Assembly: GCA_021775355.1 (NCBI GenBank)
Contig: JAJFHZ010000019.1
Location: 1 to 64,000 of the forward strand
Direction: 5' to 3'
Source of the DNA: Amylibacter sp.
GTDB taxonomy: Bacteria > Pseudomonadota > Alphaproteobacteria > Rhodobacterales > Rhodobacteraceae
DNA length: 64,000 bases
In this document: positions 1 to 64,000 of the stretch, in pieces
Position numbering within the stretch: position 1 is the first letter of the stretch
How the letters are laid out: every line of letters starts with the position of its first letter
Made by a program: the position numbers and the translations under genes
The notes under the pieces: model-generated
Databases searched by the model: none
Told to the model about the DNA's origin: nothing
Seen by the model: the letters and a program-made list of their open reading frames with translations, nothing else

Positions 1-76
1 GAAGGTGCGCTCGACTTGCATGTGTTAGGCCTGCCGCCAGCGTTCGTTCTGAGCCAGGATCAAACTCTCAAGTTGA
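1..76 (-). rRNA. rrs: 16S ribosomal RNA, 5' end only
   Basis: The reverse complement carries the canonical 5' start of bacterial 16S rRNA, including the 27F primer region (GAGTTTGATCCTGGCTCAG) followed by the conserved ACGCTGGCGGCAGGC segment and the CATGCAAGTCGAGCG helix. Only the first ~76 bases are in the window; the rest of the rrn operon lies to the left. The mature 5' end is placed by analogy with alphaproteobacterial 16S genes and may be off by a few bases. Confidence 0.97.
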
Positions 77-484
77 AATGATGTTACCATCATATCCTTG
101 ACGTTCGAACCTCTGCACATCAAATCCAACCTTCAGGCGAAAGTTGAATTCTGATTACCTGTCTTACTGAAACAGGCAACCGTCAATTTTAGTTTTCTGT
201 GTCTAGGTTTACCAAAGTAAACAAAGAACCACATCAAACGTGAAGCTGACATTTCATCATCGGCCGAAGCCTAGAAACGTGATATGCAAACGTTCGTCCG
301 TCGAAACGAAACCAAACCGCCCACATATCTCTTCAGATACTATCAATTTCAAAGAGCCAGAGACAAAAAACTTTGGTAGCGCCCTGGTTTCCCTTGGCGC
401 GCCCGCCGCTCGTTTATCTCTATGTCACCGTCATCGTCGCTGTCAGCGTAGTGTGTGTTGACGTCGTCGCTTCCGGTAAGGGGG
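77..484 (-). other. rrn operon leader region (no gene)
   Basis: This stretch lies between the proposed rrn promoter and the 16S 5' end and is transcribed leftwards. It holds a boxA-like element and the motif GATATGTGGGCGGTTTGG, similar to sequences I recall from alphaproteobacterial rRNA leaders and spacers. The short ORFs on either strand have no ribosome binding sites and no protein-like composition, so I treat the stretch as non-coding precursor rRNA. Confidence 0.7.
348..359 (-). promoter_or_regulatory. boxA-like rrn antitermination site
   Basis: The minus strand reads TGGCTCTTTGAA, close to the boxA core TGCTCTTTAA that NusB/S10 bind to make rRNA transcription resistant to Rho. Its place between the rrn promoter and 16S fits. 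The assignment rests on motif and position only. Confidence 0.5.
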
Positions 485-513
485 TGTTTAGTGTTAGTGC
501 ATCACCACCGCAA
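485..513 (-). promoter_or_regulatory. probable rrn operon promoter (sigma-70 type)
   Basis: The minus strand has TTGCGG (508-513), a 17-base spacer and TAAACA (485-490), preceded upstream by an A/T-rich tract that could act as an UP element. Transcription would run towards the 16S gene. The -10 is imperfect, as is common in this group. The start site is not proven. Confidence 0.5.
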
Positions 514-611
514 GTGCTTTTTTTAAAAACATACACTTTTTTTGCAGATAAATGAAATTTTCTTATTTTTAAGGCCATTCTCTCTGAAACCCACTGTTTT
601 TACACGAAAAT

Positions 612-620
612 TGTGGATAA
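612..620 (-). promoter_or_regulatory. perfect DnaA box upstream of the rrn promoter
   Basis: The plus strand reads TGTGGATAA, i.e. TTATCCACA on the minus strand, the consensus DnaA box. It lies about 100 bases upstream of the proposed rrn promoter, between it and msrQ. A single box does not make an origin; it may regulate rrn or be chance. Confidence 0.4.
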
Positions 621-726
621 CTTTCCATGTCATATCCAGCAAATCAGGCAAATACAGGCCAAAAATAATCAAAAAACGTGAATCACTGCGATTCCTCTGA
701 CCGATTCATCGCATTGTTCAGTCGAT

Positions 727-1371
727 TCAGCCCTTCACCTGCCACGAAAAAGCAAATCTTCCCTTATTTGCCCGAACGACTCGGTATCCAAGCAGGGCAA
801 GAACCCCCAAAACATACAGAATCGGCTCTTGTTCCCATGTTTTGCGCAACAACACGTAATGAACCGCACCACCGATGGCTGCAAAATATGCAAGACGGTG
901 CAATTTCTTCCATGAAGCCGCGCCAAGCCGTTTAATGGATCGATTATTTGAAGTGATTGCCAAAGGTACCAATGCCAGAAACGACAACACGCCAATAATA
1001 ATATAGGGCCGCTTAGTAATATCCTTGATGATAGCCGCCCACCCCCACTGCTGGTCCAACCACAAATAAACCGTGAAATGCGTCAGCACGTAGAAAAATG
1101 CCATTAACCCGATCGCACGGCGAAATTTGATCAGGTTGATGTTCAGCAGATTGCGCAAAGGTGTGATCAAAAGGGCCGCCACCATAAGCTGAAGCGCATA
1201 AAGCCCCAACTGAAATTCCAGAGCCTTCAGCGGGTCGGCCCCAAGCTGATTGCTCACAGCCTGATAAAACACCCAAATTCCGGGCACCACCAATACTATA
1301 TATAATAGCCACGCTGGAATGCGCCGTGTTACCGCATTTATCGCCTGTGTTATTGCCACTTTGGTTTCCAA
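727..1371 (-). CDS. msrQ: MsrQ, haem-binding membrane subunit of the periplasmic methionine sulfoxide reductase
   Basis: This 214-residue polytopic inner-membrane protein matches the MsrQ/YedZ family (ferric reductase-like transmembrane domain). MsrQ binds haem b and passes electrons from the quinone pool or flavin to the molybdoenzyme MsrP, which repairs oxidised methionines in periplasmic proteins. About six hydrophobic segments are visible, with conserved histidines in the segments containing YVLTHFTVY, KKLHRLAYF and AVHYVLL, the expected haem ligands. Start: only a TTG (1369-1371) gives the full family N-terminus; upstream there is an in-frame stop and only a weak GACGGG as ribosome site. 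It lies 98 bases downstream of msrP on the same strand, the usual order msrP-msrQ, so the two are probably co-transcribed. Confidence 0.93.
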   Translation of the reverse strand: METKVAITQAINAVTRRIPAWLLYIVLVVPGIWVFYQAVSNQLGADPLKALEFQLGLYALQLMVAALLITPLRNLLNINLIKFRRAIGLMAFFYVLTHFTVYLWLDQQWGWAAIIKDITKRPYIIIGVLSFLALVPLAITSNNRSIKRLGAASWKKLHRLAYFAAIGGAVHYVLLRKTWEQEPILYVLGVLALLGYRVVRANKGRFAFSWQVKG

Positions 1372-1469
1372 CCCGTCTGAATAAAGTAAATGGAACCCAT
1401 CTTTCCATATGGGTTAAATTCCCCAGCACAGAGCGCACTTATATATAAAGTGTACAAAGCCACCAGAAC

Positions 1470-2393
1470 TTAGAAATTCTTACGCAAATCCATCCCCGCA
1501 TACAGTCCGGCCACATCTTCTTCATAACCATTGAACTTCAATGTCGGAATACGGCCGGCAAACAGCCCCGCACCGATGGGCCGTTCACTGGCCTGCGACC
1601 AGCGCGGATGATCCACCTCTGGGTTCACATTTGAATAAAACCCGTATTCCCTGTCGGCGATCCGGTTCCAGGTGGTTGGCGGTTCTTTATCCGTCAATGT
1701 AATCTTCACAATCGACTTGATAGACTTGAACCCGTATTTCCACGGCACAACCAATCGTAACGGCGCACCGTTTTGGTTCGGCAGTTCTTCACCGTACATA
1801 CCCGTCGCCATCAATGTCAGCGGGTGCATTGCCTCATCCAGACGCAACCCTTCAACATAGGGCCAAGGGAATCTACTGTTCCAGCCAATGCCCGGCATTT
1901 CGTCAGGACGGTGCAATGTTTCAAACGCCACGAATTTTGCATCACCCATCGGATCAGCCTTTGCAATCAGATCAGACAACTGAAACCCGATCCACGGAAC
2001 GACCATTGACCATGCTTCCACACACCGGAACCGGTAAATACGTTCTTCCATGGTCACATCCTTTAGAATGTCTTCCAAAGCAAAGTTACCCGGGTTATTC
2101 ACCAACCCACCAATTTCAACACTCCACGGATCTGTGGTTAAAACGTCTGCATATTTGGCCGGGTCACCTTTACCTGTTCCATATTCATAATAGTTGTTAT
2201 AAGTCGTCGCAGCTTCTTGCGGGGTTGTCTGGGCATCCACCTTATACTCGCTTTTTGTGAATTCCAAAGTCTTTGCACTTGCATGACCCGCAAATACCGG
2301 CGCAAGCCCCAAACCTGCAACCCCTGCCATTAACTGGCGACGATTCAGAAAATCGGCTTTCGGTGTCACTTGTGAATAGGTCAGTTTGTGCAT
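1470..2393 (-). CDS. msrP: MsrP, catalytic molybdopterin subunit of the methionine sulfoxide reductase
   Basis: This is the periplasmic Mo-molybdopterin protein (MsrP/YedY) that reduces methionine sulfoxide in exported proteins with electrons from MsrQ. The 307-residue form starts with a Tat signal: twin arginines at residues 18-19 (NRRQLMAG), then a hydrophobic core ending near HASA. The molybdenum-ligand cysteine is C124 in RFRCVEAW. I chose the ATG at 2391-2393 because AGGAG precedes it at good spacing; the longer ORF, opening 23 residues upstream, would put the Tat motif too far from the N-terminus. The 98-base gap to msrQ contains no obvious terminator. Confidence 0.95.
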   Translation of the reverse strand: MHKLTYSQVTPKADFLNRRQLMAGVAGLGLAPVFAGHASAKTLEFTKSEYKVDAQTTPQEAATTYNNYYEYGTGKGDPAKYADVLTTDPWSVEIGGLVNNPGNFALEDILKDVTMEERIYRFRCVEAWSMVVPWIGFQLSDLIAKADPMGDAKFVAFETLHRPDEMPGIGWNSRFPWPYVEGLRLDEAMHPLTLMATGMYGEELPNQNGAPLRLVVPWKYGFKSIKSIVKITLTDKEPPTTWNRIADREYGFYSNVNPEVDHPRWSQASERPIGAGLFAGRIPTLKFNGYEEDVAGLYAGMDLRKNF

Positions 2394-2489
2394 GTAGTAT
2401 CTCCTTTTGGCAGACCATGACCCAGCCAAAGACCGTTTCAAAGACAAAACATTCAATATCACAGATATGTTGGAAATATTACAGGCAAC

Positions 2490-3797
2490 TCAACTTATAA
2501 ATGCTGCTTCCATTTCACGGCGCAACCGCACCGTCGGGTCATCTGCATCAACCGCCACATCATCCCAACACAAAACCGCATTCTTTGCCACAGGCCGCAC
2601 TATACGCACACCGCCTGCCAAACCAATCGGCAGCGCGCCCAGTTTTACACTATCAACAGCAGGCATCAATTTACCCCAAACAGTAAAGCCACCTTCACCG
2701 TCCAGCATATCGTCCACTGCTAAATCGCGTTTAGCGCAAGCCACGGCATCGCCGTTAAAGCTCCGCGACTGTCCTGTCGGCTCACCGCGCAAGGCTGCCG
2801 ATAAAACCGAGATCCCCAGTTCCAGCCCGATCAGATGAAACGGTTTATACATCACCGCATACTGCCCGGTTTTATCCGTTGGTAATCCGTATTGTGAGAA
2901 ACAGGCGGACGCGTAATCATTCGGGGCTTTGATCACTACATATACGCCCCAACGCAGATCACGCGGAACTTCGCTTCCGTCACGGTTCAATGATGATACC
3001 ACCTCGACCATACCTTTTTGGTCCAACATGCCACCATTTGCACGTGGGATCAGGGTGTTTTGCAAATCATCCGTACTGCAAGGCGGAAACGCCAATCCGT
3101 TACGCGGGGCAGCCAAATCACAGGCATTGGCAATCGCGGCCATCTCAATCGCCGATTTCGTACCATCCAGAAAAGAGTTGAACATCTGGCTGTTCATCCC
3201 CGCTGCCGCGGCTTCATCCGCACTTAATCCATAATGCTGCCAGACATCGTCAGGTGTTACCGCATGATACTCGGGCAGGTACTTCGTTCCCTTACCTGCC
3301 GCTATCACTTCAAAGCCAGCCGCCCGCGCCCAATCAACCAGCTCACTGGTCAATGCAGGTTGATCGCCATAAGCCATCGAATAAACCAAACCCGCTTTGC
3401 GAAACTTTGCGGCCAGCAACGGGCCCGCCAAAACATCAGCTTCAACATTGACCATTATGATGTGCTTACCCTCGGTCAAAGCCAGTCCTGCGTGTTTCAG
3501 CCCCGCCGCAGGATGGCCCGTCGCCTCAATCACCACATCAACATTCACGTCAGCAATCAGACTTGCCGCATCATCACAAAACAGCGTTGCACTGATCCGT
3601 TCTGCGGACCAACCGACAGCCTTGCACGCAGCACGCGCACGCGGCACATCAAGATCGGCAATCACAGAAACATTCATCCCCGGCGTTGTCGGCACTTGCG
3701 ACAAAAACATCGATCCAAATTTGCCCGCACCGATCAATCCAACCCGAACCGGATTTCCTGATGCCGCGCATGATTGTAAAAGAGAATATAAGTTCAT
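2490..3797 (-). CDS. homoserine dehydrogenase-like NAD(P) oxidoreductase with C-terminal SAF domain
   Basis: A 435-residue cytoplasmic protein. Residues ~17-35 form a Rossmann fold with GLIGAGKFG; a homoserine-dehydrogenase-like central part follows (VDVVIEATGHPAAG, then EGKHIIMVNVEAD), and the last ~100 residues resemble a SAF domain. This architecture matches COG4091, annotated as predicted homoserine dehydrogenase with a SAF domain; the substrate is not established. It is the second gene of a likely two-gene unit: it starts 34 bases after the stop of the GltB-like gene on the same strand. A true hom gene would normally lack SAF and carry an ACT domain, so I do not call it hom. Database names for relatives (for example FlgA-like) stem only from the SAF domain. 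Confidence 0.8.
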   Translation of the reverse strand: MNLYSLLQSCAASGNPVRVGLIGAGKFGSMFLSQVPTTPGMNVSVIADLDVPRARAACKAVGWSAERISATLFCDDAASLIADVNVDVVIEATGHPAAGLKHAGLALTEGKHIIMVNVEADVLAGPLLAAKFRKAGLVYSMAYGDQPALTSELVDWARAAGFEVIAAGKGTKYLPEYHAVTPDDVWQHYGLSADEAAAAGMNSQMFNSFLDGTKSAIEMAAIANACDLAAPRNGLAFPPCSTDDLQNTLIPRANGGMLDQKGMVEVVSSLNRDGSEVPRDLRWGVYVVIKAPNDYASACFSQYGLPTDKTGQYAVMYKPFHLIGLELGISVLSAALRGEPTGQSRSFNGDAVACAKRDLAVDDMLDGEGGFTVWGKLMPAVDSVKLGALPIGLAGGVRIVRPVAKNAVLCWDDVAVDADDPTVRLRREMEAAFIS

Positions 3798-3831
3798 CCT
3801 TAATACCCCTATTCCGTTTCAGGTTAGTCTA

Positions 3832-5337
3832 TTATTTTGGCTGGCCCCGTATCTCTGGACGGGGTGCAAGTATATTTAACGGAATTGATACACCGCTGGA
3901 TTTCACGATGCGCACATGTCGTCGTGCAATCTCGCGCGGTTCGGTCACACCAACCGAATGCGCAATAATCTCGACTTCATGGATAAGGTTCTTGGCATAG
4001 TTTGCCACCTTCACACTTTTGGCTTTCGGCACCAATCCTTGTTGCAAACGTTTATCATGCGTCGTCACACCCGTAGGGCACGTGTTCTTATTGCACTTCA
4101 AGGCCTGAATGCACCCCAGCGAAAACATGAAACCGCGCGCACAGGTTACAAAGTCGGCACCTGCCGCAAGCGCCCAAGCAACGTCGGACGGCGTTATAAG
4201 TTTCCCCGAAGCTACCAGACGAATACGCCCGCGAAGCCCCCGTTCATATATTAAGTCAGACACAATCGGCAACGACTCGCGCAATGGCAAGCCGACAATA
4301 TCCATCAATGGCATGGGTGCTGCACCCGTTCCACCGTCACCGCCATCAAGCGTTATAAAATCAGGTGCACAATCTATGCCGCGTGCCACTACAAGATCCA
4401 AAAAACCCGCCATTGCATTAAAATCACCCATGACTGTTTTAAACCCGACAGGCTTACCCGTAACTTCACGAATATGGGCAATCATATCCAATAATTCTTT
4501 GGCATTCCCGATATCCGTATGGCGATTGGGTGAGATGCTGTCTTCACCCGTTTTAATCCCGCGAATCTTGGCGATTTCTTTTGTGACTTTCGCCCCCGGT
4601 AGTATCCCGCCCTTACCGGGCTTGGCCCCTTGCGCCATTTTCAGTTCAAACATTTTAACCTGTGGATGGCTGGCCGCTTCTTTCAGCTTTTCGTCTGATA
4701 AATTGCCCTCTAAATCACGGACCCCGTATTTTGCTGTGCCGATTTGAAATACAATGTCGCAATTCCCTTCCAGATGATATTGCGACATACCCCCTTCGCC
4801 CGTGTTCATCCATACTCCGGCCATCCCTGCACCGCGACTAAGCGCGCGCACCGCAGGTTTTGACAAAGCACCATAGCTCATACCTGAAATATTAAAGAAG
4901 GACGGCGCATCATAAGGGTGCCTGCAATAAGGGCCTATCAGCAAGGGCTGGGTCTTCGTGGCCTGCTCATCCAGCGGGGGAAATGCCGCATTCACGAAAA
5001 TCGGCGTGCCGGAAAAATTCAGGTTCCGCGTAGAGCCAAAAGCAATCGTGTTGTTCTTGCCATTACCGGCACGTGCAACCCAATCGCGTTGCGCACGGTT
5101 AAAAGGCATCTCTTCACGATCCATCGCAAAGAAATACTGACGGAAAAACTCGCCCAATTCAGTGAATAATTTGCGAAACCGCCCGATCACGGGGTAATTG
5201 CGCCGCACAGCATCCTCTGTCTGGTTTTTGTCAATCAGGAACATAATAACTGCAGCAAATGCAATCAGCCCCAACGCAAGAACAAACAATGTTGTTAAAA
5301 CCTGCAAAGTCTCTGCGACTACGTCCATAAAGAACAT
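3832..5337 (-). CDS. FMN-binding glutamate synthase-domain protein (GltB-like), membrane-anchored
   Basis: A 501-residue protein with one N-terminal transmembrane segment (about residues 8-32), then the FMN/3Fe-4S domain of the large subunit of glutamate synthase. Visible hallmarks are SGMSYGALSKPAVRAL, GEGGMSQYHLEG, MAQGAKPGKGG, FITLDGGDGGTGAAP and the cysteine cluster ending NTCPTGVTTHD. It lacks the amidotransferase domain and the C-terminal GXGXG domain, so it cannot be a standard GltB; it belongs to the stand-alone FMN-binding glutamate synthase family, whose reaction is not known to me. Start at 5337 follows a strong GGGAGG. It heads an apparent operon with the SAF oxidoreductase. Confidence 0.85.
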   Translation of the reverse strand: MFFMDVVAETLQVLTTLFVLALGLIAFAAVIMFLIDKNQTEDAVRRNYPVIGRFRKLFTELGEFFRQYFFAMDREEMPFNRAQRDWVARAGNGKNNTIAFGSTRNLNFSGTPIFVNAAFPPLDEQATKTQPLLIGPYCRHPYDAPSFFNISGMSYGALSKPAVRALSRGAGMAGVWMNTGEGGMSQYHLEGNCDIVFQIGTAKYGVRDLEGNLSDEKLKEAASHPQVKMFELKMAQGAKPGKGGILPGAKVTKEIAKIRGIKTGEDSISPNRHTDIGNAKELLDMIAHIREVTGKPVGFKTVMGDFNAMAGFLDLVVARGIDCAPDFITLDGGDGGTGAAPMPLMDIVGLPLRESLPIVSDLIYERGLRGRIRLVASGKLITPSDVAWALAAGADFVTCARGFMFSLGCIQALKCNKNTCPTGVTTHDKRLQQGLVPKAKSVKVANYAKNLIHEVEIIAHSVGVTEPREIARRHVRIVKSSGVSIPLNILAPRPEIRGQPK

Positions 5338-5534
5338 TCACAACCTCCCGTTTTTTACAACAAAGCCTAGACCCAATAAATCCAACCGCCAAGCATATAT
5401 TGTATTTTTACCCTCTGTGCATAGAGAACATAAATGAAAACGGGACAAGGCTATGTGTTCGATTGGTGAATACATAATATTTCAAAAGGGCTTTACTCTC
5501 CTGCTACAGGAAGGATTATAATCACTGCCAAGGG

Positions 5535-5548
5535 TGATCAAAAGATCA
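5535..5548. promoter_or_regulatory. short palindrome upstream of the cytochrome c gene
   Basis: TGATC-AAAA-GATCA, a perfect 5-base inverted repeat, ends 28 bases before the cytochrome c start codon. It resembles a binding site for a dimeric regulator, but the half-site spacing does not fit FNR or CRP. No function is assigned. Confidence 0.25.
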
Positions 5549-5576
5549 TCGGCACAATACTCTGATAGGAAAAAAC

Positions 5577-5984
5577 ATGCGCAATCTTATTGCTTTGATT
5601 ATAGCACTCTTGCTTGGTGCAGTCTGGTTTTTTACCCAATCGAAAGATATGCCACCGGATCAGGTTGTAAAAAGTCAAACACCTTTCGTCCGCTTACCTG
5701 AATTCACCGCCGCTGCCAGAGCAGGGGAAACCTTTTTTAATGCCAAATGCGCTACATGCCACGGTGTAAACGGGACCGGCAGTGATAAAGGCCCACCGCT
5801 CATCCATAAAATTTACGAGCCAAACCACCACGGTGATGAAAGTTTTCAACATGCTGCCAAATCGGGCGTGCAATCACATCATTGGAACTTCGGCAACATG
5901 GCCCCTGTTGCCGGTATCACCCGCGCTGAAGTCGCAAAAATAGTCATCTATATACGCGAAATACAAGCCGCCAATGGAATATGA
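5577..5984 (+). CDS. membrane-anchored mono-haem cytochrome c
   Basis: A 135-residue class I cytochrome c. Residues 1-20 are a hydrophobic N-terminal segment that likely remains as an anchor, since no clear signal-peptidase site follows. The haem-attachment motif CATCHG lies near residue 60, and a candidate distal methionine is in NFGNMAPVAGI near the C-terminus. It would carry electrons at the periplasmic face of the inner membrane. AGGA stands well spaced before the ATG at 5577. It is divergent from the GltB-like gene and convergent with the small membrane peptide. No oxidase or dehydrogenase partner is adjacent, so its redox partners are unknown. Confidence 0.9.
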   Translation: MRNLIALIIALLLGAVWFFTQSKDMPPDQVVKSQTPFVRLPEFTAAARAGETFFNAKCATCHGVNGTGSDKGPPLIHKIYEPNHHGDESFQHAAKSGVQSHHWNFGNMAPVAGITRAEVAKIVIYIREIQAANGI

Positions 5985-6001
5985 TGTAATGCTGTCAGGC
6001 C

Positions 6002-6127
6002 CTAACCCGCCAAACCGAAGTCACGGGTGAAATACAAGTATAACAACACACCAACCACAGCAATTCCCGGCAAGCCTAAAAAACGACGGGCCAAATTCCA
6101 AACAATCGTTCGTAATATCCAGCCCAT
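6002..6127 (-). CDS. small 41-residue membrane protein downstream of clpB
   Basis: I do not recognise this gene. Translation gives a 41-residue peptide beginning MGWILRTIVWNLARRF and ending YFTRDFGLAG, with one hydrophobic segment (about residues 17-32) after a basic N-terminus, so it is probably a single-pass inner-membrane peptide with the N-terminus inside. Its ATG lies 12 bases after the clpB stop, and its GGAG site sits in that gap, so translation is probably coupled to clpB and induced with it. The good ribosome site, clean hydrophobic pattern and tight spacing argue for a real gene; the small size leaves some doubt. Confidence 0.65.
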   Translation of the reverse strand: MGWILRTIVWNLARRFLGLPGIAVVGVLLYLYFTRDFGLAG

Positions 6128-6139
6128 CGTTTACTCCGT

Positions 6140-8749
6140 TTAATGTACAGGTTCGTCAGCAGGCACTTCGGGTGTATTGCCAACGCCATTAATCACCAGA
6201 CCATTATCGTCGGTTGTAACCTCAACCTTGGATCCGTCCATCACATCACCGTTCAGCAACAATTCAGCCAGCGGATCTTGTACCGCCTTTTGAATCACAC
6301 GTTTCAATGGCCGCGCCCCATAAACAGGATCGTAACCTTGATCTGCCAACCAGGTTTGCGCCTTGTCGTTGATCACAAGCTCAATTTTGCGACCGGCCAA
6401 ACGTTTGCCCAAAATCGCCAACTGAATATCAACAATCCCGTCCATATTTTCACGACTTAAGCGATCAAACAGAACAATCTCGTCCAAACGGTTCAAAAAC
6501 TCGGGGCGGAAATGCGCTTTGACCGCTTCCATCACCTGCCCTTTGGCTTCATCCGTATCGGCCCCGTCAGGCAATTGGCTTAACACCTGCGCACCAAGAT
6601 TGGACGTCAGGATAATCAGCGTCTGTTTAAAATCCACAGTGCGGCCTTGCCCATCGGTCAACTGACCGTCATCCAGAACTTGCAACAGCACGTTGAACAC
6701 ATCGGGATGCGCCTTTTCAACCTCGTCGAATAGGATCACCTGATAGGGGCGCCGTCTGACCGCTTCAGTCAAAACACCACCCTCGTCATATCCGACATAA
6801 CCGGGGGGTGCCCCGATCAGGCGCGCAACCGAATGTTTCTCCATGAACTCGGACATATCCACCCGCACCATGGCTTGATCGTCGTCAAACAAAAATTCGG
6901 CCAGAGCTTTGGTCAGTTCGGTTTTCCCGACACCGGTTGGCCCAAGAAACATGAAACTGCCAAGCGGCCGTTTAGGATCATTCAGACCGGCCCGCGCACG
7001 GCGCACCGCATTGGATACCGCATGAACCGCATCATATTGTCCGATCACACGATTGCCGATGACATCTTCCATACGCAACAGCTTTTCACGCTCGCCTTCC
7101 AGCATGCGGTCAACGGGAATACCGGTCCAGCGTTCAACAACACTTGCGATATGTTCGGGGCGTACAGCCTCTTCCACCATCACTTCGTCGCCATGCTCTT
7201 CGGCCGCTTTCAACTTCTTCTCCAGATCAGGAATAACGCCATATTGCATCTCACCCATTTTAGCCAAGTCGCCGGCACGGCGTGCTGTTTCAAAATCAAC
7301 CCGCGCATTATCCAGCTCTTCCTTGATATCCCGGGCCGAAGCCAGCTTGTCGCGCTCACCCTGCCATTGCGCTGTCATCTGGCTGGATTGTTCCTGCAAA
7401 TTCGCCAAATCCTTTTCCAGCTTCGCCAAGCGATCCTTGGATGCAGTATCGGTTTCTTTTTTCAAAGCCTCCGCCTCAATCTGCTTTTGCAGCAGTTCGC
7501 GGTCAATCGCATCCAACTCTTCGGGCTTACTATCAGCCTCCATCCGCAAACGGCTGGCAGCCTCATCCATCAGATCAATCGCTTTGTCGGGCAAAAAACG
7601 ATCCGTGATATAACGCTCGGACAATGTTGAAGCGGCCACCAAAGCACTGTCGGAAATCCGAATGCCGTGATGCAATTCGTACTTCTCTTTAATACCGCGT
7701 AGAATGCTGATGGTATCCTCCACAGTCGGCTCTTCGACCAACACAGGCTGAAACCGACGCGCCAATGCCGCGTCTTTTTCCACATGCTTGCGGTACTCGT
7801 CTAAAGTGGTCGCACCAACACAGTGCAATTCACCGCGCGCTAACGCAGGCTTCAACAAGTTGGACGCATCCATTGACCCTTCGCTGGCACCGGCACCCAC
7901 AAGTGTATGCATTTCGTCGATAAACAAAATGATCTCACCGGCAGCTTCCGTCACCTCATTCAAAACCGCCTTCAAGCGCTCTTCGAATTCACCGCGATAT
8001 TTCGCACCCGCAATCAACGCGCCCATATCCAGTGCCATCAATTGCTTGTTTTCCAGACTTTCAGGAACGTCACCGTTCACAATGCGCAAGGCAAGCCCTT
8101 CCGCAATCGCGGTTTTACCAACACCCGGTTCCCCGATCAGCACAGGGTTATTCTTGGTGCGGCGCGATAAAACCTGCATCGTGCGGCGAATTTCCTCATC
8201 CCGCCCGATAATCGGGTCGATTTTGCCGTCACGTGCCTTTTGCGTCAAATCCTGCGCATATTTTTTCAGCGCATCATAGCCCTCTTCGGCTGTTGCCGTA
8301 TCGGCTGTGCGCCCCTTGCGCACATCATTGATCGCCCCGTTCAACCCTTGAGCTGTTACATTCGCGTCTTTCAATACTTTTTGCGCATCAGATTTAATGA
8401 TACACAAAGCTGTCAAAATCCGTTCTACCGGCACAAAACTGTCGCCCGCTTTCTTGGCCAGTTTTTCCGCTTCGGCCAGAACTTTGCCGGTTTGACTGTC
8501 CAAATACACGCTACCGCCAGAGCCGCTGACTTTTGGCTGTTTTGACAATGCCAAATCAACGCCGTCCAGTGCCGCCTTGGCGTCACCGCCCGAAGCCCCA
8601 ATCAGATTGGCCGCCAAACCTTGCTCATCATCCAAAAGCGCTTTCAGCAAATGTTCCGGTGTAAATCGTTGATGGCTTTCGCGCATCGCAATGGTCTGGG
8701 CTGCTTGAATAAAGCCCCGAGACCGTTCAGTGAACTTTTCAAAGTCCAT
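6140..8749 (-). CDS. clpB: ClpB, ATP-dependent disaggregase chaperone
   Basis: An 869-residue Hsp100 of typical length. In order: N-terminal Clp repeat domain (1-145), first AAA+ domain with Walker A GEPGVGKT at 206-213, a coiled-coil middle domain (about 405-525) and the second AAA+ domain with GPTGVGKT near residue 605 and the GYVGYDEGG pore loop. With DnaK/DnaJ/GrpE it pulls polypeptides out of aggregates in the cytoplasm. AAGGAGAAGACC precedes the ATG. A heat-shock-type promoter lies at 8832-8860, so it is probably under RpoH. The downstream 41-residue peptide is likely in the same transcript. Confidence 0.98.
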
Positions 8750-8831
8750 GGTCTTCTCCTTTTATAAGCACCTGTCGATGAAATTCTGCGCCCTAATCTA
8801 GGCACGCAATGTGTCAGGCCTGTTCTTATTA

Positions 8832-8860
8832 AGATAGGAAGAAAGAACCGTTCCCGCAAG
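8832..8860 (-). promoter_or_regulatory. RpoH (sigma-32) type promoter for clpB
   Basis: The minus strand reads CTTGC (8856-8860), a 17-base spacer, then CCTATCT (8832-8838), close to the alphaproteobacterial RpoH pattern CTTGA-N17-CCTATNT. It lies about 80 bases upstream of the clpB start codon, a normal distance. Only the A to C change in the -35 departs from consensus. Confidence 0.55.
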
Positions 8861-8995
8861 GGCTACCGCCAATCCTTTTGCGCATATTTATCATACGCTC
8901 GGTGCACGGGTTGTGTATGCATTGTGCACAGGCGTTTCACTTGACTTTCACCTATCCATCACACAAACCACGCGCAGCTATATAGGAGTATAGAA

Positions 8996-9691
8996 ATGCC
9001 CGCTGATGACCGCCTGATTGTCGCCCTTGATGTCCCCAACCTGCTGGATGGCGGCAATATCGTCGACCGGCTTGGCGACAGCGTTTCTTTCTATAAAATC
9101 GGCCTTGGTATGCTCACGGGCGGCGGCCTTGCCCTTGCCAACGAACTTAAAAATCGCGGCAAACGCGTGTTTCTGGATATGAAGTTCTTCGACATCGGTG
9201 CCACAGTGGAAAAAGCCGTGGCGGGTATTGCCCAGTACGACCTTGATTTCCTGACCGTCCACGGTGACCCCCATGTAGTCCGCGCCGCCGTTGCAGGGCG
9301 CGGTGACAGTGCCACGCGCATTCTGGCTGTTACCATTCTGACATCCCTTGACCGCAGCGACCTTGATGCCTGCCTGATCAAAGACGGCGACATTAAAAGC
9401 CTTGTGGTGGAACGCGCCCGCAACGCCTTTATCGCAGGGGCAGACGGCGTGATCGCATCCCCGCAAGAAGCCGCAATGATCCGCGCCTTGCCGGAAGCAA
9501 AAGGCAAACTGATCGTCACCCCCGGCGTACGCCCCGCAGGTGCCGCATTGGGCGACCAAAAACGCGTGGCAACACCTGCGCAAGCTATCAAAGACGGCGC
9601 CAATCACATCGTCATGGGCCGCCCTATCTGGCAAGTGGACGATCCGCGCAAAGCCGCCCAAGCCGTGATCAACGAACTGGCAAACATCTAA
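8996..9691 (+). CDS. pyrF: orotidine 5'-phosphate decarboxylase
   Basis: A 231-residue TIM-barrel enzyme that converts OMP to UMP, the last step of de novo pyrimidine synthesis. The N-terminal LIVALDVPN strand, the catalytic DMKFFDIGATV (Asp-x-Lys-x-x-Asp array), TVHGDP and the phosphate-binding C-terminal VTPGVRP and GRPIW motifs are all present. AGGAG precedes the ATG. It is divergent from clpB. What follows is a broken ParB-like remnant, so the original downstream partner has been lost. Confidence 0.97.
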   Translation: MPADDRLIVALDVPNLLDGGNIVDRLGDSVSFYKIGLGMLTGGGLALANELKNRGKRVFLDMKFFDIGATVEKAVAGIAQYDLDFLTVHGDPHVVRAAVAGRGDSATRILAVTILTSLDRSDLDACLIKDGDIKSLVVERARNAFIAGADGVIASPQEAAMIRALPEAKGKLIVTPGVRPAGAALGDQKRVATPAQAIKDGANHIVMGRPIWQVDDPRKAAQAVINELANI

Positions 9692-9715
9692 GCTGCCGCG
9701 CGATCGCACATTGAT

Positions 9716-9995
9716 TTGCGCGCAAGCTCAGACAGAATTGCAAACTTCCATCGCGCAAAACGCGCCTGCGCCTACCCGTCGAGCTTTACAAAACCGAAAA
9801 CTGGCTTCGCACTGATCTTGGGTTGCCGCCGCCTGATGGCCTATCAGACATTGCACACGGCAACGGACGATGCCCGCTACAAAACCATCCCCGCATTGAT
9901 CCGCAGCCCCAAAAACAAACAAGCCGCCCTTGCCGCGATGGTCGAAGAAAATGAAATCCGCCAGAGCTTGTCACCATGGGAACGCGCCCGCATCA
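9716..9995 (+). pseudogene. decayed, frameshifted and truncated ParB-like protein remnant
   Basis: Three reading frames in succession give pieces of a ParB N-terminal domain: ELQTSIAQN in one frame, then LPVELYKTEN in a second, then from 9803 GFALILGCRRLMAYQ followed by IPALIR, ALAAMVEENEIRQSLS and PWERARI in a third. In intact ParB-family proteins these are contiguous (the ELISGERRLRA-like and ENxxRxxLSP-like boxes). At least two frameshifts are needed to join them, there is no proper start codon, and homology stops at about 9993, exactly where the opposite-strand DUF2306 gene ends. This is a gene fossil; its former function cannot be told from partition or ParB-like regulation. Confidence 0.7.
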
Positions 9996-10634
9996 ATAAC
10001 GCCGCACTATTCGCTCGGCGATCACCAGGTTCAAGGCGGATGCAAATGCGAAAATACTACCCCTGATCAAGTCGTTATCGACGTTGGAGATCATCATCCA
10101 AACGACAAAGAAATACACCTGTGTTCCTGTGCCAAGGCTCAGCGCCATGGCTCGGATCATCCAAGCTTGATGCGCAACGAAATCCTTCCTGCGTACGGCG
10201 GAAAATCCCAAAACAATCATGACAAGAAAGCTGGAAATGACGATCAGTCGCACGGCCTTTACTATTGATCCATTGTATATCGCCTGTGGGAAAAACAGGG
10301 CCAGCCACAAAGTGGATAATCCGAGCATGATCGCCGCAGCAAACAAAGTTCTGCCTGCCCAGCGGTGAAATAATGGATGACGCTTGCGAAGACGTGGCGA
10401 GAACTGAAACGCACCCAGCGTGCAGAACATCACTCCAGTCGTGATATGCACAATCAGAATATCCGTGCGCGATGACAAAATCCGTTCGATGTCGGGGAGT
10501 CCAATTGGCAGTCCCAGAATCTGTAGGCTTCGCGCGATGCCTGCCAGAATTGGCACGATTCCTAGAAGAATGATAAAGATTGGTGTGTAGGGAGCTAGCC
10601 TGTTTATGATATTCATGAATTCTCTAAATAGCAT
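9993..10634 (-). CDS. DUF2306 family membrane protein
   Basis: A 213-residue polytopic membrane protein (about six hydrophobic segments) matching the DUF2306 family of unknown function. Conserved features are the histidine pair region LIVHITTGVMF, RHPLFHRWAGR and the FVAHQAWMIRAMAL segment; such histidines suggest haem or metal binding, but that is inference. A second ATG six codons in (MNIINRL) is an equally good start; neither has a strong ribosome site. The 3' end abuts the ParB remnant. Confidence 0.8.
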   Translation of the reverse strand: MLFREFMNIINRLAPYTPIFIILLGIVPILAGIARSLQILGLPIGLPDIERILSSRTDILIVHITTGVMFCTLGAFQFSPRLRKRHPLFHRWAGRTLFAAAIMLGLSTLWLALFFPQAIYNGSIVKAVRLIVISSFLVMIVLGFSAVRRKDFVAHQAWMIRAMALSLGTGTQVYFFVVWMMISNVDNDLIRGSIFAFASALNLVIAERIVRRY

Positions 10635-10701
10635 TACTTGAGTGGGGGATTAGTCTGGTGGCTCTGCGATTTTCAGAATGTCGGTCGTGACATCCATGAC
10701 C

Positions 10702-10735
10702 AGCTTCAGCAGTGGACCTGTCCCCTACTGAAGCT
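10702..10735. repeat. long imperfect stem-loop between methyltransferase and DUF2306 genes
   Basis: AGCTTCAGCAGTGGAC and its near-perfect reverse complement GTCCCCTACTGAAGCT (two mismatches in 16) are separated by two bases. No T-run follows on either strand, so it is not a classical intrinsic terminator. It could be an operator or the scar of a mobile element. Confidence 0.45.
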
Positions 10736-10877
10736 TTGCCCTGTCCAGATTTACTTTGGTCTGGCAGCCTAGCGGCTGATAGCTTCAAATTTGTGTGGCT
10801 CTAAGATATCGGTTGAAGGTGATGCCCCAATACGTCCAGCACAGCGGATGGACGGCCCTTTTCGCCTGCATCACACA

Positions 10878-11522
10878 TTAAACCTTGCGCGCCACTATAT
10901 AGTGGGCGGGAGGGGGCCCCTTGGGGTGATTGCCGCTTTCGACAATTTCGAACCCTGCGGCGGCGACTGCTTTTTCCAGCTCTTTCACCGAAAAGCTGCG
11001 CACATAAGGAGCTTTGCCAATCAGTTGCATCACCGGAATGGCGATGCGGATCATCAATGATTTCAGTGCACCACTAATACCCGCACTACGTTGCCCAAGA
11101 CACACGGTTTTCGAGATGAAGTACCCGCCTTTCGGCAGCAGTGCATTAATCTGCGCAAAACGCGTTTCCATATCGGGCACCAAATGAAACAAGCTGTAAC
11201 CCATTACAACATCATATTGACCCTGCGTCGGCACAACTGCACCCACCTCGAACGTCAAGTTATTGACGCCCGCCTGCTCGGCTTTTTCGCGCGCAATGGC
11301 CAGCATACCCGGCGATATATCAATTGCCGTGATCTGCGCTACATTCGGGGCTAGCAGCAATGCTGTGGAACCGGTGCCGCAGCCAAGCTCAAGCACTCTA
11401 TCCTTTGAGGTCAAATAACTGCGTGTCCGGCCAAGCGTGTATTCGTAAGCGGCCGGATCAGTGATGGGGGATTTGGCATATTTGGGTGCGACTTTATCCC
11501 AAAATGCAGCGTGCTGAGTCAT
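10878..11522 (-). CDS. class I SAM-dependent methyltransferase
   Basis: A 214-residue methyltransferase. SAM-binding motif I is VLELGCGTGSTAL (about residues 44-56), followed by ITAIDISPGMLAIARE and, near the middle, QYDVVMGYSLFHLV (motif IV region). The substrate is not evident; small-molecule or quinone-like methyltransferases share this fold. I chose the second ATG (11520-11522) because AAAGGAG is spaced six bases from it but abuts the first ATG. It is divergent from a LysR gene 73 bases away, which probably controls it. Confidence 0.85.
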   Translation of the reverse strand: MTQHAAFWDKVAPKYAKSPITDPAAYEYTLGRTRSYLTSKDRVLELGCGTGSTALLLAPNVAQITAIDISPGMLAIAREKAEQAGVNNLTFEVGAVVPTQGQYDVVMGYSLFHLVPDMETRFAQINALLPKGGYFISKTVCLGQRSAGISGALKSLMIRIAIPVMQLIGKAPYVRSFSVKELEKAVAAAGFEIVESGNHPKGPPPAHYIVARKV

Positions 11523-11595
11523 GATCATCTCCTTTGATGCGGCAACTTATATCCATGCGTTCCCGTATGTAATTGACTAAATTCGCATATGATAT

Positions 11596-12486
11596 ATGAA
11601 TTTTCGTATGGATAGCACTTTTGACTGGAACCGTATGCGGGCCTTTTTGGCGACCGCTGACGAAGGATCACTTTCGGCGGCGGCCCGATCGCTTAGGCTC
11701 ACCCAACCCACGCTAAGTCGTCAGGTTGCCGCGCTTGAGGAAGAACTGGGGTTGATGCTGTTTGAACGTGTTGGTCGGGGATTGGTATTGACCGCCGCGG
11801 GCCGTGAGTTGCACAACCATGTTCGGGACATGGGGGCTGCCGCCGATAAGGTCGCATTGGCCGCCCTTGGCCAATCGCAAACGATTGAAGGCGAGGTTCG
11901 CATTACTGCAAACGACGTTCTGTCAGCGGTTTTTTTGCCGCGCGCGGTGGCCCGGATCAAGGCACTTGCCCCTAATCTGGTCATTGATGTTATTGCCGCC
12001 AATGACGTTCGTGATTTGATGCGCCGAGAGGCTGATATCGCCATTCGCCATGTGCGCCCCGAACACCCCGATTTGATCGCTCGTTTGATATGCGAAGCGA
12101 AGGGATATTTTTATGCTTCAAAAGATTATTTGGCCGCACGTGGGCATCCTCGATCGCTCAAGGACTTGGGGCAGCACGATTTCATTTCCATGGGCGATAA
12201 CCCTCGCATGGTGGATTATCTACGCGAAATTGGCATTGATCTGGAAGAGCGGCAATTCCGGGTTGGGTCTGAAAACGGGTTGGTCGGATTGGCGTTGGCG
12301 CAGGCAGGTTTAGGAATCATCCCGATGGATGAAGCTGTCGCAAAACATAGCCCGGATATGGTGCAGATTTTGCCGCAGACATCAATCACCTTTCCTATTT
12401 GGCTTACGACCCACCGCGAAATTCACACCAGCCCCAAAATACGGCTGGTGTTCGATGTGTTGGCAGAGGTTTTGGCTCAACGTTGA
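11596..12486 (+). CDS. LysR-family transcriptional regulator
   Basis: A 296-residue LTTR. The winged helix-turn-helix spans residues ~12-70 (FDWNRMRAFLATADEGSLSA, then LTQPTLSRQVAALEEELG), followed by a periplasmic-binding-like effector domain. LysR regulators commonly act on a divergent neighbour; here that is the SAM methyltransferase. The intergenic DNA is A/T-rich with ATATG/CATAT repeats suitable for such binding. A second in-frame ATG four codons in (MDSTFDW) is a possible start. The effector is unknown. Confidence 0.9.
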   Translation: MNFRMDSTFDWNRMRAFLATADEGSLSAAARSLRLTQPTLSRQVAALEEELGLMLFERVGRGLVLTAAGRELHNHVRDMGAAADKVALAALGQSQTIEGEVRITANDVLSAVFLPRAVARIKALAPNLVIDVIAANDVRDLMRREADIAIRHVRPEHPDLIARLICEAKGYFYASKDYLAARGHPRSLKDLGQHDFISMGDNPRMVDYLREIGIDLEERQFRVGSENGLVGLALAQAGLGIIPMDEAVAKHSPDMVQILPQTSITFPIWLTTHREIHTSPKIRLVFDVLAEVLAQR

Positions 12487-12713
12487 GCGCTTGCATTATC
12501 AGATCTGATATACCATTTGCGCCGCATAAAAAGTTGCAAACTAGATATTTGGCTGTATACGACGAAGGCAGCTTAGAGCCAAAGTGACCAATGCTGCACC
12601 AAGTACATTGTTCCGGGTAAGCTTACGATATTTGCGGTAAACTGCGACCAACTCAAATTCGTCTGGCAGTACCCAGTGTCTGTTTATTTTTTATGAGCTT
12701 TACCGCCAGCCCT

Positions 12714-12902
12714 TTAACCGCCAGCGCTTGGCGCAGTAAAAACTATATTATCTGTAGCGGTTTGAGTCTTTTCTTGAAAGTTTAACACAGCGCCAGCCGC
12801 AATTAAACTTACAGCGGCGAGTAAAACCACATACTCGGTTGACACCGCACCGATGTTATCTTTTTTAAAGTCTGTAATCAATCTTACTAGATACTGTACC
12901 AT
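12714..12902 (-). CDS. Flp-type (type IVb) pilin subunit, orphan
   Basis: A 62-residue prepilin. A short basic leader ends at G18, followed by AVSTEYVVLLAAV: the glycine before the cut, Glu at +5 and Tyr at +6, and a hydrophobic helix are hallmarks of Flp pilins processed by a TadV/CpaA-type peptidase. Flp pilins build tight-adherence pili. No tad/cpa assembly genes are nearby in this window, so it would need machinery encoded elsewhere. It lies 90 bases downstream of a 79-residue unknown on the same strand. Composition is lower in GC than flanking genes. Confidence 0.8.
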   Translation of the reverse strand: MVQYLVRLITDFKKDNIGAVSTEYVVLLAAVSLIAAGAVLNFQEKTQTATDNIVFTAPSAGG

Positions 12903-12992
12903 TTTACACTTTCACTAAATATTAAGAATTTGCCCTCGCGAAAAACACGTCTTGGCTTTGGATGAAAACAATTGACGGGTATTTGGAGCAAG

Positions 12993-13232
12993 CTACGCTT
13001 TGCAGCTCCAATCGTTTAGAAACGCTTTTAAGTCCAGTTCTTCGACAAAAGAACAATAATCTTCCACTGACGTTCTAGGTGTCGATTGTTGCGAACTCTT
13101 GGAGCATTCTACCTTAGCAATCGCATTAAGAACATCATCGATATAGATGACGTTATCTATAGTGTTCAATTGCTCTGGGCGGTCTTGGGATTGATGTCCC
13201 GCATTTTTTGCCTTTTGGATATTCTCCATCAT
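12993..13232 (-). CDS. hypothetical 79-residue acidic protein
   Basis: I do not recognise this protein. It has no signal peptide or membrane segment; it is polar with Ser/Gln-rich and acidic stretches (YCSFVEELDLKAFLNDW) and two non-adjacent cysteines in the second half besides one at the end. GGAG stands before a double ATG; spacing favours the second ATG (13227-13229). It precedes the Flp pilin gene on the same strand, so it might belong to the same transcript. It could also be chance coding in AT-rich DNA. Confidence 0.5.
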   Translation of the reverse strand: MMENIQKAKNAGHQSQDRPEQLNTIDNVIYIDDVLNAIAKVECSKSSQQSTPRTSVEDYCSFVEELDLKAFLNDWSCKA

Positions 13233-13957
13233 TTTACTCCAACTACTAACTACTCGTGTATAACTTACTAATTGTTCTACGCTTACAACTTGTTACAAAC
13301 CGACAAACAGCTGCCGATCCTTGCTGAAGGGCCTTCATGTGAAAGCCCTTTCTTAAACAGCACTAATTTTATACACTATACTCGTTAAAACTGGTTCAAC
13401 TCGTTACACATTACATTGCCGCTTTGGCCTCTTATTTAAACCGATTAACTTTGGCCTAAGTATGTTTTTATAGGGTTTTGCAGCTATCCTTAAGTACAGG
13501 TTTTGGAAATTAATTGGAAAATCCTTATGAAATTTGTCTAAGTTCCAACATATTTCGCCAAATAGTAGAAGCGACCGGAATCATATAAATTCAAACAACA
13601 AGCTTGCTTAGGTCAAGGCGCGGTCGAAGTTATTACAAACATCAAAAATCACACCACCCCCTCGAATGCACATGACACTTTTTGTAATTACCACCGGGGT
13701 GTAACACCGAACAACAGCGTCTTCGTGGATAACTAATAGGCTTCGATAAACATACAAGCGAGAAGTCCGCTTTGTCCGCTGAGCGGCCCTTGATGCCCAA
13801 CGCAACAAACGCCCACCCACACCCAAATAAACATCCGACATGACAGAATAAATAATAACCTCCTTTCGAAATCAATATCTACTGTCAAAATTTTAATATA
13901 TCATTAAAATTCAACATCTTAACCCCCTGTCCTATCCGGGACATTTCATGATAGACT
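13233..13957. other. AT-rich intergenic stretch without supported genes
   Basis: About 725 bases. On its left side lies an 8-base direct repeat ACTCGTTA at 13380-13387 and 13399-13406 (19 bases apart, about two helical turns), upstream of the minus-strand 79-residue gene and pilin. There is a hairpin at 13327-13350 (AAGGGC/GCCCTT). Overlapping minus-strand frames at 13608-13875 have no ribosome site or protein-like composition. At 13889-13911 a 9-base inverted repeat (AATTTTAAT / ATTAAAATT) sits upstream of dinB. No LexA-type GAAC-N7-GAAC or GTTC-N7-GTTC box was found before dinB. Confidence 0.55.
13327..13350. repeat. hairpin in the AT-rich intergenic stretch
   Basis: AAGGGC (13327-13332) pairs with GCCCTT (13345-13350), with partial pairing inside the loop (CTT with AAG). 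On the plus strand TTTCTT follows, so it could terminate rightward transcription, but no plus-strand gene ends nearby. On the minus strand it lies about 95 bases upstream of the 79-residue gene. Confidence 0.35.
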
Positions 13958-15223
13958 ATGCCGATGTCCACTCCAGCCATGTGCCGCGATTGTTTTGCCC
14001 TTTTTGAAGCAGCTCCCCGCTGCCCCGATTGTCGTAGCCCGCGCATTCTTGCCCACAATGAGCTCACCACCCTTTCCATCGCCCATATGGATTGCGACGC
14101 CTTTTATGCCTCCGTTGAAAAACGCGATGACCCAAGCTTGCGCGACAAGCCCGTCATCATCGGCGGCGGCCACCGTGGCGTGGTTTCCACCGCCTGTTAT
14201 ATCGCACGGATCAAGGGCGTCCATTCCGCCATGCCGATGTTCAAAGCCCTGAAACTTTGCCCCGAAGCCGTTGTCGTCCCCCCACGCATGTCGGTTTATG
14301 TCGAGGTATCCACACAAATCCGCAGCTTCATGCAGGAACTTACCCCGGCAATTGAACCGCTTTCCCTTGATGAGGCGTTCCTTGATCTTACAGGCACCGA
14401 AAAACTGCACGGCGCCCCCCCTGTTGTCATGATGGGTCGTCTTGTGAAGCGGATGCAAGATGAACTGGGCATATCCGGTTCCGTCGGCCTGTCACACAAC
14501 AAGTTTCTGGCCAAGCTCGCATCTGATCTGGATAAACCCAAAGGCTTTTCTATAATCGGAAAGGCAGAAACCGAAAGCTTTCTGATGCCGCTGCCGATCA
14601 AGAAAATATGGGGGGCGGGCAAAGTTATGCAGGCCTCTTTACAAAAAGACGGCATCCGCACTTTTGCTGATCTTCGCCGCCGTGATCGCAAGGTTCTGGT
14701 TGATCGTTACGGAACAATGGGTGACCGTTTGTGGCACCTTAGCCGGGGTAAGGATTATCGAAATGTCAACGCATCCACCCCTGTCAAAAGCATATCAAAA
14801 GAAACCACATTTAATGATGATATTCGTGACCCCGATATTTTAGACGGTTACGTCTGGCGCCTGTCAGAACAAGTATCAGACCGCGCCAAAGCCAAAGAGC
14901 AAGCGGGTAAAGTGGTCACGTTAAAGGTCAAACAAAGCAACTTTAAATCCCTGACCCGGCGCATTACATTGAACGACCCCACTCAAGTGGCTGATATAAT
15001 TTACTCAAATGCAATATCCCTACTTCAACCCATCTTGGACAAAACCCCGTTTCGCCTTATCGGTGTCGGTATAAGCAACCTGTCGCAAACCGAAGAAAAC
15101 CATTCTTTCGGTAATTTTTTGGATCCCGACGCGGGCAAACGCGAACAGGTCGAACGTGCAGCTGACAAGATCAAAGAAAAGTTCGGAAAAGGCGCCATTC
15201 TTAAGGGCAGGGCTTTACGTTAA
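13958..15223 (+). CDS. dinB: DNA polymerase IV (DinB, Y family)
   Basis: A 421-residue translesion polymerase. The palm contains the metal-binding acidic residues in IAHMDCDAFYASVE (D45, D47) and SLDEAFLDLT. Before this lies a ~40-residue extension with CRDC and CPDC pairs (C9, C12, C22, C25), a probable zinc ribbon seen in some alphaproteobacterial DinB proteins. It copies past damaged bases with low fidelity. There are several possible starts (residues 1, 3 and 8) and no strong ribosome site; all keep the cysteines. Its stop directly abuts the stop of the convergent amidohydrolase gene. Confidence 0.95.
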   Translation: MPMSTPAMCRDCFALFEAAPRCPDCRSPRILAHNELTTLSIAHMDCDAFYASVEKRDDPSLRDKPVIIGGGHRGVVSTACYIARIKGVHSAMPMFKALKLCPEAVVVPPRMSVYVEVSTQIRSFMQELTPAIEPLSLDEAFLDLTGTEKLHGAPPVVMMGRLVKRMQDELGISGSVGLSHNKFLAKLASDLDKPKGFSIIGKAETESFLMPLPIKKIWGAGKVMQASLQKDGIRTFADLRRRDRKVLVDRYGTMGDRLWHLSRGKDYRNVNASTPVKSISKETTFNDDIRDPDILDGYVWRLSEQVSDRAKAKEQAGKVVTLKVKQSNFKSLTRRITLNDPTQVADIIYSNAISLLQPILDKTPFRLIGVGISNLSQTEENHSFGNFLDPDAGKREQVERAADKIKEKFGKGAILKGRALR

Positions 15224-16084
15224 TTATTCCGCAGCCAACTGCATACGCGGTAAAATCTTTTCGCATATGGTTTGGCTCACATTAGATAACCGCCTGTGCA
15301 TAACATCAAAATGCACATTCTTCGCAATACAGCTTTGATGCATATAAAGGGCCCGATTTATTTCCACCTGAATAACATGCTGCCCCTTGGACGGCGCCCC
15401 ATATTTCTGGGTGATATACCCCCCCGCAAAAGGCGCATTACGCCCAACGATAAAGCCCTGCGCTTTAAATGCATCTTCAACAATCGCAAACACGTCTTTA
15501 CCTGCAGATGCGCCGTACCTGTTTCCGAGAATAACATCGGGGCGCTTCCCCCCCGGTGCCATCGCATTTTGCAAAGCTTCACTTGGCATCGAATGGCAGT
15601 CGATAAGCACCGCAATTCCGAACCGCCTTGTAGATTGCGCCAAAAGCTCTGCCAGCAAATCGTGGTAAGGGCGATAGACCTGCTCTATACGCTCCAACGC
15701 GTCCTTCATAGACAGCTTCCCATTTTGAATTTGCCGCCCCTCTGACACAACCCGCGGGATCACCCCAAGTCCCGACGCAATGCGCGGATTGTTATATGGG
15801 TCTTTTGCACCTTCAACAATACTGGGATCCAGTTCTTCCGGGCCACGGTTTAAATCCACATAGGCACGCGGGATCGTTGCCGCCAAGAAAGGCGAGCCAA
15901 AATCGACAACCTTTGCAAAAAGATCATCCACAAAAGCATCTTCGGAACTGCGCAAGCGATATTCCGGCAAATTAGACTGATCGACAAAGTTTTCAGGATA
16001 ATCCCGGCCACTGTGCGGGGAACTGAAAACAATTGGATTCGTTACCTTTTTGGGCAGTCTTAGGTCGTATTTCTGTGCGATCAC
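15224..16084 (-). CDS. N-formylglutamate amidohydrolase family protein
   Basis: A 286-residue enzyme of the N-formylglutamate amidohydrolase (HutG/FGase) family. Recognisable pieces are VFSSPHSGRDYPENF near the N-terminus, the ASP-like acidic/arginine stretch YVDLNRGPEELDP, and VLIDCHSMPSE with probable metal-binding His. The family hydrolyses N-formylglutamate to formate and glutamate, but no hut genes are adjacent and the true substrate may be another N-acyl amino acid. It is convergent with dinB (stops touch). Confidence 0.87.
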   Translation of the reverse strand: MIAQKYDLRLPKKVTNPIVFSSPHSGRDYPENFVDQSNLPEYRLRSSEDAFVDDLFAKVVDFGSPFLAATIPRAYVDLNRGPEELDPSIVEGAKDPYNNPRIASGLGVIPRVVSEGRQIQNGKLSMKDALERIEQVYRPYHDLLAELLAQSTRRFGIAVLIDCHSMPSEALQNAMAPGGKRPDVILGNRYGASAGKDVFAIVEDAFKAQGFIVGRNAPFAGGYITQKYGAPSKGQHVIQVEINRALYMHQSCIAKNVHFDVMHRRLSNVSQTICEKILPRMQLAAE

Positions 16085-16210
16085 GGGTATTCCTTCCTTA
16101 TTACACCTTATAACCTTTAAATCGTCTGTGTAAAACCTCTTGAACCTTGTTTCGACTCCCCCTATCGAAGCCCAACGACTGGGGTCGCATTTGCGGCCCT
16201 TAGCTTTTTC

Positions 16211-16285
16211 GGGCGTATAGCTCAGCGGGAGAGCACTTCGTTGACATCGAAGGGGTCACTGGTTCAATCCCAGTTACGCCCACCA
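16211..16285 (+). tRNA. tRNA-Val (anticodon GAC)
   Basis: A complete 75-base cloverleaf: acceptor stem GGGCGTA/TACGCCC, D arm GCTC...GAGC, anticodon stem CTTCG/CGAAG with loop TTGACAT (anticodon GAC, reading GUC and GUU), T arm ACTGG-TTCAATC-CCAGT, and encoded CCA. It reads valine. Confidence 0.97.
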
Positions 16286-16347
16286 CCCTTACCATAGGGT
16301 AAATGGAATTTAATGGCGCAAACGCGCCGCGATTAAGGAGAAGACCC

Positions 16348-16473
16348 ATGAAGGTCAAGAACTCACTTCGCTCTTTGAAAGCGCGCCACCGCGATTGCCG
16401 TATCGTGCGCCGTAAGGGCCGTGTCTACGTGATCAACAAAACCCAGCCGCGCTTCAAGGCACGTCAAGGTTAA
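16348..16473 (+). CDS. rpmJ: 50S ribosomal protein L36, zinc-free type
   Basis: A 41-residue protein ([20 protein letters not shown], then [21 protein letters not shown]). It is L36 of the type that has lost the four-residue zinc site (only one cysteine), the usual form in alphaproteobacteria. It contacts 23S rRNA in the large subunit. AAGGAG lies nine bases before the ATG. A strong intrinsic terminator follows. It stands between tRNA-Val and the WGR gene and is too short for usual ORF cutoffs. Confidence 0.97.
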
Positions 16474-16496
16474 TCACTACACAGCAGTATTATAAA

Positions 16497-16527
16497 GAAG
16501 CCGCTCATTTGTGCGGCTTTTTTTATT
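16497..16527 (+). terminator. intrinsic terminator after rpmJ
   Basis: AGCCGC (16499-16504) and GCGGCT (16513-16518) form a perfect 6-base stem with an 8-base loop, followed by a run of T to 16524. It closes the L36 transcript. Confidence 0.88.
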
Positions 16528-16570
16528 CTATATCTTGCCTCGCGAATCCCGCCTTGCTAGAATCACCCAC

Positions 16571-16801
16571 ATGACATGCTGCCTTATGTTTCGAAATGAC
16601 CCGAATAACGCATCTTCACGCTTTTACCGCGTAGAGATTTCTGCAAACCTGTTTCAAGAGTTTTCTGTGATGCGGGAATGGGGGAATGTTGGCGGCAAGG
16701 GCCGGCAGATCATTCGTTTGTTTCCGGATTTACTTAGCGCTTCACATGCGGCCGACAACGTACGCAAAACCAACCTGCGCCGTGGGTATCTGAAGGTTTA
16801 A
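16571..16801 (+). CDS. WGR-domain protein
   Basis: A 76-residue protein consisting almost entirely of a WGR domain: RFYRVEISANLFQEFSVMRE, then WGNVGGKGRQ, ending in NVRKTNLRRGYLKV. WGR domains occur in bacterial proteins and in eukaryotic PARPs and are thought to bind nucleic acid ends; the role of stand-alone bacterial forms is unsettled. A longer reading frame starts at 16511 inside the rpmJ terminator, so I use the ATG at 16571; the ATG at 16586 is also possible. Its stop overlaps that of the convergent LysR gene by two bases. Confidence 0.8.
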   Translation: MTCCLMFRNDPNNASSRFYRVEISANLFQEFSVMREWGNVGGKGRQIIRLFPDLLSASHAADNVRKTNLRRGYLKV

Positions 16802-17697
16802 ACTTCTTTCCCCCAGAATTCAGACGCTTTTCCTTTAAAATACGGGATCAGAATTTCCTTGAATGCAGTTACTTTAGGGGCGGCACGCAGATCGCTATGC
16901 GTTAAGACCCAGACATCTTTATAGGGTTTCGGCGGTAATAATGGAACCTGCACCAGCCCCGGCGTAGTCAGACCCAAAAACATCGTCATCCGAACAACCC
17001 CAAGCCCATTTTGCACCGCACCGATAAGTGCTGTCATGTCATCAAACTGATAAGCGATCTTTGAATTCTGATAATGCTGGACCACCTCTTTGGGCGGCCC
17101 TTTCCAATGCGCCAAGCCCACCCATGCAATGGGCTGATCCGGATCACCCGTTATGGTTTTTGCAAATTCATATGATGCAAATGACGCGGTTCTTTGTTTC
17201 GCCAATCTCTGCCCTACCAACGCCCCGTCAGGGGTGTTGCTGATCCGAATGGCGATATCGGCATCTGGCCGATTCAAATCTAAGGTCTGGATCGTCGCCC
17301 GCACATTCATTTCAACATTCGGGTATTTGTCCCTAAACCGTTTCAACACTTCTGCTAGATACGGCCCAACCAGCAAAGGGGGTACGGTTATTGTCAATGT
17401 CCCTGTCATCTGGTCTTGTGACGCAGACAAAGAGCGCCGCAATCTATGATTATGGTTCTCCATGTGCGCGGCTGCATCGGCCACCTGCAAACCCGCTTCG
17501 GTCGGCGTATATCCTGCTTTTGCCTTTAAAAACAGTTGTTGCCCAAGGGTCGCTTCGATGCGCGTAATACGACGTGCGACTGTGGTGTAATTTACACCCA
17601 ATCGCAGTCCTGCTTGCGCCAATGACCCCGCTTCCACCAGGTAAAAAACAGTCTTTAAGTCTTCCCAATCCGTATCCATACATGCGTTTTCGCACAT
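16798..17697 (-). CDS. LysR-family transcriptional regulator
   Basis: A 299-residue LTTR with an N-terminal helix-turn-helix (DWEDLKTVFYLVEAGSLAQA, then VNYTTVARRITRIEATLG) and an effector domain. The ATG six codons in (MDTDWEDL) fits the family N-terminus better than the first; neither has a good ribosome site. It is divergent from the DUF1330 gene, its likely target. A 9-base direct repeat GTTTTCGCA occurs at 17686-17694 and 17717-17725 around the regulator's start, a candidate binding element. Confidence 0.9.
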   Translation of the reverse strand: MCENACMDTDWEDLKTVFYLVEAGSLAQAGLRLGVNYTTVARRITRIEATLGQQLFLKAKAGYTPTEAGLQVADAAAHMENHNHRLRRSLSASQDQMTGTLTITVPPLLVGPYLAEVLKRFRDKYPNVEMNVRATIQTLDLNRPDADIAIRISNTPDGALVGQRLAKQRTASFASYEFAKTITGDPDQPIAWVGLAHWKGPPKEVVQHYQNSKIAYQFDDMTALIGAVQNGLGVVRMTMFLGLTTPGLVQVPLLPPKPYKDVWVLTHSDLRAAPKVTAFKEILIPYFKGKASEFWGKEV

Positions 17698-17771
17698 TAA
17701 GACAGTAATTACACTTGTTTTCGCATGTTTGATTTTACTTTAGATCACTGCCATCGAAAAAGGAGACTGAA

Positions 17772-18053
17772 ATGATCTATGCGTATGTTAACATGAATAT
17801 CACAAACCCCGAAAGCCTTGGTCAATATCGTGAAGTTGCAGGGGCCGCTTTACAAAAACACGGCGGGACGGTTCTGACGGCCGGCAAAGACAATGTAACC
17901 ATCGAAGGCGCCCACAAAGCCCCTGACATGGCGGCCATTCTAAGCTTTCCGGACAGGGCAGCGGCCATAGCCTGGATAAATGATCCGGAACTGGCACCGG
18001 TTCACGCATTACGGCGGGGCGCAGGCGATGTTTCAATCATCGTAGTTGGTTAA
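17772..18053 (+). CDS. DUF1330-like small dimeric alpha/beta-barrel protein
   Basis: A 93-residue protein of the DUF1330 / dimeric alpha-beta-barrel type (YAYVNMNITNPESLGQYREV, then RAAAIAWINDPEL). Members fold like small monooxygenases and NIPSNAP-like proteins; the activity is unknown. AAAAAGGAG stands seven bases before the ATG. It is divergent from the LysR regulator, which probably controls it. A large inverted repeat begins 12 bases after its stop. Confidence 0.8.
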   Translation: MIYAYVNMNITNPESLGQYREVAGAALQKHGGTVLTAGKDNVTIEGAHKAPDMAAILSFPDRAAAIAWINDPELAPVHALRRGAGDVSIIVVG

Positions 18054-18065
18054 CTTCCAATATTT

Positions 18066-18135
18066 TTCTTATGTTATTTCTGCGGCAGAAACACACAAAT
18101 CAAACACGAGCTCTGTCGCAGAAATAACATAAGAA
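18066..18135. repeat. 24-bp inverted repeat with 22-bp spacer
   Basis: The left arm (18066-18089) and the right arm (18112-18135) are reverse complements with one mismatch in 24. The left arm continues into its own perfect 7-1-7 palindrome, TTTCTGC-G-GCAGAAA at 18077-18091. No T-run of terminator type follows the right arm and no clear target duplication flanks it. It may be a very stable RNA hairpin, a regulator's double site or a tiny non-autonomous element. Confidence 0.7.
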
Positions 18136-18455
18136 TTACACTCCAAATTAAACCGACTCGCTTCAACAAATCATCACCGTCAAACTGACTGCGTTCAAAA
18201 AGCAACACCTGCTTTATATCGAAAAATAAATCAAACTTTGGTAAATATTATTCTTGACCCGATTTGGATCGATTCAGGGGGAAATTTTCACCTTTTTTGT
18301 TGCAATTATCAACTATGCTCACATTTCTGTTACTCAAAACTCAACCGAACACACGTCTTCGTTACCTTGCAGGATATACCGCTTTGCGGGCTATGCGGGT
18401 GGTGAACCTTTAGAATATATATGTGTGGTTATCATTAAAACGAAGGACTAAAACA
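18136..18455. other. porin upstream region
   Basis: AT-rich 320-base stretch without a supported gene, carrying the promoter and leader of the porin. A TTGACC at about 18254 could serve as a -35, but no convincing -10 follows at 17 bases. AAGGA precedes the porin start. Long leaders before porin genes often bind small RNAs; nothing specific is visible here. Confidence 0.4.
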
Positions 18456-19613
18456 ATGAAAAACACACTACTATGCACAACAGCATTGGCACTAACAGGC
18501 CTTGCCGGTGCAGCCAGCGCGGCAGAGGTTTCTGCTGGTGCTGTAAACATGGGTTTTAGCGGTTATTTCACACAGCACATCGCTATCGCCTCAGTCGACA
18601 CTGGCGCAAATATTACGGGTACAGACTTCGACGGTCTTGACCTATACACAAACGCTGAAATCTGGTTCAAACCATCTATCACTTTGGACAACGGCATCAA
18701 AATCGGTGTTGACGTGCAACTTGAAGCCGGTTCAAACACAAACGGCGACCAAATCGACGAAGCATACATGACTGTTTCCGGTGATTTCGGTAAATTCATC
18801 ATCGGTTCAGAAAACTCAGTTGGTTACAAAATGACCGTTGCCGCACCTGACGTATCAATGATCTTTGCACAATCAAGCTCTTTGACATCATTTGTGCCTT
18901 ACTCAGGTAGTATAACACATACTGGTGGTGTATCTGTTATTGGTGCTGACTTCTTCCGTGGTACGCTTGGTACAACATACATTGAAAACAACCGCAACAA
19001 TGACGCGGCACGTATCAGCTACTTCTCACCACGTTTTGCCGGTCTACAATTGGGCATCTCTTATGCACGCGATTCAGGCCAAGTTGGCGGTCCTGTAAAC
19101 AACAACACAACATTGACAGACATCGTTGACATTGCTGCAAACTACAGTGGTTCATTCGGTGGTGTTGATTTGAATGCATCCGCACGTTGGGGCACAGCCT
19201 CTGCACCTATGGGCGGCGTTGACCCGGAAGTTTGGGGTGCCGGTCTGAACTTGGGCTTTGGCGACTTCACAATCGGTGGTTCATTTGCTGAACAAGACGG
19301 TACTCCAGCACGTGACGGTCATTCATATGACGTTGGTGTTGGCTATTCAAGTGGTCCAATGCAATACTCACTGACATACTTCCTTGGTGAAAACATCGAC
19401 AACGAAAATGTTGTAGCATTGGGTGGTATTGCCAAAGAAGAGCTGGAAACAATTATGCTTGCAGCGAACTACAAAGTGAACTCTAACTTCAAAGTCGGTG
19501 TATTCCTTGCAAATACAGAATTAACCGAAAGCTTCAGTGACGGTGGCGGTGCTGCCGGTCTTGATGACGTAGAAGGTACAGTTCTGGGTCTAAGTGCATC
19601 ATTCAGCTTCTAA
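18456..19613 (+). CDS. outer-membrane porin (general diffusion, Rhodobacteraceae type)
   Basis: A 385-residue beta-barrel precursor. Residues 1-22 (MKNTLLCTTALALTGLAGA...) are a Sec signal peptide ending in ASA/AE. The rest shows alternating polar/hydrophobic strands, glycine/asparagine-rich loops, loop-3-like acidic segments and a C-terminal aromatic residue (SASFSF) needed for Bam insertion. It would form trimers that let small solutes cross the outer membrane. Codon use is very biased (GGT, GAC, TTC, GCA), a sign of high expression. The start at 18456 follows AAGGA; the longer frame from 18423 lacks one. A terminator follows. Confidence 0.93.
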   Translation: MKNTLLCTTALALTGLAGAASAAEVSAGAVNMGFSGYFTQHIAIASVDTGANITGTDFDGLDLYTNAEIWFKPSITLDNGIKIGVDVQLEAGSNTNGDQIDEAYMTVSGDFGKFIIGSENSVGYKMTVAAPDVSMIFAQSSSLTSFVPYSGSITHTGGVSVIGADFFRGTLGTTYIENNRNNDAARISYFSPRFAGLQLGISYARDSGQVGGPVNNNTTLTDIVDIAANYSGSFGGVDLNASARWGTASAPMGGVDPEVWGAGLNLGFGDFTIGGSFAEQDGTPARDGHSYDVGVGYSSGPMQYSLTYFLGENIDNENVVALGGIAKEELETIMLAANYKVNSNFKVGVFLANTELTESFSDGGGAAGLDDVEGTVLGLSASFSF

Positions 19614-19642
19614 GTTGAACTGAACTCACTGAACGATATAGA

Positions 19643-19676
19643 GTTTGGCCGATGCAAAAGTCGGCCAAACTTTTTT
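19643..19676 (+). terminator. intrinsic terminator after the porin gene
   Basis: GTTTGGCCGA (19643-19652) pairs perfectly with TCGGCCAAAC (19661-19670) around an 8-base loop, followed by six T. It is a strong rho-independent terminator for the porin. Confidence 0.92.
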
Positions 19677-19685
19677 ATGACTAAT

Positions 19686-22463
19686 CTATTCCGCTGCCAC
19701 CACGTTGGCCGCATTTTCCACTCTTACCGCAGAAAACTTGAACTCCGGGATTTTACCGAACGGATCCAATGCCGCGTTGGTCAAGATGTTCGCGGCGGCT
19801 TCCACATAGGCGAACGGCAGGAACACCATATCCTCTGCAATTGCCCGATCGCTACGCGCCATCACGGTTATTGTGCCACGCTTTGTCGTCAAGCGCACCA
19901 AATCACCTGCTTCCACACCAAGGGCGCGCAGCGTCTTTGGGTGCAGTGAACAGTTCGCTTCCGGCTCGACCGTGTCGAGTACCGCAGAACGACGGGTCAT
20001 TGATCCTGTATGCCAATGTTCTAATTGACGCCCCGTGGTCAAGATCATCGGATAATCCGCATCCGGCACATCATCAGGCGCAATCAGACTGGCAGGGGTG
20101 AATTTTGCACGACCTTCGGGGCGCGGAAAACCGTCACCGAACACAATCGCCTGACCCGGGTCAGTTGGCGACAGGGACGGGTACGTTACCGTTTCACGTT
20201 CCAGACGTTCCCAAGTGATGTTGTCCAGTGAGTTCATTCCCATCTTCATTTCAGCAAAAATTTGGCTTGGATGGGTGTAATCCCAATCCAGACCCAAACG
20301 CTGCGCCAAATCGGTTGTAATCGCCCAGTCTTCTCGTGCCTCGCCGGGGGGCATGATCGCTTGGCGGCCCATTTGCACCTGGCGGTTGGTGTTGGTCACA
20401 GTGCCGTTTTTCTCGGCAAAAGCCGAAGCGGGCAGGATCACATCCGCATAATTTGCTGTTTCCGTCACAAAGATATCCTGTACTACCAAATGCTCTAGCT
20501 TCGCCAAAGCATCACGCGCGTGTTCTACATCAGGGTCGGACATTGCAGGGTTTTCACCCAAGATGTACATGCCCGATATATCACCGTCATGGATAGCCCC
20601 GATAATCTCGACCACAGTCAGGCCCTTTTCGGCCCCGAAATCAACATCACTGTTCCAAATCTCATTGAATGCAGAACGTACCCCTTCGTCGGTCACAGTT
20701 TGGTAATCGGGCAGGAACATCGGGATCAAGCCCGCATCAGACGCACCCTGCACATTGTTTTGCCCGCGCAACGGGTGCAGCCCGCTACCGGGGCGACCCA
20801 CCTGCCCTGTCATTAGTGCAAGCGAGATCAAACAGCGCGCGTTATCAGTGCCGTGAATATGTTGTGAAACCCCCATACCCCAGAAAATCATCGCCGCATT
20901 GGCACCCGCAAACAGGCGTGCAACCTCTTTCAGCTCTTCAGCATCAATCCCGCAGATTGCAGACATTTTTTCTGGACTAAAATCTTTCAGGTGCGCTTTT
21001 TGCGCTTCCCAGTTTTCGGTATATGTCTGGATATACTGAGTGTCATACAACTCTTCTTCAACTATCGTGTGCATAATCGCATTGATCATGGAAACATCCG
21101 TGCCGGGCCGGAATTTCAACCGATGCGTTGCATGACGACCAAGGCCGACACCACGTGGGTCCATCACAATCAGCTTACCACCGCGTTTGACGAATTGCTT
21201 GAAATAGGTCGCCGCAACAGGATGATTTTCAATCGGGTTGCATCCAATAACAACCGCCACATCCGCGTTTTCTATTTCGTTGAATGTTGCAGTCACAGCC
21301 CCCGAGCCAACATTCTCGATCAAAGCCGCCACAGAGGATGCATGACACAACCGCGTACAGTGATCGACGTTGTTGTGACCAAAACCCTGACGGATCAGCT
21401 TTTGAAACAGATAAGCTTCTTCATTCGTGCACTTGGCAGACCCAAACCCGGCAATCGACTTACCACCCTTGGTATCACGCAGTTTCGCAAACCCGCCTGC
21501 GGCAGCCTGCATGGCTTCTTCCCATGTTGCTTCACGAAAATGTGTCAGCGGGTTGTTTGGGTCAACATTCAGCCCTTTTTCCATACCTTCACGACGGATA
21601 AGCGGCTTGGTCAGGCGATGTTTGTGGTTTATATAATCAAAGCCGAAACGTCCCTTCACACACAGACGGTTTTCATTCGCAGGGCCATCGATACCGTCCA
21701 CCCAAGCTACTTTATCATCTTTGATTTTCAGGCTGATCTGACAACCCACACCGCAAAAAGGGCAGATCGATTTCACTTCTCGATCAAAATTCTGACTATC
21801 GCCAACTTGAGCTGCGTCCAGAGCTGACGCAGGCATTAGCGCCCCTGTCGGACAAGCCTGTACACATTCGCCACAAGCCACACAGCTGGATGTGCCCATC
21901 GGGTCATCCATATCAAATACGATCTTGGCATCGCGCCCGCGCCCAGACATGCCGATCACGTCATTAACCTGCACTTCACGGCAAGCCCGTACACACAGAT
22001 TACAATGGATACATGCATCCAGATTGATGTTCATCGCCACATGGCTATCGTCCAATAACGGCACGCGAGACTGTTCGACCTTTGGAAAGCGGCTGTCAGA
22101 AACACCTTGCATCGCTGCCATATCCCAAAGATGCGAAGATTTATCGTGGGCTTCGGCTTGCGCAGGTTGATCGGCCACCAGCAATTCCATCACCATTTTG
22201 CGCACGTTTTCCGCCCGCGCACTCTGGCTTTTCACCACCATACCCTCAGACGGTGTGCGCACACAGGATGCAGCCAACACACGTTCGCCATCAATTTCCA
22301 CCATACAAGCGCGACAATTACCGTCAGACCGGTAGCCTTTTTTGCCCGAATGGCACAGATGCGGAATGGTCGTACCTTCCCGCTTGGCGATTTCCCAGAT
22401 GGTTTCGTCCGTATTCGCCGTTACTTCATTACCATCAAGCGTAAATTTGATCTGATTAGCCAT
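19686..22463 (-). CDS. formate dehydrogenase alpha subunit (molybdopterin, FdsA/FdhF type)
   Basis: A 925-residue cytoplasmic molybdo-iron-sulfur protein. It has an N-terminal [2Fe-2S] domain (C37, C50, C53, C67), two ferredoxin-type [4Fe-4S] sites (CIHCNLCVRAC near 151, CVACGECVQAC near 194), the proximal [4Fe-4S] motif CPFCGVGCQ near 234, and the molybdenum ligand C373 in RLCHASS, then a C-terminal molydopterin-dinucleotide domain. Members oxidise formate to CO2 and pass electrons to NAD+ through FdsB/FdsG. AAAGGAAT precedes the ATG. Unusually, no fdsB, fdsG or fdhD gene lies beside it, so its electron acceptor subunit must be elsewhere. Confidence 0.93.
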   Translation of the reverse strand: MANQIKFTLDGNEVTANTDETIWEIAKREGTTIPHLCHSGKKGYRSDGNCRACMVEIDGERVLAASCVRTPSEGMVVKSQSARAENVRKMVMELLVADQPAQAEAHDKSSHLWDMAAMQGVSDSRFPKVEQSRVPLLDDSHVAMNINLDACIHCNLCVRACREVQVNDVIGMSGRGRDAKIVFDMDDPMGTSSCVACGECVQACPTGALMPASALDAAQVGDSQNFDREVKSICPFCGVGCQISLKIKDDKVAWVDGIDGPANENRLCVKGRFGFDYINHKHRLTKPLIRREGMEKGLNVDPNNPLTHFREATWEEAMQAAAGGFAKLRDTKGGKSIAGFGSAKCTNEEAYLFQKLIRQGFGHNNVDHCTRLCHASSVAALIENVGSGAVTATFNEIENADVAVVIGCNPIENHPVAATYFKQFVKRGGKLIVMDPRGVGLGRHATHRLKFRPGTDVSMINAIMHTIVEEELYDTQYIQTYTENWEAQKAHLKDFSPEKMSAICGIDAEELKEVARLFAGANAAMIFWGMGVSQHIHGTDNARCLISLALMTGQVGRPGSGLHPLRGQNNVQGASDAGLIPMFLPDYQTVTDEGVRSAFNEIWNSDVDFGAEKGLTVVEIIGAIHDGDISGMYILGENPAMSDPDVEHARDALAKLEHLVVQDIFVTETANYADVILPASAFAEKNGTVTNTNRQVQMGRQAIMPPGEAREDWAITTDLAQRLGLDWDYTHPSQIFAEMKMGMNSLDNITWERLERETVTYPSLSPTDPGQAIVFGDGFPRPEGRAKFTPASLIAPDDVPDADYPMILTTGRQLEHWHTGSMTRRSAVLDTVEPEANCSLHPKTLRALGVEAGDLVRLTTKRGTITVMARSDRAIAEDMVFLPFAYVEAAANILTNAALDPFGKIPEFKFSAVRVENAANVVAAE

Positions 22464-22608
22464 ATTCGTTATTCCTTTAGCGGTGTTGCGCGCAGTTTAG
22501 ACTACGTATCCTGCCCAATCAAATCAGGAATCGACATTCACCACTTGAATAACGCCACTCATTGGCTATCAATTGAAAAATTCCCCGCATTTAGGCAAAG
22601 GAAACATC

Positions 22609-23667
22609 ATGTCCCTGCATTACTGGCTCCGCGCAGAAACCCACTTGAACGAACATCGCAGCCCGATCACCCCAAAAGAGGCGGCAAAGCTGATGCAGGC
22701 AGGTATTCAGATCACTGTAGAACGCAATCCGGACCGCGCCTGTCCTGATGCGGACTTTACCGCCCTTGGGTGCACTATGGTAGATGCGGGAACATGGGTG
22801 GATGCACCATCCGATACAATCATTCTGGGGTTAAAAGACATTCCTGTCGCCGATTTTCCCCTACGCCACAAGCACATCCAATTCGCACATGTCTTTAAAG
22901 GGCAAGATGGGGCGGAACAGTACCTGAACCGCTTCAATCAAGGCGGTGGTACAATCTACGATCTGGAATTTCTGGTAGACAAAAACGGTCGACGCCACGC
23001 CGCATTTGGTTATTGGGCAGGCTTTGCGGGGGCTGCCGCCGGGTTGATGGCATGGGTTGCACAAATCCAAGGGAAAACAGCACAAGCAATTTCCAGTTAT
23101 GCGGACACAGCAACCCTAATTGCCGAATTAAAAGCTGATATTGCGGCGACAAGCAAGCAACCTGACGCCCTTGTCATCGGTGCATTGGGCCGTGTCGGCA
23201 CAGGCGCGTGTGATCTATTCACGGCTTTGGATTTATCTGTGATCAAATGGGATATGGCCGAGACAGCATCAGGTGGGCCGTTCCCTGAAATACGCAATCA
23301 CACGCTATTTTTGAACTGCATATTAGCCAACCCCGACACACCGTTATTTTTTGGTAAGGACGACATTAGCAAAAACCGCACCTTGCGCGTCATTACCGAT
23401 ATATCTTGTGATCCGACCAGCAGCTACAACCCTGTCCCGATTTACGATGACGTCACCAGCTTTAGCGCCCCTGCGGTGCGTGTTGCTGAAAACCCACCGC
23501 TTGATGTTGTCGCCATCGACAATCTGCCATCCATGCTACCATTGGAAAGCAGTCAGGATTACGCATCGCAATTATTGCCACTATTGCTAAGCTTCACAAG
23601 CGATGAGGACGGCACATGGGCACGCGCAAAGGCAGTGTTTGACAAAAAATCAACCGCAGCTGCTTAA
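22609..23667 (+). CDS. saccharopine dehydrogenase (NAD+, L-lysine-forming) type
   Basis: A 352-residue enzyme resembling fungal Lys1: an N-terminal alanine-dehydrogenase-like domain (LRAETHLNEHRSPITPKEAA, then TVERNPDR and IQFAHVFKGQ) and a Rossmann domain with VIGALGRVGTGA. Lys1 interconverts saccharopine with lysine and 2-oxoglutarate. In Rhodobacterales it would more likely take part in lysine catabolism, since lysine is made by the DAP route (dapB is present here). AGGAAA precedes the ATG at 22609; an upstream in-frame ATG at 22573 has no ribosome site. Its last four bases overlap the convergent DUF3422 gene. Confidence 0.87.
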   Translation: MSLHYWLRAETHLNEHRSPITPKEAAKLMQAGIQITVERNPDRACPDADFTALGCTMVDAGTWVDAPSDTIILGLKDIPVADFPLRHKHIQFAHVFKGQDGAEQYLNRFNQGGGTIYDLEFLVDKNGRRHAAFGYWAGFAGAAAGLMAWVAQIQGKTAQAISSYADTATLIAELKADIAATSKQPDALVIGALGRVGTGACDLFTALDLSVIKWDMAETASGGPFPEIRNHTLFLNCILANPDTPLFFGKDDISKNRTLRVITDISCDPTSSYNPVPIYDDVTSFSAPAVRVAENPPLDVVAIDNLPSMLPLESSQDYASQLLPLLLSFTSDEDGTWARAKAVFDKKSTAAA

Positions 23668-24950
23668 AGTCCACCCTTACTCGCCCGCCGCTTGATTTGA
23701 CGGATCATCAACCAGACCAACAGGATCATCGGCAGGATCAAAACTGCTGAAAGCTGGTATTTCGCAAATCCCAGTGTCTTGGCAACAGGCACCAAAAGAT
23801 AAGTCGCCAGATTGACCGCGTAATAGGTGATCGCCACCACTGACAATCCTTCAACCGTTTCCTGCAAACGCATTTGCAGCTGCGCGCGCTTGTCCATCTG
23901 ATGCAGCACCGCACGGTTCTGTTCATTGGTGCGCACAGTCACACGTGTTGCCAGCAAATCCGTTGCGCGTGCGGCACGTGCCGAAATATCGCGCAAACGT
24001 TTTTGCGCAGAAACACATGTCCGCATCGCAGGGTCAAAACGGCGCATCATAAATTCCGAAAACATCTGGCGTCCCTGCAGACGCTCTTCGCGCATCACCT
24101 CTATGCGTTGACTTAAAATCGCATTATAAGCTTCTGCACCACCAAACCGATAAGCACTTTGCGATTGCAGGTACTCGATCTTCGCAGATACCGACAACAG
24201 TGCATCAAGCCGTTCCTGCGTGGTGCCTTCGCCTTCCGCAATCGCGTGAACCGCACTGGTCAGATCATTATTCAAATGACCCACCTGCACGAAAATATCA
24301 CGCGCAACAGGTAGCGTTAACATTGCCAAAGATTTATAAGTTTCTATTTCCAATAACCGCTGCACAATACGGCCTAACCGGTTTTCACCAACCTGCCCTA
24401 TCGCCAAAATGGCCAGTTTTATGTGACCATCCGTATCAATCATGAAATCACTGGCTATAGCGGCCTCTTTGCCAAGCACATAATTCACCGCAAGACTTTC
24501 ATCCTTAAAATGCTTGAAAAACTCATGGGTCACAAATTTTTCTGTATCCTTTATCGTGAATGGCCCAATCACTTCCAAAAAACAGGATGTCAGGATTTGA
24601 CCCTTCGTTTTTTTTATCCATGTATCAGGAAACATTTTATGTGGATTATCCACAAACATTTCCACCCCATTTTTACGTTCAACAAACAGCGTATAAGTCA
24701 CAAACTCTGTATGGCGTTCCCATTTAAGTTTGAAATCACCAAAATCACTAAAGTAATGGCTGCCTTCAGGCTGCTGTTCTGAATGCCCTATCGCTTTCAA
24801 TAGCTTCACAAGGATCGCCAGATCTTTTGCAACAGACCCCGCTGACGTGATCGCCAGATAAGCCGCCGAGGTCGGTGCCATAATTTTTGGAAAGGGTCGC
24901 GCATGTAATTCGTCTGCAAGCGACACACGCAAAGGATGGTTCGACAACAT
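23664..24950 (-). CDS. DUF3422 family membrane protein
   Basis: A 428-residue protein of the DUF3422 family. The N-terminal RVSLADELHARPFPK is a family signature; the middle is helical and probably coiled coil, and two hydrophobic segments lie near the C-terminus (VVAITYYAVNLATYLLVPV and LSAVLILPMILLVWLMI), followed by a basic tail. It is likely an inner-membrane protein with a large cytoplasmic part; its function is unknown. AGGA stands before the ATG. Convergent with the saccharopine dehydrogenase gene. Confidence 0.88.
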   Translation of the reverse strand: MLSNHPLRVSLADELHARPFPKIMAPTSAAYLAITSAGSVAKDLAILVKLLKAIGHSEQQPEGSHYFSDFGDFKLKWERHTEFVTYTLFVERKNGVEMFVDNPHKMFPDTWIKKTKGQILTSCFLEVIGPFTIKDTEKFVTHEFFKHFKDESLAVNYVLGKEAAIASDFMIDTDGHIKLAILAIGQVGENRLGRIVQRLLEIETYKSLAMLTLPVARDIFVQVGHLNNDLTSAVHAIAEGEGTTQERLDALLSVSAKIEYLQSQSAYRFGGAEAYNAILSQRIEVMREERLQGRQMFSEFMMRRFDPAMRTCVSAQKRLRDISARAARATDLLATRVTVRTNEQNRAVLHQMDKRAQLQMRLQETVEGLSVVAITYYAVNLATYLLVPVAKTLGFAKYQLSAVLILPMILLVWLMIRQIKRRASKGGL

Positions 24951-25192
24951 TTGGACTGTCCTGTTCAGTAATCAGATGGTTCCGGGAAAGTTTCCCGAAT
25001 AAATGCGGGCATGGGAATGTTACACGATGCCGCTGCCCCGTTAATCTACATTGTTAAACACATCGGTCAAAGACGCACAAGGAATCGCCAAATTCTGAAC
25101 ATAAAGTTTAACCCGTAAATCAGGGAACCGGGCAGCTAAAAACCAATATTATGGTTAAACCACCCAGTTTTCAGGTAACCTATCCTATAATT

Positions 25193-25408
25193 TTAACGCC
25201 CCCAATCAGAACGCATTACGTTCCCATGCCAATCCTCAGAAACATTTACAGGTACATCTTTACCAGTATATGGATTTGTCAGTTGTATCCCCGATACCAT
25301 GTAACCCAGCAAAAAGCTGGCTAATACGAGTACTAGGGCGCGTATTGGGGCATTCAATTTTCTGGGTTTTAACTGTGTGAAGTCTTCAGTGTACATATGC
25401 GATGTCAT
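25193..25408 (-). CDS. hypothetical small single-pass membrane protein
   Basis: Not recognised. The 71-residue form (starting MTSHMYTEDF) has a basic stretch, one transmembrane helix (about residues 26-43, APIRALVLVLASFLLGYMVS) and a short polar C-terminal part ending GNVMRSDWGR. I chose the ATG at 25406-25408 because GGAG precedes it by seven bases; the first ATG of the frame overlaps that site. It stands alone, with ~240 bases of AT-rich DNA to DUF3422 and ~110 to rmuC. A small envelope-associated role is possible but not shown. Confidence 0.6.
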   Translation of the reverse strand: MTSHMYTEDFTQLKPRKLNAPIRALVLVLASFLLGYMVSGIQLTNPYTGKDVPVNVSEDWHGNVMRSDWGR

Positions 25409-25520
25409 TTTAATCTCCATTTCTAGGTTCCCCTAAGGGTATGAAACCTAAATATAGAATCTACAGCATAACGCAAATGAATGTGTTTGATGTTATGTAT
25501 CAATTTCTGTGATGTTTATA

Positions 25521-26759
25521 TCAGGAATTGTTCTTTGGCGTAAGCTTCACAACATCAGCACCCTTGTGCTCCAATTCATCGAAATCGAACGCATCCAGCC
25601 GCCGCGCCCGTGAGCCTGCCTTCGTGGCCGAGATTTTGATCTCTTCGATGTCTTTTCCTGCCTGATTAAAATGCCGATCCAGATTTTCAACACGATTGCC
25701 CAGACGATCCACATCCTTATAGAGCAAGCCCAATTCCTTACGAATGGCACCAGCCTGTTCCTGCATCCGTGCATCTTTCAGCACCGCCCGCATCGTGTTC
25801 AGCGTCGCCATGCAGGTGGTCGGTGACACGATCCAGACACGCGCATCAAATCCTTCGCGAACAATATCCGCGAAATTCGCGTGCAATTCCGCATAGACCG
25901 CTTCAGACGGCAGAAACATCAACGCCCCATCTGCGGTTTCGCCTTCAATGATATATTTCTCACTGATCGCTTTGATATGCGCGCGTAAAGACGTGCGCAT
26001 CGCACGCGCGGCTATCACTAAATGTTCATCCGTTTTCGCTGCACGAATAGCCTCATATGCTTCCAGTGGAAACTTTGCATCAATCACAATCGGCCCGGGC
26101 GGGTTGGGCAAATGGATCAGACAATCCGCCCTTTTCCCGTTGGAAAGCGTTGCCTGCATACTATAGGCGTCCGGCGCCAACGCTTTGGACACAATATCGT
26201 TCAGCTGGATTTCCCCAAACGCCCCGCGTGTTTGTTTGTTGGACAAAATATCCTGCAAACCCAGAACATCACCCGACAGTTTTTCAATATTTGTCTGCGC
26301 TTTATCAATCGTCGCCAGGCGTTCCTGTAGTTGCGTCAGCGATTGCGTGGTTTTCACGCTCGAGCCATGAAGACTGTCTTTCATGCCTTTTTGCATCTCA
26401 TACAAAGCCTGCGCAGATTTCAAAGCATTCGTATGTAACGTTTCATTCATGCCCTGTTGCACAGTTGCCAGACGTTTTTCCATCGTCTGGATCAAGTTTA
26501 CCTGCGCGTTGGCCTGCGTATCTGAAACGCTTTGCAGGTTTCCAGTCAGTTGCTGCTGCCCCGCGCCAAGAGTTTGCACATCAGTATTTAAGCGGTTCAT
26601 CTGTGCCGCCATATATTCCATAGAGGCCCCGGATTGCCCAGCCCGGCGAACAATCACGATCAGCAGAATAATAACAAGGAAAAGAATTGCAGTTCCGATC
26701 AACCCGCCAATTACAAACGGGTCGTTCATAGAAAAACTTTGTTCACCAATTTGTATCAT
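25521..26759 (-). CDS. rmuC: DNA recombination protein RmuC homologue
   Basis: A 412-residue protein: one N-terminal transmembrane helix ([20 protein letters not shown]), a long coiled coil (about residues 40-170) and the RmuC nuclease-like domain with [28 protein letters not shown] and [15 protein letters not shown]. RmuC limits recombination at inverted repeats; the mechanism is unclear. The start at 26757-26759 overlaps the mutL stop in an ATGA, so the two genes are translationally coupled. A longer frame running into mutL is an artefact. Confidence 0.92.
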
Positions 26760-28570
26760 GTCCTGCCAAACAATCTTTCTATATCCGCCAATTTCAATTC
26801 CACGTAAGTTGGCCGCCCGTGGTTGCACTGCCCTGAATGCGGTGTCACTTCCATTTCACGCAAAAGCGCGTTCATTTCATCCGCCTGCATCCGTCGGCCT
26901 GATCGGATAGACCCGTGGCAGGCAACCCGCGATAGAATCGCTTCAATTTGGTTTTTCACGGCTTGGCTATGACTTTGGTCGGTTAGTTCATCACAAATAT
27001 CACGCACCAGATTTGCCGCATTCACTTCACCCAGTATCGCAGGTGTTTCGCGCACACAAACCGCATTTCCACCAAACTCTTCGATCACCAAACCTAATTG
27101 CGCCAACACGGGCAGAACTTCCATCAGACTTAGACGTTCATTTTCGGATAATTCCACAACTTCGGGCAACAGCAAAGCTTGTGATGCCACACCGTTTTGT
27201 GCCATCTGCACCTTCAGCTTTTCATACACCAACCGTTCGTGCGCTGCATGTTGATCCACAATCACCATACCGTCTTTGGTTTGCGCAATGATATAATTTT
27301 CATGCACCTGTGCACGTGCCGCCCCCAATGGGCTATCCGCTTCAACAACCTCTATCGGCGCTTCTTCCACCCGCCCTGAATAGTCCGTTTGCACCTCAGC
27401 GAAACCTGATTGTACAGGTGAAAATGTTGCAGGTCGTGATTGCTGATCCATTTGATAGACAGGCGTTTCAGGGCGAAACGCGCCCAAGGTGGCATCCGCC
27501 ACAGTGGTTGATGCGCGATGTCCTGCATTCGCCAAAGCATGGCGCAACCCAGATACGATCAGGCTGCGCGCGGCGGTCGGTTCACGAAACCGCACTTCGG
27601 CCTTGGCAGGATGGACATTCACATCGACCAATGTTGGATCGCATTCGATAAACAAAGCCACAACAGGGTGTCTGTCACGACTTAGGAAATCAAAATAGGC
27701 TCCACGCACTGCCCCTAATAACAAGCGGTCCTTCACAGGGCGTCCATTCACGAAAAGATATTGCCCGATTGCGACACCGCGTGAATAGGTTGGTAAAGAT
27801 GCATAGCCATGCAACGACAGACCTTCGCGTTCATAGTCCAGCGCAACTGCGTTTTCGGCAAACCCCGCCCCCAGAATTGAACGCAACCGCCCCAGAACCG
27901 CATCAAACAGATCCCCTGATTGCGCATCCGCACGAAAGGTCACACGGCCCTGCCCACCACCTGATATATCGCGCAAAGTGAACCCGACATAGGGTTCCGC
28001 CATCGCCAAACGTTTGATCACATCGATAATCGCCTGCGCTTCGGCGCGATCCGTACGCAAAAACTTCAACCGTGCGGGGGTTGCATGAAACAAATCATTC
28101 AAATCAACCGTTGTGCCGACGCCCCGCGCCGCAGGCTTTACAGGCAGAATATCCCCGCCATTAACCGAAATTTCAGCCGCACTGTCAGCCCCTTCAATCC
28201 GTGATGAAATGGTCAGGCGACCAACCGCACCCAAAGACGGCAATGCCTCACCGCGAAACCCAAAAGTATGGATATTCAACAGGTCAGACCCATCTATTTT
28301 AGAGGTCGCATGACGTGACAATGCAAGTTTCAGCTGATCCGCTGGAATACCCAAACCGTCATCGACCACGCGGATCAGGGTTTTACCACCATCCGCATAA
28401 GCCACGTCAATACGTTTCGCCCCTGCATCTAACGCATTTTCAACCAGCTCTTTTACAGCAGAGCTGGGTCGCTCTACAACTTCACCAGCTGCAATACGAT
28501 TTGCAGCAGCATCATCAAGTTGTCGTATTTGCGGGCGGGAACCCATGATATTGGGGCTTAGTTTGTTCAT
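26756..28570 (-). CDS. mutL: DNA mismatch repair protein MutL
   Basis: A 604-residue MutL with the GHKL ATPase at the N-terminus ([20 protein letters not shown], then [34 protein letters not shown]) and the C-terminal dimerisation domain ([31 protein letters not shown]). It couples MutS recognition of mismatches to strand removal. The start at 28570 (MNKLSPN) lacks a strong ribosome site; an ATG eight codons later is also possible. It is followed by rmuC with an ATGA overlap and lies downstream of the M16 peptidase pair. Confidence 0.96.
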
Positions 28571-28616
28571 ACCACTAGGGATAGCATAAACATGTCCGAT
28601 TCGACAGCACCAACCG

Positions 28617-29927
28617 TCAGTCTGTTGAAACCAGCCCTTCAGGCTTGCCAACCACGACAAAACGCATCGCATCGGGCTTCAGTAACCACTTGGCAACCGA
28701 ATTCACCTCTTCCAGCGTCACCGCATTGACCTTATCATTGCGCGTTTTGGGGTAATCAATCGGATAGCCCTGCATCTGCATACCAACCAACAGGCCCGCG
28801 ATGCGCCCGTTGCCGTCAAAACGCAACGGATAGGCCCCGGTCAGGTATTTCTTGGCAGCAATCAATTCCGCCTCTGTTACCCCGTTTTCGGCCATCTTAC
28901 GCCATTCTTCTTGGATAACCTCTATCGCGGTTTTGATCCGATCATTCGACGATGAAACGCTGCCGCCCACGATGCTGACATAATCATAGGGTGCAAGATA
29001 GGAATAAACCCCATATGTTAGCCCACGCTTTTCGCGCACCTCTTGGGTAAGGCGTGCGGTAAAACCACTACCACCTAGGATATGATTCAAAAGGTACGCC
29101 GCGAAAAATTCTGGATCATCGCGATCAATTCCCGCATGTGCCCAAACGGCTACCGCTTGTGGTGTATCAAAATCCACTACGGACAACCCGCCAGAGGCGG
29201 CAAATTCGGTTTTCTGCGGCAGCGCGGGCCCAGTTTCAGATAATTCACCCAACAACTCATCTAAAAGCGGCCCTAGTTCTGCCGCTGTTATATCGCCCAC
29301 AACACTGACAAACATGCGATCCTTGGCAAACGCGCCCTTATGTGCGGTGCGAATATCATCAACCGTCAGGGATGCAACCGTTTCAGGCGTGCCCTCCAGC
29401 GGTTGACTGTAAGGGTGGTTCGGATAGGCCAAGGCACGGATTGTACGACCTGCAATATCACCGGGATCCGTTTCACTGGAGCGCACAATAGACAACACCT
29501 GTTTTTTGACGCGATCAAACGCGATTGCATCAAACGAAGGTTCCATCAAAGCCTGCTTCAGTAAAGCCAGTGCCTGATCGCGATTTTCCGTCAAAACCTG
29601 CGCTGAAATGGAAACACTGTCACGCCCGGCATCATAACCAAAGCTTGCTGCCAGTTCTTCTGCGGCCTTGGAAAAAGCGGTCGCGTCCATATCGTCGGAA
29701 CCTTCTTCCAACAACCCTGTCATCAGATAAGTCGCCCCGGCTTTTTCAGGCGCATCTAGTGACGCACCACCCTTAAAACTGACTTCCAAGGCAATGAACG
29801 GAATGCTGTGCTCTTCTACCAACCAGACCTTTATACCACCCTTGGTGGTGATTTCCTGAATATCCGTTTCAGCAACAGCGGAAACTGTACAAAATGCCCA
29901 AGCTATCAAAGCCAATATAATACGCAT
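28617..29927 (-). CDS. M16 peptidase-family protein, catalytically inactive partner
   Basis: A 436-residue exported protein (signal peptide 1-19, ...CTVSAVAE) of the pitrilysin/insulinase fold. At the position of the zinc motif HxxEH it has [15 protein letters not shown], so the metal ligands are missing. The substrate-binding C-terminal RxxxY-like segment ([16 protein letters not shown]) is retained. It probably pairs with the active M16 protein encoded immediately upstream, as in heterodimeric bacterial M16B peptidases and mitochondrial MPP. The start is at 29927, five bases after the partner's stop, with GGAAGG upstream. Confidence 0.9.
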
Positions 29928-29932
29928 GGGGA

Positions 29933-31264
29933 TCAACCTTCCGCCTTGGGCAGCAACCACGACGTTACTGAATTATTCGGGTTCAGAACTTTACGCGCAG
30001 CCGCTTTCACATCATCCGCCGTCACTGATTGTAAAACATCGGGCCAAACTTGAATATCTTCAATTGTCAGACCAGAGGTCAGGCCGGTTCCGTAACGACG
30101 TGCCAAACCGGACAGGCTATCACGGGCATAAATCTGCCCCGCCTTTGCTTGCGTCTTCAGCCGCGCCAAATGCGCCTGATCTATTTCGCTATTCAGAAAA
30201 GCCTGCAATGCTGCATCCAACGCCTCTTCCGCCTGTTCCGGCGTAGCAGTCGGTGCAGGTAAAACATACAGACCGAAAGTATCTCTATCCAAAGACACAC
30301 CATCATAAAATGCGGAAATATTCAGTGCGACTTTCTGTTTCAATTGCAGTTCCTGTCCCAGATAAGATGTAATTCCGGAACCACCCAAAAGCTGCGCCAA
30401 CATTTCCAATGCGGCTGCTTCTTTCTGGGCACCCGATTTACGATTTTCGGCCAAATACGTCCGTACCAACGCCGGTTGACGCACACGGGCGTCTTCCATT
30501 TCAATACGTAAAGGTGCCAGATGCGGCGGTTCTTGTGTGCGCTTTCGTTCAGGCAAGTTCAACGACGGGGTGCGTTTGCCATAGTATTTTTGCGCCAATG
30601 TGCGCACTTCATCAGGGGTAGTATCACCTGCAACAATTAAAATAGCATTGTTCGGGGCATAATATTTTTTATAAAAGTCCAGCGCATCCTGTTGGGTCAA
30701 TTGCGCAATCTCATGTTTCCAACCAATTACGGGGATACCGTAACGATGGTTGAAATACTGTAATGCACTGCGTTGTTCACGCAGCAATGCGCTGGGGTTG
30801 CTTTCAGTCCGCGAATTTCGTTCTTCTATAACCACATCACGTTCCGGCAAAACCTCTTCTTCCGACAGGATCAGATTTTGCATCCGGTCTGCTTCGATCT
30901 GCATCATCAATGGCAGCCGATCGGCTGATACTTTTTGGTAGTAACCCGTGTAATCATATGACGTGAACGCGTTTTCCTGACCACCATTGGCCGATACAAT
31001 CTTGGAAAACTCCCCAGGCACCATCGTTTCCGTCCCTTTGAACATCAAATGTTCCAAGAAATGCGCAATACCCGATTTTCCAGCCTGCTCGTCAGCCGAG
31101 CCAACGCGATACCAAACCATATGGGTCACAACAGGGGCACGGTGATCTTCAATCACTACAACCTGCATGCCGTTTTCCAAATCGAAAGACGTCACAATTT
31201 CTGCGAACAAGACCGATGGTAGAAAAGATAAAACAAACGTAATCATTCCGATGAGCGTTTTCAT
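29933..31264 (-). CDS. M16 zinc metallopeptidase, active subunit
   Basis: A 443-residue periplasmic peptidase: signal peptide 1-21 (ending VLFAE), then the inverted zinc motif HFLEH at residues 68-72 and the downstream glutamate in VVIEERNSRTE. It would degrade peptides in a chamber formed with the inactive partner encoded downstream. I chose M11 of the long frame as the start since it gives a proper signal peptide. It follows the DUF3035 lipoprotein and LspA genes on the same strand. Confidence 0.92.
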   Translation of the reverse strand: MKTLIGMITFVLSFLPSVLFAEIVTSFDLENGMQVVVIEDHRAPVVTHMVWYRVGSADEQAGKSGIAHFLEHLMFKGTETMVPGEFSKIVSANGGQENAFTSYDYTGYYQKVSADRLPLMMQIEADRMQNLILSEEEVLPERDVVIEERNSRTESNPSALLREQRSALQYFNHRYGIPVIGWKHEIAQLTQQDALDFYKKYYAPNNAILIVAGDTTPDEVRTLAQKYYGKRTPSLNLPERKRTQEPPHLAPLRIEMEDARVRQPALVRTYLAENRKSGAQKEAAALEMLAQLLGGSGITSYLGQELQLKQKVALNISAFYDGVSLDRDTFGLYVLPAPTATPEQAEEALDAALQAFLNSEIDQAHLARLKTQAKAGQIYARDSLSGLARRYGTGLTSGLTIEDIQVWPDVLQSVTADDVKAAARKVLNPNNSVTSWLLPKAEG

Positions 31265-31382
31265 ATTGATGATAAAACCTTTTAGAAGAAACATGACAAA
31301 TCTTAACTAAGCGCAAACCATGTGCCAGACAACAAGGTAAACACAATTGTGAAGAACGCTTAACCGTACTCAGAGCCCTGTT

Positions 31383-31982
31383 TTAGTTTTTCTTCTTGCC
31401 TCTGCGCGGTGTTACTTTCGTAGCCCCGGGTAAAAACAATTTCCGCGTACCCTCACTCGTGGGGGCAGTTGGCGTGCGCACACCCATTGCACGCAAACGA
31501 TTTAGTTCATCATACGCTTCCAAGGTCTCGCCTTTGAAGCGTTTCAGGTAAGCCTGATCGCTGTAAATCCAGCGTTCATAAAATCTTGCACGGTGTTTTT
31601 TGCGATATTTTTCATCTTCGGCTGCCAAATTAGTGCGAATATCAGGTGAAACACCAAATCTGGAAACCGCCACGATTAGCGACTGCTCGCCACTACCGAT
31701 CAGTGGGCTGTCCAATTGCTCTGCCTTGCCGCCCAATGCGGCTACAGCATCATGCTGAGGGGTCATATCTGCACGGTTTTTTGCATCCAAAGTCGGCTCG
31801 GGCAGCGTTTCATAATCTTCGGGCATGACCAATTCCTTTGTCGGCAAAACCGCAAATTCATCAGGTCCGGCATCTTTCAGTCTGAAATTGCCGTTCTTAC
31901 CGAAAACAGGATTTTCATCACATGCAGCCAGTGTGACAACAAGCGCCATCGGTAAGATCAACTTTAATATCCGTACAAACAT
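31383..31982 (-). CDS. DUF3035 lipoprotein
   Basis: A 199-residue predicted lipoprotein. The signal peptide ends in the lipobox LVVTLAAC, so the mature protein would start at the cysteine and be lipidated. The mature part is polar and proline-rich with a conserved LPTKELVMPEDYE-like stretch (the DUF3035 signature, following FAVLP). The aspartate after the cysteine (CDEN) resembles the inner-membrane retention signal known in enterobacteria, which may not apply here. Its neighbours are lspA (which processes lipoproteins) and the M16 pair. Confidence 0.85.
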   Translation of the reverse strand: MFVRILKLILPMALVVTLAACDENPVFGKNGNFRLKDAGPDEFAVLPTKELVMPEDYETLPEPTLDAKNRADMTPQHDAVAALGGKAEQLDSPLIGSGEQSLIVAVSRFGVSPDIRTNLAAEDEKYRKKHRARFYERWIYSDQAYLKRFKGETLEAYDELNRLRAMGVRTPTAPTSEGTRKLFLPGATKVTPRRGKKKN

Positions 31983-32043
31983 ATACTGCCCACACCTTGA
32001 CAAACTCTTTCGTGTCACTGTTTAGCCTAGAATTAAACCCGCG

Positions 32044-32514
32044 TCACGCCCTCTTCTTCAGCTTTTCGGAAAAGAATATCAAACCGAATGCGCCAATGAA
32101 AACGAAAATATCAGCTACATTAAATGCACTTGGGTTTTCCCAACCACAACATGACATGTTCAAAAAATCAGCGACCGCACCATAAACTACACGATCATAG
32201 GCGTTACCTAGGGCGCCGCCGATAATGCTGCCAAATAATAACGCAGCACCCCAACCTTTGAAATTTCGAGCATACCACAAAACAGCAAGCGAAATCAGAA
32301 TTGTGAATGCCGTCAATCCCCAGCGCATGATGTCTGAATGATTGGCAAACAGTCCAAAATTTATACCCGTATTCCAACCCATGCGGAAATTCAGCAAGGG
32401 CGGCAGGACATCAATGGCAAATTTGGTTTTCAAATCCAGATGAAAAACAACATACCATTTACTGATCTGATCGATCAGAAATGCAAGTGTCGCAATGATA
32501 ACTGTCTTGCCCAT
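32044..32514 (-). CDS. lspA: lipoprotein signal peptidase (signal peptidase II)
   Basis: A 156-residue inner-membrane aspartic protease with four transmembrane segments. Catalytic aspartates are in GNAYDRVVYGAVADF, and the N-terminal LIDQISKWYV segment is typical. It removes signal peptides from prolipoproteins, including presumably the DUF3035 protein encoded next. The start (MGKTVIIATL) lies 10 bases after the purH stop; the longer frame reads into purH. Confidence 0.95.
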   Translation of the reverse strand: MGKTVIIATLAFLIDQISKWYVVFHLDLKTKFAIDVLPPLLNFRMGWNTGINFGLFANHSDIMRWGLTAFTILISLAVLWYARNFKGWGAALLFGSIIGGALGNAYDRVVYGAVADFLNMSCCGWENPSAFNVADIFVFIGAFGLIFFSEKLKKRA

Positions 32515-32524
32515 ACTCGGCCCC

Positions 32525-34117
32525 TTAATGCCTAAAGTGACGCATACCTGTGTAAACCATCGCCAATCCCGCTTCATCCGCGGCTTTGATCACTTCATCG
32601 TCACGCATGGATCCGCCCGGTTGGATCACTGCCGTTGCCCCTGCCTCTGCCGCCGTCAGCAAACCGTCTGAAAACGGAAAAAACGCATCCGACGCCACAA
32701 CAGACCCTTTGGTTAATGGCTCCGCCAATCCCATCGCTTCTGCCATATCAATAGATTTACGTGCTGCAATCCGTGTACTGTCAACACGGCTCATTTGGCC
32801 CGCGCCCACACCAACAGTCGCTTGATCTTTGACGTAGATAATCGCGTTTGATTTCACATGTTTCGCGACTTTCCAAGCAAATAACATATCGCGCAACTCG
32901 GCCGCTGTAGGTGCCCGCTTGGTGACAACCTTCAGATCATCCAGCGAAATGAACCCGTTGTCACGGTCCTGTATCAGATAGCCACCCGATACTTGCTTCC
33001 AGACCTGCCCACCCGTGTGAATATCAGGTAAACCGCCCGTTTCCAGCAACCGCAGGTTCTTTTTGTTCGCAAAAATGGACTTGGCTTCATCACTGATAGA
33101 CGGCGCGATCACCACTTCGGTAAAAATTTCTACAATCTGTTCAGCCGTCGCGGCATCCAACGTTTGGTTCAACGCAATAATCCCGCCAAAGGCCGAGGTG
33201 CGATCGCAATCAAACGCTGCCTTATAAGCCCCCGCCAGTGTCGCGCCGCGTGCTACACCGCAAGGGTTTGCGTGTTTGATAATCGCACAAGCCGGCCCAC
33301 CTGCAGGGTCAAATTCCGCTACCAGTTCATATGCCGCATCAGTGTCGTTGATGTTGTTGTATGACAGTTCTTTGCCTTGCAGTTGTATGGCAGTTGATAC
33401 TCCGGAACGCGCACTGCCATCACTGTAGAAACTGGCTGATTGGTGTGGATTTTCACCATAGCGCAAGGTTTGCACATGTGCCCCAGCAATTGCTTTGCGA
33501 CGCGGCTGTTCTTCGCCAATCGCCGCCGCCATCCATGTTGATACTGCCGCATCATAGGCCGCCGTGCGTGCGTAAGCGATCTGCGCCATTTTCTGGCGGA
33601 ACGCCAAGGTCGTATCACCATCATTCGCCTTTATCTCATCCAGCAAACCCTGGTAATCTTCCACATCCACAACCGTCACCACAAACCCGTGGTTTTTGGA
33701 CGCCGCACGGATCATCGCAGGCCCGCCAATATCGATATTTTCAATGCAATCCTCATATGAACCACCCGCGGCCACAGTTGCTTCAAACGGATAAAGGTTC
33801 ACCACCAGCAGATCGATACCATCAATGCCGTGTTCCTTCATCGCGGCCACATGCTCTGCATTATCGCGCAACGCCAGCAATCCACCATGCACCATTGGAT
33901 GTAGCGTCTTCACCCGCCCGTCCATCATTTCAGGAAAATCGGTAATTTCGGATACATCCCGTACAGGTAACCCCGCATCACGGATCGCCTTTGCAGTTCC
34001 CCCTGTTGACAACAACTCTACACCGGCTGCATTCAGTGCAGTCGCCAGATCAACAAGACCGGTTTTATCGGAAACGGAAAGTAAAGCGCGTCGAATAGTG
34101 ACGGGGCTGTTTGGCAT
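32525..34117 (-). CDS. purH: bifunctional AICAR transformylase / IMP cyclohydrolase
   Basis: A 530-residue enzyme performing the last two steps of purine synthesis (AICAR to FAICAR to IMP). The N-terminal MGS-like cyclohydrolase domain ([41 protein letters not shown]) is followed by the transformylase domain ([34 protein letters not shown]). AAGGA precedes the ATG. It sits between the heparinase-like gene and lspA on the same strand. Confidence 0.97.
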
Positions 34118-34175
34118 TATTCAATATCCTTTGTGCAGGCCGCAACAAATTGCAACCAAAATGGTTAGGCGATCA

Positions 34176-35876
34176 CTAACTCTCTAAACGAGTCAGCATC
34201 CAGGTGACGCTGCCTTCATAATTTACAACGTCTGAAGTTACCACAATCTGTTTTGTCGCGCGTGGTGTTATGCGTTCTGAAGTGAAATATGCACTGTCTT
34301 CCAATGCAAGTTTGCCGCCCGTAGCTTTGAATATCCACATCTCGGTATTTGGCAATTGTAATGACACTGCCATGCCGCCCAAATCCAGCTCTGCCTCTAC
34401 GTCGGGCGCTATATGAAACTTAACGCTAAAAGGAATATTATGCGCAACTTGTCTTTGAACCACTTTGTCAAACTGCATCTGATCCCTTTTTCGGTCGCAA
34501 AAGAAACGGTCTGTTCCCGCTAACACGCGGCCATTGGGGATCAGTTCCAATCGACGGCTATACGTCAACCCAAAAGCCTTTCGATAGCCTGTGTGGCTTG
34601 TTGAAAGAACTGCTGTTGCAACGTTTAGCGTTTTAGGTCGCTGACAAGTTACTATGGTATCCGACGCCAAGCGGATTGGTGGCTTATTATGTTTACCTGC
34701 TTCATTCGAAAAAAATGGCTGAACAGAAGCTACGCTGAATGCACCTGCCGTTTGACTTTCTTTTCGCCGTTGGTCGATTAAATCTCGGCCTGACCCGACG
34801 CTTTTGAAAATTGGAACCAGCCCAGAGGAAAACTCAAATGCCAATGCACAGTCAAAGCCCTGATCCGTCTCTTTGGCTGGCGGCGCAGAGTCTGTATCCA
34901 CAATTAGCAAACTCCCTGCATTTGCAACACGTGAATACCCCATAACACTGTCTGATGTGGAACGCGAACGCGCACCACTATCCTGTAATATCTGTTCTAG
35001 CCGCGCCTCGGTCGATGCCCGTCCACCATGAAACTCGACCAAAGTTCCATCGCCTAACCGCAAGGTACGGATTGCAGGTGCAATGCGTTCTATAGCGTTC
35101 AGCAATGCACGATCAGGTTTTATTGTCGCCAATGTCATTCCTTGGGCAACCCAGACCAGTAAGGTAAAAATATCCAAAAGTTCTTCAGGGTTACGCGTCG
35201 GAATTCCGCCGTCATCTGAAATGTAATTTTCACATTCCTTGGTCAATGCAGTTAATGCCGACTTTAAATCTTTTGCATAATCTTCCAAAGCCAATGCGCC
35301 GTAGACATACCCCACAAGTGCTTGAAACCGCGGCAAACCCTCTGGCGCATAATGCCAGCGTTTTTTCAAAAACCGTGCATGATGTGAAATCGTCGCAAAA
35401 TAATCTTTCTGATTTGTCTTTGTCGTATTACCCGTCAGAATAAGCGCGTGGTTTACCATACGAATAACACGCGCCCCTGCCAATTCCGGTATCCAAAAAA
35501 TATTGTTACCATCCCCGAAATGCGCCAGCCAACTCGCGAACCATTCTCTGGCTGTGGCACAACAGATTAATGATCCGTTTGCTGCCAGATGATCCAACCA
35601 CAAAAAACTATGGGCAGATTTCTGAAATGGCCTATTGTTACTATTAATATCCCAAATCGGGGTATGGGGATCCCGGATCAGACGCCCATCGATTAAAAAA
35701 TTCCCGTCAGCCAACTGCAACCCTTTTTGTGCAGACCCTATACCGTGCACCATTGGTTGTGAGATAAAAGCCCTTGCCGCTTTTCTCCGCCACGTGCGCC
35801 GCGCCACAGCCCTCGTCTTGCGAAACTGATGATCGCGTTTTAATCGATTTAACAATTCAACAACTTTTACTAACAC
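34176..35876 (-). CDS. heparinase II/III family protein
   Basis: A 566-residue protein of the heparinase II/III-like family: an all-alpha toroid in the N-terminal part (WDINSNNRPFQKSAHSF, WLAHFGDG, RMVNHALILTG) and a beta-sandwich C-terminal half. No signal peptide is visible, unlike secreted polysaccharide lyases. Homologues are usual between rsmB and purH in alphaproteobacteria; the substrate is unknown and may be a cell-envelope or matrix polymer. The start is a GTG (35874-35876) with a weak ribosome site; no better start is present nearby. Confidence 0.88.
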   Translation of the reverse strand: MLVKVVELLNRLKRDHQFRKTRAVARRTWRRKAARAFISQPMVHGIGSAQKGLQLADGNFLIDGRLIRDPHTPIWDINSNNRPFQKSAHSFLWLDHLAANGSLICCATAREWFASWLAHFGDGNNIFWIPELAGARVIRMVNHALILTGNTTKTNQKDYFATISHHARFLKKRWHYAPEGLPRFQALVGYVYGALALEDYAKDLKSALTALTKECENYISDDGGIPTRNPEELLDIFTLLVWVAQGMTLATIKPDRALLNAIERIAPAIRTLRLGDGTLVEFHGGRASTEARLEQILQDSGARSRSTSDSVMGYSRVANAGSLLIVDTDSAPPAKETDQGFDCALAFEFSSGLVPIFKSVGSGRDLIDQRRKESQTAGAFSVASVQPFFSNEAGKHNKPPIRLASDTIVTCQRPKTLNVATAVLSTSHTGYRKAFGLTYSRRLELIPNGRVLAGTDRFFCDRKRDQMQFDKVVQRQVAHNIPFSVKFHIAPDVEAELDLGGMAVSLQLPNTEMWIFKATGGKLALEDSAYFTSERITPRATKQIVVTSDVVNYEGSVTWMLTRLES

Positions 35877-35933
35877 ACTACATTTGGCCTAAATTTGTTT
35901 CTTTACCTTGTCTATGGTTTGAGCCCATTACTG

Positions 35934-37229
35934 TCACCCGGTTTTCTTGACCAGCTTTGCAACAAAGAACCCGTCCATGCCACCCTTCTCGGGCCAGTAA
36001 GACGGCAAAGTCCGCAAATACCCGTCTTTGGTCGACCAGTCGCGCGGCACCCCTAACGCATCGGTATCTATCGGCTCTATGACCGCTGTTTCATTTTGCG
36101 TCAAAAATCCTGTGATCTGATCTTCCCCTTCACGCTTCAACAATGAACAGGTGCTGTAAACCAATTGTCCGCCCGGTTTAAGCCACGCAAAAGCGCGTTC
36201 CAGCATTTTTTTTTGTAATGCCACCAGACTGTTAATCGCATCCTTATTCTTTAAATGTGGCAAATCTGGGTGCCGCCTGATTGTGCCTGTGGCAGTACAA
36301 GGCGCATCCAGTAGGATTGCATCATATTCAACGCCCGGTTTCCACGTCAAAACATCTGCGGTCACAACCTTTGCCGTCAAGCTTGTGCGAACCAGATTTT
36401 CATGCACCCGTACCAGACGGTGCTTCGACATATCCATCGCCGTCACTTCACCACCGGCCGCTGCCAGTTGCAAAGTCTTGCCACCGGGGGCCGCACAAAG
36501 ATCCAAAACCTTTTTACCCTCAAGATTTGTCAAACACCGCGCGGGCAGGCTTGCCGCGAAATCTTGTACCCACCAGGCGCCTTCTTCAAATCCCGCAAGA
36601 GCAGATACTTGCCCAGCTTTTCGTAAACGCAAGGCCCCGTCACCAATTATTTCGGCATCCAGCAATGCCACTAACTCCGGTACATCCGCCACGTCCTTAA
36701 CCGTAATATCCAGCGGCACGCTTTTCACGTGCGCCTGTTCGATCAAGGCCACTGCATCTTTGCCGTGATCTTTTAACATGATAGAACGCAGATAATACGG
36801 TAATTCCTGCGTTGGGTGTTCTTGCCAATGTTCGCGCCCCTCACGATCCAGCTTGCGGCAGACCGCATTGATCAAACCCGAAAGATGCGCGGTTTTGCGT
36901 GAAAGTTTTGCCAGGTTCACCGCCGAATCGATCGCCGCGTGTGGACTGATTCCATCCACCAGCAGCTCTGCGGCACACAGGCGTAAAATATGCTGCGCAC
37001 GTAAAGGCGGCTGCTTTTTCAGATAGAAATCCAACAACATATCAATCGGTTCAAGATAACGCAGCGTCGTCGTTGCCAGGCTTTGCGCCCGCGCACGTTC
37101 CGATCCCGACAGCTTTTTCAATATATCACTGCCCGCATCGGCCATCTCGGACAACGGTCGTTGCTCAAACAAAACTCCGTTCAACAGGTTCAGTGCAGCT
37201 ATACGCGCGGACAAGCCAGCTTTTGCCAT
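35934..37229 (-). CDS. rsmB: 16S rRNA (cytosine-967-C5) methyltransferase RsmB
   Basis: A 431-residue RNA methyltransferase with an N-terminal NusB-like RNA-binding domain (about 1-140) and a Rossmann catalytic domain: VLDLCAAPGGKTLQLA (SAM site), ILLDAPCTATGTIRRHPD and the catalytic LVYSTCSLLKREGE, giving the two cysteines of the m5C mechanism. It methylates C967 of 16S rRNA. It is followed by the heparinase-like gene and purH and divergent from the DUF1674 gene. Confidence 0.95.
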   Translation of the reverse strand: MAKAGLSARIAALNLLNGVLFEQRPLSEMADAGSDILKKLSGSERARAQSLATTTLRYLEPIDMLLDFYLKKQPPLRAQHILRLCAAELLVDGISPHAAIDSAVNLAKLSRKTAHLSGLINAVCRKLDREGREHWQEHPTQELPYYLRSIMLKDHGKDAVALIEQAHVKSVPLDITVKDVADVPELVALLDAEIIGDGALRLRKAGQVSALAGFEEGAWWVQDFAASLPARCLTNLEGKKVLDLCAAPGGKTLQLAAAGGEVTAMDMSKHRLVRVHENLVRTSLTAKVVTADVLTWKPGVEYDAILLDAPCTATGTIRRHPDLPHLKNKDAINSLVALQKKMLERAFAWLKPGGQLVYSTCSLLKREGEDQITGFLTQNETAVIEPIDTDALGVPRDWSTKDGYLRTLPSYWPEKGGMDGFFVAKLVKKTG

Positions 37230-37366
37230 TTCAAGTGCCTAACTCATAAGGTTCTAAACATTGTGGGGCTTATGCCTGAAACAGCGCAGATCAGCCAGAG
37301 CATAAAATTGCGCTTCCCCAAAAGCTGCGTTAGATAGAGGTTAGCAAAAACAGGCATAGATATCAA

Positions 37367-37549
37367 ATGACCCAAACAGACAAAGACCAGCGCATCAAAG
37401 ACGCCGCCAATCGCGCCTTGGCCGAGGCCCAAGCACGCAAGAAAGACAATCCGGACTCTGACATGCCAACCGAATTAGGAGGCCGAGATGGCCCGGAACC
37501 CACCCGCTATGGCGATTGGGAGAAAAAGGGAATTACCTCTGATTTTTAG
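37367..37549 (+). CDS. DUF1674 protein (SDHAF4-like)
   Basis: A 60-residue protein with the DUF1674 signature at its C-terminus (GGRDGPEPTRYGDWEKKG, then ITSDF), preceded by a charged helical N-terminus. The family includes the mitochondrial succinate dehydrogenase assembly factor SDHAF4/Sdh8, which binds flavinylated SdhA; the bacterial role is inferred. It is divergent from rsmB, a usual alphaproteobacterial neighbour, and convergent with dapB. Confidence 0.92.
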   Translation: MTQTDKDQRIKDAANRALAEAQARKKDNPDSDMPTELGGRDGPEPTRYGDWEKKGITSDF

Positions 37550-37568
37550 AAAATCGGGTTGAAGCGCC

Positions 37569-38378
37569 CTAAAGCCCCAACACATCCATCATATCATATT
37601 CACCGGGGGATTTTCCTTGCCCCCATAGGGCTGCCTTTAACGCGCCACGGGCGAAAATCTGACGATCCGTTGCAAGATGACGCAATACGATACGTTCACC
37701 ATCAGCGGCAAAAATCACATCATGTTCGCCAACAACATCGCCGCCACGTATTGCACTGAAACCAATATCGCCACGTTTGCGTTCACCTGTAATTCCGTCG
37801 CGCCCGCGATCGGCTACATCAGCCAAGGACACCCCGCGCCCTATTGCTGCGGCCTCTCCCAGCATCAAAGCGGTGCCGGATGGCGCGTCAACCTTATGCC
37901 GATGATGGCTTTCAACAATTTCTATGTCGAAATCTTCATCCAGGGCGGCGGCCACCTTTTTGGTCAGTTGCACCAACAGGTTCACCCCCAGACTCATATT
38001 ACCTGCACGTACAATTGCACAATGCCGCGCAGCTGCCGCTAATTTCGCCAGATGCCCCGCATCAAATCCCGTTGTCCCAATCACATGAACTGCGCGTGCT
38101 TGTGCCGCAAGCTTCGCGTGTGCCACCGTGGCATCGGGGGATGTAAAATCAATAATTGCTTGCGATTTCGCAAAAACCTCTAACGGGTCATCCGATACGT
38201 TCACCCCAGATGCGGTCCCGCCCATCACAACGCCTAAATCCTGACCAACCCACGCGTGCCCCGCGCGTTCCGTTACCCCGGACAAAACCGCGTGTTCACT
38301 GTCATTCACCGCAGCAATCAACATTTGCCCCATACGACCAGAGGCACCAACAATTGCAATTTGTGTCAAATCAGACAT
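37569..38378 (-). CDS. dapB: 4-hydroxy-tetrahydrodipicolinate reductase
   Basis: A 269-residue enzyme of the diaminopimelate/lysine pathway. The nucleotide motif is [12 protein letters not shown] (residues 7-18); the substrate motif [18 protein letters not shown] is complete with catalytic His and Lys. It reduces hydroxy-tetrahydrodipicolinate with NAD(P)H, feeding lysine and peptidoglycan synthesis. GGAG precedes the ATG. Divergent from rbfA. Confidence 0.97.
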
Positions 38379-38495
38379 CCCGAAAACTCCATATTCTTAA
38401 TTCCCTTTAACCCGACAAAAGAGTAAAGGCTAGCTTGCAGTCATCTGCTAAGTCTCTTAAATGAAGCTGACCCAACAATTGACAGGATAAACAGC

Positions 38496-38891
38496 ATGCA
38501 CAGCCCCGACGGACCCAGTCAGCGACAACTGCGCGTCGGCGAAATGCTGCGCCGTGCCATTTCGGACGTGCTTGCGCGCGGTGATCTTTATGATACCGAC
38601 CTTGCCAATACCTCAATCACGGTGGGTGAAGTGCGCACATCCCCCGACCTGAAAAACGCAACCGTATTCGTCTACCCGCTTGGCGGCCAAAACGCAGATA
38701 ATGTTGTAGCCGCATTAAACAAAAGCAGCGGTGAAGTGCGCTATGCACTTACCAAAAACGTCACCCTGAAACATTCTCCTAAAATAAAATTCATGCTTGA
38801 TACAACATTCGACCAAATGGACGAAACCCACCGTTTGCTGAACCAGGAAAATGTCACACGGGATTTAGACCACGATGAACAGGACGTCTAA
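38496..38891 (+). CDS. rbfA: ribosome-binding factor A
   Basis: A 131-residue KH-type protein that helps mature the 30S subunit and processing of 16S rRNA 5' ends. It has the N-terminal SQRQLRVGEMLRRAISDVL helix, VGEVRTSPDLKNATVFV, and the C-terminal LKHSPKIKFMLDTTFDQ motif. AGGA precedes the ATG. The truB start lies inside its 3' end (17-base overlap), so the two are coupled. Confidence 0.96.
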   Translation: MHSPDGPSQRQLRVGEMLRRAISDVLARGDLYDTDLANTSITVGEVRTSPDLKNATVFVYPLGGQNADNVVAALNKSSGEVRYALTKNVTLKHSPKIKFMLDTTFDQMDETHRLLNQENVTRDLDHDEQDV

Positions 38892-39789
38892 GAAGCGTGA
38901 TGTTGATGGCTGGCTGATTGTCGACAAACCCGCCGGCATCACCTCCACATCAGTTGTCAACAAAGCCAAATGGTTGTTTCAGGCAAAAAAAGCGGGCCAT
39001 GCAGGCACGTTGGACCCGGATGCAACAGGCTTGTTGGCCATAGCCTTTGGCGAAGCCACAAAAACCATTCCTTACATCACCGATGGCCTGAAAACCTACG
39101 AATTTGCCATCACATTGGGGGCTGCAACCACAACCGATGACGCTGAAGGCGACATCATCAACAGTAATGAACTGCGCCCAGATGATGCCGACATTCGCGC
39201 GGTACTACCCGCATTCGTCGGCTTGATTGCACAAACCCCGCCCAAATTCTCTGCCGTCAAAATTAACGGCGAACGGGCTTACACAATTGCCCGGCGCGGC
39301 GATGATGTTGAATTGGCCAGCCGCGAATTGTTCGTCAACAAGCTGGAATTTGTGAAACGCTTATCGCAGGATGATGTTGAACTGACCTTGGAATGCGGCA
39401 AAGGTGGTTATGTACGCTCAATCGCACGTGATTTAGGCGAAAAACTGGGGTGCTTGGCCCATGTAAAATGGTTGCACCGCCTTGACACAGGGCCTTTTGA
39501 CATCACACAAAGCATCACCCTTGATAGTCTGATTGCGATTGAAGATATGGCAGACCGTGAATCCTTGCTTTTACCGATTGAGACAGGTCTTGCAGAACTG
39601 GAATATATTGAAATATCGGATCAAGCTGCAACCGACATCCAACACGGCATGAGCATCCATGTGGATACCGACCCAAGTGGCCCCGGCACAGCTGTCTGGG
39701 TAAACTTGAACGGCAAAGCACAGGCTATCGGTCTTGTCGAACATGGTACTTTCAAACCGAAGCGTGTCATTCTACAAAGAACCCTATGA
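38875..39789 (+). CDS. truB: tRNA pseudouridine-55 synthase
   Basis: A 304-residue enzyme making pseudouridine 55 in the tRNA T loop. It shows GWLIVDKPAGITSTSVV, HAGTLDPDATGLLAIA with the catalytic aspartate, FSAVKINGERAY and the C-terminal PUA-like part. It overlaps rbfA at its start and DUF1643 at its end (ATGA), forming a tight four-gene set ending with the DMT exporter. Confidence 0.96.
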   Translation: MNRTSKKRDVDGWLIVDKPAGITSTSVVNKAKWLFQAKKAGHAGTLDPDATGLLAIAFGEATKTIPYITDGLKTYEFAITLGAATTTDDAEGDIINSNELRPDDADIRAVLPAFVGLIAQTPPKFSAVKINGERAYTIARRGDDVELASRELFVNKLEFVKRLSQDDVELTLECGKGGYVRSIARDLGEKLGCLAHVKWLHRLDTGPFDITQSITLDSLIAIEDMADRESLLLPIETGLAELEYIEISDQAATDIQHGMSIHVDTDPSGPGTAVWVNLNGKAQAIGLVEHGTFKPKRVILQRTL

Positions 39790-40295
39790 TCACTAAAACC
39801 CACACTAAGGGCGATGCCCCATCGACTGCAATCTATTCGGATTGTGAAAACTATCGCTACAGCCTGACCCGCATCTGGGACGATAACGCACCGCGCGTAT
39901 TGTTCGTGATGCTGAACCCGTCCACCGCCACAGAAGTGCAAAACGATCCAACCGTGGAACGTTGCGAACGCCGCGCCCGCGCGCTTGGCTACGGTGCATT
40001 TTGCGTGTGTAACATATTTGCCTACCGCGCCACTAATCCGAATGTTATGCGTGCACAGACTGATCCTGTCGGCCCTGAAAACGACACCGCCATTACTGAC
40101 GCTGCCCTATGGGCAAATGACATCGTCTGTGCATGGGGCACCCACGGCGCACATAGAAATCGTGGTCCCGAAGTGGAACAAACCCTGCGTGCGCAACCCA
40201 AACCGTTGGCTCATTTGGGTCTTAGCATTGCAGGTCACCCCAAACACCCCCTTTACATCGGGTATAAAACACAGCCACAACGCTGGGATGAATAA
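39786..40295 (+). CDS. DUF1643 family protein
   Basis: A 169-residue protein of the DUF1643 family: CENYRYSLTRIWDD, VLFVMLNPSTATEVQNDPTV, RCERRARALGYGAFCVCNIF and a C-terminal GLSIAGHPKHPLYI-like end. The fold and activity are unknown. It overlaps truB by four bases (ATGA) and the DMT gene by eight, indicating one transcript and translational coupling. Confidence 0.85.
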   Translation: MITKTHTKGDAPSTAIYSDCENYRYSLTRIWDDNAPRVLFVMLNPSTATEVQNDPTVERCERRARALGYGAFCVCNIFAYRATNPNVMRAQTDPVGPENDTAITDAALWANDIVCAWGTHGAHRNRGPEVEQTLRAQPKPLAHLGLSIAGHPKHPLYIGYKTQPQRWDE

Positions 40296-41160
40296 TCAGA
40301 CCAAAGGCTTGTTGATCACCACACTCGGTGTTCTGTTTGTCATCCCGGACGCTCTGTTCGTACGACTGATCGAGGCAGAGCCTTTGGTCGTGGCGTTTTG
40401 GCGCAGTTTTCTGACGGGCAGCGTTTTGTTCGTCGGATTGTTCCTGATGAGCGGCACAAAAATATTTGGCAAAATGAAAGACACAGGGGTAAAAGGGCTG
40501 ATATATACGCTTTTTGCCGGCAGTAGTTCAGTATTTTTTGTTGTGGCTATCCGTAATACAAGCGTTGCAAACGTCGTATTTATCCTTGCCGCCATGCCCG
40601 TTTTTGCCGCTCTCTATAGCAGGGTATTTCTAGGCGAACGCCTTAGCCAACGTATGATTTGGACAATTATACTAGTCATCTTAGGCCTGTGCGTCATTAC
40701 ATATGGTTCGTCAGCCAATGAAATCGCCCATTGGTCTGGTGATCTTCTTGCCCTTTTCGCATGTGCATTTTTTGCAGTCGCAATCACAGCCGCGCGCGCG
40801 GCCAGACCCGTCTCTATGGTGCCCGCAGCCCCAATAGCCTACTTAGGTGCTGCAAGCGTCCTGTTTTTATTTGTCGATCCATTTTCAATCCTACCATCAC
40901 AATGGTGGCTGGTCGGATTGCAGGGTGGCTTCTTTATTGCTATCAGCACAATCTTTTTGGCCATTGGCCCCCGCTTCATCACATCACCCGAGGTAGCCCT
41001 CTTGATTCTCTTGGAATCTATTCTAGCCCCTATTTTAGTCTGGCTTTTTGTAGGGGAAGAGCCGGGTGAATGGGCCCTTATTGGTGGTGCAATCGTTATA
41101 TCCGTTATTTTCGTATCAAACATGATTGCACTGCTGAGAAAAAGGCCCGCTAAAAGATAG
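40288..41160 (+). CDS. DMT/EamA-family transporter
   Basis: A 290-residue membrane protein with about ten transmembrane helices arranged as two EamA repeats (for example LVVAFWRSFLTGSVLFVG in the first and LILLESILAPILVWLFVGE in the second). Such proteins usually export metabolites or amino acids; the substrate is unknown. The ATG at 40288 lies inside the end of DUF1643; a much longer frame from 39985 is an artefact. Its stop codon lies within a bidirectional terminator hairpin. Confidence 0.88.
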   Translation: MNNQTKGLLITTLGVLFVIPDALFVRLIEAEPLVVAFWRSFLTGSVLFVGLFLMSGTKIFGKMKDTGVKGLIYTLFAGSSSVFFVVAIRNTSVANVVFILAAMPVFAALYSRVFLGERLSQRMIWTIILVILGLCVITYGSSANEIAHWSGDLLALFACAFFAVAITAARAARPVSMVPAAPIAYLGAASVLFLFVDPFSILPSQWWLVGLQGGFFIAISTIFLAIGPRFITSPEVALLILLESILAPILVWLFVGEEPGEWALIGGAIVISVIFVSNMIALLRKRPAKR

Positions 41161-41169
41161 GGCCTTTTT
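41139..41169. terminator. bidirectional intrinsic terminator
   Basis: AAAAAGGCCC (41139-41148) pairs with GGGCCTTTTT (41160-41169): a perfect 10-base stem with an 11-base loop, with A-run and T-run giving a T tail on both strands. It overlaps the last codons of the DMT gene and ends the convergent FMN reductase transcript. Confidence 0.85.
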
Positions 41170-41170
41170 A

Positions 41171-41710
41171 CTATTTCAACGTCGCCAATGCCGTATGTAA
41201 TTGCTCTTGAACATCCACATCTTTAATACAGCCTTTTTCAACATCAAAAACATCATAAAAACTGGCAATCGATAAGTCAGCCTTTACATCCGCCCCGAAA
41301 AACGATGCCGAGGCTTTTGCCAGACCCAATACGCTGGCCGCACCGCCCGCACCCGGCGAGGTCGCCAAAATAACCATCGGCTTGTCCTGAAAAACTTTGC
41401 CGTCAATACGCGACACCCAATCAAACAGGTTTTTATAAGCAGCCGTGTAATTGCCGTTGTGTTCCGCATAGGAAATCAACAAAGCATCCGCCGCACCGAT
41501 TTTTGCGGCAAACTGATGTGCTAAATCAGGTATCCCGCCTGCTTCTTCACGGTCGCTACTATAAATCGGCATCTCATAATCATTGATGTCCAGCATTTCG
41601 ACTTCTGCGTCTTTGATAATATCTGTTTTCAATATATCTGCGGCGTGGCTGACCAATTGTTTATTGATCGATTTGGAACTGCTGCTGGCAGCAAAAGCTA
41701 GAATTTTCAT
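41171..41710 (-). CDS. NADPH-dependent FMN reductase family protein
   Basis: A 179-residue flavodoxin-fold protein. The N-terminal ILAFAASSSSKSINKQLV is the phosphate-binding loop for FMN, and ALLISYAEHNGNYTAAYKNL and ATSPGAGGAAS are family motifs. Members reduce FMN, quinones or azo compounds with NAD(P)H. AGGAC precedes the ATG at 41710; an upstream frame extension has no ribosome site. It is divergent from a LysR gene that probably controls it in response to a redox-active compound. Confidence 0.88.
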   Translation of the reverse strand: MKILAFAASSSSKSINKQLVSHAADILKTDIIKDAEVEMLDINDYEMPIYSSDREEAGGIPDLAHQFAAKIGAADALLISYAEHNGNYTAAYKNLFDWVSRIDGKVFQDKPMVILATSPGAGGAASVLGLAKASASFFGADVKADLSIASFYDVFDVEKGCIKDVDVQEQLHTALATLK

Positions 41711-41771
41711 ATTGTCCTCATTGTTTTTTATGAACATATATGTATTAATAATATACACAATATATCTAAAA

Positions 41772-41786
41772 GCACATTATATGTGC
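41772..41786. promoter_or_regulatory. palindrome between FMN reductase and LysR genes
   Basis: GCACAT-TAT-ATGTGC is a perfect inverted repeat in the 94-base divergent intergenic region, 18 bases before the LysR start codon. It contains the LysR-type T-N11-A pattern and is a candidate operator for autoregulation. Confidence 0.45.
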
Positions 41787-41804
41787 ATTTTTGCAAAGGT
41801 TATA

Positions 41805-42665
41805 ATGAACCATTGGAACGAGATTAGAACAGCCTATCATGTTGTGCGCCTTGGCACTGTCAGTGCGGCAGCCGATGCATTAGGCGTGCACCGCGCAACC
41901 GTTATCCGCCACATCGACACGCTGGAAGCCGAACTTGGCGAAAAAATATTCCAACGTCACTCACGCGGCTACACCCCTACGGAAGTTGGGCAGGATTTAT
42001 TGCGCGTCGCCCAAGCCACTGATGAGCAGTTCAGCCAGCTTGTTGGCCGCACCAAAGGGCGCGCCAAAGAATTGTCAGGCGAACTGGTTGTTACCTCATT
42101 GGAATTTCTGGCGCAAAACCTGCTGCCTGCATTAAACGCCTTTCAGGTCAAATATCCGAAAGTCGTCATTCGCTACATCACCAGTGACCGAGTTTTCAAA
42201 ATGGAATACGGTGAAGCCCATATCGCAATTCGTGCAGGCCCAAAACCGCAAAACCCCGATAATATTGTGCAACCGTTTATCCAGTCCGAAACGGGGCTTT
42301 ACGCCAGCCGCGTATACGCAAAGCGTAACGGCATACCCAAAAGCCCCGCAGATTATCCCAATCATAATTTCGTCGGTTCGGATAATCCAAACTCCGGCGC
42401 ACCATTTTTCGTCTGGATGCGTGAAAACATCCCGCAAGACAGATTATTTCTGCGCACAAATAGCCAGCGCATTCTCGATCAGGCGATTATCTCAGGTGCT
42501 GGCATTGGCTTCATGCGCGAGAACGACGCCCGTATGAATGGTTTGGTTCAGGTTCTTGCCCCACGCAAAGAATGGCAAAACGTATCTTGGCTGGTCACCC
42601 ATGTAGATTTACATCGCACTGCAAAAGTTCAAGCATTTCTAGCAGTGTTAAAGCAACACATCTAA
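41805..42665 (+). CDS. LysR-family transcriptional regulator
   Basis: A 286-residue LTTR with helix-turn-helix HWNEIRTAYHVVRLGTVSAA, then LGVHRATVIRHIDTLEAELG. The start at 41805 follows AAAGG; a longer frame from 41583 runs through the divergent gene and is an artefact. It likely regulates the divergent FMN reductase and itself through the palindrome at 41772-41786. The effector is unknown. Confidence 0.9.
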   Translation: MNHWNEIRTAYHVVRLGTVSAAADALGVHRATVIRHIDTLEAELGEKIFQRHSRGYTPTEVGQDLLRVAQATDEQFSQLVGRTKGRAKELSGELVVTSLEFLAQNLLPALNAFQVKYPKVVIRYITSDRVFKMEYGEAHIAIRAGPKPQNPDNIVQPFIQSETGLYASRVYAKRNGIPKSPADYPNHNFVGSDNPNSGAPFFVWMRENIPQDRLFLRTNSQRILDQAIISGAGIGFMRENDARMNGLVQVLAPRKEWQNVSWLVTHVDLHRTAKVQAFLAVLKQHI

Positions 42666-42800
42666 CCCCATAAAGATTCTGCTTCCATTTTCACCGATTC
42701 ACGCCTACAAGCCCCCATCCGTGCAAATTCACGGACTCCACGGGCCTGACTGGACGATATCCCGGTCTGTGCCATTAACCTAAATCTCAAGGAGACCCCG

Positions 42801-43070
42801 ATGTCGATAACACCAGAGCTGAAAGCACAGCTTATCAAAGAATATGCAACCAAAGAAGGTGACACTGGTTCACCTGAAGTTCAGGTTGCTATCCTTACAT
42901 CCCGCATCAAAACGCTGACAGAGCACTTTAAAACCAACAAAAAAGACAACCACTCACGTCGTGGTCTTTTGAAAATGGTTGCCCTGCGCCGCAAGTTGCT
43001 GGACTACACAAAAGGCAAAGATGAGGGCCGGTATCAGGACCTGATCAAACGCCTAGGCATCCGCCGCTAA
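42801..43070 (+). CDS. rpsO: 30S ribosomal protein S15
   Basis: An 89-residue S15 of standard length ([20 protein letters not shown], then [33 protein letters not shown]). It binds 16S rRNA helices 20-22 early in 30S assembly. AAGGAG precedes the ATG. The classical rpsO-pnp order is kept, with 178 bases of hairpin-rich DNA before pnp. Confidence 0.98.
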
Positions 43071-43075
43071 TACTC

Positions 43076-43101
43076 AAACGCGCTCCATCCGGGGCGCGTT
43101 T
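43076..43101 (+). terminator. hairpin after rpsO (partial terminator or processing site)
   Basis: AAACGCGC (43076-43083) pairs with GCGCGTTT (43094-43101). Only three T lie in the stem end, so read-through to pnp is likely. In E. coli a comparable leaky terminator separates rpsO and pnp. Confidence 0.6.
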
Positions 43102-43117
43102 GCACATCTAAGGGGCC

Positions 43118-43146
43118 CACGATTCCCTGCATGGTGCTAAATCGTG
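43118..43146 (+). promoter_or_regulatory. stem-loop in the pnp leader
   Basis: CACGATT (43118-43124) pairs perfectly with AATCGTG (43140-43146) about 100 bases before the pnp start. In E. coli RNase III cuts a leader stem so that PNPase can repress its own synthesis; this hairpin is a candidate for the same, by analogy only. Confidence 0.35.
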
Positions 43147-43248
43147 ACTGTCCGTTGATCGCTGGGCCGGCTCGCCCCAATGATCGGATGATATGAAACA
43201 GAGCACGCAAGTACGCCAAGGGGCGACTGCGTAAAAATAGGAAACGAA

Positions 43249-45372
43249 ATGTTTAACGTCGTTAAAAAATCAATCGAATGGGGCGAAGAAACCCTAACCC
43301 TTGAAACCGGCAAAATCGCGCGTCAGGCTGACGCCACCGTGATTGCCACTTTAGGTGAAACTTCCGTATTGGCAGCCGTCGTGTTCGCCAAAAAAGAAAA
43401 ACCGGGCATGGATTTCTTTCCACTGACCGTGAACTACCAAGAAAAATACTATGCCGCCGGTAAAATCCCGGGCGGCTTTTTCAAACGCGAAGCGCGTCCT
43501 ACTGAAAAAGAAACACTAACCGCGCGTCTGATCGACCGCCCAATCCGCCCATTGTTTATTCCGGGCTTCAAACATGAAACCCAGGTGACTTTGACAGTTC
43601 TGTCACATGACCTTGTGAATGATCCAGACATGGTTGCAATGATTGCCGCATCAGCTGCACTAACATTGTCAGGTGCGCCGTTCCGTGGGCCGATCGCGTC
43701 TTGCCGCGTTGGCTTTGAAGACGGCGATTATGTGCTGAACCCGACAGTTGATGACATGCACGATCTGCGCAACAAGCCAGAGCAACGTCTTGACCTTGTT
43801 GTGGCCGGTACCAAGGACGCCGTTATGATGGTCGAGTCTGAAGCTTATGAGCTGTCAGAGGACGAAATGCTGGGCGCGATCAACTTTGCCCACGCACAAA
43901 TCCAGCCTGTCATTGATATGATCATCGACATGGCCGAAGATGCGGCCAAAGAACCGTATGATTATCAGGCACCTGATTATTCAGACCTGTATAAAGTCGT
44001 GAAAAAAGCCGGTGAAAAAGCTGTTCGTGCAGCTTTCGGTAACACCGACAAACAAGAACGTACCGCCGCAATTTCAGCCGCTCGTGATCTGATCAAAGAA
44101 GCTTTGACCGAAGAACAGTTGGAAGACGGCAACCTTGGTTCCTGTTTGAAAAAACTGGAAGCTGAAGTTGTCCGTGGTGACATTGTTAAAACCGGCAAAC
44201 GCATTGACGGCCGCGATCTGACAACAGTTCGCCAAATCGTTTCTGAAACCGGCATTCTGCCACGTACCCACGGGTCTGCGCTGTTTACACGCGGTGAAAC
44301 CCAAGGTCTGGTTGTAACCACATTGGGTACAGGCGATGATGAGCAAATGATCGATGCGCTGCAAGGCACATACCGCTCACCTTTCTTGTTGCACTACAAC
44401 TTCCCTCCATACTCTGTTGGTGAATGTGGCCGCAACTTTGGCCCGGGCCGTCGTGAAATCGGTCACGGCAAGCTGGCATGGCGCGCATTACAAGCGGTTC
44501 TACCTGCTGCAACTGATTTTCCTTACACAGTGCGTGTTGTGTCTGAAATCACCGAAAGCAACGGTTCATCTTCAATGGCATCCGTCTGTGGCGGTTCATT
44601 GTCCATGATGGACGCAGGCGTTCCACTGAAAGCACCCGTAGCCGGTGTTGCAATGGGTCTGATCCTGCAAGACAACGGTGAATACGCTGTTTTGACAGAT
44701 ATTTTGGGTGATGAAGATCACTTGGGCGACATGGACTTTAAAGTGGCAGGGACCGAAAACGGTATCACGTCATTGCAAATGGACATCAAAGTTGCGGGCA
44801 TCACACCTGAAATTATGGAAAAAGCCATGGCGCAAGCCAAAGACGGCCGTTTGCATATTTTGGGTGAAATGGCCAATGCTTTGACCGAAGCGGGTTCATT
44901 CAGCGAACATGCGCCACGTATTGAAACGATCCAGATCAACCCGGAAAAAATCCGTGAAGTGATCGGATCGGGTGGTAAAGTGATCCGCGAGATTTGTGAA
45001 GTATCCGGTGCCAAGGTCGACATCAACGACGACGGTGTGATCAAAATCGCGTCTTCCAACGGTGAACAAATCGAAAAAGCCCGTGCAATGATCATGGAAA
45101 TTGCGGCAGAACCGGAAGTTGGCGTGATCTACACCGGTAAAGTTGTGAAAGTCATGGACTTCGGCGCATTCGTGAACTTCTTTGGTAAACGTGACGGACT
45201 TGTGCATGTCAGCCAAATGGCCAACGAACGGGTAAACCACCCGAACGATCTGGTCAAAGAAGGCCAAAGCGTCAAAGTGAAATTGATGGGCTTCGATGAT
45301 CGCGGCAAAGTGCGTTTGAGCATGAAGGTTGTGGATCAGGAAACCGGTAAAGAGATTACAAAAGAAGAGTAA
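43249..45372 (+). CDS. pnp: polyribonucleotide nucleotidyltransferase (PNPase)
   Basis: A 707-residue 3'-5' phosphorolytic exoribonuclease. Two RNase PH domains (the second with [20 protein letters not shown] and [20 protein letters not shown]), a KH domain ([13 protein letters not shown]) and an S1 domain ([18 protein letters not shown]-like, then [11 protein letters not shown]) follow in order. It degrades mRNA and trims 3' ends, usually in a degradosome. AGGAAA precedes the ATG. Two hairpins follow its stop. Confidence 0.98.
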
Positions 45373-45395
45373 GCTTTAACAAGCTTGCAAACGTC

Positions 45396-45418
45396 ATCCC
45401 CCGACACGTTCGGGGGAT
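45396..45418 (+). repeat. stem-loop after pnp
   Basis: ATCCCCCGA (45396-45404) pairs with TCGGGGGAT (45410-45418) with a 5-base loop and no T-run. It is probably a 3' protective hairpin ahead of the true terminator. Confidence 0.6.
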
Positions 45419-45428
45419 CGCAAAATAG

Positions 45429-45460
45429 AAAGGCCTCGCATTTGCGGGGCCTTTTTGTTT
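45429..45460 (+). terminator. intrinsic terminator after pnp
   Basis: AAAGGCC (45429-45435) pairs with GGCCTTT (45448-45454), with further CGC/GCG pairing inside, followed by TTTTTGTTT. A standard rho-independent terminator for rpsO-pnp. Confidence 0.88.
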
Positions 45461-45496
45461 ATAGTGTATAGATATACTCCGTGCGAAGGATTACAT

Positions 45497-46099
45497 ATGG
45501 CTTGGAAAACCGAACGTTGGATGGAAGAGGTTTTTCCAGGAAAAGAGAACATATACTCCGATTACCGAAGCCTACCCACCCGTGAACTAGTCGTTGTGAG
45601 TGCTGCAGTTTTGGATATCGCCTTGGCTGAATTATTATCAAAACGGTTGATACAAAATGACAAAGAGATCGAGAGGTTCCTTGGCTTAAATGGTGACGGT
45701 CGTGCCCCCGCAGCTTCATTTGGTGCAAGGATTCAACCTGGCTATCTCATAGGTATCTTATCTAAGTTAGATGCCGATATTCTTAGAACCATTAAAGCAA
45801 TGAGAAACCTATTTGCGCATACAGTTAAAGTTGATTTTCTATCACCACCGGTCTTTAAATTAAGCAAACGACTATATACGCTTTGGTTTGAATTGAATTC
45901 TAATCTCATAAAAACTGGAAAAATCACTGCTACAAAAAAACAAATGGAAGAAGTGCGAATGTATTTGGATTCCACTCCCGAAGCAGGCGAAGGATTATTG
46001 TTAGCAATTTTTGCAACCTATCAAGCTTACTTTCATCTTATGCACTCCGAGATTGCTTCAATTAAAAATTATCCCTTACTTGAGAAGAATATTAAGTAG
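45497..46099 (+). CDS. MltR-like protein with a HEPN-type RX4H motif
   Basis: A 200-residue all-helical soluble protein resembling the mannitol-repressor (MltR) family: RELVVVSAAVLDIALAELLS, then APAASFGARIQPGYLIGILS, and AMRNLFAH at residues 102-108. The RNLFAH element (R103...H108) matches the RX4-6H signature of HEPN ribonucleases, a fold to which MltR-like proteins have been compared. Whether it cuts RNA, represses or binds a partner is unknown; no mannitol genes are nearby. AAGGA precedes the ATG at 45497. Composition is distinctly more AT-rich than pnp or the usp gene, suggesting later acquisition. A GC-rich structured non-coding region follows. Confidence 0.7.
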   Translation: MAWKTERWMEEVFPGKENIYSDYRSLPTRELVVVSAAVLDIALAELLSKRLIQNDKEIERFLGLNGDGRAPAASFGARIQPGYLIGILSKLDADILRTIKAMRNLFAHTVKVDFLSPPVFKLSKRLYTLWFELNSNLIKTGKITATKKQMEEVRMYLDSTPEAGEGLLLAIFATYQAYFHLMHSEIASIKNYPLLEKNIK

Positions 46100-46122
46100 T
46101 AAGTAAAAATAGATCCCATCAT

Positions 46123-46465
46123 GGCCATCGTCCCTAGACGAGGGCCGCGCCCGACCCTCCCCACGGGAGGGCGCATATGCACCCACCCAGGGTCAGGCGC
46201 TACGTGACTTATTGAAATGCCGTAAATCCGCCCTTCCCCTACCCATCATCCTCGCCTATCTTATTTGTAGGGCTGTCATAGTCAGCCTCGGGGTGTCGTA
46301 ACCTCTCCCTAGACGGTTGGTATCAACCGTCAATGATGCCTTCTCGAACATTATGGTCGGGGAGGTTATGACGTATGTCCAAGGCTTCGGCCTAAAGGTC
46401 ATAGCAGTCGTTCTAGGGCGGCTTACGAACTCCCCGGCTGTCGGTCGTCCCGACAGCCGTTTTCA
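46123..46465 (+). ncRNA. candidate structured non-coding RNA region, unknown family
   Basis: No gene is supported here, but stable stems follow one another: 46123-46146 (GGCC-TCGTC / GACGA-GGCC, one mismatch); 46147-46158 with 46189-46200 (11 of 12 pairs) with an alternative CCCTCCC/GGGAGGG at 46155-46171; 46271-46287 (GGCTG/CAGCC); 46295-46309 with 46359-46372 (GTCGTAACCTC / GAGGTTATGAC, near perfect) enclosing 46312-46331 (GACGGTTG/CAACCGTC); 46382-46393 (AGGC-TTCG-GCCT, a UUCG tetraloop); and a terminator at 46435-46463. The block is much more GC-rich than the MltR-like gene before it. It does not match tmRNA, RNase P RNA, SRP RNA or riboswitches I know. Orientation is inferred from the terminator. 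Confidence 0.5.
46435..46465 (+). terminator. intrinsic terminator closing the structured region
   Basis: CGGCTGTCGG (46435-46444) pairs perfectly with CCGACAGCCG (46450-46459), loop TCGTC, followed by TTTT-C-ATTT. It ends the proposed non-coding transcript 28 bases before the 65-residue ORF. Confidence 0.8.
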
Positions 46466-46491
46466 TTTGAAAATTTTTAAGGGGAACAATT

Positions 46492-46689
46492 TTGAAAACC
46501 ATCCGATTGAACAATGAACAACACTGCTGGGTCTTGGGTTACCTGCACACCAGCAAAGATTACAACCCCGATGACCCGTTTATCCAACTGCTGCGCGCAC
46601 TTTTGGAACGCCCGGAAGTTACAAGCATTCAGATACGCGAAGAACATCCGATCATGCAGGTAATGATCAAAAACATGGAACCGCCATAG
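46492..46689 (+). CDS. hypothetical 65-residue protein (TTG start)
   Basis: Not recognised. The protein is soluble and acidic-to-neutral (LNNEQHCWVLGYLHTSKDYN, then PFIQLLRALLERPEV), with no signal or membrane segment. It would start at a TTG (46492-46494), with AAGGGGAA as a good ribosome site six bases upstream; no ATG lies nearby. It sits between the structured region's terminator and the universal stress gene, perhaps in one transcript with the latter (86-base gap). Confidence 0.5.
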   Translation: MKTIRLNNEQHCWVLGYLHTSKDYNPDDPFIQLLRALLERPEVTSIQIREEHPIMQVMIKNMEPP

Positions 46690-46775
46690 CTACAAAACAT
46701 TTGATCCATATCAACGACCAGCCCTACACTGGTGCCTATAGTCACTCAAACGACAACAGCCCAAAAGGTATTCAA

Positions 46776-47618
46776 ATGACTTATAAAACCATCACCCTAA
46801 GCCTGAAAAATCTGGAAAATGCTGAACGGCTGTGCGCCTACGGCTGCATGGTTGCCCGCAAGTTCAACGCCCATTTAATCGGGGTACACACGGTTCCCGC
46901 AATGGAAGTTTATCCCGGTATGATGGCCCCTGCCAGTCTTAGCCAGATGACAGGATACACAGAAAAGCAGAAACAAATCTCTGCCGAGATCAAGAAAATT
47001 TTTGAACATGCCGTTCAAGCCGAAGATTTCGTATCCGAATGGCGTGAGGTGGACGCACAATATCTGGGTCAGGAACATCATCTGATGGCCGACTGGATCG
47101 GGGCGGATCTGGTTATTATCGGTCAATCGAACCCAGAACGTGATCGCCGCGATCAGCGCAGCCATGTGGAAAACGCTGTTCGCAATTCAGGCCGTCCGGT
47201 TCTGGTTCTGCCTTATACCGGCAAATTCGAAACCGTGGGTGAAAACATTCTGTTGGGTTGGAGCGGCACACGCGAAAGCACGCGTGCGGCACATGATGCG
47301 TTGCCCTTCATTAAAGCCGCCAAATCCACCCAGATTTTCTGGGTTGGAAAGCAAAACGATATAACCCATTACGTTGAACAAACCGCCCGCGAAATGGCCG
47401 TGGGGCTTGATCGTCACGGTGCGAAAGTCAATGTGCTTCACCGCGAACCGGGCAGTATTTCCATCGGGGACGAGTTGTTGAACGAAGCCAGTGATATGGG
47501 CACTGATCTGATCGTCACAGGCGGGTTTGGCCATTCACGGGTCTACGATTTCGTTTTGGGGGCGACGACCAGTCATATCCTGAAATGTATGACCGTGCCG
47601 GTGATGTTCTCGCATTAA
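46776..47618 (+). CDS. universal stress protein, tandem UspA domains
   Basis: A 280-residue cytoplasmic protein with two UspA-like domains. The C-terminal one ends with the nucleotide-loop-like stretch LIVTGGFGHSRVYDFVLGA, followed by TSHILKCMTVPVMFSH; the first has a degenerate loop (VIIGQSNPERDRRDQRSHVE). Such proteins bind ATP or act as stress-protective dimers. The ATG at 46776 follows AAAAGG; a longer frame from 46701 has no ribosome site. A bidirectional terminator separates it from the convergent peroxiredoxin gene. Confidence 0.9.
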   Translation: MTYKTITLSLKNLENAERLCAYGCMVARKFNAHLIGVHTVPAMEVYPGMMAPASLSQMTGYTEKQKQISAEIKKIFEHAVQAEDFVSEWREVDAQYLGQEHHLMADWIGADLVIIGQSNPERDRRDQRSHVENAVRNSGRPVLVLPYTGKFETVGENILLGWSGTRESTRAAHDALPFIKAAKSTQIFWVGKQNDITHYVEQTAREMAVGLDRHGAKVNVLHREPGSISIGDELLNEASDMGTDLIVTGGFGHSRVYDFVLGATTSHILKCMTVPVMFSH

Positions 47619-47625
47619 AACCGCG

Positions 47626-47653
47626 AACGGCCCCTGATTTTTCAGGGGCCGTT
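47626..47653. terminator. bidirectional terminator between usp and peroxiredoxin genes
   Basis: AACGGCCCCTGA (47626-47637) and TCAGGGGCCGTT (47642-47653) form a perfect 12-base stem with a TTTT loop. There is no long T-run, but position between two convergent stops suits a shared terminator. Confidence 0.75.
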
Positions 47654-47674
47654 ATCTATAAATTCACACAAACT

Positions 47675-48328
47675 TTATGACGGCAAAGACGTCTTGCGCA
47701 AATAAGGCAACACAGTTTCAAACTTACCGAACTTGGCTGTAGCATCTTCATTGCTAACAGTTGGCGGAATGATCACATCCTGCCCTGTTACCCAGTTAGC
47801 CGGTGTTGCAACACCATTTATCGTTGTGGTTTGCAAGGCATCCAGCGCCCGTAGGATTTCGGCAAAATTACGCCCCACTGACATTGGGTAAGTCATCGAA
47901 AGTTTCAGCTGTTTATCAGGCCCAATGATGAAAACAGACCGCACAGTTGCACTGTCCGCAGGGGTACGCCCATCGGGCAAATAAGCTTCCGCAGGCAACA
48001 TATCAAAGGCTTTGGATACAGCCAAATCTTCATCCGCAATTATCGGGAAACCTGCTTTTGCACCCGAAACCTGTTCAATGTCGGCTTTCCATTTCTTGTG
48101 ATCTTCAACCCCGTCCACAGATATACCCATCACTTTGGTGTCGCGTTTTTCCCATTCATCGGCCAATTGTGCCACGGCCCCGAACTCTGTAGTGCAAACA
48201 GGTGTGAAATCTTTGGGGTGACTAAATAAAATAGCCCAGCTATCCCCGATCCAGTCATGAAAATGAAACGTCCCCTGATCGGTTTCGGCAGTGAAGTTGG
48301 GCACGACATCGTTAATGCGTAAAGACAT
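47675..48328 (-). CDS. 1-Cys peroxiredoxin (Prx6 family)
   Basis: A 217-residue thioredoxin-fold peroxidase. The peroxidatic cysteine is C45 in HPKDFTPVCTTEFG; the C-terminal dimerisation part (SVGRNFAEILRALDALQ) matches the Prx6/1-Cys group, and no resolving cysteine is evident. It reduces hydrogen and organic peroxides in the cytoplasm. AGGAG precedes the ATG. Convergent with the stress protein gene. Confidence 0.95.
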   Translation of the reverse strand: MSLRINDVVPNFTAETDQGTFHFHDWIGDSWAILFSHPKDFTPVCTTEFGAVAQLADEWEKRDTKVMGISVDGVEDHKKWKADIEQVSGAKAGFPIIADEDLAVSKAFDMLPAEAYLPDGRTPADSATVRSVFIIGPDKQLKLSMTYPMSVGRNFAEILRALDALQTTTINGVATPANWVTGQDVIIPPTVSNEDATAKFGKFETVLPYLRKTSLPS

Positions 48329-48400
48329 GGGTGATTCTCCTACAATAGTTTTGCCGCAAGGCTAGAAGCCTTCGTCTAAGACGTCAATTGGGCTCGCCGC

Positions 48401-49147
48401 CTACCCGCCCATAATCCCGCGTCTGATCAGATTCAAACCAAGCAATAGAAACACACATAAAAAAACCCGCGTGAATTGCACGGTATCCATGCGCCCGCGG
48501 ATTTTTTCACCCAGATACATGCCGATAAAAGTAGGAATTAACAAAGCGGCACCCGTCATGGCAAGCGGCACGGTCAGCTCGCCCGACACAATAAACCCAG
48601 CGGTCAGAAAAAGCGATTGTATCGAAAACATCACCCCTAAGGTCTGGATAAATTTATCTTTCTCCATTCTTAGCGCCATCAAGTATACCGCCAAAGGCGG
48701 GCCCCAAATCGCCGTAAGCCCACCCAGAATACCGCCCAGAATTCCCGCTGTAATTTGTGCAGCTTTATCGTATTTCGCACTGAGTTTTGGAATAAATGAA
48801 AACAAGCTGCTTAGTGCGAATATGGTCATGGAAACACCGACACTGATCAACAGGATCGGCAATGGAACCTTTGATCCGACTATAGCCACAACAAAAATAC
48901 CAAAACTTGCAAAGATACAAAAATACCTATGCGACTTCACTATTTCCCACATACTGCCGCCAATCATGGCCTGACGCATGTTTGCAGCCATAATCGAGAA
49001 TAAAATCAAAGCAACAGCTATGCGCGGCTCATACATAAACGTCAGAAAGCCCAGCAATAGCGTAGGCAAGCCTATTCCCAGTGCTCCTTTTACAAAACCA
49101 CCAAACAGAAAAATCGCGGCCAAGATATAGAATTCAGGCGTTATCAC
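48401..49147 (-). CDS. TauE/SafE-family permease
   Basis: A 248-residue membrane protein with about eight hydrophobic segments and the glycine-rich repeats of the TauE/SafE family (GGFVKGALGIGLPTLLLGFL near the N-terminus, GILGGILGGLTAIWGPPLAV in the middle). Members export sulfite or sulfonate-derived anions or import organic acids; the substrate here is not shown. I place the start at a GTG (49145-49147) preceded by AAAGG, because the upstream extension is polar and has no ribosome site. Divergent from the aldehyde dehydrogenase gene. Confidence 0.85.
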   Translation of the reverse strand: MITPEFYILAAIFLFGGFVKGALGIGLPTLLLGFLTFMYEPRIAVALILFSIMAANMRQAMIGGSMWEIVKSHRYFCIFASFGIFVVAIVGSKVPLPILLISVGVSMTIFALSSLFSFIPKLSAKYDKAAQITAGILGGILGGLTAIWGPPLAVYLMALRMEKDKFIQTLGVMFSIQSLFLTAGFIVSGELTVPLAMTGAALLIPTFIGMYLGEKIRGRMDTVQFTRVFLCVFLLLGLNLIRRGIMGG

Positions 49148-49262
49148 ATTTAACCTTTCAATAATTTGATCAAATTGTGAAAATCTGTCAAATCGCGCTT
49201 GCCTTAACACATACTCAGTGTAACTGTTCTACAAAATTCATCCCGAAAACAAGGTGTTTATT

Positions 49263-50696
49263 ATGCTGGAGAAACGCGACTTTTATATCAACGGTCAATG
49301 GGTCAAACCCACTTTGGCAAATGACTTGAATGTTATCAATCCCGCGAATGAGGAAACTTGTGCGGTTATATCGCTTGGCAGCCAAGCTGATACAGATGCG
49401 GCTGTTGCGGCCGCAAAAGCAGCTTTTGAACCCTGGACAATGACACCGAAAAATGAGCGTATTGACCTGATCAAGGCCCTGTTCGCAGAATACAACAACC
49501 GCGCTGGTGATATGGCCGAAGCGATTTCCATGGAAATGGGTGCCCCGATTGATATGGCGCGCGCCGCACAAACCGGTGCCGGCCTTTGGCACATCAAAGG
49601 TTTCATTGACAGCTTTGACAAAATCAAGTTCGAAGAATCCCCTTGGCCCCAAACCCCCGGCGAAAAAATATACCGCGAACCTATCGGTGTTTGCGCCATG
49701 ATCACACCGTGGAACTGGCCAATGAACCAAGTCACCCTAAAGGTCATTCCCGCTTTGGCCGTGGGTTGTACCGTGGTGTTGAAACCATCGGAAGAGTCAC
49801 CGCTTTCATCCATCGTCTTCTCTGAAATCGTAGATAAAGCCGGCTTTCCAAAAGGTGTATTCAACATGCTGAACGGCGACGGTGTCGGTGTTGGTAGCCA
49901 GCTGTCTGCCCATGCAGATGTCGACATGATCAGCTTCACGGGCTCCACCCGTGCGGGCCGTCTGATCACCAAGTCGGCGGCTGAAACCATCAAACGCGTA
50001 ACGCTGGAACTGGGTGGTAAAGGTGCCAATATCGTATTTGCCGACGCCGATGAAAAAGCCGTTATTCGCGGCGTACGCCACTGTTTTGGTAACACTGGTC
50101 AATCCTGCAATGCACCGACCCGCATGTTGGTTGAACGCAGCCGTTATGAGCAGGCCGTTGAACAGGCCGCCGCTGAAGCCGAAAAAACAGTTGTCAACGA
50201 TCCTGCGCAAAGCGGTCGCCACCTTGGCCCTGTTGTGAATAAATTACAGTTCGATAAAATTCAGGGGCTGATTGAGGTTGGCATGGGCGAAGCGCGTCTC
50301 GTTGCAGGCGGTTTAGGCCGGCCCGAAGGGTTGAACCGTGGTTATTATGTGCGTCCGACTGTGTTTGCAGATGTCACCAACGACATGACCATCGCACGTG
50401 AAGAGGTCTTTGGCCCTGTCCTGTCAATCATTCCATTCGACAGCGAAGAAGAAGCAATCCAAATTACCAATGATACAGTTTACGGGCTGACCAACTATAT
50501 TCAAACACAAGATCCCGCAAAAGCTGACCGCGTTGCACGCCGTGTACGTTCGGGTATGGTACGTATCAATGGTAGCGATTCAGCCCACCCGTCACCTTTT
50601 GGCGGCTACAAACAATCGGGCAATGGCCGCGAAGGCGGTGTTTGGGGATTGGAAGATTTCCTTGAAGTCAAACATGTCACCGGGTTAGTCAGTTAA
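49263..50696 (+). CDS. NAD(P)+-dependent aldehyde dehydrogenase
   Basis: A 477-residue ALDH-superfamily enzyme: ITPWNWPMNQVTLKVIPALA (cofactor site), FTGSTRAGRLI, the general-base motif LELGGKGANIV and the catalytic cysteine in NTGQSCNAPTRM (about residue 281). It oxidises an aldehyde to the acid. Substrate is undetermined; the active-site surroundings do not match a betaine aldehyde or succinate semialdehyde type I can assign. The start at 49263 (MLEKRDFYING) follows AAGG. The TauE permease is divergent, the transglycosylase gene follows after 23 bases. Confidence 0.92.
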   Translation: MLEKRDFYINGQWVKPTLANDLNVINPANEETCAVISLGSQADTDAAVAAAKAAFEPWTMTPKNERIDLIKALFAEYNNRAGDMAEAISMEMGAPIDMARAAQTGAGLWHIKGFIDSFDKIKFEESPWPQTPGEKIYREPIGVCAMITPWNWPMNQVTLKVIPALAVGCTVVLKPSEESPLSSIVFSEIVDKAGFPKGVFNMLNGDGVGVGSQLSAHADVDMISFTGSTRAGRLITKSAAETIKRVTLELGGKGANIVFADADEKAVIRGVRHCFGNTGQSCNAPTRMLVERSRYEQAVEQAAAEAEKTVVNDPAQSGRHLGPVVNKLQFDKIQGLIEVGMGEARLVAGGLGRPEGLNRGYYVRPTVFADVTNDMTIAREEVFGPVLSIIPFDSEEEAIQITNDTVYGLTNYIQTQDPAKADRVARRVRSGMVRINGSDSAHPSPFGGYKQSGNGREGGVWGLEDFLEVKHVTGLVS

Positions 50697-50719
50697 GTAA
50701 CAAAACCGACGGAGCCCAA

Positions 50720-51901
50720 ATGATCTTATTTCGTGTTCTACTATGTGCAGCGGTCATCGCCGCTGCACCGGTTGCCGCTTACGCCAAAACCTGCGGTGGC
50801 AATTTCAACAACTGGATGACCAAACTGAAAGCCGAGGCCGTCTCAAAAGGTCATAGCAAATCACAGGTCAACAAGTTCTTTCGCACAGCCCGTATTGACC
50901 CCAAAGTGCTGAAAGCCGATCGCGCCCAAGGCGTTTTTCGTCTGACATTTTCCGAATTTGCCGCGCGCGCCATCAGTGCAAGCCGTATGAAAAACGGCAA
51001 AAAGAATATGCAAAAGTACGGGAAAACATTTGCCAAGGCCCAAAAAAAATACGGCGTACAGCCTGCGGTTCTAACCGCATTCTGGGCCCTAGAGACCGAT
51101 TTCGGCGCAGTGCAGGGCAATTTCAACACATTGAATTCCCTGATCACCCTGTCGCACGACTGCCGCCGCCCCGATCTGTTTCGCCCGCAAATCTTTGCAA
51201 CCATAGAACTATGGAAACGCGGTGATTTCGATCCCGTAAAAACCAAAGGCGCATGGGCCGGTGAAATCGGCATGGTGCAAATGCTGCCCGAAGATATTCT
51301 GCACCGCGGCGTTGACGGCGATGGTGACGGGCGCGTGCGCCTGAAAACCAGCGCGCCTGACGCATTGATGACAGGGGCACGCTTACTGAAAGATTTGGGG
51401 TGGGCCGCCAACCAGCCGTGGCTGGTTGAGGTCAGCGTTCCCTGGAACCTGAATTGGGCCGAAACGGGATTGGATAAAACAAAATCGGTTTCCGATTGGG
51501 CCGGCAAGGGTGTGAAAGCCCGCAGCGGCAAGCTGCCCAAGGGCAATCTGCAAGCCGCCCTGATGTTACCGCAGGGGCGCAAGGGGCCCGCATTTCTGGC
51601 GATGCCTAATTTCTTTGTCTACTTTGAGTGGAACAAATCACTGGTTTACGTCAGCACAGCGGCCTATTTCGCCACGCGGCTGGCAGGTGCGCCTGTGTTC
51701 ACCAAAGGTAAACCAGACCCCGCGTTCAGTGCAAACGCCATGAAAGCTTTGCAGAAAAAACTGAAATCACGCGGTCATGATGTGGGCAAAGTCGACGGTA
51801 TTTTGGGCGCCAAAACCCGCGCGGCTGTGCAAAAAGAACAGGTGCGTTTAGGATTGCCTGCGGATGCGTGGCCAACGGCGGGTTTGGCGAAAAAGCTATA
51901 G
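50720..51901 (+). CDS. lytic murein transglycosylase with peptidoglycan-binding domain
   Basis: A 393-residue exported protein of the MltB/SltB family: a signal peptide (1-22, ...PVAAYAK), a catalytic domain with the glutamate in TAFWALETDFGAVQGNF, GEIGMVQMLPEDIL, and a C-terminal PG_binding_1 domain (ALQKKLKSRGHDVGKVDGIL). It cleaves the MurNAc-GlcNAc bond with anhydro product during wall remodelling. GGAG precedes the ATG. Convergent with the XRE regulator gene. Confidence 0.93.
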   Translation: MILFRVLLCAAVIAAAPVAAYAKTCGGNFNNWMTKLKAEAVSKGHSKSQVNKFFRTARIDPKVLKADRAQGVFRLTFSEFAARAISASRMKNGKKNMQKYGKTFAKAQKKYGVQPAVLTAFWALETDFGAVQGNFNTLNSLITLSHDCRRPDLFRPQIFATIELWKRGDFDPVKTKGAWAGEIGMVQMLPEDILHRGVDGDGDGRVRLKTSAPDALMTGARLLKDLGWAANQPWLVEVSVPWNLNWAETGLDKTKSVSDWAGKGVKARSGKLPKGNLQAALMLPQGRKGPAFLAMPNFFVYFEWNKSLVYVSTAAYFATRLAGAPVFTKGKPDPAFSANAMKALQKKLKSRGHDVGKVDGILGAKTRAAVQKEQVRLGLPADAWPTAGLAKKL

Positions 51902-51908
51902 CTGGCTT

Positions 51909-52169
51909 TCAACTATCATGATCCACCCCGTATTCAGTTTTTTCCTGATCTGGAAAAAATTCTGAAATCGGAATGCCCCACGCGCGGGATAACAGCAATA
52001 AAGAGCCGGCAGAAATGCGGTTAACCCCCGTTTTGTATTTCTGAACCTGCTGAAAAGAAACCCCCAGCACTGCACCCATCTGGGCCTGACTGCAGCCTTG
52101 CATTTTCCTGTGTGCCAGTAAAAGCCTGCCGATACATTTGCTAGTGTCGTGTGGATCGATTTTTGTCAT
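51909..52169 (-). CDS. XRE-family HTH transcriptional regulator
   Basis: An 86-residue DNA-binding protein that is nearly all one Cro/C1-type helix-turn-helix (LLAHRKMQGCSQAQMGAVLG, then VSFQQVQKYKTGVNRISAG). Small XRE proteins often regulate themselves or neighbouring accessory genes. GGAGG stands seven bases before the ATG. Its 5' side is a non-coding stretch of ~500 bases; no toxin or phage gene is adjacent. Confidence 0.9.
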   Translation of the reverse strand: MTKIDPHDTSKCIGRLLLAHRKMQGCSQAQMGAVLGVSFQQVQKYKTGVNRISAGSLLLLSRAWGIPISEFFPDQEKTEYGVDHDS

Positions 52170-52676
52170 GTCTGTCCTCCATGGTTCATGAAGGGGATTC
52201 CAGCTTTTACAAGCCGGATGCCTCTCACAGCCCCACGCCGAGACGGGGAACGTGGTTTTTAGGCCGAGGCCTTGGACAGCACCACATCATCCGGCCAAAA
52301 GTAAGCCGGACACAAATAATCCCAAAGCGTACTCAAAAAGCCGCCCAACGTCATTCTATGGGGGTGAGAGATTTCCCCACACAGGTGCACCTGCGATAAG
52401 ATCAGTTAACCGAAGGGGTGTGCGGAATGCAAGACGAGATAACAGGAACCCCAGCATCAAGGCTGCACCCAGCCTAGGGTGGACGTAAAACGCCTTGCTT
52501 TAAAATGCTATGATGCTTTGTCTTTTGTTAGAATAAAGCCCCAGATGACTGCTTTGAGCTTTTATACGGCGTTCGAAGCAAATCGTTTATAGTCCCCATA
52601 AAACGACATTATATTGCGGAATTGTGATTTTTATTTAATGTTAATGATAGCCTAAAAATCATATGAGAGCATTCAC
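52170..52676. other. non-coding stretch between XRE regulator and OYE gene
   Basis: About 507 bases with no supported gene. The half next to the XRE gene is GC-rich with short inverted repeats (for example TCCGGC/GCCGGA around 52290-52310 and an AGGCC-rich palindrome near 52262); it could hold the XRE promoter and operator or a small RNA. The last ~120 bases before the OYE gene are AT-rich and lack a clear Shine-Dalgarno. Short frames on the plus strand look like chance. Confidence 0.5.
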
Positions 52677-53879
52677 ATGCGACACCCAAAAACTTTATTC
52701 GATACAATAAGCCTACCCTGCGGTGTAGTTCTGAAGAACAGAATTGCGAAATCGGCAATGTCGGATTCCTTGGGTGATGGCACTGGCCATCCGACTGACG
52801 AACAATTTAGACTTAATCAGCGATGGGCTGAAGGTGGGTTGGCAATATCTATCATCGGCGAGGTGCAGGGAACATCTGCCTATGCCGAGAAGCCCGGAAA
52901 TTTAGTTCTTAACGCAAATTCTAACTTGGACAACTTTCGAAAGCTCGCCAAACAAGGGGGTGCAAACGGTACCCAACTCTGGCTTCAACTCGGCCATGCC
53001 GGTGCACTTTCCTATGAACCGACCAGTAAACCTAAGGGACCAAGTAAACTCAATTTTCCAAGTCTTCACTGTGAAGAGATGACACTTGAGGAAATCCAAC
53101 AACTGCCATCGGAGTTTGCAACGACAGCCCAATTAGCACAACAGGCTGGTTTTGGCGGTGTGCAAATTCACGCTGCACACGGCTTTCTGCTTAGCCAATT
53201 TCTGTCGCCGCTGTTCAATAATCGCCACGATGATTACGGTGGTGTAATTATCAATCGCATGCGGCTTTTGCTTGAAACAATCGAAGCAACACGCGTCGCT
53301 GTCGGGCCGAGTTTCCCAATCGCCGTGAAACTCAACTCCTCAGACCAGCTTGAAGGTGGGTTTAGCGAAGAAGACGCTCTAAAAGTTGTGGCTGCTCTAG
53401 ATAGTTCTTCTATCGACTTGTTAGACATAAGTGGTGGAACCTATTTCCCCGGAGCGAAATCCGCTTCTGATGGCGCGGGTCGTGGCCCCTACTTCCTAGA
53501 ATTTGCAAAGCGCGCTCGTGCCGTAACGACCAAACCTCTTATGCTTACGGGTGGATTTAAGACACGTGCGCAAGTCGAGGACGCTGTAGCCAGCGGGGCG
53601 GTCGATGTCGTTGGCCTTGCGCGTGCATTAGCAATTGAGCCTACACTTCCCAATCTCTGGTTAGCCAATCAGAAACCAGAACCTATTTTTCCTAGATTTT
53701 CAGAGACCCCAGAGGGTGGAATAACCGCTTGGTATACGATGCGGTTGACTGAAATCGGCGCTGACAAAGAAAGATTAAGTTCAAACAACCTCCAAGAAGC
53801 AATGCACGACTATGAAGTTCGCGATCAAGTTCGAACGGAAATATGGTTACGTCACTTTACAAAAGATGCAAAAGGGTAA
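52677..53879 (+). CDS. NADH:flavin oxidoreductase, Old Yellow Enzyme family
   Basis: A 400-residue FMN-dependent TIM-barrel enzyme: KNRIAKSAMSDSLGDGTGHP at the start of the FMN site, WLQLGHAGALS, the substrate/flavin motif FGGVQIHAAHGFLLSQFLSP and NNRHDDYGG, and C-terminal VDVVGLARALAIEP. It would reduce alkenes or other acceptors; the substrate is unknown. No clear ribosome site precedes the ATG at 52677. Codon use and composition differ from neighbours (more T/A-ending codons, for example TTA and AGA), so it may be acquired DNA. Convergent with smc. Confidence 0.88.
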   Translation: MRHPKTLFDTISLPCGVVLKNRIAKSAMSDSLGDGTGHPTDEQFRLNQRWAEGGLAISIIGEVQGTSAYAEKPGNLVLNANSNLDNFRKLAKQGGANGTQLWLQLGHAGALSYEPTSKPKGPSKLNFPSLHCEEMTLEEIQQLPSEFATTAQLAQQAGFGGVQIHAAHGFLLSQFLSPLFNNRHDDYGGVIINRMRLLLETIEATRVAVGPSFPIAVKLNSSDQLEGGFSEEDALKVVAALDSSSIDLLDISGGTYFPGAKSASDGAGRGPYFLEFAKRARAVTTKPLMLTGGFKTRAQVEDAVASGAVDVVGLARALAIEPTLPNLWLANQKPEPIFPRFSETPEGGITAWYTMRLTEIGADKERLSSNNLQEAMHDYEVRDQVRTEIWLRHFTKDAKG

Positions 53880-53956
53880 TCTTTAAATGTAATCCAACCC
53901 AAAGTCCGCTTCATCCGCATAGCAGTCATTATCTATAGCTATTGAATGATAACGGG

Positions 53957-56900
53957 CTAAGCCTCAACAACCATTTTCTCGGCCTCGACCAGATCAACGG
54001 AAACCAGTTGACTAACGCCTTGTTCGGCCATGGTCACACCATATAGACGATCCATCCGGGCCATGGTGATCGCGTGGTGGGTGATGATCATGAAACGGGT
54101 ATCCGTGCGTTCCGTCATTTCATCCAACAAATCACAAAACCGCGTGACGTTGGCATCATCCAGTGGCGCATCGACCTCGTCCAGCACGCAGATCGGTGAC
54201 GGATTGGCCAGAAACACGGCAAAGATCAGGGATAAGGCCGTCAAGGTTTGTTCACCGCCAGAAAGCAGGGACAGGGTTGACAGTTTCTTGCCGGGTGGCT
54301 GACACATCAGTTCCAGACCCGCTTCCAACGGGTCATCGCTTTCCACCAGAACCAGATTGGCCTCACCACCGCCAAACAGATGCGTAAACAAAATGCTGAA
54401 GTTCTTATTCACCTGATCAAAAGCCGCCAACAAACGCTCGCGCCCTTCTTTGTTCAGGCTTGCAATGCCCGTGCGCAACTTCCTGATTGCCGCTTCCAGA
54501 TCATCTTTTTCCTTGGCCAGCGCATCACGTTCCTCTGCAACCTCTTTAGCGTCTTCCTCAGCCCGCAAGTTTACTGCGCCCAAAGCATCGCGTTGACGGC
54601 GCAGGCGCATCACATCATTTTCCACACGCGCGGCATCGGGCATTTTTTCGGGGTCAATATCAAGCTGTCCCAGCAGGCTTGCAGGATCGGTTTCCAGTTC
54701 CTCATGGATACGATCAGCTGAGGTTGAAACCTGAATACGGGCGGCATCGGATACCGCATCGGCACGCGCACGCGCCTCACGCGCGGTTGACGCTTCACGT
54801 TCCGCTTCACGTTCCGCGTTTTCAGCAATGCGCAAAGCCGTTTCCCCAACCGCCAATGCATCAGACGCTGCCTTTAACCGTTCTTCGGCCTTGCTGATCG
54901 CTTTTGACAATTCTTCACGTTTTGCGGCAATTTCTTCAGGCGCGGATGTCGCCTGTTTCAATTCTTCTTCCGACGCCACCTTGCGTTCTTCCAATTCGGA
55001 AATACGCTTACCTGCCGTTTCCAAACGATACCGCCAACCGCTTGCCTCTTTGGTAATTTCCTGTTGGCGTCTTAGACGGGTTTCACCTTCACGGCGCACT
55101 TCGTCATACAAAGACCGTTTGGTCAGCATGGTCATCCGTGCGGCTTCAACCTCAATCTTCAACGCTTCTATTTCACTGCGGGCCACATCCAGATCACCCA
55201 GATCGCGGATGCCAAATTCAGCCTCTTTCAATCCGGTCCGCGCAGCCGTGGTTTCTTCTTCCAGACGCGCCTTGGCCAGTTGCAATGTTTCCAGTTTTCC
55301 AGACAGCATATCGCGGTCGGCCTCGGCGCGGGACATTTGCCGTGTTGCATCCGTAGCTGCATCATCCGCCGCTTTGCGGTTGCGGCGTGCTTCATGATCC
55401 GCTTCCGTTGCCGCCTGCAATGTTGCATGTGCAAGATTGAAAGCGTCCCTTGCAGACGTAGCTTTTGTATCCGCCTGCGCATGGGTTTCTTTCAATGCAA
55501 GCAACCGGTTTTCCTGTTGCAACCGCAGGGCTGCTTCGGTGGGGGTGTCATCCGCACCTGCACGATAACCGTCCCAACGCCACAAATCACCTTCAACACT
55601 AACCAGCCGTTGACCGGGTTTCAGTTTGGTTTGCAACCCGGCACCGTCGGCCTGTGCCACAAGTCCGATCTGGCTTAAGCGGCGCGACAGCACATCGGGT
55701 GCCGTCACATAAGTCGCAAGACTTTCAGCCCCGTTCGGCAACGCCGCATTCGCCGCATAATCCGCCAAACGCGCCCAGCCGGAAACCCCGTCAGGCCCCA
55801 CAATCGGGGCTTTCAGATCATCGGCCAATGCCGCACCCAGAGCCGCTTCATACCCTGCTTTTGCCCGCACCTCATCAATCAGTTGCGCACCCGTATCGCG
55901 ATCTCGCGCAATAACCCGTTGCAAGGCTGCAACCTCTGCACCCAGTGCATTCGCCATGCCTTCGGCCTCTGACAATGCACCGCGCACGTCGCTTTCAGCT
56001 GCTTGCGCATCCACGCGCTTGCGGTCCATGTCCTCCAGCAACTGTTCCGCACGTAAAGCGGCTTCATGGGTCACCGTATATTTTGTTTGCGCCTGTTCCA
56101 AACGCTCTTCGGCATTCTTCAAACCGTCTTGCGCCATAACGACCGATTGTGTCGCCGAGCCGCTTTGTTCTTCACGCTTGGTCAGATTGATCTGTGCCTC
56201 TTCCAGTTTCCGATGCGCGGATTGGTGACGGGCAGACAACCGCGCCACATCTTCGGATTGCTTATCAAGATTCGCTTCTTTTTCCTGCATAATTGCGGCA
56301 GCGTCACGGGCATCCTTATTCGATACGTCAACCTTTTCATCATGCCCAAGGGATGCTTTATCCAGTGCTTCCTTTTCCCAGTTCAACCGCTCGATGGTTT
56401 CGGTGGCATCACGGTTTAGACCTTTTTCACGCTCAATATCATGGCCAAGCTGCTGGATACGCGATTGCAATGTCGCAATCGTCTGGCGCGCACGGTTTTC
56501 CTGATCGTTCAGCGTATCGTGTTCAACAACTAGCCTTTGGGCGATGGCCCCTGCAATCGCCTCTTCTTCGCGTAAGGGCGGTACTTTACCTTCTGCCAGT
56601 CCGCGCTGCTTGCCCGCCTCTAATGCCGTCGATTGTGCCACAGCTGCAAGTTTCGTGGCTTCAATCAGGCCCTGCTCGGCACCCAACCGCGCCCGTTCAG
56701 CCTCTTTCCAGCGACCATACAACAACAACCCTTCGGCATGACGCAACTGTTCGCCGATTTCACGGTAACGCGCGGCTTGCCGCGCTTGCCGCGCCAGTGT
56801 ATTCAGCTGCGCCGTTAACTGTTCAACCACATCGTCAACACGCGCCAGATTGGTTTCTGCACCTTTTAACTTCAACTCGGCTTCATGACGGCGTTGATAA

Positions 56901-57418
56901 AGGCCAGAAATACCGGCAGCTTCTTCCAAAATACGCCGTCGCGCTTTCGGTTTCGCGTTGATCAGTTCCGAGATTTGCCCCTGACGCACCAAGGCAGGTG
57001 AATGTGCCCCTGTTGAAGCATCCGCAAACAGCATCTGCACATCACGTGCACGGGTTTCTTTACCGTTGGCCTTATAAGCCGACCCCACATCGCGGGTAAT
57101 ACGGCGCACCACTTCCAGACTGTCCGCATCATTAAACGCAGGCGGTGCCGTGCGGTCTTCGTTGCCCAGTAGCAAGGAAACTTCAGCATAGTTGCGTGCA
57201 GGTCTTGCTGAGGCACCTGCAAAGATCACATCATCCATACCACCACCGCGCATCGCAGTCGGTCGGTTTTCGCCCATCACCCAGCGCAGAGCCTCTAGCA
57301 AATTGGATTTACCGCAACCATTTGGCCCAACAACACCCGTTAGCCCATCGGAAATAACCAGTTCCGTCGGGTCTACAAAACTTTTAAAGCCTGTCAGTCT
57401 GAGTTTGCTGAACTTCAC
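53957..57418 (-). CDS. smc: chromosome segregation protein SMC
   Basis: A 1153-residue SMC of the usual length. The N-terminal ATPase half has Walker A GPNGCGKS (31-38); two long coiled coils flank a hinge near residue ~520-620 (GPDGVSGWARLADYAANAAL); the C-terminal half carries the signature LLSGGEQTLTALSLIFAVF and Walker B ICVLDEVDAPLDDANV. With ScpAB it compacts and separates chromosomes. The start is a GTG (57416-57418), which fits the conserved MKFSKLRLTGFKSF N-terminus; no strong ribosome site is visible. Confidence 0.97.
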   Translation of the reverse strand: MKFSKLRLTGFKSFVDPTELVISDGLTGVVGPNGCGKSNLLEALRWVMGENRPTAMRGGGMDDVIFAGASARPARNYAEVSLLLGNEDRTAPPAFNDADSLEVVRRITRDVGSAYKANGKETRARDVQMLFADASTGAHSPALVRQGQISELINAKPKARRRILEEAAGISGLYQRRHEAELKLKGAETNLARVDDVVEQLTAQLNTLARQARQAARYREIGEQLRHAEGLLLYGRWKEAERARLGAEQGLIEATKLAAVAQSTALEAGKQRGLAEGKVPPLREEEAIAGAIAQRLVVEHDTLNDQENRARQTIATLQSRIQQLGHDIEREKGLNRDATETIERLNWEKEALDKASLGHDEKVDVSNKDARDAAAIMQEKEANLDKQSEDVARLSARHQSAHRKLEEAQINLTKREEQSGSATQSVVMAQDGLKNAEERLEQAQTKYTVTHEAALRAEQLLEDMDRKRVDAQAAESDVRGALSEAEGMANALGAEVAALQRVIARDRDTGAQLIDEVRAKAGYEAALGAALADDLKAPIVGPDGVSGWARLADYAANAALPNGAESLATYVTAPDVLSRRLSQIGLVAQADGAGLQTKLKPGQRLVSVEGDLWRWDGYRAGADDTPTEAALRLQQENRLLALKETHAQADTKATSARDAFNLAHATLQAATEADHEARRNRKAADDAATDATRQMSRAEADRDMLSGKLETLQLAKARLEEETTAARTGLKEAEFGIRDLGDLDVARSEIEALKIEVEAARMTMLTKRSLYDEVRREGETRLRRQQEITKEASGWRYRLETAGKRISELEERKVASEEELKQATSAPEEIAAKREELSKAISKAEERLKAASDALAVGETALRIAENAEREAEREASTAREARARADAVSDAARIQVSTSADRIHEELETDPASLLGQLDIDPEKMPDAARVENDVMRLRRQRDALGAVNLRAEEDAKEVAEERDALAKEKDDLEAAIRKLRTGIASLNKEGRERLLAAFDQVNKNFSILFTHLFGGGEANLVLVESDDPLEAGLELMCQPPGKKLSTLSLLSGGEQTLTALSLIFAVFLANPSPICVLDEVDAPLDDANVTRFCDLLDEMTERTDTRFMIITHHAITMARMDRLYGVTMAEQGVSQLVSVDLVEAEKMVVEA

Positions 57419-57517
57419 TGTCTGATCTGTTCCAAATGATTCCGTTAAGCCCCAAAATGTCGGCTAGACCCCCTGCGAGTCAACCAAAATACCCTCTATC
57501 TTGCGTATTTAGACCAG

Positions 57518-57526
57518 TTATCCACA
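57518..57526 (+). promoter_or_regulatory. DnaA box upstream of smc
   Basis: TTATCCACA, the consensus DnaA box, lies about 100 bases upstream of the smc start in the divergent region with the cobalamin riboswitch. It is single and may be chance or a DnaA regulatory site for smc. Confidence 0.35.
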
Positions 57527-57610
57527 ACATATTGGTATATTCTGTAAGTTTCTACCGTTTAGCAGCGCATTATTATGACGTAATTGTTCATATCCCGGTC
57601 GCAAACCCTC

Positions 57611-57639
57611 TTGACCAATGAGGTTTCCAAGGCCATTAA
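57611..57639 (+). promoter_or_regulatory. putative promoter of the cobalt uptake operon
   Basis: TTGACC (57611-57616), a 17-base spacer and CATTAA (57634-57639). Transcription from here would start just before the cobalamin riboswitch. The -10 is weak. Confidence 0.4.
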
Positions 57640-57642
57640 CAA

Positions 57643-57842
57643 GGGGCATGGTTCCCCGCTAAGACGTCAAATGTCTGGGGATCAAATGGGAATGTGGACA
57701 GGGACGACCCAAAAGGGGCCCGAAACCACAACCGCCCCCGCGACTGTATGTGGAGAGCGCCCGTCAACCACGCCACTGGTGGAAACATTGGGAAGGCAGA
57801 CGGTGCGCAATGAACCACAAGTCAGGAAACCAGCCTTGCGTG
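57643..57842 (+). promoter_or_regulatory. cobalamin riboswitch
   Basis: All main conserved blocks of the Cbl aptamer are present in order: AAATGGGAATGTGG near 57684, CCGCCCCCGCGACTGTA near 57732, GCCACTGG near 57772, GGGAAGGC near 57790, and the B12-box-type AAGTCAGGAAACCAGCC at 57819-57835. A short hairpin CCGTC/GACGG (57856-57871) and the cbtB ribosome site follow, so B12 binding probably blocks translation of cbtB and perhaps the downstream genes. This ties cobalt uptake to cobalamin status. Confidence 0.93.
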
Positions 57843-57886
57843 ACCTTAACAAACGCCGTCGGGAGTGACGGTATAGGAGATTACTT

Positions 57887-58057
57887 ATGACAACGATTAC
57901 ACGAACAACAACACGCGTAAATTCAAACACACTGGCAATTGCATTTACGGCTTTGTTGGGCCTTGGCATTATGATTTTCGCGGGCCACGTTCAGGCCTCT
58001 ACATTGCACGATGCGGCACATGACGTGCGTCACGCATCCGGCTTTCCCTGCCACTAA
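57887..58057 (+). CDS. cbtB: CbtB, cobalt transporter small subunit
   Basis: A 56-residue membrane protein with one transmembrane helix (about 14-33, TLAIAFTALLGLGIMIFAGH) and a histidine-rich C-terminus (LHDAAHDVRHASGFPCH) that matches CbtB, the small partner of the cobalt transporter CbtAB. The histidines and the terminal CH pair are likely cobalt ligands. TAGGAGA precedes the ATG by six bases, just after the cobalamin riboswitch. cbtA starts three bases after its stop. Too short for usual ORF cutoffs. Confidence 0.92.
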   Translation: MTTITRTTTRVNSNTLAIAFTALLGLGIMIFAGHVQASTLHDAAHDVRHASGFPCH

Positions 58058-58060
58058 GAC

Positions 58061-58738
58061 ATGTTCACACGCATATTAACCAGCGCATTGTTCGCTGGTT
58101 TTGCAGCGGGGCTGATTGCCGCCGTGCTGCAACTTGTATTCGTGCAACCGGTTTTACTGCATGCTGAACTTTATGAAACCGGCGCCAAACTGCATTTCGG
58201 AACTGAGGGCAGTGTATCGCATGGCCCGGCTCTAACCTTCGACGCAATGCGCGATGGTCTAAGCATTCTGTTTTCGGCTTTGGTTTATACAGGTTACGGT
58301 TTAATGCTGATTGCCGCAATGGCACTGGCTGATGAACGTGGTGTGAAAATTACAACGCGCAAAGGTATCCTTTGGGGACTTGCAGGTTTTATCACGGTAC
58401 ATTTTGCGCCTGCGATCAGCCTGCCACCCGAAGTGCCCGGCAGCGCTGCGGCAGATGTTGCCACACGGCAAGTCTGGTGGTTTTCGACCATCGCAGTGAC
58501 AGGTCTTTCCATGGCTTTGATCGCATTCGGACAAAACTGGAAAGCTTGGGGGGCAGCCATCGTGTTGCTTCTATTGCCTCATGTCATCGGCGCACCGCAC
58601 CCGGATACGTTCACAGGCACCACACCACCCGAGCTGGGCAGCCTGTTTGCATCGCGCGCTTTAGGTGTCGGTTTGGCCGCATGGGTTCTGCTTGGTCTGT
58701 TTGCCGCCTATTTCTGGCAACACGAAGGCAACGCTTAA
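58061..58738 (+). CDS. cbtA: CbtA, cobalt transporter membrane subunit
   Basis: A 225-residue inner-membrane protein with about five or six hydrophobic segments matching CbtA (FTRILTSALFAGFAAGLIAA, LVYTGYGLMLIAAMALADE, LGVGLAAWVLLGLFAAYF). CbtAB is a predicted cobalt importer found with B12 riboswitches and corrin genes. It begins three bases after cbtB, so the two are coupled and under the same riboswitch. Confidence 0.92.
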   Translation: MFTRILTSALFAGFAAGLIAAVLQLVFVQPVLLHAELYETGAKLHFGTEGSVSHGPALTFDAMRDGLSILFSALVYTGYGLMLIAAMALADERGVKITTRKGILWGLAGFITVHFAPAISLPPEVPGSAAADVATRQVWWFSTIAVTGLSMALIAFGQNWKAWGAAIVLLLLPHVIGAPHPDTFTGTTPPELGSLFASRALGVGLAAWVLLGLFAAYFWQHEGNA

Positions 58739-58803
58739 TCAAAACTGAATGGGTGCCTGATCTGGGCAGCCATCTTTTATCATCATAAACATTGAGTATT
58801 ACC

Positions 58804-59292
58804 ATGCAAAAACCACTTGCACTTTTAATCATAGGTCTGTTTTTCGGAACAGGCATAGGCTTTTTGATTGCCGCGTCAAGCGGCGTCACACTGGATGGTC
58901 ATGATCACGGCCATAATGTTGCTGCTGAAACTACAATGGATCACGGTCATAACCACGACCAGATGATTGATCTGCCCGAAGGCACAGATGCACCGACCAT
59001 TGAGATGGCCCTGTACGAAGACGCCGTTTCAGGATGGAACTTACAAATCATCACCACCAATTTCAGCTTTACCCCTGAAAACGTAAATCAGGAAAACAAA
59101 GCGGGTGAGGGCCATGCGCATATCTATGTGAACGGTGAAAAACTGGCGCGTCTGTATTCGCCGTGGATGCATATCGGCAAACTGCCTGCCGGGCAGATCA
59201 CTGTATCCGCATCTTTGAACGCCAATGACCACAGTGCCTTAAGCGTTGGAAATAAACCGCTTAAGGCTGATGTGGTTATGCAGATACAATGA
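58804..59292 (+). CDS. histidine-rich periplasmic protein of the cobalt operon
   Basis: A 162-residue protein with an N-terminal hydrophobic segment (signal or anchor, about 5-26), then His-rich stretches (GHDHGHNV and DHGHNHDQM, about residues 33-55) and a C-terminal beta-rich domain with HAHIYVNGEKLARLY and MHIGKLPAG. No named family is certain. Its place after cbtBA and its histidines suggest a periplasmic cobalt-binding or delivery role, which is inference. The ATG at 58804 gives the neat signal; a TTG 12 bases earlier is possible. Its end overlaps the convergent DUF1636 gene by 17 bases. Confidence 0.8.
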   Translation: MQKPLALLIIGLFFGTGIGFLIAASSGVTLDGHDHGHNVAAETTMDHGHNHDQMIDLPEGTDAPTIEMALYEDAVSGWNLQIITTNFSFTPENVNQENKAGEGHAHIYVNGEKLARLYSPWMHIGKLPAGQITVSASLNANDHSALSVGNKPLKADVVMQIQ

Positions 59293-59719
59293 CAGGGTCA
59301 GCTGGAATACGCCCTAACAGGCAATGGCGAAGCCGCCCACAAGGGCGCGCATCTTCGATCCAACCGTCTTTTGCTGCAATATATAGCTTGGCAAAGGCCA
59401 GAATATCCTGCTGGTCTTTGGCAGGATCAACACCTGAAAACATATATGCCGCCTTACCTTGCGCACGAAACGATATTGCCATGGGATTGGCGCATGCAGA
59501 CATGCATTCATACGTCTCAATCTTGAAATCACGGATTGCAGCATCACTGGATTTTGCAAAAACAGCTTTCAGATCTACCGCCAACGCATCTCCTTTCGGG
59601 GCCGTTTCATCGTCTTTGCGGCAGGTTGAGCAAATAAATACGGTATGGTGCAACGGCTTATCTCTTACGCTTATGATGGCAACTGTTAACCCACTAACCC
59701 ACCTGCAAAGCACAGACAA
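59276..59719 (-). CDS. DUF1636 family metal-binding-type protein
   Basis: A protein of up to 147 residues of the DUF1636 family: VFICSTCRKDDETAPKGDAL, then YECMSACANPMAISF, AYMFSGVDPAKD and a C-terminal basic part. The CxxC and CxxxC pairs suggest a thioredoxin-like ferredoxin or metal site. The longest start is a TTG at 59717-59719; a TTG at 59651-59653 (just before HHTVFIC) fits the family N-terminus better. DUF1636 genes are commonly found with cobalamin genes; here it lies on the opposite strand, splitting the cluster. Confidence 0.8.
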   Translation of the reverse strand: MSVLCRWVSGLTVAIISVRDKPLHHTVFICSTCRKDDETAPKGDALAVDLKAVFAKSSDAAIRDFKIETYECMSACANPMAISFRAQGKAAYMFSGVDPAKDQQDILAFAKLYIAAKDGWIEDARPCGRLRHCLLGRIPADPVIVSA

Positions 59720-59789
59720 GACGCTTGCTGATGACTCTGCACATTCGCTTCTTTATAACACACAAAATCTCTATGATCGGAACTGATTA

Positions 59790-60848
59790 ATGGCCCATAA
59801 AATACCCGCAACTGTTGTCACCGGTTTCTTAGGTGCCGGTAAAACCACCCTGATCCGCCACATGCTGCAAAATACAAGCGGCAAGCGTATTGCGCTGATC
59901 ATAAACGAATTCGGCGACCTTGGTGTGGACGGCGATATTCTGACAGGTTGCGGTGATGAAACCTGCACCGAAGACGATGTTGTAGAACTGTCCAACGGGT
60001 GTATTTGCTGTACCGTGGCGGATGAATTCATTCCGACCATCGAACAACTTCTGGCGCGCGACCCAAAGCCCGATCATATCGTGATAGAAACTTCCGGTCT
60101 GGCCTTGCCGCAACCCCTTGTGCAGGCATTCAACTGGCCCGACATTAAAACCAAAGTCACCGTTGACGGCGTGGTCACTGTGGTAGATGGCAAAGCCGTG
60201 TCCGAAGGCCGCTTTGCCCATTCGGTTGAAGCCGTGGATGCGCAACGTGCGCTGGATGAGAATTTTGACCACGAAACGCCCCTGTCGGAACTGTTTGAAG
60301 ATCAAGTCGCTTGTGCCGATATGATCGTGGTGAACAAATCCGATCTTCTGGGTGAAGATGCTGCCAAAGAACTTGTCGCGAAATTGAAAGATGATAGCCG
60401 TACAGGCGTACAGGTGATCAGAACAACAATGGGTGCATTGCCTGTGGATGTGTTGCTGGGTCAGGGTATTGGGGCTGAAGATGATATGGGCGCACGCCAC
60501 GCACATCATCACCACCACCACGACGACCATGATGATGATCACGACGATCACCATGACCACGATCATGATGAATTCGAAAGCTTCGTTGTGGAACGTGATG
60601 AGATTACAAATGTAGCAGCGTTTACAACAAAAGTCGCAGACATCATCCGTGAATACGACATCCTGCGCCTGAAAGGTTTCGTCGCCGTGGCAGACAAACC
60701 CATGCGCCTGACGGTGCAGGCGGTTGGGCCGCGTATTGACAGCTATTTCGACAAACCGTTTGGCAGTGACCCACGCACCACACAACTGGTTGTGATCGGA
60801 CAGGCGGGTCTGGATCAAGCGGCCATCACCAAAGCCCTGCAAGCGTGA
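59790..60848 (+). CDS. cobW: CobW, GTP-dependent metallochaperone of cobalamin synthesis
   Basis: A 352-residue COG0523 GTPase: Walker A GFLGAGKT (12-19), the metal-binding CICC at 71-74 (GCICCTV), guanine-specificity NKSD (182-185), a His/Asp-rich stretch at about 237-260 and a C-terminal CobW domain. CobW delivers Co(II) to the cobaltochelatase CobNST, encoded just downstream. The next gene overlaps its stop (GTGA). It lies after the DUF1636 gene, so it either has its own promoter or is transcribed through that antisense gene. Confidence 0.95.
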   Translation: MAHKIPATVVTGFLGAGKTTLIRHMLQNTSGKRIALIINEFGDLGVDGDILTGCGDETCTEDDVVELSNGCICCTVADEFIPTIEQLLARDPKPDHIVIETSGLALPQPLVQAFNWPDIKTKVTVDGVVTVVDGKAVSEGRFAHSVEAVDAQRALDENFDHETPLSELFEDQVACADMIVVNKSDLLGEDAAKELVAKLKDDSRTGVQVIRTTMGALPVDVLLGQGIGAEDDMGARHAHHHHHHDDHDDDHDDHHDHDHDEFESFVVERDEITNVAAFTTKVADIIREYDILRLKGFVAVADKPMRLTVQAVGPRIDSYFDKPFGSDPRTTQLVVIGQAGLDQAAITKALQA

Positions 60849-61300
60849 TACAGATCAGCATCATACAAGAAAGTCCTGTCTCGGAAGACGGCCACATGCT
60901 GATCAACGGCAGCGAACAGGCTTTGCGTGCAGTTTATACCGCTGACGAATGTTTTACCTTTACCGCCAACGAATTGCTGGGCGATAAGGTTTCTTTTTTC
61001 GTCGCCCGTAAAGATGGCGAAGCAATGGGTTGCGTTGCCTTGGTCAATGAAGCCGCATACGGCGAAGTGAAACGACTTTATGTTGCTGACAATGCCCGTG
61101 GTCTGGGGCTTGCCAAAATTCTGATGAAGCATCTGGAAACACAGGCACGTGCTCAGGGGTTAAAATCCGTGAAATTGGAAACAGGCGAGAAGCTGGCCGC
61201 CGCCGTCACCCTGTACAAATCCTTAGGTTACACTGTTTGTGGGAAATTCGGCCCTTATGAAGACGACCCTGTCAGTCTGTTCATGGAAAAGGCCCTCTAA
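60845..61300 (+). CDS. GNAT-family N-acetyltransferase
   Basis: A 151-residue acetyltransferase with the GNAT core: VKRLYVADNARGLGLAKILM (acetyl-CoA loop R-x-x-G-x-G/A) and SVKLETGEKLAAAVTLYKSL. It starts with a GTG overlapping the cobW stop by four bases, and cobN begins one base after its stop, so it is embedded in the cobW-cobN transcript. It is not a known cobalamin enzyme; the substrate is unknown. Confidence 0.88.
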   Translation: MIQISIIQESPVSEDGHMLINGSEQALRAVYTADECFTFTANELLGDKVSFFVARKDGEAMGCVALVNEAAYGEVKRLYVADNARGLGLAKILMKHLETQARAQGLKSVKLETGEKLAAAVTLYKSLGYTVCGKFGPYEDDPVSLFMEKAL

Positions 61301-61301
61301 A

Positions 61302-64000
61302 ATGCATCTACTCGCCGCAACACTGGGAAGCATAGATGACGGTTCCGAACCGTTTGATCTGGGTCAAACCCCTGCCGACATCGTTTTCATTTCTGCTGCT
61401 GACACCGAATTGGCCGGCCTGTCAGAGGCTCGTTCAACTTTAAACGATAATGCCAGCAGCTTACGGTTGGCCAGCATGATGCACTTACAACACCCGATGT
61501 CGGTTGATCTGCATATCGAAAACTGTGCTGCGAAATCCAAATTGGTGATTGCACGCGTTCTGGGTGGTACAGGTTATTGGAAATACGGGTTGGAACAATA
61601 CGCCTCCCGCCTTGGGGCCGCCGGCATCCCCTTTGTCGCGTTACCGGGCGACGATAAACCCGATCAGGAACTGTGGGATCTATCCACCGTGAACCGCAAT
61701 GACTGGGAAGCCCTGTGGGCTTATATGGTCGAAGGTGGACCGCAAAATACCGTGAATTTTCTTCGTTATGCCAATGCTATGCTGGACGGATCAGACAAGC
61801 CCGAGCAAGCCAAGCCACTATTGCGTGCAGGCGTATACTGGCCAGGTTCAGGCATCGCCGATTTAGCTACAACACAGGCAGACTGGACAGATGGCGCGCC
61901 TATAGTTCCCATCATATTTTATCGCGCTTTGGTGCAGGGCGCAGGCTTGAATCCGATCAATAGATTGGTCAAAAGCTTGTTGAAACGCGGGCTGAACCCG
62001 CTACCGATCTTTGTCGCCTCTTTGAAAGACGAAGTATCAGTTGCCACATTGCAAAGCTTGTTTGAAATCGCCACGCCATCCGTCATTCTTAACTGTACCA
62101 GCTTCGCAGTCGGCTCCCCCCATCAGGATGAACACGGACAAGGCACATCAAACCCCTTGACCATGCCCGCCGCCAATGCCTCACCCGTATTTCAGGTGGT
62201 GTTATCAGCTGCATCCGAACAAGCGTGGGAAGAAGGTCTGAATGGTCTCTCTGCCCGTGACATCGCCATGAATGTCGCCCTGCCGGAGGTTGACGGGCGT
62301 ATCTTGTCACGCGCGGTTTCCTTCAAAGGTGAAGCGTATTTCGACGATGCAACCGAATGCCCCATCGCCACCTACCGAGCCCGTGGCGACCGCATTGAAT
62401 TTGTCGCTGACTTGGCGAAAAACTGGGCGGATTTACGACACGCAGCTTCTTCCGAACGCAAAGTCGGAATCATTCTGGCGAATTACCCCAACAAGGATGG
62501 GCGGCTGGCGAACGGGGTTGGGCTGGATACGCCAGCGGGAACTGTTCACACACTAAACGCGTTGGATGCGCAAGGTTACTCTGTTCATAACATCCCACAA
62601 GACAGCAAAGCCTTGATGGACCAAATCATGGCAGGCCCCACCAATTGGCTAACCGATCGCGCCACCCGAACGGGTGGTGTTGATATGTCGATGGCCGATT
62701 ATCAGATCGCGTACGGGCAACTGCCGTGGGACGTGCGCGAAAAGATTGAAGACCGCTGGGGTAAACCCGAACAAGACCCGTTTTATACACCGGGCGAAGT
62801 GGATTGCGGTCGCTTTTCTCTGTCCATTTTCAACTTCGGCAATGTTGTCGTCGGCGTTCAACCCGCACGCGGCTATAATATCGATCCCAAAGACACCTAC
62901 CACTCCCCCGATTTGGTGCCACCGCACAACTACCTTGCGTTCTATTTCTGGCTACGTAATCAGTTCGGTGCACATGCACTGATCCACATGGGAAAACACG
63001 GAAATCTGGAATGGTTGCCCGGCAAAGCACTGGCCCTATCGGACACCTGTCTGCCCGAAGTAATCCTTGGCCCAACACCGCATATCTACCCGTTTATCGT
63101 CAATGACCCGGGCGAAGGTACACAAGCCAAGCGGCGCACATCCGCAGTGATCATCGACCACCTGACCCCGCCAATGACACGCGCTGAAACCTACGGGCCA
63201 CTTCGTGATTTGGAAGCATTGGTGGATGAATATTATGAAGCTGTGGGAGTTGATCCACGCCGTATAGATCACATCAGACGCGAGATTTTGGCCCTGACCT
63301 CAGCCACGGGGCTAGATGAAGATGCGGGTCTGACAGGAAACGATGAAGATCAAGATTTGGCCAAACTGGATGAATATCTGTGCGAGTTGAAAGAAGCACA
63401 AATTCGCGATGGTTTGCATATTTTCGGACAGTCGCCCGAAACGGGGCTTGAAGCTGATCTTATTCAGGCCCTCGTTCGCGTACCACGCGGTACAGGCAAA
63501 GGGGCGGACGCGTCTTTGCAACGCGCGATTGCCAAGGATTTGGGTTTGAACTTTGACCCATTGGATTGTGATATGGCGACCCTTTGGGCAGAGACGAACC
63601 CACAAGAGCTAGTTGCGGTTTCATCGGATACTTGGCGCAGCGCAGGCGATACGGTTGAACGCATAGAACTGCTAGCAGGGTTGATGATAACAGGGCAAAA
63701 CCCCACCGTTGGGGAAAACAGTCAGGTGGTTCTGGACGGCATCAACACACAAGTACGCCCAACAGTGAAGGCTTGCGGCCCATCAGAAATAAAGGGACTT
63801 CTCACCGCCCTGAATGGGCAGTTTGTCGCCCCTGCACCATCCGGTGCCCCGACACGCGGGCGTTTAGATGTGTTACCCACAGGGCGAAATTTCTTTTCGG
63901 TGGACAGCCGCGCCGTACCAACCCCCACCGCATGGGCACTGGGTTGGAAATCGGCCAACATGCTGATCGAACGCCACCTGCAAGACCACGGTGACTGGCC
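61302..64000 (+). CDS. cobN: CobN, large subunit of the aerobic cobaltochelatase (partial)
   Basis: The first 899 residues of CobN (family length about 1,100-1,270), cut by the window edge. Recognised segments include FISAADTELAGL, CAAKSKLVIARVLGGTGYWK, IFYRALVQGAGLNPIN, SPVFQVVLSAAS, ILANYPNKDGRLANGVGLDT, YNIDPKDTYHSPDLVPPHNY and HALIHMGKHGNLEWLPGKAL. CobN with CobS and CobT inserts Co(II) into hydrogenobyrinic acid diamide with ATP, in the oxygen-dependent B12 pathway. It is the natural recipient of cobalt from CobW encoded upstream. Confidence 0.95.
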   Translation, partial: MHLLAATLGSIDDGSEPFDLGQTPADIVFISAADTELAGLSEARSTLNDNASSLRLASMMHLQHPMSVDLHIENCAAKSKLVIARVLGGTGYWKYGLEQYASRLGAAGIPFVALPGDDKPDQELWDLSTVNRNDWEALWAYMVEGGPQNTVNFLRYANAMLDGSDKPEQAKPLLRAGVYWPGSGIADLATTQADWTDGAPIVPIIFYRALVQGAGLNPINRLVKSLLKRGLNPLPIFVASLKDEVSVATLQSLFEIATPSVILNCTSFAVGSPHQDEHGQGTSNPLTMPAANASPVFQVVLSAASEQAWEEGLNGLSARDIAMNVALPEVDGRILSRAVSFKGEAYFDDATECPIATYRARGDRIEFVADLAKNWADLRHAASSERKVGIILANYPNKDGRLANGVGLDTPAGTVHTLNALDAQGYSVHNIPQDSKALMDQIMAGPTNWLTDRATRTGGVDMSMADYQIAYGQLPWDVREKIEDRWGKPEQDPFYTPGEVDCGRFSLSIFNFGNVVVGVQPARGYNIDPKDTYHSPDLVPPHNYLAFYFWLRNQFGAHALIHMGKHGNLEWLPGKALALSDTCLPEVILGPTPHIYPFIVNDPGEGTQAKRRTSAVIIDHLTPPMTRAETYGPLRDLEALVDEYYEAVGVDPRRIDHIRREILALTSATGLDEDAGLTGNDEDQDLAKLDEYLCELKEAQIRDGLHIFGQSPETGLEADLIQALVRVPRGTGKGADASLQRAIAKDLGLNFDPLDCDMATLWAETNPQELVAVSSDTWRSAGDTVERIELLAGLMITGQNPTVGENSQVVLDGINTQVRPTVKACGPSEIKGLLTALNGQFVAPAPSGAPTRGRLDVLPTGRNFFSVDSRAVPTPTAWALGWKSANMLIERHLQDHGDW

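Follow-up and report, generated by a model that had tools for sequence, protein, structure and literature searches.

A probable C4-like antisense RNA module, repeated in the genome of an Amylibacter species

The stretch of an Amylibacter sp. contig analysed here (the window, 64,000 nucleotides) carries, between pnp and usp, a conserved RNA of 196 nt that is followed by a small open reading frame and recurs elsewhere in the genome. We propose that this RNA is probably a C4-like antisense module, composed of a promoter, a copy of its own target (a1b1), a three-stem domain with the complementary sequences (a'b'), a terminator and the small ORF (Table 1). Comparison of aligned copies shows that the leader segment can pair with the antisense loop and strand, that the 3' domain has a second predicted fold, of the C4/sRNA-Xcc1 type, which excludes leader pairing, and that the words of the leader pairing are repeated ahead of the next gene start in most of the phage-borne members tested. 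The module would join the C4 immunity RNA of phages, sRNA-Xcc1, for which a link to virulence has been discussed, and unannotated RNAs of alphaproteobacteria and phages. RNAs resembling sRNA-Xcc1 would gain a predicted mechanism and readable targets.

Table 1. Coordinates in the window of the RNA, its predicted parts and its neighbours
Feature	Position	Strand	Remark
HEPN/MtlR-like protein, 200 aa	45497..46099	+	motif RNLFAH, residues 103-108; considered unrelated to the RNA
Element A, REP-like dispersed repeat	46115..46224		core at roughly 46142-46201; separate from the RNA
Promoter-like CTTCCC-18 nt-TATCTT	46233..46262	+	putative; pattern common to genus copies
C4-like RNA with its own leader, 196 nt	46269..46464	+	model R1 positions 1-196; presumed 5' end
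a1/b1-type target copy	46290..46313	+	predicted to pair with 46412-46435
C4-like/sRNA-Xcc1-like three-stem domain	46355..46439	+	
Stem P1	46355-46364 with 46430-46439		
Stem P3	46406-46410 with 46419-46423		
b'-type loop and a'-type strand	within 46412-46428		
Intrinsic terminator	46435..46463	+	5' arm overlaps the last bases of C4-type stem P1
65-aa ORF, TTG start	46492..46689	+	small-protein family 3' of genus copies; position of icd in P1

A conserved multi-copy RNA with two exclusive folds

The initial annotation described a GC-rich region of consecutive hairpins ending in a terminator as one compact structured RNA. Structure and terminator were both recovered: positions 46100-46470 fold at -148.3 kcal/mol (z = -5.8, equalled by none of 100 shuffles), and 46435-46463 is a terminator-like hairpin with a T run, terminator-like sites overall being no commoner than in shuffles. 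Yet the region is not a single RNA. A search of the own genome with the 371-base stretch found 13 places, nine spanning the 3' part and four only the 5' repeat. The stretch is matched in 24 of 61 genomes (its own and relatives), with the repeat alone in 18 among the matches listed. Since 46115-46224 occurs without the RNA both in the own genome and in relatives, the hairpin stretch divides into a repeat and the 196-nt RNA. The repeat, element A, is palindromic and REP-like, with a GGGAGGGCGC core, and parts of it are also found in other Rhodobacteraceae genera.

A covariance model built only from copies of the genus (R1) scores the window copy at 204.8 bits and finds 22 places (one partial) in four of the 33 genus genomes, that is, nine in the window's own genome, five each in genomes G010 and G031, and two plus the partial one in G007. 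The other 29 have none at E≤1e-3. The genus set comprises 22 genomes that are at least 90% complete and 11 that are under 90% complete or over 5% contaminated. Aligned, the 22 places share the promoter-like pattern and the conserved RNA, and the complete copies have the terminator. Some copies of G010 and G031 adjoin like neighbours (a thiolation-like ORF and usp, named by reading). At the level of the family, R1 matches 13 of 295 genomes (E≤1e-3, best eight candidates per genome scored), two of these matches resting on short stretches of 54 and 73 nt.

Covariation shows the RNA to be a conserved multi-copy structure, as predicted from its 21 full copies. RNAalifold gives 62 pairs, 27 of them with two-sided changes, and 99.0% of the cells are paired; the covariation score is 0.406, against 0.195 for shuffled and at most 0.091 for slid alignments. 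The strongest covariation lies in the main a1b1 helix (46296-46313 with 46412-46428), where 13 of 15 pairs have two-sided changes: the a1b1 word varies between copies and the partner strand changes accordingly. The alternative, C4-type fold pairs 99.3% of the cells. In it, three of the five pairs of P3 have two-sided changes, and P1 is paired in every genus copy, yet is almost invariant. Alignment columns 172, 173 and 175 are paired in both folds, and at 173 and 175 two-sided changes back both. The leader-paired form reaches -92.0 kcal/mol, versus -76.1 with C4-type P1 enforced. The GGU at 46355 is the start of the three-stem domain, and from GGUCGGGG (46355) onward the RNA folds unprompted into three stems and the terminator. 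Comparative folding thereby shows that two mutually exclusive folds are predicted and conserved. Because the C4-type stem takes four bases of the terminator's 5' arm, the two forms could switch termination.

Two further observations concern these copies. By eye, their promoter pattern (CTTYCCC, about 16-18 nt, TATCCT) is unusual and differs from the ordinary sigma-70 form found near some phage members. Two copies of G031, L012 and L038, have most of the RNA body in common, variable word included, and diverge at the two ends, a pattern suggestive of gene conversion.

Judged from the loci compared, the constant companion of the RNA is the small ORF 3' of it and not the HEPN-like gene that precedes it in the window. 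Such an ORF lies 3' of all 21 full genus copies, 19 being closed (58-73 codons, by start chosen) and two cut by contig ends. A profile of eight ORFs from G010 and G031 finds the other eleven (E 6e-15 to 0.23 in a set of 19, ten at 0.015 or below), and a profile of four ORFs of the window type finds the other fifteen (E 3e-11 to 0.15). Since both profiles recover all the others, the small ORFs of the genus look like one diverged family.

Comparison with phage C4 and sRNA-Xcc1

In the record of phage P1 the order is a1,b1 - c4 - a2,b2 - icd (73 aa) - ant, and C4 RNA keeps icd-ant repressed through base pairing at the ribosome site, as set out in the P1 annotation and in excerpts of PMC12197685 and PMC5320573. 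The class to which we assign the window RNA has the same plan as C4 of P1 and P7: a target copy in the leader, a three-stem RNA with a complementary loop and strand, and a target copy before the next gene. The three-stem fold P1-P2-P3 is found in the window RNA, with P3 covarying and P1 conserved but nearly invariant in the genus, and the upstream a1b1 is complementary to a'b'. Like C4, the window RNA has a small ORF first downstream (icd in P1) and a three-stem domain that starts with GGT/GGU, and phage members have antirepressor genes. Yet the Rfam model of C4 (RF01695), which finds P1 c4 with 68.8 bits alongside c4-a1b1 (RF03163), gives no match on 46050-46520 at E≤5 and none on 31 other loci (11 + 20) at E≤1, and the class has a core of its own, ATGTCCARGG...CCYAAAGG. 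Hence we name the RNA C4-like, not C4. On P1 c4, R1 scores only 9.8 bits, and the match is correctly placed (E 0.0033 in a search of 451 bases with filters off). The genus further differs from P1 and P7 in having a terminator after the RNA and no evident a2b2: the window copy shows no a2b2 repeat before the ORF, its b1 word is not repeated at the ribosome site, and that site, AAGGGGAAC, is a partial match only.

Automatic choice of the a1/a' word often took the P1 stem and we used a triple-word test instead, in which one word of at least 7 nt must appear in the leader (a1b1), as its complement in the antisense domain and once more in a2b2, downstream of the RNA and before the next gene. Of 42 members from phages or elsewhere outside the genus, 31 have such a word, against 6.4% when downstream parts are swapped (0 of 5000 permutations, a count that is not a strict probability because members are related and some near-identical). 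These 42 are what is left of 50 listed members after dropping five without the core motif and setting aside three (L046, L047 and L051), Rhodobacteraceae copies that we took as terminator type, doubtfully for L051; including them gives 31 of 45. At loci of sRNA-Xcc1 (RF02221), a leader word of at least 8 nt is complementary to the last 55% of the core in 25 of 30 (swapped 9.4%; 0 of 5000 permutations, to be read with the same caution), and the triple word reaches 7 nt in just seven of the 30. GGAGTT, the complement of a conserved AACTCC, occurs downstream of nine of 17 non-genus copies with GGAG versus 23 of 510 other gene starts in the loci, an uneven comparison in that 25 terminator-type copies were picked by eye and scanned over 66 nt, and only 20 nt were scanned at gene starts. 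Within the genus, GGAGTT is found in just four of the 17 copies with GGAG, as two pairs of like copies.

On viral contigs, ten downstream ORFs were picked from 17 (18 loci), nine by the look of the start and that of L157 as another kind. Nine of the ten match Rha, P22_AR_N, ORF6N or Bro-N in Pfam, over cut-off, and seven match PHROGs named Rha-like or anti-repressor; the ORF of L157 has a Mu-transposase domain match. Multiple chromosomal copies also have a precedent in the group 1 C4-like sRNAs of Acinetobacter baumannii, described as many per chromosome, with a variable target loop and coverage from GGW (PMC5320573). They resemble the window RNA in copy number and variable loop; they are gammaproteobacterial, were found by the Rfam C4 motif, and a linked small-ORF family does not appear in the excerpts of that paper.

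The matches to R1 place the RNA in a class that is widespread in alphaproteobacteria and on viral contigs. The core pattern is present in at least 120 stretches of viral contigs, some of them near-copies, with 41 of the 80 scored confirmed by R1 (E≤1e-3), and in at least 117 stretches of named genomes, with 45 of 80 confirmed at the same threshold. Confirmed hosts include Celeribacter, Aquimixticola, Microvirga, Hyphomicrobium, Paracoccus, Nitratireductor, Sphingomonas and Rickettsiales. L046 and L049, from two genera, each have a similar tRNA gene about 115 nt upstream of the RNA and on its strand, which may mark an integration site.

Over the 3' domain the best Rfam family is sRNA-Xcc1, for the window RNA and for five of 11 family loci, below threshold and in the same register. 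The window copy scores 23.5 bits, versus a gathering score of 53 bits. Having reached the threshold of neither Rfam C4 nor sRNA-Xcc1, the window RNA is filed under neither. Other Rfam rows (SgrS, mir, CRISPR-DR and similar) look like chance, and only sRNA-Xcc1 stands, below threshold. With RF02221 itself as query, matches at E≤1e-3 were found in 36 of 289 alphaproteobacterial genomes, five of them over cut-off, and in none of the 14 genomes used as controls. R1 matches 11 of 30 RF02221 loci (E≤1e-3) over its full length, starting 70-101 bases ahead of the Rfam match. Since R1 spans the full length and starts earlier, sRNA-Xcc1 as modelled in Rfam appears to cover just the 3' domain of an RNA that is longer, and the class seems to take in sRNA-Xcc1. 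Of the five loci over the sRNA-Xcc1 threshold (L067-L071) R1 matches L071 only; the strictest members appear to lie beyond a model built from the genus. The two RNAs agree in register and fold over 46356-46446 and, in many members, in the leader complement; they differ in that Rfam models just an 87-nt 3' domain, with no clan listed.

A 2011 paper in RNA Biol, by its title, reportedly links sRNA-Xcc1 to integrons. Excerpts of other papers report that sRNA-Xcc1 was seen on a Northern blot as a separate RNA, about 100 nt long (PMC2996969), place it upstream of symE in integron cassettes of Xanthomonas (PMC12444791), and count seven homologues in Xylella, with transcripts detected for all seven (PMC12189769). 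The Xylella homologues are thus multi-copy, like the RNA of the window's genome; in the excerpts of PMC12189769, sRNA-Xcc1 and C4 are separate annotations, unlinked. Among the papers searched we found none that treats sRNA-Xcc1 and C4 as one class, PMC12189769 being the only one with both terms.

A second multi-copy set is found in G418, a 1.4-Mb alphaproteobacterium of another family with 13 sRNA-Xcc1-like copies (L368-L380). A leader word of at least 8 nt is complementary to the core in ten of the 13 (swapped 7.1%), and the downstream repeat is hardly above control (mean 5.8 vs 5.25). Eight of these 13 copies are followed by ORFs of one paralogous family (phmmer), and another by an ORF that is Bro-N-like by reading.

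A proposed mechanism and its alternatives

In phage P1, C4 RNA, through which the phage protects its dormancy, is freed by RNase P. If the window RNA is a C4-like antisense module, its nascent leader would pair with the antisense domain, leaving P1 open, the terminator would form and the small ORF would stay silent. Once freed, possibly by RNase P as in P1, the 3' domain would take the C4 fold and might target matching leaders or ribosome sites in trans, be they its own, those of phages or those of sister loci, and the variable b1/b' word would give every copy its own specificity. One might speculate that repertoires such as the nine copies here and the 13 of G418, each with its own target word, provide RNA-based immunity against phages with a matching C4-type locus. 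The antirepressor or early operon of the phage would be silenced, and the attached small protein would be the payload if silencing fails. We regard this extension as a long shot. Multi-copy modules nevertheless pose the question of whether they are phage-immunity barcodes or domesticated regulators of small proteins.

Type III toxin-antitoxin systems are laid out as an RNA, a terminator and a small ORF, and the genus copies, compared by layout alone, resemble them. The small ORF might therefore encode a toxin restrained by the RNA, in the style of type I or type III systems. This is a doubtful reading, though it deserves attention. The presence of several modules in the own genome and in G418 agrees with it, as does sRNA-Xcc1 upstream of symE in Xanthomonas integron cassettes (PMC12444791). 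But the small proteins tested have no toxin-named match in Pfam, NCBIfam or PHROGs, and many phage copies precede antirepressor-type genes. Predicted alone, the fold of the 65-aa protein (pLDDT 70, pTM 0.49) is too weak for a structure search. Restraint of a toxin overlaps with the C4 mechanism, and both could be true.

One may also ask if the RNA acts in trans at all. As a purely cis-acting leader, riboswitch or attenuator, its folds would switch the terminator or access to the ribosome site on a signal. This would suit the contiguity of RNA, terminator and ORF in 21 genus copies and the conservation of two exclusive folds. It would also suit the position of the window ORF, which needs read-through or a hidden promoter since 32 nt part the terminator stem from the start codon. 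It is at odds with self-complementary a1b1/a'b' words that vary by copy, unlike a ligand pocket, with downstream genes that vary across the class, and with the detection of sRNA-Xcc1 as a separate RNA on Northern blot (PMC2996969). We find such a leader unlikely. Far less credible is a mobile, non-coding, MITE-like repeat with hairpins serving transposition: its multiple copies, patchy in the genus (4/33), and the integron link of sRNA-Xcc1 (PMC12444791) would be expected, but long-range covariation, the terminator and a conserved ORF family argue for expression of the RNA, and some copies of G010 and G031 lie beside like neighbours.

The HEPN-like gene and the pnp-usp gap

The initial annotation had paired the RNA with the HEPN-type, MltR-like protein encoded just upstream, as an RNA-targeting regulator, a toxin-antitoxin-like pair or a defence element. 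What it said of the protein holds. The ORF encodes 200 residues with the RNLFAH motif, and R103, N104, A107 and H108 do not vary among the 12 proteins of one alignment (two of 13 relatives left out, L219 having no ORF and L220 stopping before the motif) or among the 13 of a second. The window protein itself has no match in Pfam, NCBIfam or PADLOC; among the 12 aligned members ten match DUF4145 and eight MtlR (Pfam, E≤0.1), and in PHROGs it matches phrog_22031, of unknown function (E 7.6e-7). A profile of these proteins matches MtlR 6kcr (E 2.4e-8) and HepS 9oij (E 0.002). In the predicted model (pLDDT 82, pTM 0.78) RNLFAH ends the helix 90-108. VIA-align gives Z scores of 14.2 with YggD 3c8g (143 aligned, 2.6 A), 13.3 with MtlR 3brj and 11.9 with HepS 9oij (5.0 A), to be read knowing that helical bundles can reach Z of about 13 by arrangement alone, and the 6kcr profile match agrees with them; Foldseek E-values are weak, 0.008 at best. 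The protein thus has a predicted HEPN fold with an RX4-6H motif, in common with MtlR, YggD and HepS, at an identity of only 8-12%.

The difference in composition from pnp and usp was likewise confirmed, with a G+C of 39% in the HEPN ORF, 64.5% in 46115-46224 and 55.6% in 46269-46464, against 50% in pnp and 51.7% in usp. The HEPN gene was not found in the 32 other genomes of the genus, and together with its low G+C this suggests that it was acquired. Relatives reside on plasmids, phages and chromosomes; a scan of viral contigs with the single protein found none and a scan with the alignment found 12.

The partnership fared differently. The own genome has nine RNA copies versus one HEPN gene, and while four of the 33 genus genomes have the RNA, the HEPN protein is found only in that of the window. 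We also examined 25 loci around relatives of the HEPN protein (13 + 12, with flanks of up to 1.5-4 kb, including near-identical pairs such as L228/L232 and L229/L237): none has a convincing RNA, and the two matches found are marginal (14.1 bits, E 0.037; 16.4 bits, E 0.017). Because the two do not co-occur in the genomes and loci searched, we reject a HEPN-RNA toxin or defence pair. That the protein acts with or on the RNA is extremely improbable: they are adjacent on the same strand, and the HEPN fold and R/H motif are conserved, but co-occurrence was seen in neither direction in what was searched, a REP-like repeat lies between them, and in the near relative G015, where another ORF lies between pnp and usp, blastn finds neither the HEPN gene nor the repeat nor the RNA in the gap. 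The HEPN gene looks like unrelated cargo of the pnp-usp gap and a chance neighbour of the RNA.

The gap after pnp (45373-46775) varies in gene content between genus genomes in the manner of an insertion hot spot (13 genomes compared). Elsewhere in the window, a cobalamin riboswitch is found at 57632-57852 (102 bits).
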